48,667 nucleotides of DNA from a virus. The notes below the pieces were generated by a model, which was not told where the DNA came from, did no database searches, and saw only the letters and a list, made by a program, of their open reading frames with translations. The stretch spans positions 1-48,667 of IMG/VR virus record IMGVR_UViG_3300035190_000666; one strand, given 5' to 3'. Shown here piece after piece: positions 1 through 48,667 of this stretch (positions are counted from its first letter, which is position 1; the number at the start of each line of letters is the position of its first letter). The position numbers and the translations under genes are program-made.

Positions 1-848
1 TTTTCTATTTCTATAGCTGCTTGTTCAATCTCTTCTGGCTCAGCTGGTTGTTCTGCGGTTCCAATCTTATATTTATAGAGTGGAAATAATTCTCTGTGAA
101 CAAGATTCTGAATGTCTTCTTCAATTTGACGAAGTGCAATAACGTCGTCTAATACGTTGATCAAAAACGGAGTACCAAATGCTCTACCAGTTTTTCTATC
201 AAAGTGAAGATGAATTACTTTTTCTGCAGTCCAAACAGGATTTCCCTCAAGTGGCATATAAGTAAGAGGATCTGTCTCTTGTCTATATGACTTAGGTCTG
301 TTGTGCTTATCTCTAAATATTCTTACCTGTTCAGTAGGGATTAAGTAATAACCTATTACTGGAAGATCTCCAGTCATAGGTGCTAATTTGTCTGGAAAAT
401 ATTCGCTTAAATCACCTCTTGCTTTAACAATGAAAGCATTAGAAAATTTAAAGAGTTGATCTGAGACTTCAATTAAGAAATCAACAAATGGTCTCTTCAT
501 TGCTATTTCCATGAAATCTATTCTTTGGTGAAGATAAGAAATAGCTTCTGGGTTTTCAGAAACTATTTCCCAACCCTCTTTCCAGAAAAGATCTTTATAT
601 TTAGACATAGCTTGCTTAACATAAGAGTCCGTATCAACAGCTTGCATTAACCTTTCAAAGTCATATGCAGGTCTTTCAAAGGTAGCTCTATTATTGAAGT
701 AATAATTGGTACCCTGAAAACCAAGAGCAAGCGATGCTATTTTCATAGCCTTAGACAGACCCTTTACTTGTTCTGGCGCTAAAGCCTTGTCAGAAAAAGT
801 AAGATCTTTGTCTACTGTTTGAAATGGTAGGTAATCCCTAATTGCCAT
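1..848 (-). CDS. portal protein (partial, C-terminus beyond left edge)
   Basis: About 282 N-terminal residues are visible, starting MAIRDYLPFQTVDKD. The portal is the dodecameric ring at the capsid vertex through which DNA is packaged and to which the tail joins. Seen: a mixed alpha/beta body with a Pro-rich middle (GDLPVIGYYLIPTEQVRIF), then WTAEKVIHLHFDR and GTPFLINVLDDVIALRQIEED, which match the usual portal pattern before the stem helix. The ATG lies just after GGACGTACC. No in-frame CGG codon occurs in the visible part. It is the last gene of the late operon inside this window. The family call comes from motif recognition by eye. Confidence 0.8.
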   Translation of the reverse strand, partial: MAIRDYLPFQTVDKDLTFSDKALAPEQVKGLSKAMKIASLALGFQGTNYYFNNRATFERPAYDFERLMQAVDTDSYVKQAMSKYKDLFWKEGWEIVSENPEAISYLHQRIDFMEIAMKRPFVDFLIEVSDQLFKFSNAFIVKARGDLSEYFPDKLAPMTGDLPVIGYYLIPTEQVRIFRDKHNRPKSYRQETDPLTYMPLEGNPVWTAEKVIHLHFDRKTGRAFGTPFLINVLDDVIALRQIEEDIQNLVHRELFPLYKYKIGTAEQPAEPEEIEQAAIEIE

Positions 849-906
849 GGTACGTCCTTATTTAAGCCTATATCTAATAGTAGACTCAATTTGTCTAGGC
901 TGTAAT

Positions 907-1089
907 TTATTGTTTTTCTAATATTCCTGCGGCTTCAAAGGTCTTCTTGATAATAAGATCTTTTACAGCCTCAAGCCAAAAAACTGTTTCAGCCTCTGTA
1001 AAGTCGCTCTTGTAAGATAGGTTCTTGTCACTGATCTTAATTTCAACTACAAATTCTGTTTTTACTTCTACTTCTGGTGTATCACTCAT
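907..1089 (-). CDS. small hypothetical protein (60 aa)
   Basis: An acidic small protein starting MSDTPEVEVKTEF, not recognised. It lies one base after the stop of the preceding gene and 58 bases before portal, so it is probably co-transcribed with the tail and portal genes. It resembles short phage proteins with a beta N-half and a helical C-half (AETVFWLEAVKDLII). No domain can be named. Confidence 0.6.
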   Translation of the reverse strand: MSDTPEVEVKTEFVVEIKISDKNLSYKSDFTEAETVFWLEAVKDLIIKKTFEAAGILEKQ

Positions 1090-1090
1090 T

Positions 1091-1297
1091 TTACATTTGT
1101 CCTTTTAATCTTTGAATAATAATTGATTGTTGTTTAATTGTTGCTTCTTTTATAACTAAATCAGTCATTAAGCTGCTAAGTTTTTCTTGAAAAACAGCTA
1201 TAACTAAATTAACATCTAAATTAGAATCATTAATATCTGATTGAGAAGTTTCCATTATACCAGTTTCCTGTTGTTCTTGCTTGCTTATTCTAGACAT
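1091..1297 (-). CDS. small hypothetical protein, predicted helical (68 aa)
   Basis: The start MSRISKQEQQ is followed by a long helical C-terminal half (LVIKEATIKQQSIIIQRLKG) that could form a coiled coil. It lies between the S74 fibre gene and the 60-aa gene with almost no spacing, which supports one operon. Function unknown; a fibre accessory or assembly role is only a guess from position. Confidence 0.6.
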   Translation of the reverse strand: MSRISKQEQQETGIMETSQSDINDSNLDVNLVIAVFQEKLSSLMTDLVIKEATIKQQSIIIQRLKGQM

Positions 1298-1309
1298 TTT
1301 ACTATTATA

Positions 1310-3220
1310 TCATTGACTAAGTCTAGACTCAAGTTCTTCTATTTTAGCTGACAATTCTTGAACAGCTTTAACTAAGATAGGAACTATTTCAACTTCTTTC
1401 CACATTGTTGGTTTCCAAGAGTTTATGTCAAACAATCCACCTTCTTCATCCCACGACTTAGTTACGTCTGATGGACCAAGCCAGACTAGATTTGGTTGTG
1501 CTTCATAAACTTCTTCAGCTATAAAACCATAACTTTTAGGAGCTAATTGATGTATTGCTCTAGCTTCTGGGGTCCAAGACTCTTCAGTATGTGGGTCTAT
1601 TTCGCCTTGTTTCCAGTTAAATGTTCTTGGTCTCAATGTATTAATTATAGGTAGGCCTTCTGGCATATCTGTAATATTTTCTTTCAATTCCCTTAATGAA
1701 GTAAATCTTATTATTCTTTCATCTCCACCAGATGTTTGTGCATACAATGGGCCGACTCCTGATCCGCCAGTTGGGAAGACTCCAAGGGATCTATATGTAA
1801 GCGCAGCTGTCATGTTTCTAGCTGTTATTGATCCGGGTGCATCAACGCTAAAGCCACCTGTTGTGATTAATGATCCAGTAATTGTTCCACCAGATATTCT
1901 GTCTCCACTAAGTGTTCCAGCATTAATTAAATTGGCGTTTATTGTACCTGTTGTAATTCTATCTCCGCTAATTATCGTAGTGCCATTATCTATCGAAACT
2001 TGTATTTCTCCAGCTGTTATTTTTGTTTCAGCTAAAGAATAAGCACTGTCTGCTCTATTCTGAGCAGTAAGTACAAGAGCACTCGCAGAAAGAGCCGCAG
2101 AATATGCTGCATCTGCATCTGACTGTGCTTCGTTAATAAGCGTAAGAGTATTACCTCCTGTGATATTAATGTTTCCACTTACTGTGAGATTGCTACCATC
2201 CCAAGTTAATTTATTTCCTAAGGAAAATTGGCTGTCATCATCAACATAAAATGGAGTATTAGTATTATTGTAAACGCCTGTTCCAAGAAAAATTTTTGAA
2301 TTAGAATTACTTGCTATCACTGTATTACCAGTTAACGTTAAATTTTTAGTGGTTATTGTATTGGCTGTAACATCACCTTCTTTTAGAACCTTGAACGGAG
2401 CACCAACTAAGGTTCCAGAACCCAACCAAAGATTTCCATCACTATCAACGTGAAAAGATCCAGAGTCAAATCCACCAATGTCAATACTTCCTGCTATTGT
2501 TGCATCGTAGAAATATGCTCTACCGCTACCGTTGATTAACCAACCTGTTGTAGCATTTGCATAGCTTCCGCCCCCAACATCAACTCCATTAAAGGTAGAA
2601 GATTTAATAATTGAAGTTGCGCCAGCCATTGTAATAGTATGTGCGCCGATTGTTCCAGCTGTAATCTTAGATGCAGTAAGATCTATAATGTGCGCAGAAT
2701 CTATAAGTGTTGTAGCAGTTGATGCCACAATTGGTGTCCATGCAGATTTATTGCTAGATGTATCTATTGATTGAACTCTGGCAAAGTAAAGCTTTTCTGT
2801 TGTCACTACAGTCGTGACTCCAGTATTTGCATTTACCTGATTTGTTGTTTCAGAGTTTTGCGGAACATCAACAGCTATGACGTTCGATGCGGAAAAGCCA
2901 GAAAGATACGGGGTTGATCCACTAATGACTACATACGTAGATCCGCTTTGAGCAATGTCTTCAGGAAGATAAACCTCATAGTTATACCCTCTTAAGTCTG
3001 ATTCATTAGAAGGATTAAAGCTAATCATTATTGACTTGTAGTTTCCTACTATTGTTAAATCACCAAGTTCTGCCGGCTGAGTAACGTCAGTTGGAACAGT
3101 AAATCTAATAGCTGAAGCTGGATCTAAAAGAACGTTTAATTCTACATCTTTTGGTTTAACTGTTAAAAGATATTGTTTTCCAGGTTTTAAGTTCTGTATA
3201 GTTTTTTTGACTGTAGCCAT
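1310..3220 (-). CDS. tail fibre/spike with C-terminal S74 intramolecular chaperone domain
   Basis: A 636-aa structural protein. Residues ~1-170 read as fibronectin-III-like beta domains (LKPGKQYLLTVKP; YFARVQSIDTSSNKSAW). The middle is a repetitive beta region with recurrent TAGTI/GDRIT/NLTVSGN motifs typical of trimeric fibres. The C-terminus holds SLRELKENITDMPEG, PRTFNWKQ and SYGFIAEEVYEAQPNLV, the signature of the peptidase S74 (endosialidase-type) chaperone, which trims itself off after trimerisation at the conserved Ser. Its start overlaps the stop of the upstream gene (TAATG), so translation is probably coupled. It probably forms the host-binding tip, by inference from domain type. Confidence 0.85.
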   Translation of the reverse strand: MATVKKTIQNLKPGKQYLLTVKPKDVELNVLLDPASAIRFTVPTDVTQPAELGDLTIVGNYKSIMISFNPSNESDLRGYNYEVYLPEDIAQSGSTYVVISGSTPYLSGFSASNVIAVDVPQNSETTNQVNANTGVTTVVTTEKLYFARVQSIDTSSNKSAWTPIVASTATTLIDSAHIIDLTASKITAGTIGAHTITMAGATSIIKSSTFNGVDVGGGSYANATTGWLINGSGRAYFYDATIAGSIDIGGFDSGSFHVDSDGNLWLGSGTLVGAPFKVLKEGDVTANTITTKNLTLTGNTVIASNSNSKIFLGTGVYNNTNTPFYVDDDSQFSLGNKLTWDGSNLTVSGNINITGGNTLTLINEAQSDADAAYSAALSASALVLTAQNRADSAYSLAETKITAGEIQVSIDNGTTIISGDRITTGTINANLINAGTLSGDRISGGTITGSLITTGGFSVDAPGSITARNMTAALTYRSLGVFPTGGSGVGPLYAQTSGGDERIIRFTSLRELKENITDMPEGLPIINTLRPRTFNWKQGEIDPHTEESWTPEARAIHQLAPKSYGFIAEEVYEAQPNLVWLGPSDVTKSWDEEGGLFDINSWKPTMWKEVEIVPILVKAVQELSAKIEELESRLSQ

Positions 3221-4213
3221 TATCTTAAACCTCCTATTGACTTAAAGTTCAAATCTGGATTTATTTCTTGATCATCTAAAGAAAAATAAAAATTTCTTAA
3301 AAAACTTATTTTACTTATATAAATTTGATTGTTAGCCGATAAAATATTTTTATCTGATAAAGTTTCAACTTCTAGAGTGTAGTCAAGATATTCTAAATCA
3401 TTTTTTTGAAAAATTATTGATTCTTTTTCTTCAGTTGAATAACAGTCAATTTCATACCAGTCCAAAACTATATTTTCAGTTTCTGCTGAAGATTCATACT
3501 TTGTAGTTATTCTAATTTTACACTTACCATATCCTGGACCAACTGCACCAGTTATTTTAATGTTTGGTCCACTAAAAGTTCCGACTATCTTAGATCCAAC
3601 TTTTGTTGACAGATTATTAATCCAATCCGTTCCATCGTTGAAGTATGCCAATCTATAATATCCAATAGAGTTTTTATTAATCTCAGTGTCGTACAAATCA
3701 ATACTCGGTGGAGTTGCGCTATAGTAAGGACTGTAGCCTGGACTTGCTTCAAGTGAATTAATAACAGTATTTGGATATTCTACGTATTCATAAGATGTTA
3801 CTGAATTTGATGTGACTGGAGTTGCGTGAATATATTTAATATAGTCAGATCCATAATAGACGCTATAGGTTCCATCTGGAAGAGTATTTGCTTCGTGATT
3901 CTTTGCGGCCTTAAAATACATTATACCGTCAACAATTTTAGTAACCACAGGAGTTGAAGCTTCTAATGTTGAAACATTGGAATTTTCATAAACGACTAAA
4001 TATGAATGATCTTGCTCAACTTTAAGAAGACTAGAATTATATACATAATTTAGTTCATTATTTCCAATGTCTGCAAATAACCAATCATTAGTAGTTATAT
4101 AGTCTTTTAATTGATCTATTGCTATTCCGTCTTTTTAAGGGCGGAGTAGTATAAACCTTTTGTTGAGGACTTGCTAAATTACTTGTATTGTCTAAATATT
4201 TAAACCAGCTCAT
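3220..4213 (-). CDS. tail-region structural protein, read through a +1 shift at CGGA (330 aa joined)
   Basis: The ATG at 4213 follows the upstream stop by one base and gives MSWFKYLDNTSNLASPQQ to codon 28. Codon 29 is CGG followed by A, and the zero frame then stops within about 13 codons. Skipping the C at 4129 enters an open frame of 302 residues, starting GIAIDQLKDYITTNDWLF. Without the shift the second frame has only an internal GTG at 3948 and no ATG near its true beginning, yet about 60 sensible residues lie upstream of that GTG. No domain is recognised; the beta-rich sequence and position between two tail genes suggest a tail or baseplate component. Confidence 0.75.
4126..4129 (-). other. 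CGGA +1 frameshift/quadruplet site 1
   Basis: Codon context is TTA AAA AGA CGG AAT. Moving to GGA ATA GCA joins the two halves of the 330-aa tail protein. It lies at codon 29 of the gene. An A5 run next to it was considered as a slippery site, but the other seven sites lack such a run. Confidence 0.8.
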
Positions 4214-4214
4214 G

Positions 4215-5834
4215 TCACAACTCTATGTATAATATTTCAAAATCGTATTTGTCCTTAAATTCATCTGGTATATCGATGCTGATATTTACATCTGCAACTG
4301 GAACTCCACCTATTAGTATATCAGGTGTGATAGAGTCAATTTTGATAACAACTTCTTTTGCTGCTGAATTTATTTGCTGTAAATTAATTTCATTTCTTAC
4401 CGACTCATAATCTATGTCTATAGATCTTATTCTTTTAGATCCATCTGAGCCAGAATGAGAATGTTCACCTATCTGTACTCCGTCTATCTTTGCAGCATTT
4501 TCTACTGTTATATCTCCAACTATTACTCCGCCAGACTTCATTAGATACTGGGGATGACTATCTTCGCTTAAGTCATCTAATAAAGAGTGACTAGATTTTA
4601 GTGAGTTAATTTGAGACTCATCTACGAATAAACCAGAAAGCAAAGAAGCATAATTTGAATCTGTTTCGGTAGTAACAATTCTTTCTCTATTTACAGCTTT
4701 TATAGATAGCTGAGATATAAAGCTTGTGTACTTTCTTCTTTGAACTATAGATTGATACAAGGAATCTATTTTTGCAGATGTGTTATTCCTTCTTTCTAAT
4801 AGGTCTGTTAAAACTGACTTAAAGTTACCCTCTGCGGCTAATAGTGCTATTGCTGCTTCTTCTGACAAAGAAGGTAGTTCTGTTTTCATATTTGTAGTTC
4901 TTATATCTAGAGCAAAATCGGAAACAACTTTTGTTTTAAACCTTAATGATGGACTTAAATACTTATTGTAAAATACATTGCAGTTAGTTACCAAATCTTT
5001 ATGAAGGGTATCTAACTGGCTGTCTATCATGTTCGTTAAAGAGTTTACTTTGATAGAAAAAAATGCTTGAAATTGAGCGGCTTGCTTTTTAGTTGTTTTA
5101 TCCACTTCGGTTTCTGGCAAACCTGTTGGGGATGATTTGATTGATTGGGCAAAGAGTTCCTTATAGTGGATTGCCATTTTGAGCCAGTATAAGTAGTACG
5201 ACGCGACTTGCTGTTGTGAGTCATCTTCATAGTTATCTCCAAAATCTGCACCTAATGAACTTATGATGCAATTAGTTTCGTTTACTAAGTACTTAATAAT
5301 TTCTCTAAAATCGTAGATGTGACCAAATGTAGTATTTGATATTAAGTTATCATATTCTTTTACAAATTTTCTATAACCTCTTGTTTGAACTCCTTCCGCA
5401 TAAAGATATTGGTCAAAGCATATGAAAGGTGGCCTAGGATACTTCAGGCTACCCGCATATCCTTCTATCTCTATTTTGGGATATGGATGATCAACTTTAT
5501 TAATTTCATCCCAAACATAGGCGTGTGCTTCTTCTAAGTTTGGATTATTTAATGGATCTAGTTTTACTTGTCTTAATAGATCTTCTAAATCTTTTAAGAA
5601 TTTAAGTAAGTCGGAAAGACTATTTTTTGCTTCTTGCTTAAGAGATTGCAAAGGCACTGAATATGGCTGATCATTACCATATGATACTCCAGCTTGGCGG
5701 AGATTTGAATTTGGTCCATTTCTAGAAAAAACTGATTCAGTTGAGCTGCGAGAAGATGATTCAGTTGTTGAATAATCTAATGTTACCTTTTGCTCTGTTG
5801 AAAGTTGATTGTCTATATTGTTAACTAATGACAT
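4215..5834 (-). CDS. tail/appendage structural protein (539 aa)
   Basis: The N-terminal ~400 residues are mostly helical with no recognised domain. Near the C-terminus is LSEDSHPQYLMKSGG followed by VIVGDITVENAAKIDGVQIG and a His/Ser loop. The HPQYL motif with repeating beta turns is common in phage tail-fibre proteins. The start ATG has TAGG upstream. The gene sits between terminase and the 330-aa tail gene; its stop is one base from the next start. I infer a virion appendage protein. Confidence 0.65.
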   Translation of the reverse strand: MSLVNNIDNQLSTEQKVTLDYSTTESSSRSSTESVFSRNGPNSNLRQAGVSYGNDQPYSVPLQSLKQEAKNSLSDLLKFLKDLEDLLRQVKLDPLNNPNLEEAHAYVWDEINKVDHPYPKIEIEGYAGSLKYPRPPFICFDQYLYAEGVQTRGYRKFVKEYDNLISNTTFGHIYDFREIIKYLVNETNCIISSLGADFGDNYEDDSQQQVASYYLYWLKMAIHYKELFAQSIKSSPTGLPETEVDKTTKKQAAQFQAFFSIKVNSLTNMIDSQLDTLHKDLVTNCNVFYNKYLSPSLRFKTKVVSDFALDIRTTNMKTELPSLSEEAAIALLAAEGNFKSVLTDLLERRNNTSAKIDSLYQSIVQRRKYTSFISQLSIKAVNRERIVTTETDSNYASLLSGLFVDESQINSLKSSHSLLDDLSEDSHPQYLMKSGGVIVGDITVENAAKIDGVQIGEHSHSGSDGSKRIRSIDIDYESVRNEINLQQINSAAKEVVIKIDSITPDILIGGVPVADVNISIDIPDEFKDKYDFEILYIEL

Positions 5835-5842
5835 ATTTTTAC

Positions 5843-7700
5843 CTAAAACATTTTTCTAGAAACACGTTTTGCAGGTCTCCCTTTTCTGATACCTGGCATC
5901 AAGTCAGAGTTTCTCTTAGTAGTTACCATGATACCAGATGCAGGCGCTTCTTTATCCCTATCATCAGATGCACTGCTTGTCTTTGGCATAAAGAACGTAT
6001 TTGAAAAACTCTCTGTATTTCTTGCCACTTTTAATTTACTAAAGTCTCCATAATTTTGAGTAATAGCAAGAAGTGCTAGCATTAAAGCATCATGCGCGTG
6101 ATCCATGGCTGATCCACCAGCTTCAAATATAGGTCTTCCCATTTGGGTGGTTCTAACAACAACATATGAAATTAGCTGCATGTAAAGTTCTTCGTCTGAA
6201 GCTGGAAATAAAATAGCTTCTCTTTCAAGGTATTGAGTTAGATTGTCTACCATGTATGGTTTAATTTCTTTTTTAATTGGAAGCTTAGTATATGGATCTC
6301 TTATCTCTATACTTTCACCAAAACCTATTCCTTTAACTCTGTCTCTAAGATTTGATTTTGGGTTTTCCGTTCCATATTTTCTAAGTAGCTCAACTTGAAC
6401 TTCTCCGTATCCGCGGTCAACATAAATATGCTTTGGATGAAAAGATTCATTCAATTCAACTATTCTATTAACTCCATTTGTTAAAGTATATTCAGACTTG
6501 GGAATTTCTTCTCTATACACAACTCTGACTTTATTTCTAAATCTTTCATCTTCATAGTTCTCATTGCAGGTTTCCAGTACAACTATGTTTGTTCCAGCGC
6601 CGTATTTATCCCAGTCAACCCCAATTGTATAAAATGATCTAGCTGATTGTATTTCAGGTGTATAATCCCAAGATGGATCTATAAAAGCTTTGTCTATAAA
6701 CTTTCTAGGATAAACACCTTCTGCGTCTTCGCCCCAGTCTGCTTCAATTTCGTGACGATAACCCATCTCTGAGTATTGCTCTCTAAATTCATCTTCTTGT
6801 TCTTTTGAAAAATATGGGTTGCAATATGACGGAAACCAAAACTCTTGGAATCTAGCGCTTCTGCACCATTCCCAGAATCTTTCTCTTCTACCAGTCGGTG
6901 TTGAAGCTCCAATGAGTATTTTATCCGGTTGATCTTCTGCGGTCTTCTGTAACATCGCGTAGAGCGCGTCAAGGTCATCTGCGTGCATGTAGTCCATTTC
7001 GTCCAACACAATTATGTGCGCTTCTTGACCACGGGCTACGTCTGACTTTCCACCTGAGCGCATACCAGATGTGAAGAACCTAATTGTAGAGCCATTGGAA
7101 AATTGAATCATAAACTGAGGACTAGTTACTTTTCTTGTAATTGAATTCATTACTATTTCATTCTTAGAAGCTAATCTAAGAATTTCTTGATAAATTAATT
7201 CAACGTGCGATTTCATTGGAGCAATAACTAGACATCTTCCATCTTTATGAGTGTAACTATAATGGAGTAAAGCAATAGCCATGCTGAAAGTTTTTCCTAA
7301 ACGACGACCTGCTCTTAATACTTTTCTTAATGCTGGATCGCGCAAAATCAAAGTTTGATAAACTCTTGTTTCTGCTTGAAGAAAATGTTTTGCCCATCTA
7401 CATGGATCCTTAGATAGATGTATTTGTCTTTGTTGATCAGCAGATATTCCGCATGTCTAAAAGATTATTGTCAACCTCAAAAGGTTCGTCGATCAATAAA
7501 GCTAATTCTCTATTTGTAAATTCTCTTCCTTCAACTGGCGTACCATCTGCCCAGTTTATGTGATTTAATTTATTTTTAAAAACCCATTCAATTCTATTAA
7601 CCTGTTTTGAATATTCTGGATCTTGCGCGTTAATAATTTCTAAAAGATCATCTCTAGAAAGACCTTCTAATCTTTTACGAAATTCTTGAGTTTTGTCCAT
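5843..7700 (-). CDS. terL: terminase large subunit, read through a +1 shift at CGGA (618 aa joined)
   Basis: This is the DNA-packaging motor ATPase and nuclease. The first 83 residues (MDKTQEFRKRLEGL to NNLLDM) end at a CGG codon; a +1 step gives GISADQQRQIHLSKDPCKWAKHFL, running into the ATPase domain. Seen: Walker A RAGRRLGKT (~129-137), Walker B IIVLDEMD, coupling motif GAST, then RNase-H-like nuclease acidic residues in TIGVDWDKYG, IYVDRGYGE and MDHAHDAL. The second frame has no ATG near its beginning, and the conserved WAKHFL..ETRVYQ block lies upstream of its first TTG. That argues the two ORFs are one protein. Without the shift, an 87-aa peptide would be made. Confidence 0.88.
7448..7451 (-). 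other. CGGA +1 frameshift/quadruplet site 2 (terminase)
   Basis: Codon context is TTA GAC ATG CGG AAT ATC TGC TGA. The zero frame ends three codons later. Reading GGA ATA TCT GCT GAT continues into the terminase ATPase. It lies at codon 84. Confidence 0.85.
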
Positions 7701-7708
7701 AGTATATT

Positions 7709-9255
7709 CTACCCGAAATGCGAAGCCATCATCGCACCTTCTGATCCAAGTAATGATCTAGCATTTAGTCTGCTGTTTTGGATTGCAGAAACACCTCTAG
7801 CTCTAGAGGTTGCTCTAACTTCATCATCTTTATATCCTGCTCCAAAGACTCCGGTATGCATGTTACCTTGCATTGACTTCATTCCATCTTTACCAAAATT
7901 GATTCCAGCCTTAACAGCCAATCCACCAAGCTTAGCAAGTTGGTAAGCCATATCTGCTGCAAATATTAAGTTAAGACCAGGAACAGCTGCAGCTACAGCT
8001 CTTGCTCCAACAGCCATTCCAACTTTTGCTCCACCATATTTTATTGCTTGCATTGTTCCTCGGGCGCCCATGGTTTTATAAATACCTTCTCCCAAAAGTC
8101 TTTGACCCATTTTTGCTGCACCGAGCTCAGTCATTGGCATTGCCATACCAAGTCTATTGGCAACCGTTACTCCAAATTGTCCATTTCCATGAATGCCTTT
8201 TGCTAAACCTCTAACTACTTTTTCCGCATTATCCGTTAAGGTGAGTGTTCCTGTTCCAAATGTTTTAGCGGTAGCACCTAAAGCTTGGGATGACATAAAA
8301 TCAAGGCCACCTCCTGACATAAAAGCATATTCCATAAAAGATCTACTAGCGGTTCCTCTTACACCTGCTGCAGTCATGGCTCTACGTTCACCAACTGACA
8401 AAGCCTCACCCGCAGCTGCTCTGTTTACCATAGTTCCTAATGGCGTTACCTGGGTTGAGAAGTTTGCTGGGTTTCTCATAAATCTACCCGTGGCAGGATC
8501 TCTAACGGCTGGTAGGCGACTTCCTGCTGCAGCATAAACCTCTGTTGAGACTGCTCCATTCATCTTGGCTATTCTTGCAAGGTTTAAATCTCCACGAGCA
8601 GTTGAACGACCAGCAGCTGCTCTTCTTTCTAGTTTAGAAACAGCTCCTAATCTTCCAAAAACTCCACCACTAAATGTTGGGTTTGCTTCTTTGGAAGTTC
8701 TAGTCAACATATTGCCCAATGAAGCTAATGCTCCACCAGCATTAGGTGCCATAAAGCCCCTATTGTACCCTGCTCCAAATCGAGAAAGGTTTGGATCTCT
8801 AAAAAATGCTTTAGGATTTAAGGTTAAATTTGCTCTTCTAAATCTTTTAAAGTTAGATCCTACTTTAGTTAAATCATCTGTGCCAGATCTAATTGCAGAT
8901 CTTCCGACCTCTTGCTAGCTTTTCTCCTCTTCTAGTCGTTCTGCCAAATATATTTCTTCCACCAACAAATTGATTAGCACCCTGTGGTCCAAGTGGATCT
9001 AATGCGTTTCCTACGAAAGGTCTAAACTTTGCCCTAGATCTAGCTGCAAGGTTAGGACTAAATCTTCCGTCCAACACCTCTTTTATTATCTAGGAATCCG
9101 CCTTTAAGAATTGTATTTTGAGCTCTGTACGCACCATAACCAAATAATAAAAGTGGATTTTGTGATGCTGATGTTGCTTCAGCTACACCCAAAACCTTAC
9201 CCATTGCTCCTGGAATTTGAGGAGCTTCGTTAACCATTCCGCCCATGTCACTCAT
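7709..9255 (-). CDS. Gly/Ala/Arg-rich virion-operon protein with two +1 shifts at CGGA (514 aa joined)
   Basis: The start MSDMGGMVNEAPQ follows an excellent AGGAGG. Frame 0 runs to codon 62 (NKRGVG) and meets CGG A; the next frame (RFSPNLAARSRAKF) runs 54 codons to GEKLARG and meets CGG A again; the third frame (RSAIRSGTDDLTKV) runs 398 codons to the stop. No unshifted frame has an RBS and start near its beginning. The product is basic and rich in Gly, Ala and Met. It has a long hydrophobic stretch in its C-terminal third (AVAAAVPGLNLIFAADMAYQ). No family recognised; an internal virion or membrane-active protein is possible. Confidence 0.72.
8903..8906 (-). other. CGGA +1 frameshift/quadruplet site 4
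   Basis: Codon context is GCA AGA GGT CGG AAG ATC TGC AAT TAG. This is the second site in the same gene, so the ribosome must shift twice to make the full product. GGA AGA TCT GCA continues into the long C-terminal frame. Confidence 0.8.
9066..9069 (-). other. CGGA +1 frameshift/quadruplet site 3
   Basis: Codon context is GGT GTT GGA CGG AAG ATT TAG. The zero frame stops two codons after CGG; GGA AGA TTT AGT continues. It lies at codon 63 of the 514-aa gene. Confidence 0.8.
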
Positions 9256-9257
9256 TT

Positions 9258-9830
9258 TTAACCTCCTCTTCTAAGGTTATGCATACCGAGAACTATGTTT
9301 CCATCTGCATTAAGTTCTTGTGCGGTTTCTAATGATGAATTTCTTTGTTGGCCATAAATTTTTCCACCATAAGTCATATCTCTATTTAATCTTCTAGTTC
9401 CAACATATGGTGATTCATTTATGAATCTTTCGTTTCGATTAATATAACCAATACCCATTGCAGCAGATCCAGCTAACCCAGCTGTTGCTCCAAATGCTGC
9501 TCCTAATGCTCCACCCTTGAAACCCTTAGCCATACCACCAACAACGCCTCCCAGCATTGCTCCTGCGCCCATAGCGCCTATTGTATTCCTGCCTGTGTGT
9601 GAACCAGGAACTGCTGCATCAAAAACTGCACCTGGTGTTAATTTTCTTCCAAGAAATGCTTCATCTGCATTGGGGTCACCAAAAGCAACATCCATTGCTG
9701 CATCTCTTGCAGCTGGTGCGGCATTTTTTGCAAGGCCAGCTACAGCTGCGCCTCCTATTATCAAGCCTGCTCCAGCTTTAGTCGTTGCACCTTTATATAA
9801 AGTTTTACCTATGCTTGATAAAAGTGACAT
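9258..9830 (-). CDS. Gly/Ala-rich hydrophobic protein (190 aa)
   Basis: Two hydrophobic Gly/Ala zipper-like stretches (AGLIIGGAAVAGLAKNA near the N-terminus; MLGGVVGGMAKGF and AAFGATAGLAGSAAMGIGYI in the middle) predict a membrane-associated or membrane-penetrating protein. The C-terminal third is polar. The start directly abuts the stop of the 1,340-aa gene. It resembles its neighbours at 7,709-9,255 and 15,220-16,034 in composition. Such Gly-zipper proteins in virion operons are sometimes ejected to form channels; that role is inferred. Confidence 0.7.
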   Translation of the reverse strand: MSLLSSIGKTLYKGATTKAGAGLIIGGAAVAGLAKNAAPAARDAAMDVAFGDPNADEAFLGRKLTPGAVFDAAVPGSHTGRNTIGAMGAGAMLGGVVGGMAKGFKGGALGAAFGATAGLAGSAAMGIGYINRNERFINESPYVGTRRLNRDMTYGGKIYGQQRNSSLETAQELNADGNIVLGMHNLRRGG

Positions 9831-18118: not shown

Positions 18119-19111
18119 ATGGAAGAATCAAAAGCGTTAGACATGGCAATCGCTTTGCTCGATAAGCAATTCGGTGTCGGTACAGTAATGAAACTTGGTA
18201 ATGCTAAAACCCAAACTTGGCCAGCAATATCAACAGGTGCACCAACTTTAGATAAGATTTTAGGAATTGGTGGTTTACCAAGAGGTAGAATTGTCGAGAT
18301 ATACGGACCAGAATCATCTGGTAAATCTACAATCTCATTATCTTTAGTTGCACAAGCTCAGAAAATGGGTTTACGTTGCGCATATATTGATGCAGAACAT
18401 GCATTAGATCCAGCTTATATGATGGATTTGGGTATTAATTTAGATGATTTACTTCTTGCTCAACCAAATTATGGTGAAGAAGCATTGGAAATCGTTGATA
18501 AATTAGTGAAAACTGGAGACGTTGGTTTAATAATTGTTGACTCAGTTGCTGCATTAGTTCCAAAAGCAGAACTAGAAGGCGAAATGGACGCAAATCAAAT
18601 GGGCTTACAAGCTCGAATGATGGCAAAAGCATTGCGTAAGATTACTGCACTAGCTAATGACAATAAAACACTCATTGTTTTTATTAATCAGATTAGAATG
18701 AAGATTGGTGTGATGTTTGGAAATCCAGAAACAACACCAGGCGGGCGTGCATTACCATATGCTGCCTCAGTTAGAATTGATCTTCGTAAGAAAGAAGATA
18801 TTAAGAACAAAGAAGGCGATTCAATAGGCATTAAGGTCAAGGCTAAAGTTATTAAGAATAAGATGGCCCCACCTCTAAAAATTGCTGAATTTGATATTTT
18901 TTATGGAAAAGGTGTTGATCAGTACGGATCTATCTTAGATCTAGCATTATCAATTGGTATATTTACTCAAAAAGGCGCATGGATCTTCTTAGACGGAGAA
19001 AACTTTGCTCAAGGTAGAGAAAATGCAATTGGTAAACTAAAAGATGATGAGAAATTATTCGAACAACTTAAATTGAGGGTAGAAAATGAGAGCAAACCTT
19101 CCCAAGATTGA
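18119..19111 (+). CDS. recA: RecA recombinase
   Basis: 330 aa, the usual bacterial RecA core length with a short C-terminus. It forms filaments on ssDNA and promotes strand exchange using ATP. Seen: Walker A GPESSGKSTISL, the catalytic Glu region DAEHALDPAYM, Walker B LIIVDSVAALVPKAEL, loop L1 MDANQMGLQARMM, motif INQIRMKIGVMFGNPETTPGG with loop L2, and the C-terminal KKEDIKNKEGDSIG region. Phage copies support replication, recombination and repair. It overlaps the next gene. Codon use matches the AT-rich plus-strand genes. Confidence 0.95.
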   Translation: MEESKALDMAIALLDKQFGVGTVMKLGNAKTQTWPAISTGAPTLDKILGIGGLPRGRIVEIYGPESSGKSTISLSLVAQAQKMGLRCAYIDAEHALDPAYMMDLGINLDDLLLAQPNYGEEALEIVDKLVKTGDVGLIIVDSVAALVPKAELEGEMDANQMGLQARMMAKALRKITALANDNKTLIVFINQIRMKIGVMFGNPETTPGGRALPYAASVRIDLRKKEDIKNKEGDSIGIKVKAKVIKNKMAPPLKIAEFDIFYGKGVDQYGSILDLALSIGIFTQKGAWIFLDGENFAQGRENAIGKLKDDEKLFEQLKLRVENESKPSQD

Positions 19112-19253
19112 GCCGTGTATCGAATGCCCATACCCAACAAACTTTACAGTTAACACATTAACCGTAAATGGAGTTAAAGAAAAATATGCTGTACATTGCA
19201 GAGAATGCAACGACAGCTGGATCGAGGAAGTAAACACACAAGATGGATATTAA
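19086..19253 (+). CDS. small zinc-ribbon protein (55 aa)
   Basis: It starts inside the end of recA in another frame with GAGGGTAGAAA before the ATG. MRANLPKIEPCIECPYPTN, then VHCRECNDSWIEE: two CxxC pairs about 30 residues apart make a zinc ribbon. Coupling to recA suggests a DNA transaction role. Its last codons overlap the next gene. Confidence 0.65.
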   Translation: MRANLPKIEPCIECPYPTNFTVNTLTVNGVKEKYAVHCRECNDSWIEEVNTQDGY

Positions 19254-19455
19254 TTTTAAAGATATAGAGAATTACTACAACGGTGATGACTGGCGTTTGT
19301 TTAATCATGATGATTTCACTACGGTTAATACCTTAGATATTAAACATGAGAATATTCTTAATAATCATCAGTTAGATCAAACTGATATTCATGTTCAAGG
19401 TTCAAAAGATCATGATGATTTCATTAATATACTAAGTCATTTAAGAATCGTATAG
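19243..19455 (+). CDS. hypothetical acidic protein (70 aa)
   Basis: MDINFKDIENYYNGDDW; rich in Asp, Asn and His. It overlaps the zinc-ribbon gene by 11 bases and forms the third gene of the recA cluster. No recognised domain. A His/Asp-rich C-terminal half (HENILNNHQLDQTDIHVQG) is notable. Confidence 0.6.
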   Translation: MDINFKDIENYYNGDDWRLFNHDDFTTVNTLDIKHENILNNHQLDQTDIHVQGSKDHDDFINILSHLRIV

Positions 19456-19579
19456 AACGCAGTCAATACTAACCTCCAGCCGTTCCGCGCAAAATTATTT
19501 TTTATTTTTTAACAAATTAGATAGCTTTACATAGTAAAATAAGGGTACTATCTATGATAGGTAAGAGTAAGGGGATACC

Positions 19580-19900
19580 ATGAACTTTTGGGAGATGATT
19601 CAAAAGATAGTACGTGGTGATGATGTTGAACCAGAGACAATGGATCAGCTCATGGAATATGATCCAGATATGATAGAGATGTATAACTATGTTATTACAG
19701 CTCACGCAGAAGATGATGAGAGTAAGCTAACGATTAGTTTCTTTAAGCCAGAACAGTGGGAAATGGTACTAGAGACTGCTGAGGTGATGGGAACTGACGC
19801 AGAAGCCATTGTAAGAGGACTCACTCCTGATGATGTTAAACAAATGATTATCTCAGCCGAAGACTGGAACCCAGAAGACGGCTTAGATAACCTCTTGTAA
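19580..19900 (+). CDS. hypothetical acidic protein (106 aa)
   Basis: MNFWEMIQKIVRGDDVEPE with AAGGGGATACC before the ATG. It is strongly acidic and helical, ending EDWNPEDGLDNLL. Very acidic small phage proteins often mimic DNA or inhibit host enzymes, but nothing here shows that directly. It converges with the next minus-strand gene, stops three bases apart. Confidence 0.65.
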   Translation: MNFWEMIQKIVRGDDVEPETMDQLMEYDPDMIEMYNYVITAHAEDDESKLTISFFKPEQWEMVLETAEVMGTDAEAIVRGLTPDDVKQMIISAEDWNPEDGLDNLL

Positions 19901-19902
19901 GA

Positions 19903-20517
19903 TTAGCTTACTAAAGTAAACTCATCTTCAATCATTTTGTATTCACTTGGTGATTTTCGATTCATGTATAACAGTTCATATGTGTCATAGGTAAGTACAC
20001 CACTTGCTTCAAGTGCAAAACGCTTACTGAAAGCTGGAGACACCCTTGTTGGGATGAATTGATTCACGTGGGCTAACTTGGTATCAGTGAATTTCTTATT
20101 ATTATAGAAATTATATATCTTTGTATGTTTTTTAATGCCTTTTAGAATAACTTCATTGTCTGTGAAGGCGCTAAAATCAAAGTTGATCAAAATCGCCGCA
20201 TCAAAGACGATCCCATGGTTAGTATAGAGATCAAATAGGTATAGACAATCTTGTCCAGTTCCAATGAATACTCTTGATTGGTAATTAATCTCCCAATGTA
20301 TGGCTAAGTTCCTATGATACTGCTTAACTTTAGCTTTTTTCTCTGCTTCAGACAGATTGTTTCTGTCATGTGTGTCGATAAGGGTAATTGAGTGATCATA
20401 CTTGAACTGATTACTGAAATTATTGATTGGATTTATAAATAACTTCTCTGATCCTAATAAGAAGTGCTGGTTTATTGTTGTTGTTGACTTAAATTCTGTC
20501 ATTTCATTAATATTCAT
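19903..20517 (-). CDS. hypothetical protein (204 aa)
   Basis: The start is set at MNINEMTEFKSTTTINQHF because AAAGGATTTGAT precedes it. A longer reading adds 23 residues without an RBS. A mixed alpha/beta protein with FLLGSEKLFINPINN, VFIGTGQDCLYLFD and AAILINFDFSAF; not recognised. It is followed tightly from a small gene on the same strand. Confidence 0.65.
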   Translation of the reverse strand: MNINEMTEFKSTTTINQHFLLGSEKLFINPINNFSNQFKYDHSITLIDTHDRNNLSEAEKKAKVKQYHRNLAIHWEINYQSRVFIGTGQDCLYLFDLYTNHGIVFDAAILINFDFSAFTDNEVILKGIKKHTKIYNFYNNKKFTDTKLAHVNQFIPTRVSPAFSKRFALEASGVLTYDTYELLYMNRKSPSEYKMIEDEFTLVS

Positions 20518-20566
20518 ATCAAATCCTTTTATATGTTTGGCATTGTTAGGGTGTAAAGAGGTGTTC

Positions 20567-20737
20567 TTAGTAAGCTTCGTAGGCATAGTTATCTGTGTCG
20601 AAGTTTACGTAGTCGTAATCAGCATTCTTAGATCCATAGGAGCTGAAGGCTGATTGATAGATATCATCTATATCAGACATATCGTGGAAACCTTCAGAGC
20701 TTATGTCTTTGGCGGGACCTATTTTCTTGTTTGTCAT
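20567..20737 (-). CDS. small acidic Tyr/Asp-rich protein (56 aa)
   Basis: MTNKKIGPAKDISSEGFHD then a Tyr/Asp/Ser-rich tail (YGSKNADYDYVNFDTDNY). AAGGAGAAAAC precedes this ATG; an in-frame ATG eleven codons upstream lacks an RBS. Low complexity suggests disorder. It is upstream of the 204-aa gene. Confidence 0.6.
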   Translation of the reverse strand: MTNKKIGPAKDISSEGFHDMSDIDDIYQSAFSSYGSKNADYDYVNFDTDNYAYEAY

Positions 20738-21036
20738 ATGTTTTCTCCTTGTTGTGTATTGGTTGTTCATGACAAGAGGAAACCTATCAGGGTGTTTAGA
20801 CCATTTGCAACTCGTAGGGGAATATTTCTTGGATTTTTTTTGGTAACCTCTATAAACATATAAAACTCTATATGTGATTTTATTGGGGGGAAAATTTTTT
20901 GACTTGAACGATATGTGAACATATATAAGGGTATATAAATTCTTAAATAAGTAAAATATGGGAAAAAATATAAAGGGGTAATGATTATTATACTGTACAG
21001 TGTTATATTTTTAACACGCCCCGTACAGTATACCCC
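20738..21036. promoter_or_regulatory. divergent intergenic region with operator-like palindrome
   Basis: About 300 bases without a convincing gene, very AT-rich. Near 20,988-21,030 a nested inverted repeat TACTGTAC..GTACAGTA encloses GTGTTA..TAACAC just upstream of the first array promoter. This could be an operator or a terminator for the left side. The minus-strand pair probably also starts here. Confidence 0.45.
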
Positions 21037-21045
21037 TATAAATAT
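21037..21045 (+). promoter_or_regulatory. TATAAATAT promoter, cassette 1
   Basis: Same core as T4 late promoters (TATAAATA). It is followed by the leader TGCCACATTCCC at 21,051-21,062 and then the RBS of the first cassette gene. Confidence 0.65.
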
Positions 21046-21050
21046 CTCAA

Positions 21051-21062
21051 TGCCACATTCCC
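21051..21062 (+). repeat. conserved cassette leader TGCCACATTCCC
   Basis: The same 12-base leader follows four consecutive promoters: exactly at 21,051, 21,397 and 21,717, and as TGCCACATTTCC at 21,928. Degenerate forms (TGCTCCATTTCC near 22,510; GGCACATT near 23,085) follow others. It lies 6 bases after TATAAATA, so it is the transcript 5' end. Confidence 0.65.
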
Positions 21063-21083
21063 AACACAACCTAGGAGGTTGAC

Positions 21084-21281
21084 ATGGCAACGAAAGCAAA
21101 GAAGACAAGCAAGTACGCAGCTAAGCCAGAGTTCCTACAAGCATGCCGCACTAAGGGCATGCAAGCAGGTACACTCACAGGCAAAGCCGAATTTGCAGTA
21201 GCAAAGGCCGCCTATGTCACAGTGACAGGCACAGTCGAAGCTACGAAAGGCCTCATCGCAGGCCACAAGGCAAGCCGCTAG
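21084..21281 (+). CDS. cassette gene: small basic Ala-rich protein (65 aa)
   Basis: MATKAKKTSKYAAKPEFLQ, Lys/Ala-rich, with a hydrophobic Thr/Ala segment (FAVAKAAYVTVTGTVEATKG). GGAGGTTGAC precedes the ATG. Composition resembles cassette proteins at 22,545 and 30,600, suggesting a small family; a nucleoid- or membrane-associated role is conceivable but unproven. Base composition is richer in GC than the late operon. Confidence 0.7.
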   Translation: MATKAKKTSKYAAKPEFLQACRTKGMQAGTLTGKAEFAVAKAAYVTVTGTVEATKGLIAGHKASR

Positions 21282-21302
21282 TAATAGCAGGCTCGTCCCA
21301 TA

Positions 21303-21332
21303 GCTCAGGGTCTCCTTCGGGGGACCTTGAGC
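21303..21332 (+). terminator. TTCG hairpin terminator, cassette 1
   Basis: A 13-pair stem GCTCAGGGTCTCC / GGGGACCTTGAGC around a TTCG loop, directly after the gene. Confidence 0.75.
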
Positions 21333-21382
21333 GAACTAATCTTATACTTATTATATTTATATCTTTATTTATATTATATCAT

Positions 21383-21390
21383 TATAAATA
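21383..21390 (+). promoter_or_regulatory. TATAAATA promoter, cassette 2
   Basis: Followed after 6 bases by the exact TGCCACATTCCC leader. Confidence 0.65.
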
Positions 21391-21430
21391 TAGCAATGCC
21401 ACATTCCCAACATGAACTAGGAGGTTCACT

Positions 21431-21649
21431 ATGGCACGCTTTCGTAAGAAGGCTCTTAATAACATGTCCGTCTGGGAGCTTAGCTCCCTACTGGACACAT
21501 TGACAAACAAGCGTCATGCGCTTGATGTCGAGATCTCTGAGGTCTTGGGTTACATCCAAGACAGCAAGGTCATGACAGAAGTCATCTTTCGTGACAATGC
21601 TACCGGCGTTAAGCCGTACCAGCATCAGCACGACGACTTGTTCGTCTAA
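21431..21649 (+). CDS. cassette gene: hypothetical protein (72 aa)
   Basis: MARFRKKALNNMSVWELSSL with AGGAGGTTCACT upstream. Predicted helical N-half (LLDTLTNKRHALDVEISEVL) and a polar C-terminus ending QHQHDDLFV. Unknown. Own promoter, leader and terminator. Confidence 0.7.
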   Translation: MARFRKKALNNMSVWELSSLLDTLTNKRHALDVEISEVLGYIQDSKVMTEVIFRDNATGVKPYQHQHDDLFV

Positions 21650-21652
21650 GTA

Positions 21653-21693
21653 AGTGGTGGTCACCCGTCCCCCGGGTGACTACCCTTACCACT
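21653..21693 (+). terminator. hairpin terminator, cassette 2
   Basis: Nested stems AGTGGT/ACCACT and GGTCACCC/GGGTGACT followed by TTTTAT. Confidence 0.7.
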
Positions 21694-21702
21694 TTTATAT
21701 TG

Positions 21703-21710
21703 TATAAATA
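21703..21710 (+). promoter_or_regulatory. TATAAATA promoter, cassette 3
   Basis: Exact core, with the exact TGCCACATTCCC leader at 21,717-21,728. Confidence 0.65.
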
Positions 21711-21747
21711 TACCTATGCCACATTCCCTTCCTGAAAGGAGACAACC

Positions 21748-21864
21748 ATGTCTTATTGGCAAGCATACAAGTTGGTTTTCAAGACCAACTTAAAGGTTAC
21801 TGGTGTTGTTGTTCTGATTGTTGCCGCTATGGCAGCATCACAGCAACTACGCAAGAACCGCTAG
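21748..21864 (+). CDS. cassette gene: single-span membrane peptide (38 aa)
   Basis: MSYWQAYKLVFKTNLKV, then a hydrophobic segment VTGVVVLIVAAMAA and a basic end QQLRKNR. GAAAGGAGACAACC precedes the ATG. One transmembrane helix is predicted by eye. Too short for ordinary gene finders, but it has its own promoter, leader, RBS and terminator. Confidence 0.65.
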   Translation: MSYWQAYKLVFKTNLKVTGVVVLIVAAMAASQQLRKNR

Positions 21865-21867
21865 TTT

Positions 21868-21895
21868 AGTGCCCCCCTCCCCCTGGGGGGGTACT
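21868..21895 (+). terminator. GC-rich hairpin terminator, cassette 3
   Basis: AGTGCCCCCC pairs with GGGGGGGTACT around a short C-rich loop. Confidence 0.65.
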
Positions 21896-21913
21896 GCTAG
21901 TCTCTTTATATTG

Positions 21914-21921
21914 TATAAATA
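21914..21921 (+). promoter_or_regulatory. TATAAATA promoter, cassette 4
   Basis: Followed by TGCCACATTTCC, a one-base variant of the leader. Confidence 0.65.
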
Positions 21922-21959
21922 TATCTTTGCCACATTTCCTATTACGACTGGAGGTCGTT

Positions 21960-22142
21960 ATGTGCGTTTACCTTGAAGAAGTTGGTGATTGGGTTTCTTG
22001 TGAACCTGAATTCCACTACACTAACGGTGACATGGAGGAGTATCTTGCGAGCACTGGTTATGTGCCGCAGGACATTGAAGAACCAGAACCTTTCTGCTTT
22101 CTTACTCCTCCGGAAGACCGAGATGAGATTGAGCCCTTTTAG
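21960..22142 (+). CDS. cassette gene: acidic protein (60 aa)
   Basis: MCVYLEEVGDWVSCEPEFHY with TGGAGGTCGTT upstream. Very acidic with a Pro/Glu-rich end (DIEEPEPFCFLTPPEDRDE). Three Cys. Unknown; a small inhibitor or mimic is possible. The stop codon lies inside a weak hairpin (GAGCCC TTTT AGGGTTC) that may end the transcript. Confidence 0.65.
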   Translation: MCVYLEEVGDWVSCEPEFHYTNGDMEEYLASTGYVPQDIEEPEPFCFLTPPEDRDEIEPF

Positions 22143-22169
22143 GGTTCAGTCTTATCTACCATTATATAT

Positions 22170-22177
22170 TATAAATA
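22170..22177 (+). promoter_or_regulatory. TATAAATA promoter, cassette 5
   Basis: Exact core, but no TGCCACATTCCC leader and no RBS follow. Confidence 0.6.
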
Positions 22178-22182
22178 TCTCT

Positions 22183-22285
22183 ATGGAGCGTTTATCTGAT
22201 AAGTCGGAAGACGAAACAATGGCACCTGCTGTACACAGGCAAAAGCGTTGTCCTCTACCTTAGTACTCACCTTGTGTGGGTACTA
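22183..22285 (+). ncRNA. short cassette 5 transcript, possibly non-coding
   Basis: Starts 5 bases after TATAAATA and ends at a hairpin (TAGTAC..GTACTA, 22,261-22,285). The only ORF starts at the 5' end (MERLSDKSEDETMAPAVHRQ and six more residues), without an RBS; it would be leaderless. Either a 26-aa leaderless peptide or a ~100-nt RNA. Confidence 0.4.
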
Positions 22286-22306
22286 GGGTTTACTTCTTTT
22301 ATATTT

Positions 22307-22314
22307 TATAAATA
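22307..22314 (+). promoter_or_regulatory. TATAAATA promoter, cassette 6
   Basis: Exact core; drives a region with no open reading frame. Confidence 0.6.
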
Positions 22315-22320
22315 TATCCA

Positions 22321-22478
22321 TGCCAGATGTATGCACACCCTGCCTATTGGGTTTACATTTGAGTTCCTAGAACGCTACAACGTTTCCCTGACGGGATTGA
22401 TCTAGGAACGGCTTCCCTGAATAGGCTAAGTTTGATTACTCCTCATTACCTCTTGTAGAGGGTTTTGTAGGAGTTTTC
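22321..22478 (+). ncRNA. structured non-coding cassette RNA (~150 nt)
   Basis: No RBS or ORF. Nested perfect stems GCCTATT (22,342-48)/AATAGGC (22,420-26) and GTTCCTAGA (22,363-71)/TCTAGGAAC (22,401-09). The end is a double stem ACTCCT/AGGAGT with CCTC/GAGG, then TTTT. Promoter, structure and terminator in the same layout as the protein cassettes point to a dedicated small RNA. Confidence 0.6.
22438..22478 (+). terminator. terminator of the non-coding cassette
   Basis: ACTCCT pairs with AGGAGT and CCTC with GAGG, followed by TTTT. Confidence 0.6.
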
Positions 22479-22496
22479 ATTCCGATTATTATATAT

Positions 22497-22504
22497 TATA
22501 AATA
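22497..22504 (+). promoter_or_regulatory. TATAAATA promoter, cassette 7
   Basis: Followed by TGCTCCATTTCC, a diverged leader, then a GGAGG RBS. Confidence 0.65.
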
Positions 22505-22544
22505 TATCGGTGCTCCATTTCCTACACAACCTAAGGAGGTTGAC

Positions 22545-22736
22545 ATGAAGCATGAAGAACTGCACATCCGTGCACATAACGCTGGTACCAATACACGACT
22601 CGCAATGGGTCGTGTTGCCAGCAAGTCTAGTGTAATCGCCAAGCGCGTTGCACTCAAGACTGCTGACGCCACATTGGCTGGAATCACAGTTGTAACTTCG
22701 TTTACATCTGCGGTTACGCCAAGGCGCAAGCGTTAA
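22545..22736 (+). CDS. cassette gene: small basic protein (63 aa)
   Basis: MKHEELHIRAHNAGTNTRLA, then an Ala/Val/Thr-rich segment (VALKTADATLAGITVVTSFT) and a basic end TPRRKR. AAGGAGGTTGAC precedes the ATG. Resembles the 65-aa and 104-aa cassette proteins in layout: basic N-part, hydrophobic Ala/Thr segment, basic end. Unknown. Confidence 0.68.
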   Translation: MKHEELHIRAHNAGTNTRLAMGRVASKSSVIAKRVALKTADATLAGITVVTSFTSAVTPRRKR

Positions 22737-22753
22737 CTGAGACTCCCCTCTCA

Positions 22754-22787
22754 CCACATCTACCACCTTCGGGTGGTAGCTCTGTGG
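22754..22787 (+). terminator. TTCG hairpin terminator, cassette 7
   Basis: TACCACC TTCG GGTGGTA with an outer CCACA/TGTGG stem, then TTTTAT. Confidence 0.75.
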
Positions 22788-22798
22788 ATTTTATACTT

Positions 22799-22806
22799 TA
22801 TAAATA
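22799..22806 (+). promoter_or_regulatory. TATAAATA promoter, cassette 8
   Basis: Exact core 55 bases before the ATG at 22,861. Confidence 0.65.
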
Positions 22807-22860
22807 TATCTATGCCAGACAATCCTGTCTGTTCTTAAGTCTCGTGAAAGGAGACTTGTT

Positions 22861-23049
22861 ATGCGCGTTACAGCTCTTTTGCTTGCTAGTAGCCATCCTC
22901 GATGGGGTATGGTTAACCTTGTTGTTAAACCAGTAGGTGAATCTTCTGTGTATTCCGCTGTTGTTTACGTGGATGAACGTAATGTTCCTCAGATTGATTC
23001 TATTATTACCTTGGTTGGCAATGTACAGCTTACTCCCTTAGGGGAGTAG
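22861..23049 (+). CDS. cassette gene: beta-rich protein (62 aa)
   Basis: MRVTALLLASSHPRWGMVN with GAAAGGAGACTTGTT upstream. Alternating hydrophobic residues (NLVVKPVGESSVYSAVVYVD) predict a small beta fold. Unknown. The stop is inside the terminator hairpin ACTCCC TTA GGGGAGT (23,024-23,055). Confidence 0.68.
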   Translation: MRVTALLLASSHPRWGMVNLVVKPVGESSVYSAVVYVDERNVPQIDSIITLVGNVQLTPLGE

Positions 23050-23055
23050 GTTGTA
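23024..23055 (+). terminator. hairpin overlapping the stop codon, cassette 8
   Basis: TACAGCTTACTCCC pairs with GGGGAGTAGGTTGTA; the TAG stop is in the stem. Confidence 0.6.
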
Positions 23056-23069
23056 CCTACGTTATATTT

Positions 23070-23077
23070 TATAAATA
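23070..23077 (+). promoter_or_regulatory. TATAAATA promoter, cassette 9
   Basis: Exact core; GGCACATT follows as a leader remnant. Confidence 0.65.
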
Positions 23078-23121
23078 TATCCGTGGCACATTAACATCAC
23101 AACTTTAGGAAGGAGGTGAAC

Positions 23122-23298
23122 ATGTTTGATCACAAGATCACAGATGCGCAGGTTCTGCGCAGCGCAGCCGGTTTCTACATTGGCTCCCTTTACTGGGATG
23201 CCGATGCGGACAGTTGGCTTCCTTGGACTCGTTATTCAGCTGGCTATTACGCCACTGAAGCCGAGGCTGAGGCTGCTCTTCCAGCTTATGCTGATTGA
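23122..23298 (+). CDS. cassette gene: aromatic small protein (58 aa)
   Basis: MFDHKITDAQVLRSAAGFY. AAGGAGGTGAAC precedes this ATG, so a GTG two codons upstream is not used. Trp/Tyr-rich beta core (GSLYWDADADSWLPWTRYSA) and an acidic Ala-rich helix. Unknown. Confidence 0.68.
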   Translation: MFDHKITDAQVLRSAAGFYIGSLYWDADADSWLPWTRYSAGYYATEAEAEAALPAYAD

Positions 23299-23304
23299 GC
23301 TATT

Positions 23305-23338
23305 ACTTTACTGCTCACCTTCGGGTGAGTAGTTTAGT
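23305..23338 (+). terminator. TTCG hairpin terminator, cassette 9
   Basis: CTCACC TTCG GGTGAG with flanking ACT/AGT pairs. Confidence 0.72.
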
Positions 23339-23353
23339 TAGCTTTATATATTT

Positions 23354-23361
23354 TATAAATA
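23354..23361 (+). promoter_or_regulatory. TATAAATA promoter, cassette 10
   Basis: Exact core 38 bases before the next ATG. Confidence 0.65.
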
Positions 23362-23398
23362 TATCTGTGTCCTATTACTCTACACGATTGGAGATCGT

Positions 23399-23587
23399 AT
23401 GAGACTCAATGACACTGCTTGCTTTTGTTGCAAGTGCCACACGCAATTACGTGCTATGGAAGGCCGAGTCCTATGGGATGAGGGCTTCTTCCGCACATTC
23501 TGCAAGCCACATGCAGAAGAATTGCTTAGTGCGCGCAAGCAACGCAAGCTTAGCAAGAAGAACGCTGGTATTACACCAATGTTCTGA
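23399..23587 (+). CDS. cassette gene: Cys-rich zinc-finger-like protein (62 aa)
   Basis: MRLNDTACFCCKCHTQLRA, then FCKPHAEELLSARKQRKLS. Cys pairs CxCCxC at the N-terminus and C..H further on could hold one Zn. The C-terminal half is basic and helical. TTGGAGATCGT precedes the ATG. A nucleic-acid-binding role is plausible but inferred. Confidence 0.68.
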   Translation: MRLNDTACFCCKCHTQLRAMEGRVLWDEGFFRTFCKPHAEELLSARKQRKLSKKNAGITPMF

Positions 23588-23594
23588 CCTTCAT

Positions 23595-23615
23595 GGACCA
23601 CCTTCGGGTGGTTCA
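23595..23615 (+). terminator. TTCG hairpin terminator, cassette 10
   Basis: GGACCACC TTCG GGTGGTTC then TTTAG. Confidence 0.72.
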
Positions 23616-23635
23616 TTTAGGCACTGTTATATATC

Positions 23636-23643
23636 TATAAATA
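23636..23643 (+). promoter_or_regulatory. TATAAATA promoter, cassette 11
   Basis: CTATAAATAC core. Confidence 0.6.
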
Positions 23644-23692
23644 CTACCGTGAACCTTTAGTGACAGGTCCAAGTCACAGAGAGTAGGTAATT

Positions 23693-24034
23693 ATGTCCAA
23701 GTTCCATGTAAATTGGATTTCCGACAAGCCAAGTAAGCACAACACCCACCAGATGTTGCTGCAGCCACTCGAGTCTCACACAGTTGAGCGCGATGTAACT
23801 GCTAAGCCCGTCTGGTGTGTTTGGCTTCCTGCTGCGGCACTTCCAACCTACATTCAATTCTTCGAACAGGCTAAGGCCGCTTCAAAGAAGTTTGTTCTGG
23901 AAGCAGACGTCCTTGAGATCAAGGTCGCTCCTGTGTTCCCTAAACAGGACGGGTCCAAGCAACAGGATCTTGTAATCAAGTTTACAGGCGTTGTCTCCAA
24001 GTCAGTGGAGGCCGACGCTTCCGTAACTTGGTAG
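23693..24034 (+). CDS. cassette gene: beta-rich protein, possible paralogue of 24,490 gene (113 aa)
   Basis: MSKFHVNWISDKPSKHNTH. The layout parallels the protein at 24,490-24,927: an N-terminal M-x-KF-beta strand, a Trp-rich strand (VWCVWLPAAAL), a helix with AKAASKKFVLEADV (compare SAKSSGKQLFIECK) and a final strand after GSK (QQDLVIKFTGVV, compare FYQTITLQVD). Both may share an OB-like small beta barrel. Function unknown; ssDNA binding is speculative. Confidence 0.65.
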   Translation: MSKFHVNWISDKPSKHNTHQMLLQPLESHTVERDVTAKPVWCVWLPAAALPTYIQFFEQAKAASKKFVLEADVLEIKVAPVFPKQDGSKQQDLVIKFTGVVSKSVEADASVTW

Positions 24035-24052
24035 CACGGGTCCAGTAATGCA

Positions 24053-24093
24053 GTTAAGTTTCCAGCACATCTTCGGGTGTGTTGGGACTTAAC
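24053..24093 (+). terminator. long TTCG hairpin terminator, cassette 11
   Basis: GTTAAGT/ACTTAAC outer stem and CCAGCAC/GTGTTGG inner stem around CTTCGG. Confidence 0.72.
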
Positions 24094-24107
24094 TCCATGT
24101 ATATATC

Positions 24108-24115
24108 TATAAATA
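24108..24115 (+). promoter_or_regulatory. TATAAATA promoter, cassette 12
   Basis: Exact core 30 bases before the next ATG pair. Confidence 0.65.
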
Positions 24116-24144
24116 TACCTATGACTACTCTCTTGGAAGGAGAC

Positions 24145-24366
24145 ATGATGAACATCATCAAATTTATTCGTAACATTGGCAACCCACACGGCATGGAATG
24201 GCGCAAGATTGGATTTCTCAATCTTTGGGCTCTTGACGATTGGAATCTCTATGCAGGCACAGGCTTGCATTGGAGCACTTGTGATCGTACTTTAATTCTT
24301 GCATGGGAACATGCTGGAGAATTCAAGACCAAGACATTGCTTCGCCTTAAGCCCGCAAGGGCTTAG
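24145..24366 (+). CDS. cassette gene: hypothetical protein (73 aa)
   Basis: MMNIIKFIRNIGNPHGMEW; either of two adjacent ATGs may be used (GGAAGGAGAC upstream). Trp-rich (WALDDWNLYAGTGLHWSTCD). Unknown. The stop lies in the hairpin TAAGCCC GCAA GGGCTTA (24,348-24,365), the probable terminator. Confidence 0.66.
   Translation: MMNIIKFIRNIGNPHGMEWRKIGFLNLWALDDWNLYAGTGLHWSTCDRTLILAWEHAGEFKTKTLLRLKPARA
24348..24365 (+). terminator. GCAA hairpin overlapping the stop, cassette 12
   Basis: A seven-pair stem with a GCAA tetraloop; the TAG stop is at its 3' end. Confidence 0.6.
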
Positions 24367-24424
24367 GGTGTTGCTTTTTATATATAATTAATTTATATAT
24401 CTTACTGCTTATATTTATATTTAT

Positions 24425-24433
24425 TCTAAATAG
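24425..24433 (+). promoter_or_regulatory. variant promoter TCTAAATAG, cassette 13
   Basis: TTCTAAATAG occupies the place of TATAAATA in the other cassettes. The same variant recurs at 30,535-30,544 upstream of the 30,600 gene. Confidence 0.4.
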
Positions 24434-24489
24434 TTCCGTGGCGATATTCGTCGTCAATCCTATTCAAGCCAACAAGTCAGGAGACTATC

Positions 24490-24927
24490 ATGGCAAAATT
24501 CCAAATCTCTGGTGTTACAGACAGTGTAGCAACAGACCCAACAACAGGCGAAGTTCTTCGTCGCAAGTTCCTATGTCAACGCCCAGTTGACTCGGACGGA
24601 CTCATCTTGCCAGCCTTTGCACCACAAGTCGTTTCGAGTCGTGGTCAGGCGTTTGCAGTTTGGTTCGAGACTAAATCAGTCAACGAAGCAACTAAGCAGG
24701 CAATCAATCCAGCAGAAGCCATTCTTGCTCGGTTGCAGTCCGCTAAGTCATCAGGCAAGCAATTGTTCATTGAGTGCAAACTCAGCAACATTGAACAGTC
24801 TGAGGCAGTTCAGGGCGATACCTCAAAGGGTAATGGTAGCAAGTTCTACCAGACCATCACTTTGCAGGTAGATAGGGCTCACCCACGCCGACTGGTAGAA
24901 GTCGAGCCAGCAGGTTGGGAACTCTAG
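24490..24927 (+). CDS. cassette gene: beta-rich protein (145 aa)
   Basis: MAKFQISGVTDSVATDPTTG with CAGGAGACTATC upstream. Strands and one helix (AEAILARLQSAKSSGKQLF), then FIECKLSNIEQSEA and a C-terminal basic strand. Contains an in-frame CGG followed by T that is simply read as Arg. Likely paralogue of the 113-aa gene. Unknown function; size and fold order would suit an OB-fold protein. Confidence 0.68.
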   Translation: MAKFQISGVTDSVATDPTTGEVLRRKFLCQRPVDSDGLILPAFAPQVVSSRGQAFAVWFETKSVNEATKQAINPAEAILARLQSAKSSGKQLFIECKLSNIEQSEAVQGDTSKGNGSKFYQTITLQVDRAHPRRLVEVEPAGWEL

Positions 24928-24951
24928 TTCGTACTGGAAGTTCTTTAGGGT

Positions 24952-24987
24952 TAGTGAGGGCAGGGGGCATTCCCTCTGTCTTCACTA
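24952..24987 (+). terminator. hairpin terminator, cassette 13
   Basis: TAGTGAGGGCAGGGG pairs with CCCTCTGTCTTCACTA around GCAT. Confidence 0.7.
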
Positions 24988-25050
24988 CTCTACCATTATA
25001 CATCATCAAGTCCCATATATATACATCTATCTCATACAAAGGAGAGATAC

Positions 25051-25233
25051 ATGACAACACCAACCACATCCAACACTGCTTTGTTTGCCGCCGCAAATCA
25101 AGCACTCATCAATCACTCTAAGGCATTCATTGCCTACCAGAATACTCTAGTTCAATGGACAGCACCAGATGGTGTAGTATACATTGACATATATCCAGTA
25201 ATCCTTCAGTTGAAGGCTGATTACCAAATATAA
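25051..25233 (+). CDS. cassette gene: hypothetical protein (60 aa)
   Basis: MTTPTTSNTALFAAANQAL with CAAAGGAGAGATAC upstream. Ala-rich helix then a beta segment (QWTAPDGVVYIDIYPVIL). No TATAAATA right upstream; ATATATATAC occurs near 25,015. Unknown. Confidence 0.6.
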   Translation: MTTPTTSNTALFAAANQALINHSKAFIAYQNTLVQWTAPDGVVYIDIYPVILQLKADYQI

Positions 25234-25631
25234 CAAATGTCTTGTTCGGTTTGGGCGCCGCATCAAGCAAAAACAATAGCAGATACTTATCAGGACTAGT
25301 AACTCAGTTACCTATAGTCATTGTGCATATGCACTGCTTAACCCAACGGTTTCTAGTCTTCCGTATCAAAAAGACTCTTATCTCTTATACAAGTATAGAA
25401 CAAATACTTTATAAAATATATAAATATTGTTAGACGAGCGACTAAATCAGGCGCTTGCAGGGGGGTACCCATATGCTAGAGGCATACTATGGATTGTTGG
25501 ACCATCATAGGCCACACAATGCTAGGTTATGGGTATCTCCCTCTCCCTTCTCTAGAAAATTGTCTATTTCAATTTTCAACAGTAATACCAACTAATGCCA
25601 AATACATATCAGACTAATCAAAGGAGCAATC
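25234..25631 (+). ncRNA. gene-free stretch with promoter and structured RNA candidate
   Basis: No convincing ORF with an RBS in ~400 bases. TATAAATA at 25,419-25,426 precedes a structured element at 25,461-25,541. There GGGTACCCATA pairs with TATGGGTATC, and ATTGTTGG pairs imperfectly with CCACACAAT inside. This matches the promoter-plus-RNA layout of the non-coding cassette at 22,321. Confidence 0.45.
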
Positions 25632-25907
25632 ATGCAAGGAAGAACATCAGTTATCTATACAGCAGATGGAGTCTTACACGACATCTACGAAGTATCTCTT
25701 CCTCAAGCAATTGAGGAGTTTAGTCTCAGGACTATAGCACTAACAGAAACAGCTGCCTCAGCTAATCAACTAGCTATCCGTCAAGCAGACAAGATCATTA
25801 AGCTAGAAGACCGCATAGACGCTTTAGAGCAGGCTATGGACAAGGTCTTCGCTCATCTTAATGACGACTCTATTGACAAGCTTATCCTAGATAGGCTTAA
25901 GAAATGA
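25632..25907 (+). CDS. hypothetical coiled-coil protein (91 aa)
   Basis: MQGRTSVIYTADGVLHDIY, then a long helix with heptad spacing (ADKIIKLEDRIDALEQAMD) predicting a coiled coil. CAAAGGAGCAATC precedes the ATG. First gene of an overlapping set of four. Unknown. Confidence 0.65.
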   Translation: MQGRTSVIYTADGVLHDIYEVSLPQAIEEFSLRTIALTETAASANQLAIRQADKIIKLEDRIDALEQAMDKVFAHLNDDSIDKLILDRLKK

Positions 25908-26098
25908 TGACCTCTATCTATGAAGCTACATTCCTTGTAGATTTAGAGAATGATGTCATTATTAATTGGGGGCGGCCAGCACAGATGAAATCCCTACTAG
26001 AACAGTCACATGGTGGTCTCACCCTCTGTGACTTCTCTAGTCTATCAGAATATATGTTAAGTTCAATCGAATTCTACACAGGAGGAAAAGCACTATGA
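25904..26098 (+). CDS. hypothetical protein (64 aa)
   Basis: MMTSIYEATFLVDLENDVI. Overlaps the coiled-coil gene by ATGA. Contains NWGRPAQ encoded with an in-frame CGG followed by C, read as Arg. No family recognised. Confidence 0.6.
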   Translation: MMTSIYEATFLVDLENDVIINWGRPAQMKSLLEQSHGGLTLCDFSSLSEYMLSSIEFYTGGKAL

Positions 26099-26244
26099 CC
26101 ATTATCCGTCAAGTAGGCACTTTAGCCTACTCTATCTTTCTATTAGGTATGATCTGGATTGTCGGGCCAATTCATAAACTTACAAGTTTTATGATGCGGG
26201 TCATTTCAAGCCAGCACACTAAGGTTCATGGGGATACCCTATGA
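26095..26244 (+). CDS. small membrane protein (49 aa)
   Basis: MTIIRQVGTLAYSIFLLGM, then IWIVGPIHKL: one transmembrane helix near the N-terminus and a polar tail. AGGAGGAAAAGCACT precedes the ATG, which overlaps the previous stop (ATGA); its own stop overlaps the next start. Confidence 0.62.
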   Translation: MTIIRQVGTLAYSIFLLGMIWIVGPIHKLTSFMMRVISSQHTKVHGDTL

Positions 26245-26441
26245 GCCTTAGTGGCCTAATCAAGTATATAAAGTCAAAGACTTATCACAACTGTAGTAAA
26301 TACGAATTGTATTACGAAGATTATAATGAAAGAGGTACTTACTGCGATTTTTGTAATAAAACTATTTCGCATGAAGTCTTCTATTCATCAGATCTTCCAC
26401 CATCACAGGATCTAGGTTCCACGTATGATCGTCGGGCCTAG
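26241..26441 (+). CDS. hypothetical Cys-pair protein (66 aa)
   Basis: MSLSGLIKYIKSKTYHNCS with YCDFCNKTISHEVF; the Cys pair with an earlier Cys and His could form a small Zn site. Coupled by ATGA overlap to the membrane peptide. Unknown. Confidence 0.6.
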   Translation: MSLSGLIKYIKSKTYHNCSKYELYYEDYNERGTYCDFCNKTISHEVFYSSDLPPSQDLGSTYDRRA

Positions 26442-26750
26442 ACTTAAGTCTGTGTAAATAATCATAGGACACATATAAAAGCCTATGTACTGGTATACCC
26501 TACAGCCAATGGACTATGTTCATCGGATCCAATGGATGTCGAAATGTAGGATAGGTAGTCATCACCTTAATATACTAACGGTCGTCCTACCGTAGTAAAG
26601 CTGACAATGGATAGACGAGCTATAGCGTCTCTAAACATTTAGGATAGCCTAGGCCACTGGTACAAGGGCGACATTATCGTACTCTCTGGTATATGGAGGA
26701 AAAGCGTTGTATCAATATACCACCCACACATCTATGAAAGGAAGTTTCAC
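26442..26750 (+). other. gene-free stretch (~300 bases)
   Basis: No ORF with an RBS until the GAAAGGAAG at 26,738. It holds short inverted repeats (for example CTAC..GTAG around GGATCCAATGGATG; GGTATA..TATACC) and may contain a structured RNA or leader, but no strong fold or TATAAATA promoter is seen. Confidence 0.3.
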
Positions 26751-26999
26751 ATGGAACTTATCTCAGCACTCTTAATTATGTTCACTATGTCACTGTCATT
26801 TTCCCTATTAACAGCTAGGTACGTTCGCAAGCGTGAACGAGCTCTATCTGTTCGGACAATTGACACACTTATTAATTCACTACAACAGGCTCTACCTGAT
26901 GTAATTATTACTCAAAAGACTATACCTCTTAACAGTCATCCCTATGACCACGAGTCCGAAGAGGCATTCGAGGACATAGTCAAACGCTTCAATAACTAA
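26751..26999 (+). CDS. small membrane-anchored protein (82 aa)
   Basis: MELISALLIMFTMSLSFSL forms one N-terminal transmembrane helix, then a basic stretch (RYVRKRERALSVR) and a soluble acidic tail. GAAAGGAAGTTTCAC upstream. It contains CGG followed by A at 26,853 that is read in frame as Arg, a counter-example to universal shifting. Confidence 0.66.
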   Translation: MELISALLIMFTMSLSFSLLTARYVRKRERALSVRTIDTLINSLQQALPDVIITQKTIPLNSHPYDHESEEAFEDIVKRFNN

Positions 27000-27041
27000 A
27001 AAATCAAAAAATCGCGGACCGCGAAAAGGAGATATCAGGTT

Positions 27042-27182
27042 ATGATAAGTTTGGCTCTATTCATAGTATTAGTGTCTTGGTTAGCCAAAATATTTCTTCA
27101 TTTCTTTAAACATAAAGACATTGGAGATATTCGTAACACTAAGCTATATAACAAACTTCAAACCAAGTGGGAAGGCTTATGA
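27042..27182 (+). CDS. small membrane protein (46 aa)
   Basis: MISLALFIVLVSWLAKIFL, one transmembrane helix, then a basic tail (FKHKDIGDIRNTKLYNKLQ). AAAGGAGATATCAGGTT precedes the ATG. Likely cell-envelope associated; unknown. Confidence 0.6.
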   Translation: MISLALFIVLVSWLAKIFLHFFKHKDIGDIRNTKLYNKLQTKWEGL

Positions 27183-27240
27183 CCTTCCCGCTTTATATTA
27201 TCAAATAAACCCTCAATAACCCTCGAAAGGGGTAATCAAT

Positions 27241-27756
27241 ATGTATTTAACAGAATTTAAGAAAAAACTACTTGCAAGTTTTGGTATCGTTATAACTTTA
27301 GCTATTATGGCTTCTTACGTATTCTTAATGGATAGTAGTAAATCAGATGAAGCAACTCTTGTTTCAACTACTTTACCAACTATCCCAGATACTACAATTC
27401 CTCAACCTGTCATTTCATGTCAGGATACAATAATTCAATTTGATATCAACAAAACCGATTCCCTTATTTCACTAGATAAGTATAAAGATTGCTTTGACTG
27501 GTTTGCCAGCCAAATTAAGATTAATACTTATACGACTATCAATGTAATTGGTCGGTCTTCTTGTGATTCATCAAAGGAAAACGGTACTCAAATATCTCAA
27601 GATAGGGCAGATCTCATTGCCCGTTTACTTGTAGACGCTGGAGTTCCAGCATTCTTAATTAACTCTGAAGGTATTGGATTTTCGGATCCTATTGGCGATT
27701 GCCAAACCACTAAGGGTGCAATTGCTAATCGTTCCGTCACTATCACAGGAGTATAA
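27241..27756 (+). CDS. membrane-anchored OmpA-like peptidoglycan-binding protein (171 aa)
   Basis: One N-terminal transmembrane helix (LLASFGIVITLAIMASYVF), a short Thr/Pro linker (TTLPTIPDTTIPQP) and an OmpA C-terminal-like domain. Domain signs: IQFDINKTDSL start, INVIGRSSCDS, then SQDRADLIARLLVDAGV and INSEGIGFSDPI, which match the helix and the G-x-G strand of the family. OmpA domains bind peptidoglycan non-covalently. In a phage it may act at the envelope during infection or lysis. It has CGG followed by T read as Arg. It sits next to a multi-span membrane gene, three bases apart. Confidence 0.75.
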   Translation: MYLTEFKKKLLASFGIVITLAIMASYVFLMDSSKSDEATLVSTTLPTIPDTTIPQPVISCQDTIIQFDINKTDSLISLDKYKDCFDWFASQIKINTYTTINVIGRSSCDSSKENGTQISQDRADLIARLLVDAGVPAFLINSEGIGFSDPIGDCQTTKGAIANRSVTITGV

Positions 27757-27758
27757 TT

Positions 27759-28769
27759 ATGGAAACCCCACAACAAAGAAGAGCAAAGCAAGCGGCTGCT
27801 CAAAAAGCAGCAGATGCAGCTCAAGCTGAAAAGTTAAATGTTAAAAACAATAAACTTGATATTCAATCTAAGAAACAAGTAGCTATTTTGTGGAACAAAT
27901 TGGACCACTCTATAGCTCCTCGTTATCTTTCAGCTACTCAAGAAGCTAATAAAGCTTATATTTACAATCAAAATGCTATTCAAGAGTTAAAGTCTTATTC
28001 TAGTGCTGCCAAAATGGCTGCTTATATGACTTTTCTCATAGTATTTATTGCATCTGTTATGGATACATTATTGTGGACTACTCTATTTAAAAATATGGAA
28101 GGTCTTAATAATCAAATGTCTAAGGCTATTGGTATGGTAGTCGCCATATTCGGAACAATCGTTTGTGCCGTATTAGGTCGTGCTATTAAACAAAAGTCTA
28201 CTCATGAGGAAGGTATGCGTGAAGATGTTTCAGGCGTATCTCAATATGATAAGTTTACTCCATTTCAAAAGGAAGTATTCGATAAGAATACTACTCACGA
28301 TATGCTTAAATTAAGCCTATTTACTTTAGGATTATGTTCTCTTATTATACCCTTTGTCCGTTGGACAAGCTTAGACAGCACTAAATCTACAGTTGATAAA
28401 GTTCAGTCAGTAGCTATTCTATCTGCTGTATCGTACTTTATCTTTGCTGCTGTTATTCTATTGGAAATCTACAACCATTGTACTTGGACTAGGGAATTAA
28501 ACATTTCCCATAGTGATTACAAGGGCAAGGTTGCTTTACATTCAGGAATAACTAAACGAGCCAATAATATTGGCAAACAACTAATTAAAATCAGTCTTGC
28601 TGAGAAGGAAACCTTTAAGGCATTTATGTCTAATAAAGATTACCAGCTTTTGAATGAAAATACAGTTGATCTTCAACCTCAAATTCATACAATTAGGCCA
28701 TCAAAGCCTAAGCTATCAAAGGCTAAACCTCTTTCAGTTATTGAAGACGACAATTATCTATCCATGTAA
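27759..28769 (+). CDS. multi-pass membrane protein (336 aa)
   Basis: The charged Ala/Gln-rich N-terminus (AAQKAADAAQAEKLNVKN) is followed by four predicted transmembrane helices (MTFLIVFIASVMDTLLW; IGMVVAIFGTIVCAVLG; LSLFTLGLCSLIIPFV; AILSAVSYFIFAAVILLE) and a cytosolic tail. It is preceded closely by the OmpA-like gene and followed by a strong terminator. Possibly a two-gene envelope complex with the OmpA-like protein; no family recognised. Confidence 0.7.
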   Translation: METPQQRRAKQAAAQKAADAAQAEKLNVKNNKLDIQSKKQVAILWNKLDHSIAPRYLSATQEANKAYIYNQNAIQELKSYSSAAKMAAYMTFLIVFIASVMDTLLWTTLFKNMEGLNNQMSKAIGMVVAIFGTIVCAVLGRAIKQKSTHEEGMREDVSGVSQYDKFTPFQKEVFDKNTTHDMLKLSLFTLGLCSLIIPFVRWTSLDSTKSTVDKVQSVAILSAVSYFIFAAVILLEIYNHCTWTRELNISHSDYKGKVALHSGITKRANNIGKQLIKISLAEKETFKAFMSNKDYQLLNENTVDLQPQIHTIRPSKPKLSKAKPLSVIEDDNYLSM

Positions 28770-28774
28770 TCTGT

Positions 28775-28806
28775 TGTGGTACCCTGGCTTTTGCTGGGGT
28801 ACCACA
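28775..28806 (+). terminator. hairpin terminator after the membrane gene
   Basis: TGTGGTACCC pairs perfectly with GGGTACCACA. Confidence 0.72.
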
Positions 28807-28827
28807 CCTACATCCTAAGGAGTATAT

Positions 28828-29037
28828 ATGAACAAATCAAATATTATTATTGGACTTGGTTCACTATCAACCCTCATTGGGGGTTGGTTCTGGCTCAACG
28901 AGCGCAACTACGCTTCTAGCGATACAGCTTGTCAGTTCAGTTCTTGCCTTGCCGAAACCCTACAATGGGTTGGCATTGGGCAAGTACTTGCTGGCGCAGC
29001 TATTGTCCTCACTGGTCTAATACTTAAAGACCAATAA
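28828..29037 (+). CDS. two-span membrane protein (69 aa)
   Basis: MNKSNIIIGLGSLSTLIGG and VGIGQVLAGAAIVLTGLIL are two transmembrane helices; the loop has two Cys (TACQFSSCLAETL). AAGGAGTATAT upstream. The stop overlaps the next start (TAATGA). A holin-like size, but no evidence of function. Confidence 0.62.
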   Translation: MNKSNIIIGLGSLSTLIGGWFWLNERNYASSDTACQFSSCLAETLQWVGIGQVLAGAAIVLTGLILKDQ

Positions 29038-29420
29038 TGAAAACAAAATCTAATTTATTATTAATACTTAGTATTACTTTATTTGTTATTTTAATTATAG
29101 GAAAACCACTTGTGGTTGCTACTAAAAATTACTTTATTAACACAACTACTACTTGTGAATTAATATTTGGTTCATCTGAATATTATAAAAGTATTGTCCC
29201 AGTAACAACTGTCCCAGTAACAACTCCTGGAGCTTTTCCTAAAAGACCAGAACGAGGTAGTGGTAGTAATCTACCGTTACCCTGTGGGTTAGGAGGTATT
29301 CAAGATATTGATTATCAATATAATGATACTTATAATTTAAATATTTTTAATACTCTTAAAGCACTAAGTTTATCTCTTATTGCTTTAGCACTATTCATTC
29401 GTTATAAACAAAGGATATAA
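29037..29420 (+). CDS. membrane protein with central extracellular loop (127 aa)
   Basis: Transmembrane helices at both ends (LLLILSITLFVILIIGKPL and ALSLSLIALALFIRY). Between is a Thr/Val/Pro-rich loop (VPVTTVPVTTPGAFPKRPER) with Cys. The Thr/Pro repeat resembles other secreted proteins here. Overlaps the upstream gene. Unknown. Confidence 0.6.
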   Translation: MKTKSNLLLILSITLFVILIIGKPLVVATKNYFINTTTTCELIFGSSEYYKSIVPVTTVPVTTPGAFPKRPERGSGSNLPLPCGLGGIQDIDYQYNDTYNLNIFNTLKALSLSLIALALFIRYKQRI

Positions 29421-29423
29421 CAC

Positions 29424-29747
29424 ATGTCTAAGCTAGACCATCCAGCGTATGGGGCTCATTCACTTGAGCCTCATACAAAGACAAACATCACATATAGCGA
29501 AGCTATTAAAATCTTGGAACTATGCGTCCAAACCGTACTCTGTGACCGAGCCTTTGGCGATAAGGAATACATATGGTTTGACCAAAACGACAAGCAAGTA
29601 GCTGTAGCTTATCAAGCAGATAAATTTATAGACATTTGCTTTATGGACTATGAAATAGATCGCCTTATGTCTGAACAAGACAAACGCTATCTATTAGTCC
29701 AATCTCAAATAACCAATATACAATTCAATGATTCAGGAAGGCAATAA
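29424..29747 (+). CDS. hypothetical protein (107 aa)
   Basis: MSKLDHPAYGAHSLEPHTK, then helical and beta segments (EYIWFDQNDKQVAVAYQAD). Looks like a small folded cytosolic protein. The stop overlaps the next ATG. Unknown. Confidence 0.62.
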   Translation: MSKLDHPAYGAHSLEPHTKTNITYSEAIKILELCVQTVLCDRAFGDKEYIWFDQNDKQVAVAYQADKFIDICFMDYEIDRLMSEQDKRYLLVQSQITNIQFNDSGRQ

Positions 29748-30046
29748 TGCAAATCGAAAGATTCAATGAAGAATATTCAGACTCTAAAGTCTATGGCTTT
29801 ATGGTCTATAACCGCAGTGGCAATTCACTACCCAAGGGTATGATTAGCTCTTACAAGGTTATGGCATATAGCCCTACACAGATCCATATTCAATGGAGCG
29901 TTCAAAGCGGAAGTCAGGGAGCTGATTCGTCAGATCACTATAACTTCAGCATGCCTGTGGATACATTCGAGCGTGGCAAAGCTATGGTCGATATGTATGC
30001 AACAATGGTTCATGATTACATTTTCCAACAGGATAATGTTCTATGA
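29747..30046 (+). CDS. hypothetical protein (99 aa)
   Basis: MQIERFNEEYSDSKVYGFM; beta-rich (YKVMAYSPTQIHIQWSVQSG), ending in a helix with FERGKAMVDMYATMV. TAATG coupling with the upstream gene and ATGA with the following membrane peptide. Unknown. Confidence 0.62.
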   Translation: MQIERFNEEYSDSKVYGFMVYNRSGNSLPKGMISSYKVMAYSPTQIHIQWSVQSGSQGADSSDHYNFSMPVDTFERGKAMVDMYATMVHDYIFQQDNVL

Positions 30047-30144
30047 ACAAAACTATAAAAGTATCTATTATTGTAACAACCTTAGCCTTCGTAGCCCTTG
30101 GCCTGTACAGGGGCACGAAGACTTGGTTATCATACAAAAAGTAA
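30043..30144 (+). CDS. small membrane peptide (33 aa)
   Basis: MNKTIKVSIIVTTLAFVAL then GLYRGTKTWLSYKK: one transmembrane helix with a basic C-terminus. The ATG overlaps the previous stop. Coupled start and typical peptide layout support it; too short for a family call. Confidence 0.55.
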   Translation: MNKTIKVSIIVTTLAFVALGLYRGTKTWLSYKK

Positions 30145-30214
30145 GATATAAACAATATAAGCCCATTATAAGTTAATATCCACCCTATAATATCTTCCTG
30201 AAAGGAAGTACATT

Positions 30215-30499
30215 ATGTATACAATTGCATTGCTCGTACTCTTCGGCTTTATTGCCGCTGGAGTAGCAGACATTGTTAATGTCGTAGTCCCTGCCGTTAA
30301 GAAGCTTCCAATTCTTGGTCAACCAGCGGTGTTCTTCACCTTGGTTTCTGTGCTTCTTGTATGGCTGGCAGATGTGTCTATTCTTGGCACATTCGGCATT
30401 GGTTCGTCAGCTCAATGGATTGATATTGTCGGTTCAGGCTTTGCGGTAGCTGGTGTTTACACCATCTCTCAAGGCGTAGCTGATTATCTTAATCGCTAA
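30215..30499 (+). CDS. three-span membrane protein, holin-like (94 aa)
   Basis: Three hydrophobic helices (MYTIALLVLFGFIAAGVAD; PAVFFTLVSVLLVWLADVS; IVGSGFAVAGVYTISQGVA) in under 100 residues, with a short polar C-terminus. CTGAAAGGAAGTACATT precedes the ATG. The size and three-helix plan suit a class I holin, but the nearest lysozyme-like gene is 7 kb away, so the role is only a suggestion. Confidence 0.65.
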   Translation: MYTIALLVLFGFIAAGVADIVNVVVPAVKKLPILGQPAVFFTLVSVLLVWLADVSILGTFGIGSSAQWIDIVGSGFAVAGVYTISQGVADYLNR

Positions 30500-30534
30500 C
30501 TAAAATAATAATATACATCTGGCATATGTGTATA

Positions 30535-30544
30535 TTCTAAATAG
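30535..30544 (+). promoter_or_regulatory. variant promoter TTCTAAATAG
   Basis: Same variant as at 24,425, about 55 bases before the 104-aa gene. Confidence 0.4.
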
Positions 30545-30599
30545 AACTATATATGCCATTTAAAATATCCAAAAACTAATCTCTTGAAAGGGGATTATC

Positions 30600-30914
30600 A
30601 TGAGTAAGACGAAATATCGTCTCAAGAATGTAGCGGACACAACTGTGTATTACACAGGCAAGTTCGCTATCACACCCATCGTTGCTGTAGTCGATACGAC
30701 TGTAGCAGCAGGTCAAGCAACCATTGGTCTTACTAAGACTCTTGGTTCAGCAGCTAAGCATATTGTTAAGGCACCTATTGCAGGATTTATCCGTGGCAAT
30801 GAGTTGCACAAACATCGCTTTGCAGCAGCCCATGAAATGCGTGTTGACCGTAACAAGAAGCTTGCTTCAGGTGAATATGTCGAAGTCGTAATGGCTGTAG
30901 ACGCTGATGTATAA
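30600..30914 (+). CDS. hypothetical basic protein (104 aa)
   Basis: MSKTKYRLKNVADTTVYYT, then two Val/Ala/Thr-rich segments (ITPIVAVVDTTVAAGQA; LGSAAKHIVKAPIAGFI) and a charged C-terminus. Resembles the 65-aa and 63-aa cassette proteins in composition. TTGAAAGGGGATTATC precedes the ATG. Confidence 0.65.
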   Translation: MSKTKYRLKNVADTTVYYTGKFAITPIVAVVDTTVAAGQATIGLTKTLGSAAKHIVKAPIAGFIRGNELHKHRFAAAHEMRVDRNKKLASGEYVEVVMAVDADV

Positions 30915-30990
30915 GCTAATGCAGATAATTCAAGGAACCAAAGCATATTTGCAAGGCTTCCTTGAAGGCTATCGTAATACTCGGGGTTAA
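30907..30990 (+). CDS. possible small peptide (27 aa)
   Basis: The ATG overlaps the end of the 104-aa gene: MYKLMQIIQGTKAYLQGFL and eight more residues. It ends inside the terminator stem. Coupled translation is plausible; there is no other support. Confidence 0.35.
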   Translation: MYKLMQIIQGTKAYLQGFLEGYRNTRG

Positions 30991-31001
30991 CAGCCCCGAG
31001 T
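30979..31001 (+). terminator. hairpin terminator
   Basis: ACTCGGGG pairs with CCCCGAGT around TTAACAG. Confidence 0.72.
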
Positions 31002-31095
31002 ACATACAAAAGATATGAGATCAACCATCTCTATCTTACACATTAATAAAATAAACCCATATACCTATACCTAACAATAAAACAGGAGTAATATC

Positions 31096-32184
31096 ATGTC
31101 ACAATTAGACACCGTATTCGATCTCTTTGCCAATGGCGAAGACTTTAGTATTCTAGCCACTGATCCTGGCAGTTTATCATCGGCGGGCCGTACAACCACT
31201 TTGGTTAAGGGCCGTCGTGTTCCATTCAACGCAAGCATTGCAGGCGTTGAGTTTCCAGGCTATGTGACTCTTGAGTCAGCACGGCTTCACCGAGTTTCGG
31301 TTATCGACCACGAATCACGCAAGCAGGGTACAACCTCTAAGCTTGTTACTGGCATCTTTAAGCCAGTTAAGATGAATGTGGAAGTAGTCGTAGACGGCGA
31401 AGTCCTTACTCTTCCAGGCTTGCTTCGCAAGATTGCAATGCGCAATGTAGCTACAGACAAGCAAGTTTCTGAGGAGCAATTCATTGCTACTCTTGAACAG
31501 CTTGGTATGCGCTTTGCTTCTGGTATGAACTTGTTCTGGCAGCAATTTGGTGCCAGCCAAGAAGGAATTACTCAGCTTGTAGACGCATTTAAGACTGCTG
31601 GAGCAGTCGATGCAATGAGTTCGATGACGAACCCAGGTCGTATCAAGGAATGCTATCAGATGCCTCGTGTAAACGATGCAGATATTGATGGCCCAGAAAT
31701 CACCAGCTTTGAGCTTGGTCGTTCTGACCGCACACAGTCTATGACTGCACAAGGTTATCTCGACTTGGTTGATGCTTCAACCGAAAACTTCAAGCGTATC
31801 TATACACTGCGTAAGCAGGCTGCTCTTATGAAGCAGCAGATTCGTGAGAAGTCTGTCTCTGAAAGCTGGAGCCAAGAGCGTACTCAGCAGGCTAATAAGG
31901 AAGCCAATGAATTGGTTCGCCTTAGCCAGCAATGGGCTACGGTCTGGTCTGGTGCTCAACAGCGTATTGCTGTAGATCCTAAAGATCCAAGCATCAAGAA
32001 TGCTCTTGACATCTACGATCCTACATCCGCACCTTGCGGTCGGTTCAAGATGAATGTCAAGGGTAACGAAGTTGCTATTGACCTCTGGACTAACAGCGCT
32101 CGTGCCAATACCTCTGACAACTCAGTCAAGGTCTCGGCTAATGCTGAAGCAGTAGTTGAATCTGAAATCCTTAACTGGAACTAA
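31096..32184 (+). CDS. hypothetical protein (362 aa), highly expressed style
   Basis: MSQLDTVFDLFANGEDFSI. The N-terminal ~110 residues are beta-rich (RVPFNASIAGVEFPGYVTL; MNVEVVVDGEVLTLPGLL), the middle is helical with a coiled-coil-like stretch (KRIYTLRKQAALMKQQIRE) and the end is beta again (RFKMNVKGNEVAIDLWTNS). AACAGGAGTAATATC precedes the ATG and a strong terminator follows, so it is monocistronic. Codon choice is GC-richer than its neighbours. It has several CGG codons read as Arg, none followed by A. Not recognised. Confidence 0.7.
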   Translation: MSQLDTVFDLFANGEDFSILATDPGSLSSAGRTTTLVKGRRVPFNASIAGVEFPGYVTLESARLHRVSVIDHESRKQGTTSKLVTGIFKPVKMNVEVVVDGEVLTLPGLLRKIAMRNVATDKQVSEEQFIATLEQLGMRFASGMNLFWQQFGASQEGITQLVDAFKTAGAVDAMSSMTNPGRIKECYQMPRVNDADIDGPEITSFELGRSDRTQSMTAQGYLDLVDASTENFKRIYTLRKQAALMKQQIREKSVSESWSQERTQQANKEANELVRLSQQWATVWSGAQQRIAVDPKDPSIKNALDIYDPTSAPCGRFKMNVKGNEVAIDLWTNSARANTSDNSVKVSANAEAVVESEILNWN

Positions 32185-32204
32185 GTTTTAACTAATTACA
32201 AATT

Positions 32205-32249
32205 TGGGTTAGAGATGCACGCACTCCTGACGCGTGTGTCTCTAACCCA
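32205..32249 (+). terminator. long hairpin terminator
   Basis: TGGGTTAGAGA pairs perfectly with TCTCTAACCCA; inner CACGC/GCGTG. Confidence 0.75.
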
Positions 32250-32266
32250 TTGTAGTATTATATTAA

Positions 32267-32274
32267 TATAAATA
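32267..32274 (+). promoter_or_regulatory. TATAAATA promoter upstream of the 162-aa gene
   Basis: Exact core after the terminator, followed by T-rich sequence and TTCATACAAAG (32,283-32,293). Confidence 0.55.
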
Positions 32275-32282
32275 TTTTTTTA

Positions 32283-32293
32283 TTCATACAAAG
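32283..32293 (+). repeat. TTCATACAAAG element, copy 1
   Basis: The same 11 bases occur at 37,702-37,712 and 39,022-39,032. Each copy follows a T-rich stretch after a hairpin and lies 22-36 bases before a start codon. A probable shared leader or control element. Confidence 0.55.
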
Positions 32294-32316
32294 ACTAGCA
32301 ATGATTGGGGTATAAA

Positions 32317-32805
32317 ATGCTATTGTCAATGATGCTTATTCTAGCGGTAACCTCATGTGCTCTCGAGCTCATGATTGCTTCTAAAATTCCAGCTTGGCGC
32401 AAACTAAGTGCAAAGAGTCCACTATTTAACTTACTTAATTCATTAGTAATTTCGTTTGTTATGGGTATAGCGTTCGGAGCCAATGGTCTAGTTGCCATGG
32501 GTGCCGGCGTCATATCAACAATCTTATCTGTTCCTGGTTATCAGTTCCTTCGTTGGAACCACGATACACCTACAGCTAGGACTCAAGGTGGAAACCGTAC
32601 TGTTTATTATTGGAAGAACTTCCATGTACATTGGGCCAAATGGCGCAAAGTGCTTGGTGAATTCAATCAATTAATTTATACAATCTTTAGAGTTATAACT
32701 ATTCCAGTTAGAATTCTAAATGCTGTATTCAAATTTATTCGACCTTATATTATTAAATACAACGCTTATGTGGAAGCTAAGCGTGCACGTACAGCAACAC
32801 CGTAA
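32317..32805 (+). CDS. membrane protein (162 aa)
   Basis: MLLSMMLILAVTSCALELM and LVISFVMGIAFGANGLVAM are two or three N-terminal transmembrane segments; the C-terminal ~90 residues are basic and aromatic (YYWKNFHVHWAKWRKVLGE). GGGG lies 9 bases before the ATG. Precedes the 833-aa gene by 44 bases on the same strand. Unknown. Confidence 0.65.
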   Translation: MLLSMMLILAVTSCALELMIASKIPAWRKLSAKSPLFNLLNSLVISFVMGIAFGANGLVAMGAGVISTILSVPGYQFLRWNHDTPTARTQGGNRTVYYWKNFHVHWAKWRKVLGEFNQLIYTIFRVITIPVRILNAVFKFIRPYIIKYNAYVEAKRARTATP

Positions 32806-32849
32806 TAACAATTGTAAACAATATCAATCGGAAAGATCAGGAGGGGCGC

Positions 32850-35351
32850 ATGCCAATCACACCAAAAATGCGGGCTGTTGGATATTCCAATGGCCCGCTT
32901 CGTAGCGTTAATAACTATCAGTATGGGTTCTATGAGATTGGTGCTATGCGCCAAGCTCTTACCCATTCTGGAGAAGATTACTTTCGTGTCGGGGCTCTTC
33001 CACTGCCCAAGAACGAATTCGAATTTAATCAAATTCAAGCTATCATCAATCACCCAAGCATTCAATATGCTTTGGTGGATAAGACTAAGATTGTAATCAC
33101 TCAGGTTGGCAACAACACTGAGTGGTTATCTATCTTTACAGATATGGGCTTTAAGGTTAAAGGTGGCGGTAAAACTGCTAAGCGGTTGAAAGCGTTCCAC
33201 CGACCTACTCTTATCAATGCAGTCTTTGCACTTGGTGAAATCTTTGTCCAATATGCTGACGCTGACGAGTTTAGTCGTTATGCGTTTGAAGGCCAAGAGT
33301 TCACTGAGGAAGAAGTAGACAGACTTCTTGATGGTGGGTTTGTAATTCATCCTCGGCTGATTAAAGCCGGCGTAGACAACTTACCTGCATTTGAAGCTGG
33401 ATCAACTAATGATCCTAACGAGTATTATTACAATCCTCGTATGCGTCAAAATGCTATCAAAGACTTGCTTAATACTAAAGCTTTCAATGGTCGTATCATC
33501 GGCCCTGATGGCTTTCTTAAAGGCAATTGCTTTGTTTCGGATAAACTTCCTGAAGGGGTTGACGTGCTTTCTTGGCACGGCAATCTTAAATCAGAAATTG
33601 TTTATGACGAAGGTTGGATGTTCCAAGCAGAACCACAAAATGCTAAATCTCGTGTTCACACAGATGATCAAACTATGATCAATCTTCCACAGCTTTTTAC
33701 TAAAAGCGAAATGGAATATTGGCTTTCCGAAGAGTACGAAAAGATGTTTCAAGAAGCGCTCAATGGCAAGCTATTGAGCAATTGGAAGAACATCTATCAG
33801 CGTACTTGGAAGGATAAGGTTGATCCTGAGGACGAGGAAGCCCAAGCCCGCATGCAATATGTGGGTTATCGTTGGGTTGCTATGGGAATGAAGGTAACTG
33901 AATCCCCGTGGATGTTTGAGACGCTGGCTACTAGTCATGCTAAGCCGTTGAAATCTAAAATTCCTATACCTTGTGCTGTTTATGAACAGATCATCTCAGA
34001 GTCTTTGGCTCGGATGGCTGGTTATGAAATTGAAGTTGAACAAGGAACTATTCAACGCCTAAGTGAACTCGAAGTTCACGTAGTAAACGATCTAGACTGG
34101 ATTGAGATGTATGCATCTCATGGTGGCTGTGATCAAGACGACTTCTTTAAACTCTTTTATCGTGAGTTTGAAGGCGGAGATCTTGACGGTCACAAGTCTG
34201 TAATCGTTGCCCGTTCACCAAACGGAATTGGTGAGTATTCAATCTTTGAATATGTAGAAGGAGCCTGGCATCCGCATTGGCTTACTTCTACAGGTGAGAA
34301 GATTACATTTCCTAAAGTATCTGGGCGTGGTTGGGTACAGCGTTTGTCTGAAGCTTTGGCTGAAGAACAAGTTAGCTACATTGGTTTGCCTAGTCAAATC
34401 AATCCCCCGCCTAAGCGTACTGGCGAAGTGTATACTCGTGAGGATGTCTTAACTGACATCCGTACATCTATGGCTACTGGCAGCGTTGGTCGTTTCGTCA
34501 ACGCTTCTATGTTACATTCATCTGTCTTTGGCACTCATCGAGAACAGCAACTTTGCAGTCTCGAGGATGCTATTGACGGATTTATTCAAACTGCTATAGC
34601 CGATGATCGTGACTGTATTGACGAAGACGCAACTACTATGGTGCGTCAAGTTATTCAGTCTGGTCTTCCCGTGGATCGTGCTCTTTGGGATAGCCGTCGT
34701 TTCGATGGTTATCTTAAGAAGGGCGAATGGGTTGAGAAATACGAAGGCGTTATTACTCAGCTCAATGATCTATGCAAGAGCTATTATCTTGCGTATGCTA
34801 AGCGTGTACACACTTGGGCTCAAGAGAATGCTCGTCCATCTGAATTTATAGATAAGATTGGTTATCGTATGAGCTTTCATGCGTTGCCAGTCTTGCGTAA
34901 ATTCCGTATGGAAATCTACAATGTCAATAGCCAGATGACCTCTGAACACGGAGGACATGTGGATCGTTCAGGTTGGGATAACCTGTATCAAACTATTGTC
35001 GATAAGATTAATTCTTATGAGTGTGAAAGTGATCGTCATGATCTTGTTCTTGGTTTGTATTCTGCTTCTTTGAAGCATAAGACTTCCAGTGGCAAGATTA
35101 CTGACCAGCTTGTTATGAACCGATTAGTCTTTCCATATTTGGAGCGTGCGCTTCAATTCTATGGTATTGCTACTCGTATAACTGCTAGTCATAATGATGA
35201 CGGAACTATCACTATCAATCAAGTTCGCACTCAACAGTGGGAAGTTATTGACGATGCTGGAACACATCATAGCTTTGATGATCCTTTGGATTATCAGCGT
35301 TATTGTGGAAAGCTTAGTCCAATAACATTTAGCTCAGCTAAAGCAAGTTAA
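32850..35351 (+). CDS. large protein of unknown function (833 aa), possible nucleic-acid enzyme
   Basis: MPITPKMRAVGYSNGPLRS with AGGAGGGGCGC upstream. Not recognised with confidence. An acidic cluster SHGGCDQDDFFKLF followed by VIVARSPNGIGEYSIFEY is loosely like the Asp-rich loop of double-psi-barrel RNA polymerases (YonO/QDE-1 type), but the order of motifs differs and only one Asp cluster is seen. The protein is soluble and rich in Trp/Tyr. It is single-gene, ends with a strong terminator and contains CGG followed by A at 34,011, read in frame as Arg. Its size and isolation suggest a replication or transcription enzyme. Confidence 0.6.
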   Translation: MPITPKMRAVGYSNGPLRSVNNYQYGFYEIGAMRQALTHSGEDYFRVGALPLPKNEFEFNQIQAIINHPSIQYALVDKTKIVITQVGNNTEWLSIFTDMGFKVKGGGKTAKRLKAFHRPTLINAVFALGEIFVQYADADEFSRYAFEGQEFTEEEVDRLLDGGFVIHPRLIKAGVDNLPAFEAGSTNDPNEYYYNPRMRQNAIKDLLNTKAFNGRIIGPDGFLKGNCFVSDKLPEGVDVLSWHGNLKSEIVYDEGWMFQAEPQNAKSRVHTDDQTMINLPQLFTKSEMEYWLSEEYEKMFQEALNGKLLSNWKNIYQRTWKDKVDPEDEEAQARMQYVGYRWVAMGMKVTESPWMFETLATSHAKPLKSKIPIPCAVYEQIISESLARMAGYEIEVEQGTIQRLSELEVHVVNDLDWIEMYASHGGCDQDDFFKLFYREFEGGDLDGHKSVIVARSPNGIGEYSIFEYVEGAWHPHWLTSTGEKITFPKVSGRGWVQRLSEALAEEQVSYIGLPSQINPPPKRTGEVYTREDVLTDIRTSMATGSVGRFVNASMLHSSVFGTHREQQLCSLEDAIDGFIQTAIADDRDCIDEDATTMVRQVIQSGLPVDRALWDSRRFDGYLKKGEWVEKYEGVITQLNDLCKSYYLAYAKRVHTWAQENARPSEFIDKIGYRMSFHALPVLRKFRMEIYNVNSQMTSEHGGHVDRSGWDNLYQTIVDKINSYECESDRHDLVLGLYSASLKHKTSSGKITDQLVMNRLVFPYLERALQFYGIATRITASHNDDGTITINQVRTQQWEVIDDAGTHHSFDDPLDYQRYCGKLSPITFSSAKAS

Positions 35352-35355
35352 CCTT

Positions 35356-35403
35356 ATGGGGGTCTGGTGTCACTTCGGTGATACTGGGCCCCCATATTTT
35401 TTT
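35356..35403 (+). terminator. strong intrinsic terminator
   Basis: TATGGGGG/CCCCCATA stem with an inner TGTCAC TTCG GTGATA hairpin, then about 10 T. Confidence 0.85.
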
Positions 35404-35631
35404 TTGTTACTTTAAATATAAAGTATATGATGGAATCGTTTGCCTTAGGGACTGAAGCAGAAAACATTCAGTGAACAGTGTAAGGAGATTACGAACGAGC
35501 GTCCTGCTGAACGTTTAAAATTACTATCGTATGACTTTGATCAGACATATTTAGGCTGTGCATAAAAAGCATAGTCTTTGCTGGTATTTAATTTTATACT
35601 TTATATTTACTTAAACCTTACAAAAATAAAT
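35404..35631 (+). other. gene-free stretch before the parS-like site
   Basis: No ORF with an RBS. It contains imperfect stem candidates (GCTGTGC..GCATAGTC near 35,552-35,575), possibly an RNA. The region leads into the palindrome at 35,632. Confidence 0.3.
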
Positions 35632-35649
35632 ATGTTCCACGTGGAACAT
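35632..35649. promoter_or_regulatory. parS-like 18-bp palindrome
   Basis: ATGTTCCACGTGGAACAT is a perfect palindrome. Its core differs from the bacterial chromosomal ParB consensus TGTTTCACGTGAAACA only by the symmetric T-to-C change also seen in natural parS variants. It lies in a 500-base non-coding region. No ParB gene is seen in the window. Confidence 0.6.
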
Positions 35650-35712
35650 TTGACTTACCCAATTTTAGCTAGTACAATTAAAACACATATAAAATATCAG
35701 TATCATCAATAG

Positions 35713-35866
35713 CTTGATGGTTTTGATGTCTCTAGGGTAATTAAAAAGTGAGCCATATAGTCCCTCCAGAAGCTCATTAAATGTCATTGGTTTACCCCCC
35801 GAATGACATTGGCGCTTTTCCGATTAGCGCTTTAATTTTTACTCTAGGGACTTCAAAGCCATCAAG
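35713..35866 (+). ncRNA. multi-branched structured RNA candidate
   Basis: A long outer stem pairs CTTGATGGTTTTGA.GTC with the 3' end (GAC.TCAAAGCCATCAAG). Inside are three hairpins: GAGC/GCTC, AATGTCATT/AATGACATT, and GCGCT/AGCGC. A run of T follows. No ORF overlaps. The following gene starts 28 bases later, so it may be a free RNA or a leader. Confidence 0.55.
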
Positions 35867-35893
35867 TTTTTTCTTTATATTAAAGGAACTTAA

Positions 35894-36205
35894 ATGGATT
35901 CTCCACTCGAACCTTCTAAATTTAATTTTAATACAGAAGAAGGTAGGACTAAATTCTACATGACAGCTCAAGCTGAATTTTATCAAGCTATTTCAAACTT
36001 AGAAAGTAGTATGGCTGAAGTCGGTACTATAATTCATTCAGTTGACTTTCAACTTTCACCTGAAGAACAACTCAAGAGTCTTGACAATGTTCTCCACAAG
36101 TATATTTTATCTTGGCAAACTTTGCATTTGTACTATCAAGAAATTCTTAAAATTAAAAATATAGAATTTCCAAGGTATTACCAAGATGATCTATATTCAA
36201 AATAA
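35894..36205 (+). CDS. hypothetical helical protein (103 aa)
   Basis: MDSPLEPSKFNFNTEEGRT with AAAGGAACTTAA upstream. Mostly helix (SNLESSMAEVGTIIHSVDF) and an aromatic C-terminal helix. Unknown. Confidence 0.62.
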   Translation: MDSPLEPSKFNFNTEEGRTKFYMTAQAEFYQAISNLESSMAEVGTIIHSVDFQLSPEEQLKSLDNVLHKYILSWQTLHLYYQEILKIKNIEFPRYYQDDLYSK

Positions 36206-36405
36206 TCTCATGCAAAAATGTTAGATGCCCAAATTTATATACCTTTTAGAAAAAAATGTCTATATTGTATATATGATTTGTAATGGGTATGTTATAATAA
36301 TTAACGATTTAAGTCGAAAGTTATCATAATAGCCTTTCTATTTATATCACTTTATATATGTTAATTAACCAACACCAATGCCAATACGGCAAGGAGAAAC
36401 ATACA

Positions 36406-36630
36406 ATGAGAACCCCAAGCAAGTCATTGTTAATAGACAAGTACATTGACGATAGAATCGGTCAAGAATTTAAACCGATGGATATTGCCAATTTACTAAA
36501 CTGCACAGTACAAACTGTGTACCTATATATCCGTAAAAATCCATCACGTTTCACAACTGTGAGTCGTGGTCTTTTTAAAATTAATGCAGCTGAAAAGCAG
36601 CTGTTTTTAAATTCAGATAGTACTATCTAA
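36406..36630 (+). CDS. helix-turn-helix DNA-binding protein (74 aa)
   Basis: CAAGGAGAAACATACA precedes this ATG; an earlier in-frame ATG lacks an RBS. MDIANLLNCTVQTVYLYIRK is a helix-turn-helix with a winged-helix-like end (FTTVSRGLFKINA). Probably a phage regulator. It sits between structured RNA candidates at 35,713 and 36,631 and next to the parS-like site. Confidence 0.68.
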   Translation: MRTPSKSLLIDKYIDDRIGQEFKPMDIANLLNCTVQTVYLYIRKNPSRFTTVSRGLFKINAAEKQLFLNSDSTI

Positions 36631-36753
36631 TAACGGTTTGAACTTAACGACTCCATGATTCTAACTTGCCTTGTTATAGGCAAGCTAACTACATAGTAAA
36701 TTTTACTTTGTTGTTTTAGGATTGTGGAGTCTTTTGTTTAAGTTTAGCCGTTA
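36631..36753 (+). ncRNA. multi-branched structured RNA candidate
   Basis: Ends pair TAACGG/CCGTTA, ACTTAA/TTAAGT and GACTCCA/TGGAGTC. Two internal hairpins: CTTGCC TTGTTATA GGCAAG, and TAGTAAA/TTTACTTTG. This is a three-way-junction layout. No ORF overlaps it. Confidence 0.6.
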
Positions 36754-36800
36754 ATCAGGAGGACTATAACTGAATACAATAGTATGCATCTCAAATATGC

Positions 36801-36995
36801 TATACTTATTACATGCCCGTTTGACAGCGGGCAGGGAATAATCCCTAACATAACAGTTATACTGTGAAGTCGGAGATGGCTAACCTGCCACTGTGAAGGA
36901 CATATCGTAATTGTCTAGCACAATCTTCGGTTGAACACCCAAGTTATACTAATGCGAAATGAAATTGTTTCGCAAACCAAAACGAAAGTGAACAA
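36801..36995 (+). ncRNA. structured leader upstream of the lysozyme-like gene
   Basis: A -10-like TATACT (36,799-36,804) precedes a chain of stems: TGCCCG/CGGGCA, AGGGA/TCCCT, ACAGT/ACTGT and CTTCGG-capped CAA/TTG. About 170 nt with no ORF, ending near the next ATG. A riboswitch is possible (actinobacterial cell-wall hydrolase genes often carry c-di-AMP-type leaders), but I cannot match a known consensus. Confidence 0.5.
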
Positions 36996-37001
36996 ACGAA
37001 A

Positions 37002-37604
37002 ATGAATATAATTAAAACAAAAAGAAATAAAATACTTTCCTATATTATAGGAATTTACTTAGTGCTTGGATTAACAGGCCGAGTAGTCTTGGCTGAATCA
37101 GCTGATTCTACCCTGCCAATGACCATCGAGCAAATAGCTCTTACTGGTGATCGCATGACTAAGTTAGCTACAACTTTGCCAACTCAAACAGTTGAATGGA
37201 AACATGGTGATATATCATGGCTTCCAGAATTAGCTGGTGCAGTTGGTTGGCCAAAGCATACCTGGAAGAAACTAGGACAAATCATCCTACGTGAATCAGG
37301 CGGATGCCCAAACCGTATTGGTAGTTCTATTGTAGATAAAAACTGCAATATTACTGGCTATACAAAAGCAACAAACAAATCCGATTCAGGATTATTACAA
37401 ATCAATGGAGTTAACTATAATAGAGAGAGAAATAAAAATGCTCTCGTTTGTTTAGAGTTAAAGTTCTGTAAACAAGAACAACTTTTAGATCCTGTTAATA
37501 ATCTCAGAGCAGGCCTTTTGTTGTACCAGAAAGCTGGTTGGGATCCTTGGGACCCATGTGCATGGGGACCAGAATTTGCACATAGGTGCAAAGCATCTGA
37601 TTAA
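37002..37604 (+). CDS. secreted lysozyme/transglycosylase-like protein (200 aa)
   Basis: A signal-like N-terminus (ILSYIIGIYLVLGLTGRVVL, then AESA), and a domain with IILRESGGCPNRIG, SDSGLLQINGVNY and LRAGLLLYQKAGWDPWDPCAW. The Glu in RESGG, the S-G-L-L-Q-I motif and the W-D-P-W end match lysozyme-like/SLT transglycosylase and Rpf-type folds that cleave peptidoglycan. Likely an endolysin-like or virion exit/entry wall hydrolase. Cys pairs suit a secreted protein. It follows a structured leader. Confidence 0.78.
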   Translation: MNIIKTKRNKILSYIIGIYLVLGLTGRVVLAESADSTLPMTIEQIALTGDRMTKLATTLPTQTVEWKHGDISWLPELAGAVGWPKHTWKKLGQIILRESGGCPNRIGSSIVDKNCNITGYTKATNKSDSGLLQINGVNYNRERNKNALVCLELKFCKQEQLLDPVNNLRAGLLLYQKAGWDPWDPCAWGPEFAHRCKASD

Positions 37605-37612
37605 TTAAGTTT

Positions 37613-37680
37613 GGGTAGTAGACAGTAACTAGGGTTTTTCGTCATAAATCAATCCAGTTAAAATAACCTGTCTACTACCC
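37613..37680 (+). ncRNA. hairpin with perfect 13-bp outer stem
   Basis: GGGTAGTAGACAG pairs with CTGTCTACTACCC over a 42-base loop. It may end the lysozyme transcript or be a small RNA. It lies directly upstream of the IS110-like gene. Confidence 0.55.
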
Positions 37681-37701
37681 ATTTTAATATTTACTTTTAT
37701 T

Positions 37702-37712
37702 TTCATACAAAG
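37702..37712 (+). repeat. TTCATACAAAG element, copy 2
   Basis: Identical to 32,283-32,293; 35 bases before the ATG of the IS110-like gene. Confidence 0.55.
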
Positions 37713-37747
37713 TAAGTGCATCATACCTACTAATAGAAACTACCTTT

Positions 37748-38497
37748 ATGACTACCACTGATAGACTTATTTCTATCCCTCTAACCAAAAATAAAGAAAC
37801 AGCTTCAACCTTATCTAAAGTTTACTGGGAGATTCGCAATCAACGGAACGAATTAACTAACTTAGTTGATCAAGATGAAACCTTGATGTATTTTCAAGAT
37901 CTTATTCTGGAACTAGAATCCCAAATGGATACTTCTTTAGAATCTTTTTGCCGTTCTTCAATGACTGGCAAATGGGCAATTTCCAATCTTGGAGTTGGCC
38001 CAATTACAGCTACTCGTTTACTTAGTTATATTGATATAATTAAATCTCGTACTCCAGAGCATCTATGGAGCTATGCTGGTTTGGTTCCCAACCAACCAAG
38101 TAAACAAAAGTATACATATAATAATAACTTAAAAGAAGTTTGTATTGATTTAGGTAAAAACTTTGTTAAATACTCTGCTAAAGACAGTTGTTTTTATGGT
38201 AAGTTGTATCTAGAAGAACGCAAGCGTCGAATTGAACTTAATGAGCAAGGCGAATATTCAGACCTTGCTAAAGATACTTTAAACTCTGCTAGCTCAAAAG
38301 ATAAAGCTATTCAAAGAGATAAAGATATTTATCTATCTGGAAAACTTCCACAAGAAAGGATCGATGCTCAAGCTCAACGGTATGCTGTTAAAATCTTTTT
38401 AGCTCATTGGCATGCTGTTGCACACTATGAAGCATTTGGTATCGAGTATGAAACTCATCATAAGAATATTATACCGGTTTACAATTCGCCATTCTAG
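37748..38497 (+). CDS. IS110-family transposase C-terminal-domain-like protein (249 aa)
   Basis: Residues ~70-115 carry SNLGVGPITATRLLSYID and HLWSYAGLVPNQPSK, the helix-hairpin-helix-like Transposase_20 signature of IS110/IS116 enzymes. The N-terminal DEDD RuvC-like catalytic domain of IS110 transposases is missing, so this is probably not an active transposase. The rest is helical and Lys-rich. No element ends are seen. A domesticated nucleic-acid-binding protein is likely. It contains CGG followed by A at 37,844, read in frame as Arg. Structured RNA candidates flank it. Confidence 0.72.
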   Translation: MTTTDRLISIPLTKNKETASTLSKVYWEIRNQRNELTNLVDQDETLMYFQDLILELESQMDTSLESFCRSSMTGKWAISNLGVGPITATRLLSYIDIIKSRTPEHLWSYAGLVPNQPSKQKYTYNNNLKEVCIDLGKNFVKYSAKDSCFYGKLYLEERKRRIELNEQGEYSDLAKDTLNSASSKDKAIQRDKDIYLSGKLPQERIDAQAQRYAVKIFLAHWHAVAHYEAFGIEYETHHKNIIPVYNSPF

Positions 38498-38514
38498 TTA
38501 CATAAAAAACCACA

Positions 38515-38522
38515 TATAAATA
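38515..38522 (+). promoter_or_regulatory. TATAAATA promoter
   Basis: Exact core 24 bases before the next ATG. Confidence 0.6.
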
Positions 38523-38546
38523 ACCGTTATACAATTGGAGTTTACC

Positions 38547-38888
38547 ATGTCTATCAATATCAGTGATGAAACTAGAGTTCAACAGAATCCAGAGCGCTTT
38601 GCTATTAAAGAGCCAAGCAAGGTTGTAACCTTTATTAAAGGTGAGCCACCAACAGGCGTAGGCCGTGGTAAGCGCAATCCTATAATTACCAATATCTACA
38701 ATGCTCTTACGCTTCGCCGTAACGAATGGGCACATGTTGATATCCAGATCACTAACGCAAAGCAGAAAGCAGCTATTATAGCTTCACTATATGCTCGTGC
38801 TCGTAAAGATAATCTTTACATTAGTTCACGCTCAATGTTCAATGATCGCTCAAAGACATTTGAACTTTGGGTAATGCTTTCCGCTTAG
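38547..38888 (+). CDS. hypothetical protein (113 aa)
   Basis: MSINISDETRVQQNPERFA with TTGGAGTTTACC upstream. A charged N-half and a compact C-half (AHVDIQITNAKQKAAIIAS; LYISSRSMFNDRSKTFELW). Base composition is GC-richer, like the cassette genes, and it has its own TATAAATA promoter. Unknown. The stop lies in the hairpin CCGCTTA..TAAGCGG (38,881-38,909). Confidence 0.66.
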   Translation: MSINISDETRVQQNPERFAIKEPSKVVTFIKGEPPTGVGRGKRNPIITNIYNALTLRRNEWAHVDIQITNAKQKAAIIASLYARARKDNLYISSRSMFNDRSKTFELWVMLSA

Positions 38889-38912
38889 TAGACTCTATCT
38901 CTTAAGCGGGAT

Positions 38913-39018
38913 AAGTGCCGTACGTTTATTAAGGATTTAACGAGCTCCATAACTTTCCCCAGACTGTTATGTCGAGTTCGCCCCTTTCGACCTTAGTAGA
39001 TGTACGGCACTACTTTTT
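38913..39018 (+). ncRNA. structured RNA candidate with terminator-like end
   Basis: AAGTGCCGTAC pairs with GTACGGCACT and is followed by a run of T. Inside, ATAAC/GTTAT closes a C-rich loop. About 100 nt, no ORF. One of several such elements in 35.7-39 kb. Confidence 0.58.
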
Positions 39019-39021
39019 TAT

Positions 39022-39032
39022 TTCATACAAAG
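39022..39032 (+). repeat. TTCATACAAAG element, copy 3
   Basis: Identical to copies 1 and 2; 21 bases before the ATG at 39,054. Confidence 0.55.
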
Positions 39033-39053
39033 TTTAAAATAATGAGGTATACT

Positions 39054-39308
39054 ATGCCAGCTTATGATTATCGAGAAAATCCTGATGATCTTAATTTTAA
39101 AGATGTAGATTTTTATCGTAATAGCTGCATTCATTGTAATGAAGAAAATGTAATCATAATTAATATAAATGATTTAACATTTTGGCAAAGCGGAGAGTTT
39201 ATACAAGACGCTTTTCCATACTTAAGTAGAGATCAAAGAGAGTTAGTTAAGACTGGCATTCATCCTGAATGTTGGGAAAAAATATTTGAAAGTAGCGATG
39301 AAGAATAA
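39054..39308 (+). CDS. hypothetical Cys/His protein (84 aa)
   Basis: The start MPAYDYRENPDDLNF has GAGGT upstream. CIHCNEENV and later HPECWEKIF could bind Zn (C-x-x-C...H-x-x-C). Acidic end. It overlaps the start of the subtilase gene by 11 bases, so expression is probably coupled. Confidence 0.62.
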   Translation: MPAYDYRENPDDLNFKDVDFYRNSCIHCNEENVIIININDLTFWQSGEFIQDAFPYLSRDQRELVKTGIHPECWEKIFESSDEE

Positions 39309-40752
39309 ACTATTTAAAACTATTTTAACAATTGCCCTTTTATCTACACCTTCTATTGCTCATGCAAAGGGTGAAGAAACTACAACTAAACCTTATAAAA
39401 ATATTAAGCTTCAAACTAAAGATGGCGATATTATATACAAACTATTAGATAATTACCTTCCATCTTTGAATAGCTCTACTCAACGTATAAACAACAATGC
39501 TTTGTTATCTTTAGGCTACAGTGGACAAGGATACACTGTTGCTGTTGTTGATACTGGTGTTGACTTTAGTCATTCATTCTTAGCCGGCAAAAAAGCTGGC
39601 GAAGCATGTTTTACTGCTGCTAATTCATGTCCTAATGGAACCAATCAAATGATTGGTGATGGAGCTGCACGTCCTACTCATTGGCATGGTACTCATGTAG
39701 CTGGCATTGTTGCAGGATTTAATACTACAATGCGTGGTGTAGCACCTAGTTCTAAAATACTTGGTATCAATGTATTTGAAGCAGATCTTTCTGCCAACGA
39801 AGAAAGTATTATTGCTGCTTTAAAATATGTTAATTCTGTTCGTTCTAAATACAATATTGTTTCAGTTAATTTATCGCTTGGTACTAGCCGCATGTGGACT
39901 GGACCTTGCGATACTATTTCTCCAGAATTAACTACAATTATTCATACTCTTATTGCAAATAGAGTTGCAGTTGTAGCTGCTGCTGGTAATAGTTATTCAT
40001 ATGGAATGGCTAACCCAGCTTGTATTTCTGGAGTAACTAGCGTAGCTGCTACTTCTAGCACTGATGATAACGTTACAGAGTTTAGTAATATATCTAATTA
40101 TACTACTTTTGCTGCTCCTGGTTATCAAATTAATTCATCTGTTTCAGGTGGTGGTTACAAACAATCGTCTGGCACTTCTATGTCTACTCCTCACGTAGCA
40201 GGAGCAATTGCTTTATACAATTCTTTTAAGTCTGGATTGCCTGTTACTCAACAAGTTTCTAATCTTCAAGCTAATTGTCCTAAAGCTTATGATCCTCCTA
40301 CTAAAATTAGCGTATGTAGATTAGATTTCACTTATGTAGCAAGTGGTCAAGTTGTATCTCCTCCAGATACTACAGTTCCACCAGTTGATACCACTATTCC
40401 ATCCCCAACTACTACAGTTCCTTCTCCAGTAGTTACCACTCCTCCAACTACCACTCCACCTTTAGTGTATGGAACTATGTTGGGTAAACCTAGACTTAAC
40501 AGTATTCAGCATCATAAAAATAATTCTGTTTCAGTTAATTATACTGATCCTGTTTATGCTAAATCTTTAATAGCTAATTACTTATTAATTTGTGGTTCAA
40601 CCCAGTATACTTTTTCTCCAGTATCTGGGTTTACAAATCACACTTATGTAATTACTTTATTTGATTCAATATCTACTTCTTGTAGTTTGCGAGCAGTAGA
40701 TGCCAATGGCAACAATGGTCCAGCAACTCAGAATATACCTGTTTCTAAATAA
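39298..40752 (+). CDS. secreted subtilisin-like serine protease with C-terminal Thr/Pro linker and beta domain (484 aa)
   Basis: A signal peptide (KTILTIALLSTPSIAHAKG). The S8 catalytic triad is complete: Asp in VAVVDTGVDFSHS, His in HWHGTHVAGIVAG and Ser in SGTSMSTPHVAGAIA, with the oxyanion Asn in AAAGNSYSYG. The domain is followed by a Thr/Pro linker (VDTTIPSPTTTVPSPVV) and an immunoglobulin-like C-terminal domain. Host-type secreted proteases are rare in phages; it may act at the envelope, on virions or on surface proteins. Start chosen at MKNKLFKT, whose upstream GAAAGTAGCG is the only RBS. Confidence 0.9.
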   Translation: MKNKLFKTILTIALLSTPSIAHAKGEETTTKPYKNIKLQTKDGDIIYKLLDNYLPSLNSSTQRINNNALLSLGYSGQGYTVAVVDTGVDFSHSFLAGKKAGEACFTAANSCPNGTNQMIGDGAARPTHWHGTHVAGIVAGFNTTMRGVAPSSKILGINVFEADLSANEESIIAALKYVNSVRSKYNIVSVNLSLGTSRMWTGPCDTISPELTTIIHTLIANRVAVVAAAGNSYSYGMANPACISGVTSVAATSSTDDNVTEFSNISNYTTFAAPGYQINSSVSGGGYKQSSGTSMSTPHVAGAIALYNSFKSGLPVTQQVSNLQANCPKAYDPPTKISVCRLDFTYVASGQVVSPPDTTVPPVDTTIPSPTTTVPSPVVTTPPTTTPPLVYGTMLGKPRLNSIQHHKNNSVSVNYTDPVYAKSLIANYLLICGSTQYTFSPVSGFTNHTYVITLFDSISTSCSLRAVDANGNNGPATQNIPVSK

Positions 40753-40803
40753 TATATCTTATGCAAAATATAAGACACATTCTTCTTAATGAAAGATTAT
40801 ATC

Positions 40804-41265
40804 ATGATCAATGAATCAAGTGCTCTTGAAATATTTAAATTAATTCACAAAGGTGAATCAGATTATGCTTATGCATATGGTTTAAATATTGATGAAGATA
40901 ACACTGAACCTATTAGTCATCTTCAAATTAATAAATCTAAAGACATTTATGAAGTTCTTGAAAAAATTTCTAAAGATAGTTCTGGATTAATTTGGGATGC
41001 CATTGCAGTTACAACTCAAGGTTGGGCTGCCCCATTAGGTTCAAGTGAAGACTTAGATACTCCTCCATCTCAACATCCAGATAGAACTCGTGTGTTTCTT
41101 GTTTGTATTATTACAAACGAAAGAGATATACATTCTGTTATAAAAATTGAAGGAAAAGAACCAGTCTACGACAACTCCGGTACCGGAGCTTTAGCCGATG
41201 CATTACTAAATGTCTATCCGAAAGTAAAATTAAAAAATGAAAACAATAACCAATTTTACGTTTGA
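40804..41265 (+). CDS. hypothetical protein (153 aa)
   Basis: Start at MINESSALEIFKLIHKG with GAAAG 7 bases upstream; a longer reading starts at 40,789 without an RBS. A mixed fold with SSGLIWDAIAVTTQGWAAP and RTRVFLVCIITNERD. Unknown. Overlaps the next gene. Confidence 0.65.
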   Translation: MINESSALEIFKLIHKGESDYAYAYGLNIDEDNTEPISHLQINKSKDIYEVLEKISKDSSGLIWDAIAVTTQGWAAPLGSSEDLDTPPSQHPDRTRVFLVCIITNERDIHSVIKIEGKEPVYDNSGTGALADALLNVYPKVKLKNENNNQFYV

Positions 41266-41488
41266 TAATAATTTTAATTATTCTTTTAGTTCTATTAAAG
41301 AATCTTTAAAGCGAAAAGAAACTAAAGTCTTTGCACTAGTTTCTCATTGGGCTGCTGGTCTAGTTGTAGATCTTTTTACTTTTATCGTATTAGTATTATC
41401 AACTCAATACCTCCTATCATTAGCCGTATTGCTTTTAATTGCTTATCATACATACGCAGTGGTTGGAACTGTTCAAGAACTATTTTAA
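41237..41488 (+). CDS. two-span membrane protein (83 aa)
   Basis: MKTITNFTFDNNFNYSFSS, then VSHWAAGLVVDLFTFIVLV and LSLAVLLLIAYHTYAVVGT, two transmembrane helices. Its first 29 bases overlap the upstream gene. Unknown. Confidence 0.62.
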   Translation: MKTITNFTFDNNFNYSFSSIKESLKRKETKVFALVSHWAAGLVVDLFTFIVLVLSTQYLLSLAVLLLIAYHTYAVVGTVQELF

Positions 41489-41496
41489 GGAAACTT

Positions 41497-42135
41497 ATGT
41501 TTACAGTAAAAAATATTGATCTTAGTCCATTAAAAGAATTTGTTAAAAATCCAGATAAACATGTAGATGCTTTTGTTTCTACTTTTGAACAAACTGTACA
41601 ACAAGCTGGATCAGATAGCTTTGCACCTATGCTAACAATATTTAAAGATTTAGAAAATATAGAAATAACTATTCAATGCAGAGATTATAAAGATAAAGAT
41701 GATATGTACAAATCTCTTAATGAGATGCTTCAATTCTTTTCTGCTACAGATGCTCATAGTTTTATTTTTGCTATGGACATTCGTCAAACAGTTTACTCTC
41801 AAGATAATCCAGATACTAAAAAGTCAGGGCCTGTAGATGCTCTCAGTTTAACCTTTGCTTCAAATGATTCTTCAGGTATGTTAATCATGCCTTATGAAAT
41901 CATTGATGGCAATGTTGTTTGGGATATAGATAAATTCCAATTAACAAGCTTAGCTGATGGAGATCCATCTGAATCTTATCAAGGTGAAATTGCTGAACTA
42001 TTTTATTTGATGACTCATTTAGATGGTCCTTTATTTACTCCAGCTCAACTGTTAAACTTCTATAACTTTAAAGGTTATAATTTTACTTTTCCCGATCAAT
42101 CGTATGCTCAAAGAGTTACTAAGGTAGAACTTTAA
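41497..42135 (+). CDS. hypothetical protein (212 aa)
   Basis: MFTVKNIDLSPLKEFVKNP with AAGGAAACTT upstream. Soluble, acidic alpha/beta protein (FKDLENIEITIQCRDYKDK; SFIFAMDIRQTVYSQ). Shares the style of the 153-aa gene two places upstream. Unknown. Confidence 0.66.
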   Translation: MFTVKNIDLSPLKEFVKNPDKHVDAFVSTFEQTVQQAGSDSFAPMLTIFKDLENIEITIQCRDYKDKDDMYKSLNEMLQFFSATDAHSFIFAMDIRQTVYSQDNPDTKKSGPVDALSLTFASNDSSGMLIMPYEIIDGNVVWDIDKFQLTSLADGDPSESYQGEIAELFYLMTHLDGPLFTPAQLLNFYNFKGYNFTFPDQSYAQRVTKVEL

Positions 42136-42297
42136 ATGAAACTTAAAAAAGAAAAAACAAACAATATAAAAGAAGTTTATATGTTTGACAAAGAAACTAA
42201 ACTTAAAAACGTTGTTGTCTCTAACGAAGACCCTTATGATAAATTATTTTCTTCTACTAAAGAAGAAGTTTGGTATTCCGATACATTCGATTTTTAA
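42136..42297 (+). CDS. small Lys-rich protein (53 aa)
   Basis: MKLKKEKTNNIKEVYMFDK. The ATG begins directly after the previous stop. Basic N-terminus, acidic C-terminus (KEEVWYSDTFDF). Precedes the helicase gene by 12 bases. Unknown. Confidence 0.55.
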   Translation: MKLKKEKTNNIKEVYMFDKETKLKNVVVSNEDPYDKLFSSTKEEVWYSDTFDF

Positions 42298-42309
42298 CGA
42301 AAGACTATT

Positions 42310-43989
42310 GTGGAACTAAGACCTTATCAACAAGAAGCTCTTGCTTCAATGCTTGAAGCTGAATCAAATGGTATTAACAAACAGTTAATTGTTTTGCCAA
42401 CAGGTGCAGGTAAAACTGTACTGTTTGCACAGCTTCCAATTATTCGCAAAGAATCATTGCCAATGCTAGTGCTTGCTCATAGGTCTGAACTTTTAATTCA
42501 AGCTAAAGATAAGATTGAAACAATCAACAAAGATTTATCTGTAGGCATTGAACAAGCTGATAATAAGGCTGGTTATGTAGATGTTGTTGTTGCTTCTGTT
42601 CCAACTCTTGGTAGAGAATCTTCTTCTCGTATTGAAAAGTATCCTAAAAATTATTTTAAAACTATTGTAGTTGATGAAGCTCATCATGCTGCAGCGCCAT
42701 CATACCGTAGGATATTAGATTATTTTACACCTGAACTTTTATTAGGCGTTACAGCAACTCCTCAACGATCAGACTCTGTTAGACTTATTGATGTCTTTCA
42801 AGAGATCGTATACTATAAGTCTATACAGGATTTAATTAAAGAAGGCTGGCTTAGCCCTTTAGTTGGATACAGAGTAAAAACATCAACCGATATTTCAGAT
42901 GTGGAGATACAAAATGGCGAATATAAACAAGACCAACTCATTGAAGCTATTGATAATCCTGGTCGTAACAACAGTATTGTTACTGCCTATAACGATTTGG
43001 CGAATGCTAAGAAAACCGTCGTTTTCGCCGCTGGAGTCGATCACGCAGGACACCTTGAAGAAGCCTTTAGAAAAAACGGGTCCTCGGTACGAGTAATAAT
43101 AGGTACAACTCCAGAGGAGGAACGCCGACAAATACTGTCGGACTTCAAATCTGGCGCGGTAACCGTTCTCGTTAACGTAGGAGTATTAACTGAAGGCTTT
43201 GATGAGCCAAGTATTGAAGCTATTATCTTAGCTAAGCCTACTAGATCATCTCTTCTTTATACTCAAATTGTAGGACGTGGTACACGTTTATTTGAAGGTA
43301 AAGAACACTGCATGATTATTGATATTGCAGATACCACTAGAGGTAAAAAGCCTATTGGTTTACCTACTCTTTTAGGTATGCCAGCTGAATTTGATTTGCA
43401 AGGTCAATCATTAACTGACATTGCTGATGAATTTGAAAAGCTTAAAGAGACTGCTCCTGGTGAAGCTTCTAGTGTTCTTAACATGGAAGACATCACAAAT
43501 GCATACAAAAGAATTGATTTGTTTATGCCTCCACCTCCGAACCCAGCTGTGCTTGAATATTCTACATTCATCTGGTCTGAAGTTGGAGAAGATAGATTCT
43601 ATTTGAACACTAATAGTTTTGAATCTTTTCATATTTATTGCGACACTCTTGGAAGATGGACAGCTGAATGCCACATTCGTTCAGGTGCTAATGTAAATAT
43701 TCATGTTATTGGTCGCGGTCAAAGTATGAGATCTGTCTTTGCTGGTGCTGACAAATGGATTATGGAAAATAGATCTACATCTCTTCCATTGATAGATGCA
43801 ACAGCTGTTTGGAGAGCAGATGCTCCAACGGACAAGCAACAAAAACTTCTTAAAAGAATTGGTGTACCAATCACTAATACAATGACCAAAGGTATGGCTA
43901 GTCAAATTATTTCTAAATGGATGGAAAGACCTGAGAATAAAAGACCAGCTTGGCTTGAAAATAAAATTAAACAAAACAAAAGGTGGTAA
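42310..43989 (+). CDS. superfamily 2 DEAH-box helicase (559 aa, GTG start)
   Basis: An ATP-driven nucleic-acid helicase. Seen in order: Q-like MELRPYQQEAL, Walker A VLPTGAGKTVLF (I), VVDEAHHAAAPSYRRIL (II, DEAH), GVTATPQRSD (III), TVVFAAGVDHAGHLEEAF (IV), NVGVLTEGFDEPSIEAIILA (V) and QIVGRGTRLFEGKEHCMIID (VI). The C-terminal ~170 residues form a further domain (FYLNTNSFESFHIYCDTLG). Architecture matches phage SF2/UvsW- or RadD-like helicases used in recombination and replication restart, a likely partner for RecA. Confidence 0.9.
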   Translation: MELRPYQQEALASMLEAESNGINKQLIVLPTGAGKTVLFAQLPIIRKESLPMLVLAHRSELLIQAKDKIETINKDLSVGIEQADNKAGYVDVVVASVPTLGRESSSRIEKYPKNYFKTIVVDEAHHAAAPSYRRILDYFTPELLLGVTATPQRSDSVRLIDVFQEIVYYKSIQDLIKEGWLSPLVGYRVKTSTDISDVEIQNGEYKQDQLIEAIDNPGRNNSIVTAYNDLANAKKTVVFAAGVDHAGHLEEAFRKNGSSVRVIIGTTPEEERRQILSDFKSGAVTVLVNVGVLTEGFDEPSIEAIILAKPTRSSLLYTQIVGRGTRLFEGKEHCMIIDIADTTRGKKPIGLPTLLGMPAEFDLQGQSLTDIADEFEKLKETAPGEASSVLNMEDITNAYKRIDLFMPPPPNPAVLEYSTFIWSEVGEDRFYLNTNSFESFHIYCDTLGRWTAECHIRSGANVNIHVIGRGQSMRSVFAGADKWIMENRSTSLPLIDATAVWRADAPTDKQQKLLKRIGVPITNTMTKGMASQIISKWMERPENKRPAWLENKIKQNKRW

Positions 43990-43995
43990 ATTCTC

Positions 43996-44373
43996 ATGAA
44001 TGAATATCCATCAGATTATCCTCGTCATGGCTTTCACATGTGTCATGGTTGTGGATCTATGGCTCCTCATCATACTCAAAAAGAACTTCCAGATAATGGA
44101 TGGGTATTCAATATTAATAATTTCGGATATTATGCCGGCTTTACAGATCCAATCGGTGACCCAGAACAAATAGTAAGATTATGTCACGACTGCATTGTAA
44201 AGTTTTTAGATACTTTTCCTTTACTCAGTGTGCTAGTAGGTAAAGGTGGACACAGCCCAAACGGTCCAAATGAAAAACCATGCTGTCAATATGCGTGGAA
44301 AGCTGAATCAATTGGCTCAAGCACCATAACCTATTTAGCTTCAGACGATGCTGAATCATGGGAGATTATGTAA
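43996..44373 (+). CDS. Cys/His-rich hypothetical protein (125 aa)
   Basis: MNEYPSDYPRHGFHMCHGC with GGTGGTAAATTCTC upstream. MCHGCG..H and RLCHDCIVKF give two Cys pairs, with CC later (EKPCCQYAW); a probable zinc-binding module. Follows the helicase by 6 bases. Unknown. Confidence 0.66.
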   Translation: MNEYPSDYPRHGFHMCHGCGSMAPHHTQKELPDNGWVFNINNFGYYAGFTDPIGDPEQIVRLCHDCIVKFLDTFPLLSVLVGKGGHSPNGPNEKPCCQYAWKAESIGSSTITYLASDDAESWEIM

Positions 44374-44375
44374 TA

Positions 44376-44588
44376 ATGTTATGCCCACGTTGTACTTTAA
44401 ATTTAATACCTACTAATGATGCGCCAGGTGCATATCCTGGAGCTATGTCAAGAGCAGATAATAAAACAGAGATATGTTCATTCTGCGGATATGATGAAGC
44501 TGTTAAACAATTCTTTGGTTCTGATGTTCAGTCTAAAGATTTATGGCCTATACCAATCGATCAATTTATGTTAGGAAAACTAAAATGA
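44376..44588 (+). CDS. zinc-ribbon protein (70 aa)
   Basis: MLCPRCTLNLIPTNDAPG and ICSFCGYDEAVKQ: two CxxC pairs about 30 apart, a zinc ribbon. The start is chosen close to the upstream stop. The stop overlaps the next start (ATGA). Zinc ribbons recur in this phage (14,568; 19,086; 48,504). Confidence 0.66.
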   Translation: MLCPRCTLNLIPTNDAPGAYPGAMSRADNKTEICSFCGYDEAVKQFFGSDVQSKDLWPIPIDQFMLGKLK

Positions 44589-45388
44589 AAAATAAAATTA
44601 AACTATCTTTAATTACAACAGCCTTGTTAATTGGTTCTTTATCTTTTCCAGCAATTTCACTTGCTAATAATCAAGAGCCTATTCTTATAGAAATAAAAGA
44701 TACTGATATTGGTACTGCTGCATACGAACAGCTTATTAGTCACGGTAATGGCGGTCATGCTGCCATTGGTGCTATACTAGGTAATGCCCAAAGTATGTCT
44801 TCAAACCCAGGTATCGGCTTTAGTATTGGTTCCGGGGGCAATGGTTATCGGCCTTCTATTATTATCGCCGTATGGACTGATCAATCGTTTAGTGCCTCTA
44901 CTGGATTGGCTACTATTAAATCTCACTTTAATGTACCTGGCAATCCAGTAACTACTAATGGTGATTGCGCGATTGCTTGTGATGGCACAACTCAAGTAGA
45001 AGAAGTAGTTACAACTACTACAATTGCACCTACTACAACTATTGCAGTTACGCCTATAACTACTACTACAACTGTTGCGCCTACAACAACATTGCCAGAA
45101 GTTGTAGCACCAACACAGGTATCTCAATCACCGCAAACAACCCAGCCAGAACCAGTACAATCGCAACCACAGCCAATAGTGCATAATACAGAACCGTATA
45201 CAGTTCCCACAACAACCACAACAACAGTTGTCGAAACTGTAAACGTCTCTTCAGCATACGCCTCATTTGTTTTATCAGAAGAATTAATTAGTTCTATTAG
45301 TAAGCCTAAGGTTATTAAACCTAAGTTCATTAAACCTAAGGTCATTAAAAGTAACAAAGCAAAAAAAGTTTTAACCAAAATAAAATAA
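44585..45388 (+). CDS. secreted Thr-rich protein (267 aa)
   Basis: A signal peptide (KLSLITTALLIGSLSFPAIS, then LANNQ). A folded N-terminal ~110 residues (QLISHGNGGHAAIGAILGN; PSIIIAVWTDQSFSASTG) reads like a CAP or lysozyme-like fold but is not recognised. Then a long Thr/Val/Pro linker (VVTTTTIAPTTTIAVTPIT) and a basic C-terminus with repeats KPKVIKPKFIKPK. The basic tail could bind the cell surface. Secretion suggests an envelope function. Confidence 0.7.
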   Translation: MKNKIKLSLITTALLIGSLSFPAISLANNQEPILIEIKDTDIGTAAYEQLISHGNGGHAAIGAILGNAQSMSSNPGIGFSIGSGGNGYRPSIIIAVWTDQSFSASTGLATIKSHFNVPGNPVTTNGDCAIACDGTTQVEEVVTTTTIAPTTTIAVTPITTTTTVAPTTTLPEVVAPTQVSQSPQTTQPEPVQSQPQPIVHNTEPYTVPTTTTTTVVETVNVSSAYASFVLSEELISSISKPKVIKPKFIKPKVIKSNKAKKVLTKIK

Positions 45389-45411
45389 CCAATTAAGTAG
45401 GAGATTCTACT

Positions 45412-45759
45412 ATGCCCCCATTAAAAAAGCAAAATAAAATAGCAATTGCAGATAAGCGTACTCCAGATGAAATTGCTATTCAATCAGCAATGACTTCTCA
45501 TTACAATATTCTTACTCCTATGTATAAAGCTGAACATATTCGTGTTAAAAATCCTTTAACTACACGAGATCATTTATTTAGCGTAACTGATCCTGCTTTT
45601 TATGATATGTTTTATGAGCTTGCTCAGCTTGGATTAAAAGACAAGATGATGTTAGAGATTGAAACTTTTGCAGCAAATATTGATCCTGATTGGCAAGCTG
45701 TTTATTCAACTTTGCAAAGTTACTTTAAGGGCATGGACGAAGCTAATGAGATTGCTTAA
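45412..45759 (+). CDS. hypothetical protein (115 aa)
   Basis: MPPLKKQNKIAIADKRTPD with AGGAGATTCTACT upstream. Helical, with a Met/Tyr-rich middle (FYDMFYELAQLGLKDKMML). Its end overlaps the next gene's start. Unknown. Confidence 0.64.
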   Translation: MPPLKKQNKIAIADKRTPDEIAIQSAMTSHYNILTPMYKAEHIRVKNPLTTRDHLFSVTDPAFYDMFYELAQLGLKDKMMLEIETFAANIDPDWQAVYSTLQSYFKGMDEANEIA

Positions 45760-45967
45760 GTCATTAGTTTTTCGCAATATTCAACACGCTAGAACAAGAC
45801 GATCTGAAGTATTAGAAAATGATACTTCAACTGTTCGTTATTGGGATGGCTACATTAGTGCTTTAGAATCTATAGTTCATGTATTGCCAGATGAAGAGGA
45901 AGAGTGTGAAGAAATCTTACAAGCCAGACAAAGCCCAACTTCGTCAGATAATCCCACCACCTCTTGA
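45746..45967 (+). CDS. hypothetical protein (73 aa)
   Basis: MRLLKSLVFRNIQHARTRR, then RYWDGYISALESIVHVLPD and a Ser/Thr tail. The YWDGY-x-x-AL-(x)7-LP motif recurs in the 139-aa gene at 46,370 (YYWDGYVEALDYAIDFLPN), so the two are related. Overlaps both neighbours. Confidence 0.6.
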   Translation: MRLLKSLVFRNIQHARTRRSEVLENDTSTVRYWDGYISALESIVHVLPDEEEECEEILQARQSPTSSDNPTTS

Positions 45968-46130
45968 GGCTCGTAATAAAATATTAGATTTATTTTATAA
46001 AGAGCAAGATGAAATTGGATATGTAGAAGCAATTGTTAAATATAAACAACTGATGCATGAATTATACAAAAGATATAATCCTTGGATGAGACCTGTTTAT
46101 ATAAACGAATACAATTGGTTTAAATATTAA
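45906..46130 (+). CDS. hypothetical protein (74 aa, GTG start)
   Basis: VKKSYKPDKAQLRQIIPPP (GTG as Met; GAGGAAGA upstream), then KYKQLMHELYKRYNPWMRP. Helical and basic. Nested in the end of the 73-aa gene in another frame. The stop overlaps the next minus-strand gene. Confidence 0.55.
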   Translation: MKKSYKPDKAQLRQIIPPPLEARNKILDLFYKEQDEIGYVEAIVKYKQLMHELYKRYNPWMRPVYINEYNWFKY

Positions 46131-46291
46131 TTAAATCTACGTGGTTCTTTAATTGCATCCCAGTACATTTGCCCAACACGATCTTCGTATCTTTTTGGCG
46201 TACTGTCATAATGGTAATTGTTTACTGCTTTCATAACAAATTTATGAAATATTGTCGCTATTGTGATGAGGATTAAGAGTGTTATTATCAT
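46127..46291 (-). CDS. small membrane protein on the opposite strand (54 aa)
   Basis: MIITLLILITIATIFHKFV is a transmembrane helix; the tail has PKRYEDRVGQMYWDAIKEP. The only gene on the minus strand in the right third. Its stop overlaps the plus-strand stop at 46,130. A TATATAAG-like box upstream on the minus strand could be its promoter. Unknown. Confidence 0.6.
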   Translation of the reverse strand: MIITLLILITIATIFHKFVMKAVNNYHYDSTPKRYEDRVGQMYWDAIKEPRRFN

Positions 46292-46369
46292 ACTTATATA
46301 GTATCATACTATCACGTTACGTGAACCTACTAATCAGTAGTATCTCTAAAATAGATAGGAGCCATCGTT

Positions 46370-46789
46370 ATGTCAGAACCTAAAAACATTAATGTTAACA
46401 TACCCAATGTAATATCTTGGTTTGAAGAATCTGAACAATGCATGTTGCACAATCACGCTGAGATTATACCTACTACTAAAAGTGTTACGCTTGATTTAAT
46501 AGATAAAATAAAACATGCATCTATGACCAATAGTGATTATGATGCGATTGTTTTAAAAGAATCAATTGAAACACTTCGTAAAGTTGTACAAAGTTCTTAT
46601 GATAAACCTTTATCTAATTCTTTTGACGAAATTCATGATTATGTAAATGTAATTTCTCAAAAAACTTTAATGGCAGAAGCTCAAAGATCACTAGCAGAAG
46701 CTGATGGCAGTAGTGATTATTACTACTGGGACGGTTATGTCGAAGCATTAGATTATGCTATTGATTTCTTGCCAAACTACAACAACTAA
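46370..46789 (+). CDS. hypothetical protein (139 aa)
   Basis: MSEPKNINVNIPNVISWFE with AGGAGCCATCGTT upstream. Acidic and helical. It ends YYWDGYVEALDYAIDFLPN, the motif shared with the 73-aa gene at 45,746. Unknown. Confidence 0.64.
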   Translation: MSEPKNINVNIPNVISWFEESEQCMLHNHAEIIPTTKSVTLDLIDKIKHASMTNSDYDAIVLKESIETLRKVVQSSYDKPLSNSFDEIHDYVNVISQKTLMAEAQRSLAEADGSSDYYYWDGYVEALDYAIDFLPNYNN

Positions 46790-46817
46790 GGGCAATTATT
46801 CGAAAGTAAAAATAATT

Positions 46818-47699
46818 ATGTTAATTAAAAATATTTTTATAGATTTATTTAATCGTTATTGGTATACAATTTCTAAATTTAAATTAGCAAAACCTAAATT
46901 TTATAAATTTTATTCTTTCTTTTTTTTATTTCTTGTTTATAGTTATATACCTTTTTTGTTAATAGTTTCTACTTTAAGTGATAATAAAAATATTTTTATT
47001 TTTAATTTAATACTTATATTTTTATTGACTCCTGTTCCAGGGTTTAATGGAGAAGGAGTTGTACCATTAATTCTTTGGGTATTTATTTATTTTCCATTTG
47101 CTGCTCTCTCTGCTGGTCTCTTTGCTGCTGTTTGGCCTTTAATTGTTGTTGGAGTATTTTTTGTAATATATATGTTGTTTAAAAGATTTTTTAAACAATA
47201 TCAAATTCGAAATACTTTTGATGCTTGGGCTGATGAAGGTGTTCGTCGTTCAATAAACTCAAGAGGTTATTATTACGACAATGATCAATATATACATTAT
47301 CAAATTATATGTCCATCTTATCTTAATCAAATAAAATCTTATTTTAACTATTTAAAGTCATCTAATCTTTCTTTAATATTTAATTTTAAACTTATCAATC
47401 AATATGATAATTATTCTTTTTATCCTGTTTTTTTTTCTAAAGTTTACAATTGGGAAAATATTAAATATACTACTGATTATATTAAATTTGTAAATTTAGC
47501 TAACGTAAGAGCTGAAATAAGCAAACTTTATATTTTATTTACTTCATCAGATAGAATATCTTTTAGCAGATTTGATCAAAACTATTTTCAAGAAAGATTT
47601 TTAACCACTAATCTTTCTGTTGATGAAGATCTTTTTAATGCTAAAGAGTATCTTCAACATTTATTAATTTTTAAAACTAAGAAAGAAAAGGAAAATTAA
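46818..47699 (+). CDS. multi-pass membrane protein, extremely AT-rich (293 aa)
   Basis: The N-terminal half has about five hydrophobic spans (FFFLFLVYSYIPFLLIVST; IFIFNLILIFLLTPVPGF; VPLILWVFIYFPFAALSAG; LIVVGVFFVIYMLFKRFF). The C-terminal half is soluble, aromatic and Asn/Tyr-rich. Base composition is visibly more AT-rich than neighbours, which may mark a recent acquisition. The start is chosen at MLIKNIFIDLF. Unknown. Confidence 0.62.
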   Translation: MLIKNIFIDLFNRYWYTISKFKLAKPKFYKFYSFFFLFLVYSYIPFLLIVSTLSDNKNIFIFNLILIFLLTPVPGFNGEGVVPLILWVFIYFPFAALSAGLFAAVWPLIVVGVFFVIYMLFKRFFKQYQIRNTFDAWADEGVRRSINSRGYYYDNDQYIHYQIICPSYLNQIKSYFNYLKSSNLSLIFNFKLINQYDNYSFYPVFFSKVYNWENIKYTTDYIKFVNLANVRAEISKLYILFTSSDRISFSRFDQNYFQERFLTTNLSVDEDLFNAKEYLQHLLIFKTKKEKEN

Positions 47700-47700
47700 A

Positions 47701-48075
47701 ATGGAACAAGCAACAATAATATATTTAGGTTCATTGATTATTTTATCATTTTCAATTTTAATACTTGTATTTAAAAACTTAAATGATAAAAAAAAATTTA
47801 AACTTATGGAATTTACACATAATTCTGCACTAGATAGTTATAAAGTTTATGAACTTTCAAAAACTCAAATGGATCAAGATTATGAAATTAAACTTAAGCA
47901 ACTTGAATATGATAACTCTATTAAAGATAGAGATTTTATGATGACTGTTACCAAAGAAGAACGTGACTATATGCTTAGACAACGTGAACTCGATATTAAG
48001 GAACATAAAAATTCAAATCAACTTATGGATGTAATAAAAGAAAATAAAGATGTTCAATTTAGAATTAAAAATTAA
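47701..48075 (+). CDS. membrane-anchored coiled-coil protein (124 aa)
   Basis: N-terminal transmembrane helix (IIYLGSLIILSFSILILVF), then a long charged helix (YELSKTQMDQDYEIKLKQL; KEERDYMLRQRELDIKEHK) typical of a coiled coil. Starts one base after the previous stop. Unknown; a spanin-like or membrane-scaffold role is conceivable. Confidence 0.64.
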   Translation: MEQATIIYLGSLIILSFSILILVFKNLNDKKKFKLMEFTHNSALDSYKVYELSKTQMDQDYEIKLKQLEYDNSIKDRDFMMTVTKEERDYMLRQRELDIKEHKNSNQLMDVIKENKDVQFRIKN

Positions 48076-48087
48076 TATAAAATCTAG

Positions 48088-48160
<73 letters not shown>

Positions 48161-48175
48161 CTAAAAGGAGATTAT

Positions 48176-48322
48176 ATGCGTAAAATAAATGGTAAAAAGT
48201 TGCGTAAAAAATTAGAAAAACTTATTCCTACTTCTTCATTTGGTGAAGATAATGAAGGTCAAGTTATTATTTACACAGGTTTAAAAGAAACAAAAGACGG
48301 AAACTATAAGGATTTATCATGA
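48176..48322 (+). CDS. small basic protein (48 aa)
   Basis: MRKINGKKLRKKLEKLIPT; Lys-rich helix then a short beta part. AAAAGGAGATTAT precedes the ATG. The stop overlaps the next start (ATGA). Follows the tRNA directly. Unknown. Confidence 0.58.
   Translation: MRKINGKKLRKKLEKLIPTSSFGEDNEGQVIIYTGLKETKDGNYKDLS

Positions 48323-48667: not shown

Follow-up and report, generated by a model that had tools for sequence, protein, structure and literature searches.

Comparison of a 48,667-nucleotide viral sequence (IMGVR_UViG_3300035190_000666, positions 1–48,667, single strand; termed here the window) with related phages suggests that it probably encodes a phage sRNA, element 1, whose loops would pair with the Shine-Dalgarno sequence (SD) of the RNA polymerase gene that the phage itself carries, accompanied by a separate leader RNA (element 3) and by three elements (2, 4 and 5) that appear to be mainly terminators. 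All five elements fold well beyond dinucleotide shuffles (z −4.4 to −8.4; for each element, 0/200 shuffles equalled the native sequence), in agreement with a sequence-only reading of this DNA, which had described intergenic elements with long complementary ends within 3.3 kb. They are genuine structures, yet not the family proposed there, as they differ in both sequence and architecture, and a search for a motif common to all five yielded none. For the RNA decoys offered as a further possibility, nothing positive was found.

Element 1 has a predicted folding energy of −66.8 kcal/mol (z −8.4 against 200 dinucleotide shuffles) and ends about 20 nt 5' of the next start codon (gene 35894), its three internal hairpins bearing C-rich loops. 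The features of this RNA, of its surroundings and of its proposed target are the following.

35711–35872, plus strand: element 1, candidate sRNA from fold and homologues; 29-bp outer stem around hairpins H1–H3, ending in TTTTTT
35747–35778, plus strand: hairpin H1, loop CATATAGTCCCTCCAGAA; its CCCUCC (35762–35767) is complementary to the polymerase-gene SD GGAGGG
35780–35810, plus strand: hairpin H2, loop TTTACCCC/CCCG, kept in L001 and L101
35811–35831, plus strand: hairpin H3, whose loop TTTCCGATT complements AATCGGAAA immediately 5' of the polymerase SD
35650–35678, plus strand: promoter-like TTGACT-N17-TACAAT ahead of element 1; layout and 17-nt spacing identical in L001 and L101
35633–35648, no strand assigned: perfect palindrome TGTTCCACGTGGAACA, parS-like, 1 nt 5' of the −35; present in L001, variant in L082
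35404–35610, plus strand: element 0, an intergenic stretch conserved with L001 only
32826–32852, plus strand: target site AATCGGAAA-GATCA-GGAGGG-GCGC-ATG, complementary to the element 1 loops
32850–35351, plus strand: protein of 833 aa, by AF2 and Foldseek prediction a single-subunit two-barrel RNA polymerase; proposed target of element 1
35355–35405, plus strand: intrinsic terminator of the polymerase gene

Homologues of element 1 were identified in the sister genomes L001 and L101, with more distant ones in L082/L096 and counterparts at matching syntenic places in further relatives; stem changes in the homologues are compensatory and their loops are kept. Because the stems and loop flanks vary, a DNA-pattern search reached L001 as its only match, and the remaining counterparts were located by synteny and loop–SD matching. 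Between this phage and L101, 13 pairs of H1–H3 are changed on both sides and none is broken, and the outer stem varies with the loops constant. Folding is weak in L009, L007, L020, L120 and L117 (z −0.4 to −2.7), and the U-run at the 3' end is present in this phage and in L082. The promoter-like pattern TTGANN-N17-TANNNT is shared by this phage, L001 and L101, chance matches to it being common (16 found vs 13.9 expected). Element 0, the palindrome and the match of the element 1 loops to the polymerase start site are absent from the sequence-only reading.

The product of the proposed target gene is predicted by fold to be a single-subunit two-barrel RNA polymerase. An alignment of 10 sequences gave a poor AlphaFold model (pLDDT 63.7), which was mended by using 23 sequences (pLDDT 87.6). 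Foldseek searches with this model retrieved QDE-1 (E 1.3e-9), RDR2, phage P32 gp64 and P74 gp62; the five matches below E 0.001 were all two-barrel RNA polymerases, with moderate whole-chain TM-scores of 0.27–0.45. The model displays the double-psi beta-barrel RNA polymerase fold, and the protein contains SHGGHDxDDFF with invariant D428, D430 and D431, resembling but not identical to the canonical DxDGD. Its predicted single-subunit two-barrel fold is like that of crAss-like gp66 and P23-45 gp64 (PMC10770324), from which the protein differs in having no sequence match to annotated phages. Among the ~40 listed plus-strand gene starts of the window, this gene alone is preceded by GGAGGG. The proposed pairing would engage the H3 segment UUUCCGAUU and the H1 CCCUCC of element 1, with the polymerase SD and the leader segment AAUCGGAAA as the predicted partners.

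Some 18 large freshwater phages related to this one have, at the matching place, an RNA with a loop complementary to the SD region of the polymerase gene (loop/SD: L101, TACCCTCCA/TGGAGGGTA; L117, CTCCATTT/AAATGGAG; L120, CCTCCTTTGA/TCAAAGGAGG; L122, CTCCTTTAA/TTAAAGGAG; L003, TCTCCTTT/AAAGGAGA; L006, TACCTCCTAA/TTAGGAGGTA; L022, CTACCTCC/GGAGGTAG; G002, CCCTCCTTA/TAAGGAGGG). We assessed this co-variation by comparing the longest Watson–Crick match of own-genome loop/SD pairs with that of shuffled pairs. The permutation p-values, which are not strict since the genomes are related, were 0.0002–0.006 for the discovery genomes, varying with the set and masking, 0.0003 for the 7 held-out genomes and 4e-5 for all 19 genomes (about 2e-5 for the SD window). 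With the paired bases of element 1 masked, the polymerase start site ranked 1/135 ORFs here, 1/76 in L009 and 1/36 in L020, and lower in L001 (4/38) and L007 (4/57). The matches are short (6–11 nt); the best one falls outside the SD in L029, L063 and L128 and overlaps it partly in L028, and the predicted folds of L006 and L022 leave part of the matching bases paired. Duplex energy across the whole interval did not reach significance in the held-out genomes taken by themselves (p 0.15), a measure that is noisy because stems pair with anything, the longest match being cleaner.

Element 1 might instead be a mere elaborate intrinsic terminator or the 5' leader of gene 35894, its C-rich loops acting as generic anti-SD sequences with no specific target. 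The U-run ~20 nt 5' of the following start codon, recurring in L082, and the abundance of long terminators in the region are in line with this explanation, as is the consideration that any strong SD would find a match in C-rich loops. We regard it as unlikely, however, as the own-genome preference was confined to the polymerase SD: the longest-match test was negative for the flanking parts of the polymerase gene (p 0.18–0.93), for the 260 nt farther upstream (p 0.38) and for eight other gene families as targets (p 0.13–0.98), and elements 2 and 3 in place of element 1 gave no own-genome signal. Furthermore, unusual SDs such as AAATGGAG meet equally unusual loops, and it is the outer stem that varies while the loops stay.

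The loops thus change together with the polymerase SD, phage after phage, and element 1 is therefore probably an sRNA controlling the polymerase gene. From its structure, conservation and loop–SD co-variation, which comparison supports, we infer that element 1 would be made from its own promoter, ending at the U-run, and that the H1 loop would pair with the polymerase SD and the H3 loop with AATCGGAAA just upstream. Pairing would most likely hinder ribosome binding on the polymerase mRNA, and blocked ribosome binding would in turn limit or time polymerase synthesis. A broader action in trans, RNAIII-like, on the G-rich SDs of host mRNAs or of several phage mRNAs, the polymerase gene being one target among them, is conceivable but rather doubtful. 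The H2 segment UUACCCC complements GGGGUA(A) start sites at 32307 and 27229, belonging to the genes at 32305 and 27241, and further GGAGGG-AUG sites occur in related genomes; the co-variation test nevertheless singles out the polymerase gene, with no significant signal for the family of the 32305 gene (p 0.16).

In Staphylococcus aureus, C-rich UCCC(C) loops of RNAIII and RsaE-type sRNAs pair with G-rich SDs and block translation (PMC9217828). Element 1 is likewise structured and presents an accessible C-rich loop complementary to the target SD, by which it would act in the same manner. It differs in being phage-encoded and unrelated in sequence, with the phage's own RNA polymerase as proposed main target and a loop co-evolving with one SD. 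Phage antisense regulators are known from lambda (OOP and aQ RNAs) and P22 (sar RNA; reviewed in PMC12197685), and element 1 would similarly be a phage RNA that, through base pairing, down-regulates a regulatory gene of the phage. Unlike these cis-encoded antisense RNAs, it is encoded apart from its proposed target, in the window downstream and on the same strand, and its loop complementarity is short. A literature search found no RNA regulator of a two-barrel phage RNA polymerase. In many phages, polymerases of this type are believed to determine the order in which genes are expressed. If the proposal is true, phage transcription is under post-transcriptional control through the polymerase gene. 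We lean slightly towards a lineage-wide phage sRNA of this kind, its loop co-evolving with the SD of the phage's own polymerase, adjoined by a new riboswitch-like leader class of phage Rpf/lysozyme genes. A loop continually changing with its target SD constitutes evolutionary evidence of pairing, and it is swappable, hence readily testable.

Element 3 (z −4.4) folds into several hairpins and, judged from conservation and covariation, is a cis-acting leader RNA distinct from element 1.

36813–36986, plus strand: element 3, leader RNA of a secreted transglycosylase gene, structured and conserved
36798–36806, plus strand: TGCTATACT, resembling an extended −10 promoter, for element 3; relatives have TGNTATAMT or near variants
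37002–37604, plus strand: secreted SLT/lysozyme-like protein 3' of element 3; in relatives, Rpf-type Transglycosylas PF06737 plus SLT

Over 19 distinct sequences, 11 pairs are changed on both sides (0/500 shuffles), and the motifs GAAGUCGGAGA, AUCUUCGGUU and CUAAUG are conserved. Compensatory changes, whose absence from homologues was named beforehand as counting against structured RNAs here, are thus present for elements 1 and 3. A single DNA-pattern scan for element 3 in bacterial genomes gave no match. Rfam 15 (4227 models) yielded only tRNA-Met at 48088 above the gathering threshold over the whole window and a single spurious miRNA match at E up to 5 in region 35340–39060, so that the proposed search against RNA families matched none of the five elements; on the L007 leader, Rfam gave nothing credible. 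Streptomyces rpfA is controlled by a c-di-AMP riboswitch. A diverged c-di-AMP (ydaO-yuaA) riboswitch, of the kind that precedes rpf genes in Actinobacteria, would suit a structured leader upstream of Rpf/transglycosylase genes in phages whose hosts are probably actinobacterial, and c-di-AMP riboswitches also govern a Corynebacterium cell-wall peptidase gene (PMC9960051). We consider this identity very improbable, because the conserved motifs of element 3 differ and no Rfam family, ydaO (RF00379) included, was matched at E 5–10 in the window or L007. Being compact and well-covarying, with a steady gene context and no Rfam entry, the leader qualifies as a good candidate for an element that senses a ligand or serves timing, carried by phages of abundant lake bacteria.

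Elements 2, 4 and 5 (z −8.3, −4.9 and −7.7) resemble terminators.

36631–36753, plus strand: element 2, branched stem-loop that follows the HTH gene and is T-rich on its 3' side; skeleton alike in L101 and L082
37610–37682, plus strand: element 4, perfect stem of 14 bp that follows the transglycosylase gene, its 3' side T-rich; probable terminator
38914–39018, plus strand: element 5, 21-bp stem and inner hairpin (UCCCC loop), then TTTTTT; probable terminator, layout similar in L101

Element 2, which two relatives conserve, is better read as a branched terminator serving the HTH gene, and elements 4 and 5 are probable terminators. U-runs are found in element 5 and, in relatives, in element 2, and element 4 has a T-rich tail only. 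All three are unlisted by the terminator scanner because their loops exceed the length allowed. Of the sequence-only reading, the internal hairpins of the elements at 35,713 and 36,631 are recovered (three in element 1, two in element 2); long complementary ends hold for the long stems of elements 1, 4 and 5 and not for element 3, a multi-hairpin leader with no single closure; and, of its regulatory RNAs or structured leaders, the former description suits the sRNA-like element 1 and the latter element 3, elements 2, 4 and 5 being better taken as terminators, if elaborate ones. An IS110-type bridge RNA was dropped as a reading: in relatives, the elements are arranged differently around the gene at 37748–38497, which encodes a short protein (249 aa) with a C-terminal Transposase_20 as its sole recognised domain. 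A lower-resolution scan revealed numerous other strongly folding segments across the window, chiefly in a terminator-rich array at 21–26 kb.

All five intergenic stretches between 35,713 and 39,018 showed significant folding, as the sequence-only reading had proposed. Its suggestion of a single family was wrong, the five elements being different things, of which two are noteworthy each by itself. The source DNA is a 48.7-kb piece of a viral record; related contigs reach 268 kb, and a DNA-level search of the collection yielded no annotated phage matching the window. A WhiB-like protein that, by our reading, the relative L007 encodes, together with the freshwater low-GC Actinobacteriota established as phage hosts (PMC10202952), suggests an actinobacterial host. 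The locus is arranged as follows:

32850-35351, gene of the 833-aa protein, followed by a terminator
35404-35610, conserved stretch
35633-35648, perfect palindrome TGTTCCACGTGGAACA, parS-like (ParB-binding site), adjoining the promoter-like motif that precedes element 1
35711-35872 (+), element 1, candidate small RNA
35894, gene
36406, HTH gene
36631-36753 (+), element 2
36813-36986 (+), element 3, leader-like RNA
37002, secreted transglycosylase-like gene
37610-37682 (+), element 4
37748, Transposase_20-domain gene
38547, gene
38914-39018 (+), element 5

Element 1 comprises a 29-bp outer stem enclosing three hairpins (H1–H3), followed by UUUUUU. The H1 loop is CAUAUAGUCCCUCCAGAA, the H2 loop contains UUUACCCC within the sequence UUUACCCCCCG, and the H3 loop is UUUCCGAUU. 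In the related phage L001 the stems are altered and the loops retained. The three hairpins are also present in the sister L101 (loops AAUUUACCCUCCAG, AAUUACCCCCC and UUACCGAUU), whose gene order is unchanged; many of its stem pairs are unlike those of the window, and it has a different outer stem. Between the window and L101, 13 pairs of H1–H3 had changed on both sides and none was broken, counted on hand-aligned hairpin arms. At the matching place, L082 and L096 carry a polymerase-like gene, a terminator, a parS-like palindrome, an element and eight U. A TTGANN-N17-TANNNT promoter-like motif, of a kind frequent by chance, has an identical location in the window, L001 and L101. The palindrome is identical in L001 and occurs as the variant TGTTCCACGTGAAACA in L082. 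The intergenic stretch 35404-35610 is conserved with L001 above the level of neighbouring sequence; it yielded no ORF of at least 50 aa and no Rfam match, and a pattern search retrieved no relative besides L001.

The 833-aa protein had no match in sequence libraries. Its AlphaFold model (pLDDT 87.6, pTM 0.83; alignment of 23 homologues) matched only two-barrel RNA polymerases in the PDB at E <0.001, namely QDE-1 (1.3e-9), RDR2, phage P32 gp64 and P74 gp62, with moderate whole-chain TM-scores and an active-site motif, DxDD, that is near DxDGD, not the same. By its fold, the protein is a predicted polymerase. Two such polymerases are common per phage (PMC10770324). The G002 record holds two homologues of the protein, and a 925-aa open frame at L101:1-2778, with 23% identity to this predicted two-barrel RNA polymerase over 585 residues, is a possible second phage polymerase.

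The CCCUCC of H1 complements GGAGGG, of which the window has four copies, counting both strands: one lies in the Shine-Dalgarno sequence (SD) of the 833-aa gene, one is the complement of the element 1 loop itself, and the other two are away from gene starts. Ranked by duplex formation with the unpaired bases of element 1, this gene was first among 135 ORF start sites. The H3 loop complements AAUCGGAAA, located 5 nt upstream of the same SD, and in L001 the H3-type match to the site above the SD is a perfect 11 nt. H1–H3 and their mRNA sites run in antiparallel order, fitting the requirement of a two-loop contact. A conserved G-run (GGGGGGTACCCATA) within an apparently non-coding stretch at 25430-25560, also found in L001 and L004, is complementary to the H2 loop and can pair with a downstream UAUGGGUAUCUCCC.

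Relatives carry a structured RNA upstream of a syntenic module that begins with a DUF protein of ~150 aa, a member of the 35894 family, or both, and continues with HTH and element 3. We paired the interval upstream of this module with the 833-aa gene start site (−30 to +6), comparing own with shuffled genomes; the resulting p-values are inexact guides, as the genomes are related. The discovery set gave p 1e-4 to 0.016 with both statistics in all subsets. Because this set had prompted the idea and its intervals were initially hand-picked, a fixed 260-nt rule was adopted, under which its longest match gave p 0.0009. For the seven held-out genomes, fetched later and including L108, a close relative of discovery genomes, the same rule gave p 0.0003 for the longest Watson-Crick match and a non-significant 0.15 for duplex energy. 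All 19 genomes together gave p 4e-5 for the longest match, and the SD-only interval p 2e-5. Controls were not significant at −66 to −30 (p 0.18), +6 to +42 (0.55), +42 to +78 (0.37) and +100 to +136 (0.93) of the gene, for an interval lying further upstream (0.38), for eight other gene families (0.13–0.98), or for elements 2 and 3 against the polymerase SD. Individual loops follow their own SD: CUCCAUUU matches the unusual AAAUGGAG in L117, CCUCCUUUGA matches UCAAAGGAGG in L120, CUCCUUUAA matches UUAAAGGAG in L122, UACCCUCCA matches UGGAGGGUA in L101 and UACCUCCUAA matches UUAGGAGGUA in L006. The longest run misses the SD in L029, L063 and L128 and covers it only partly in L028.

Element 1 combines conserved structure, loop complementarity to the polymerase SD and own-genome co-variation. 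It would be a separate transcript whose loop pairs with this SD and, by analogy with RNAIII and RsaE and their UCCC loops (PMC9217828), would block ribosome binding. A feedback brake on the polymerase would be the simplest outcome, a timing switch being equally possible.

The covariance model of element 3, built from nine sequences, matches most module-carrying relatives, and the element lies upstream of the secreted SLT/Rpf-type gene wherever that gene was checked. Across 19 distinct sequences, standard pairs make up 97.3% of pair cells. Compensatory changes, expected if the structured-RNA proposal held, amounted to 11 both-sided pairs, equalled in 0 of 500 shuffles and against 0–3 in slid controls, on an alignment fitted to, and so favouring, the model structure. 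The motifs GAAGUCGGAGA, AUCUUCGGUU and CUAAUG are almost invariant, the hairpins vary, and a TGNTATAMT promoter-like motif stands immediately upstream of the first hairpin. Element 3 behaves like a cis-regulatory leader. It matched no Rfam family, including the c-di-AMP riboswitch, which precedes rpf genes in Actinobacteria.

Element 2 follows the HTH gene, and its branched skeleton recurs in L101 and L082, there with a U-run; other relatives have unrelated strong stem-loops in this place. Elements 4 and 5 each stand just after a gene, and downstream of gene 38547 several relatives have plain terminators. Since the UCCCC inner loop of element 5 is kept in L101, it may have an additional role. 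After the 38547 homologue of L028 (4883-5100) stand three successive strong stem-loops, of which the first is branched and bears a GCCCCC loop; this may be a further C-rich-loop RNA. The 249-aa protein at 37748-38497, whose sole recognised domain is a C-terminal Transposase_20 (IS110-type), is present in most relatives at varying positions and is perhaps a non-transposing DNA-binding protein. A 73-nt match at L009:676-748 to the ends of the tmRNA model RF00023, at gathering score, is by sequence tRNA-like and lacks the body of a tmRNA. At 21000-24400 of the window, small ORFs form an array in which every ORF has a TATAAATA-like (T4 late-type) sequence in front of it and a strong hairpin terminator at its end.
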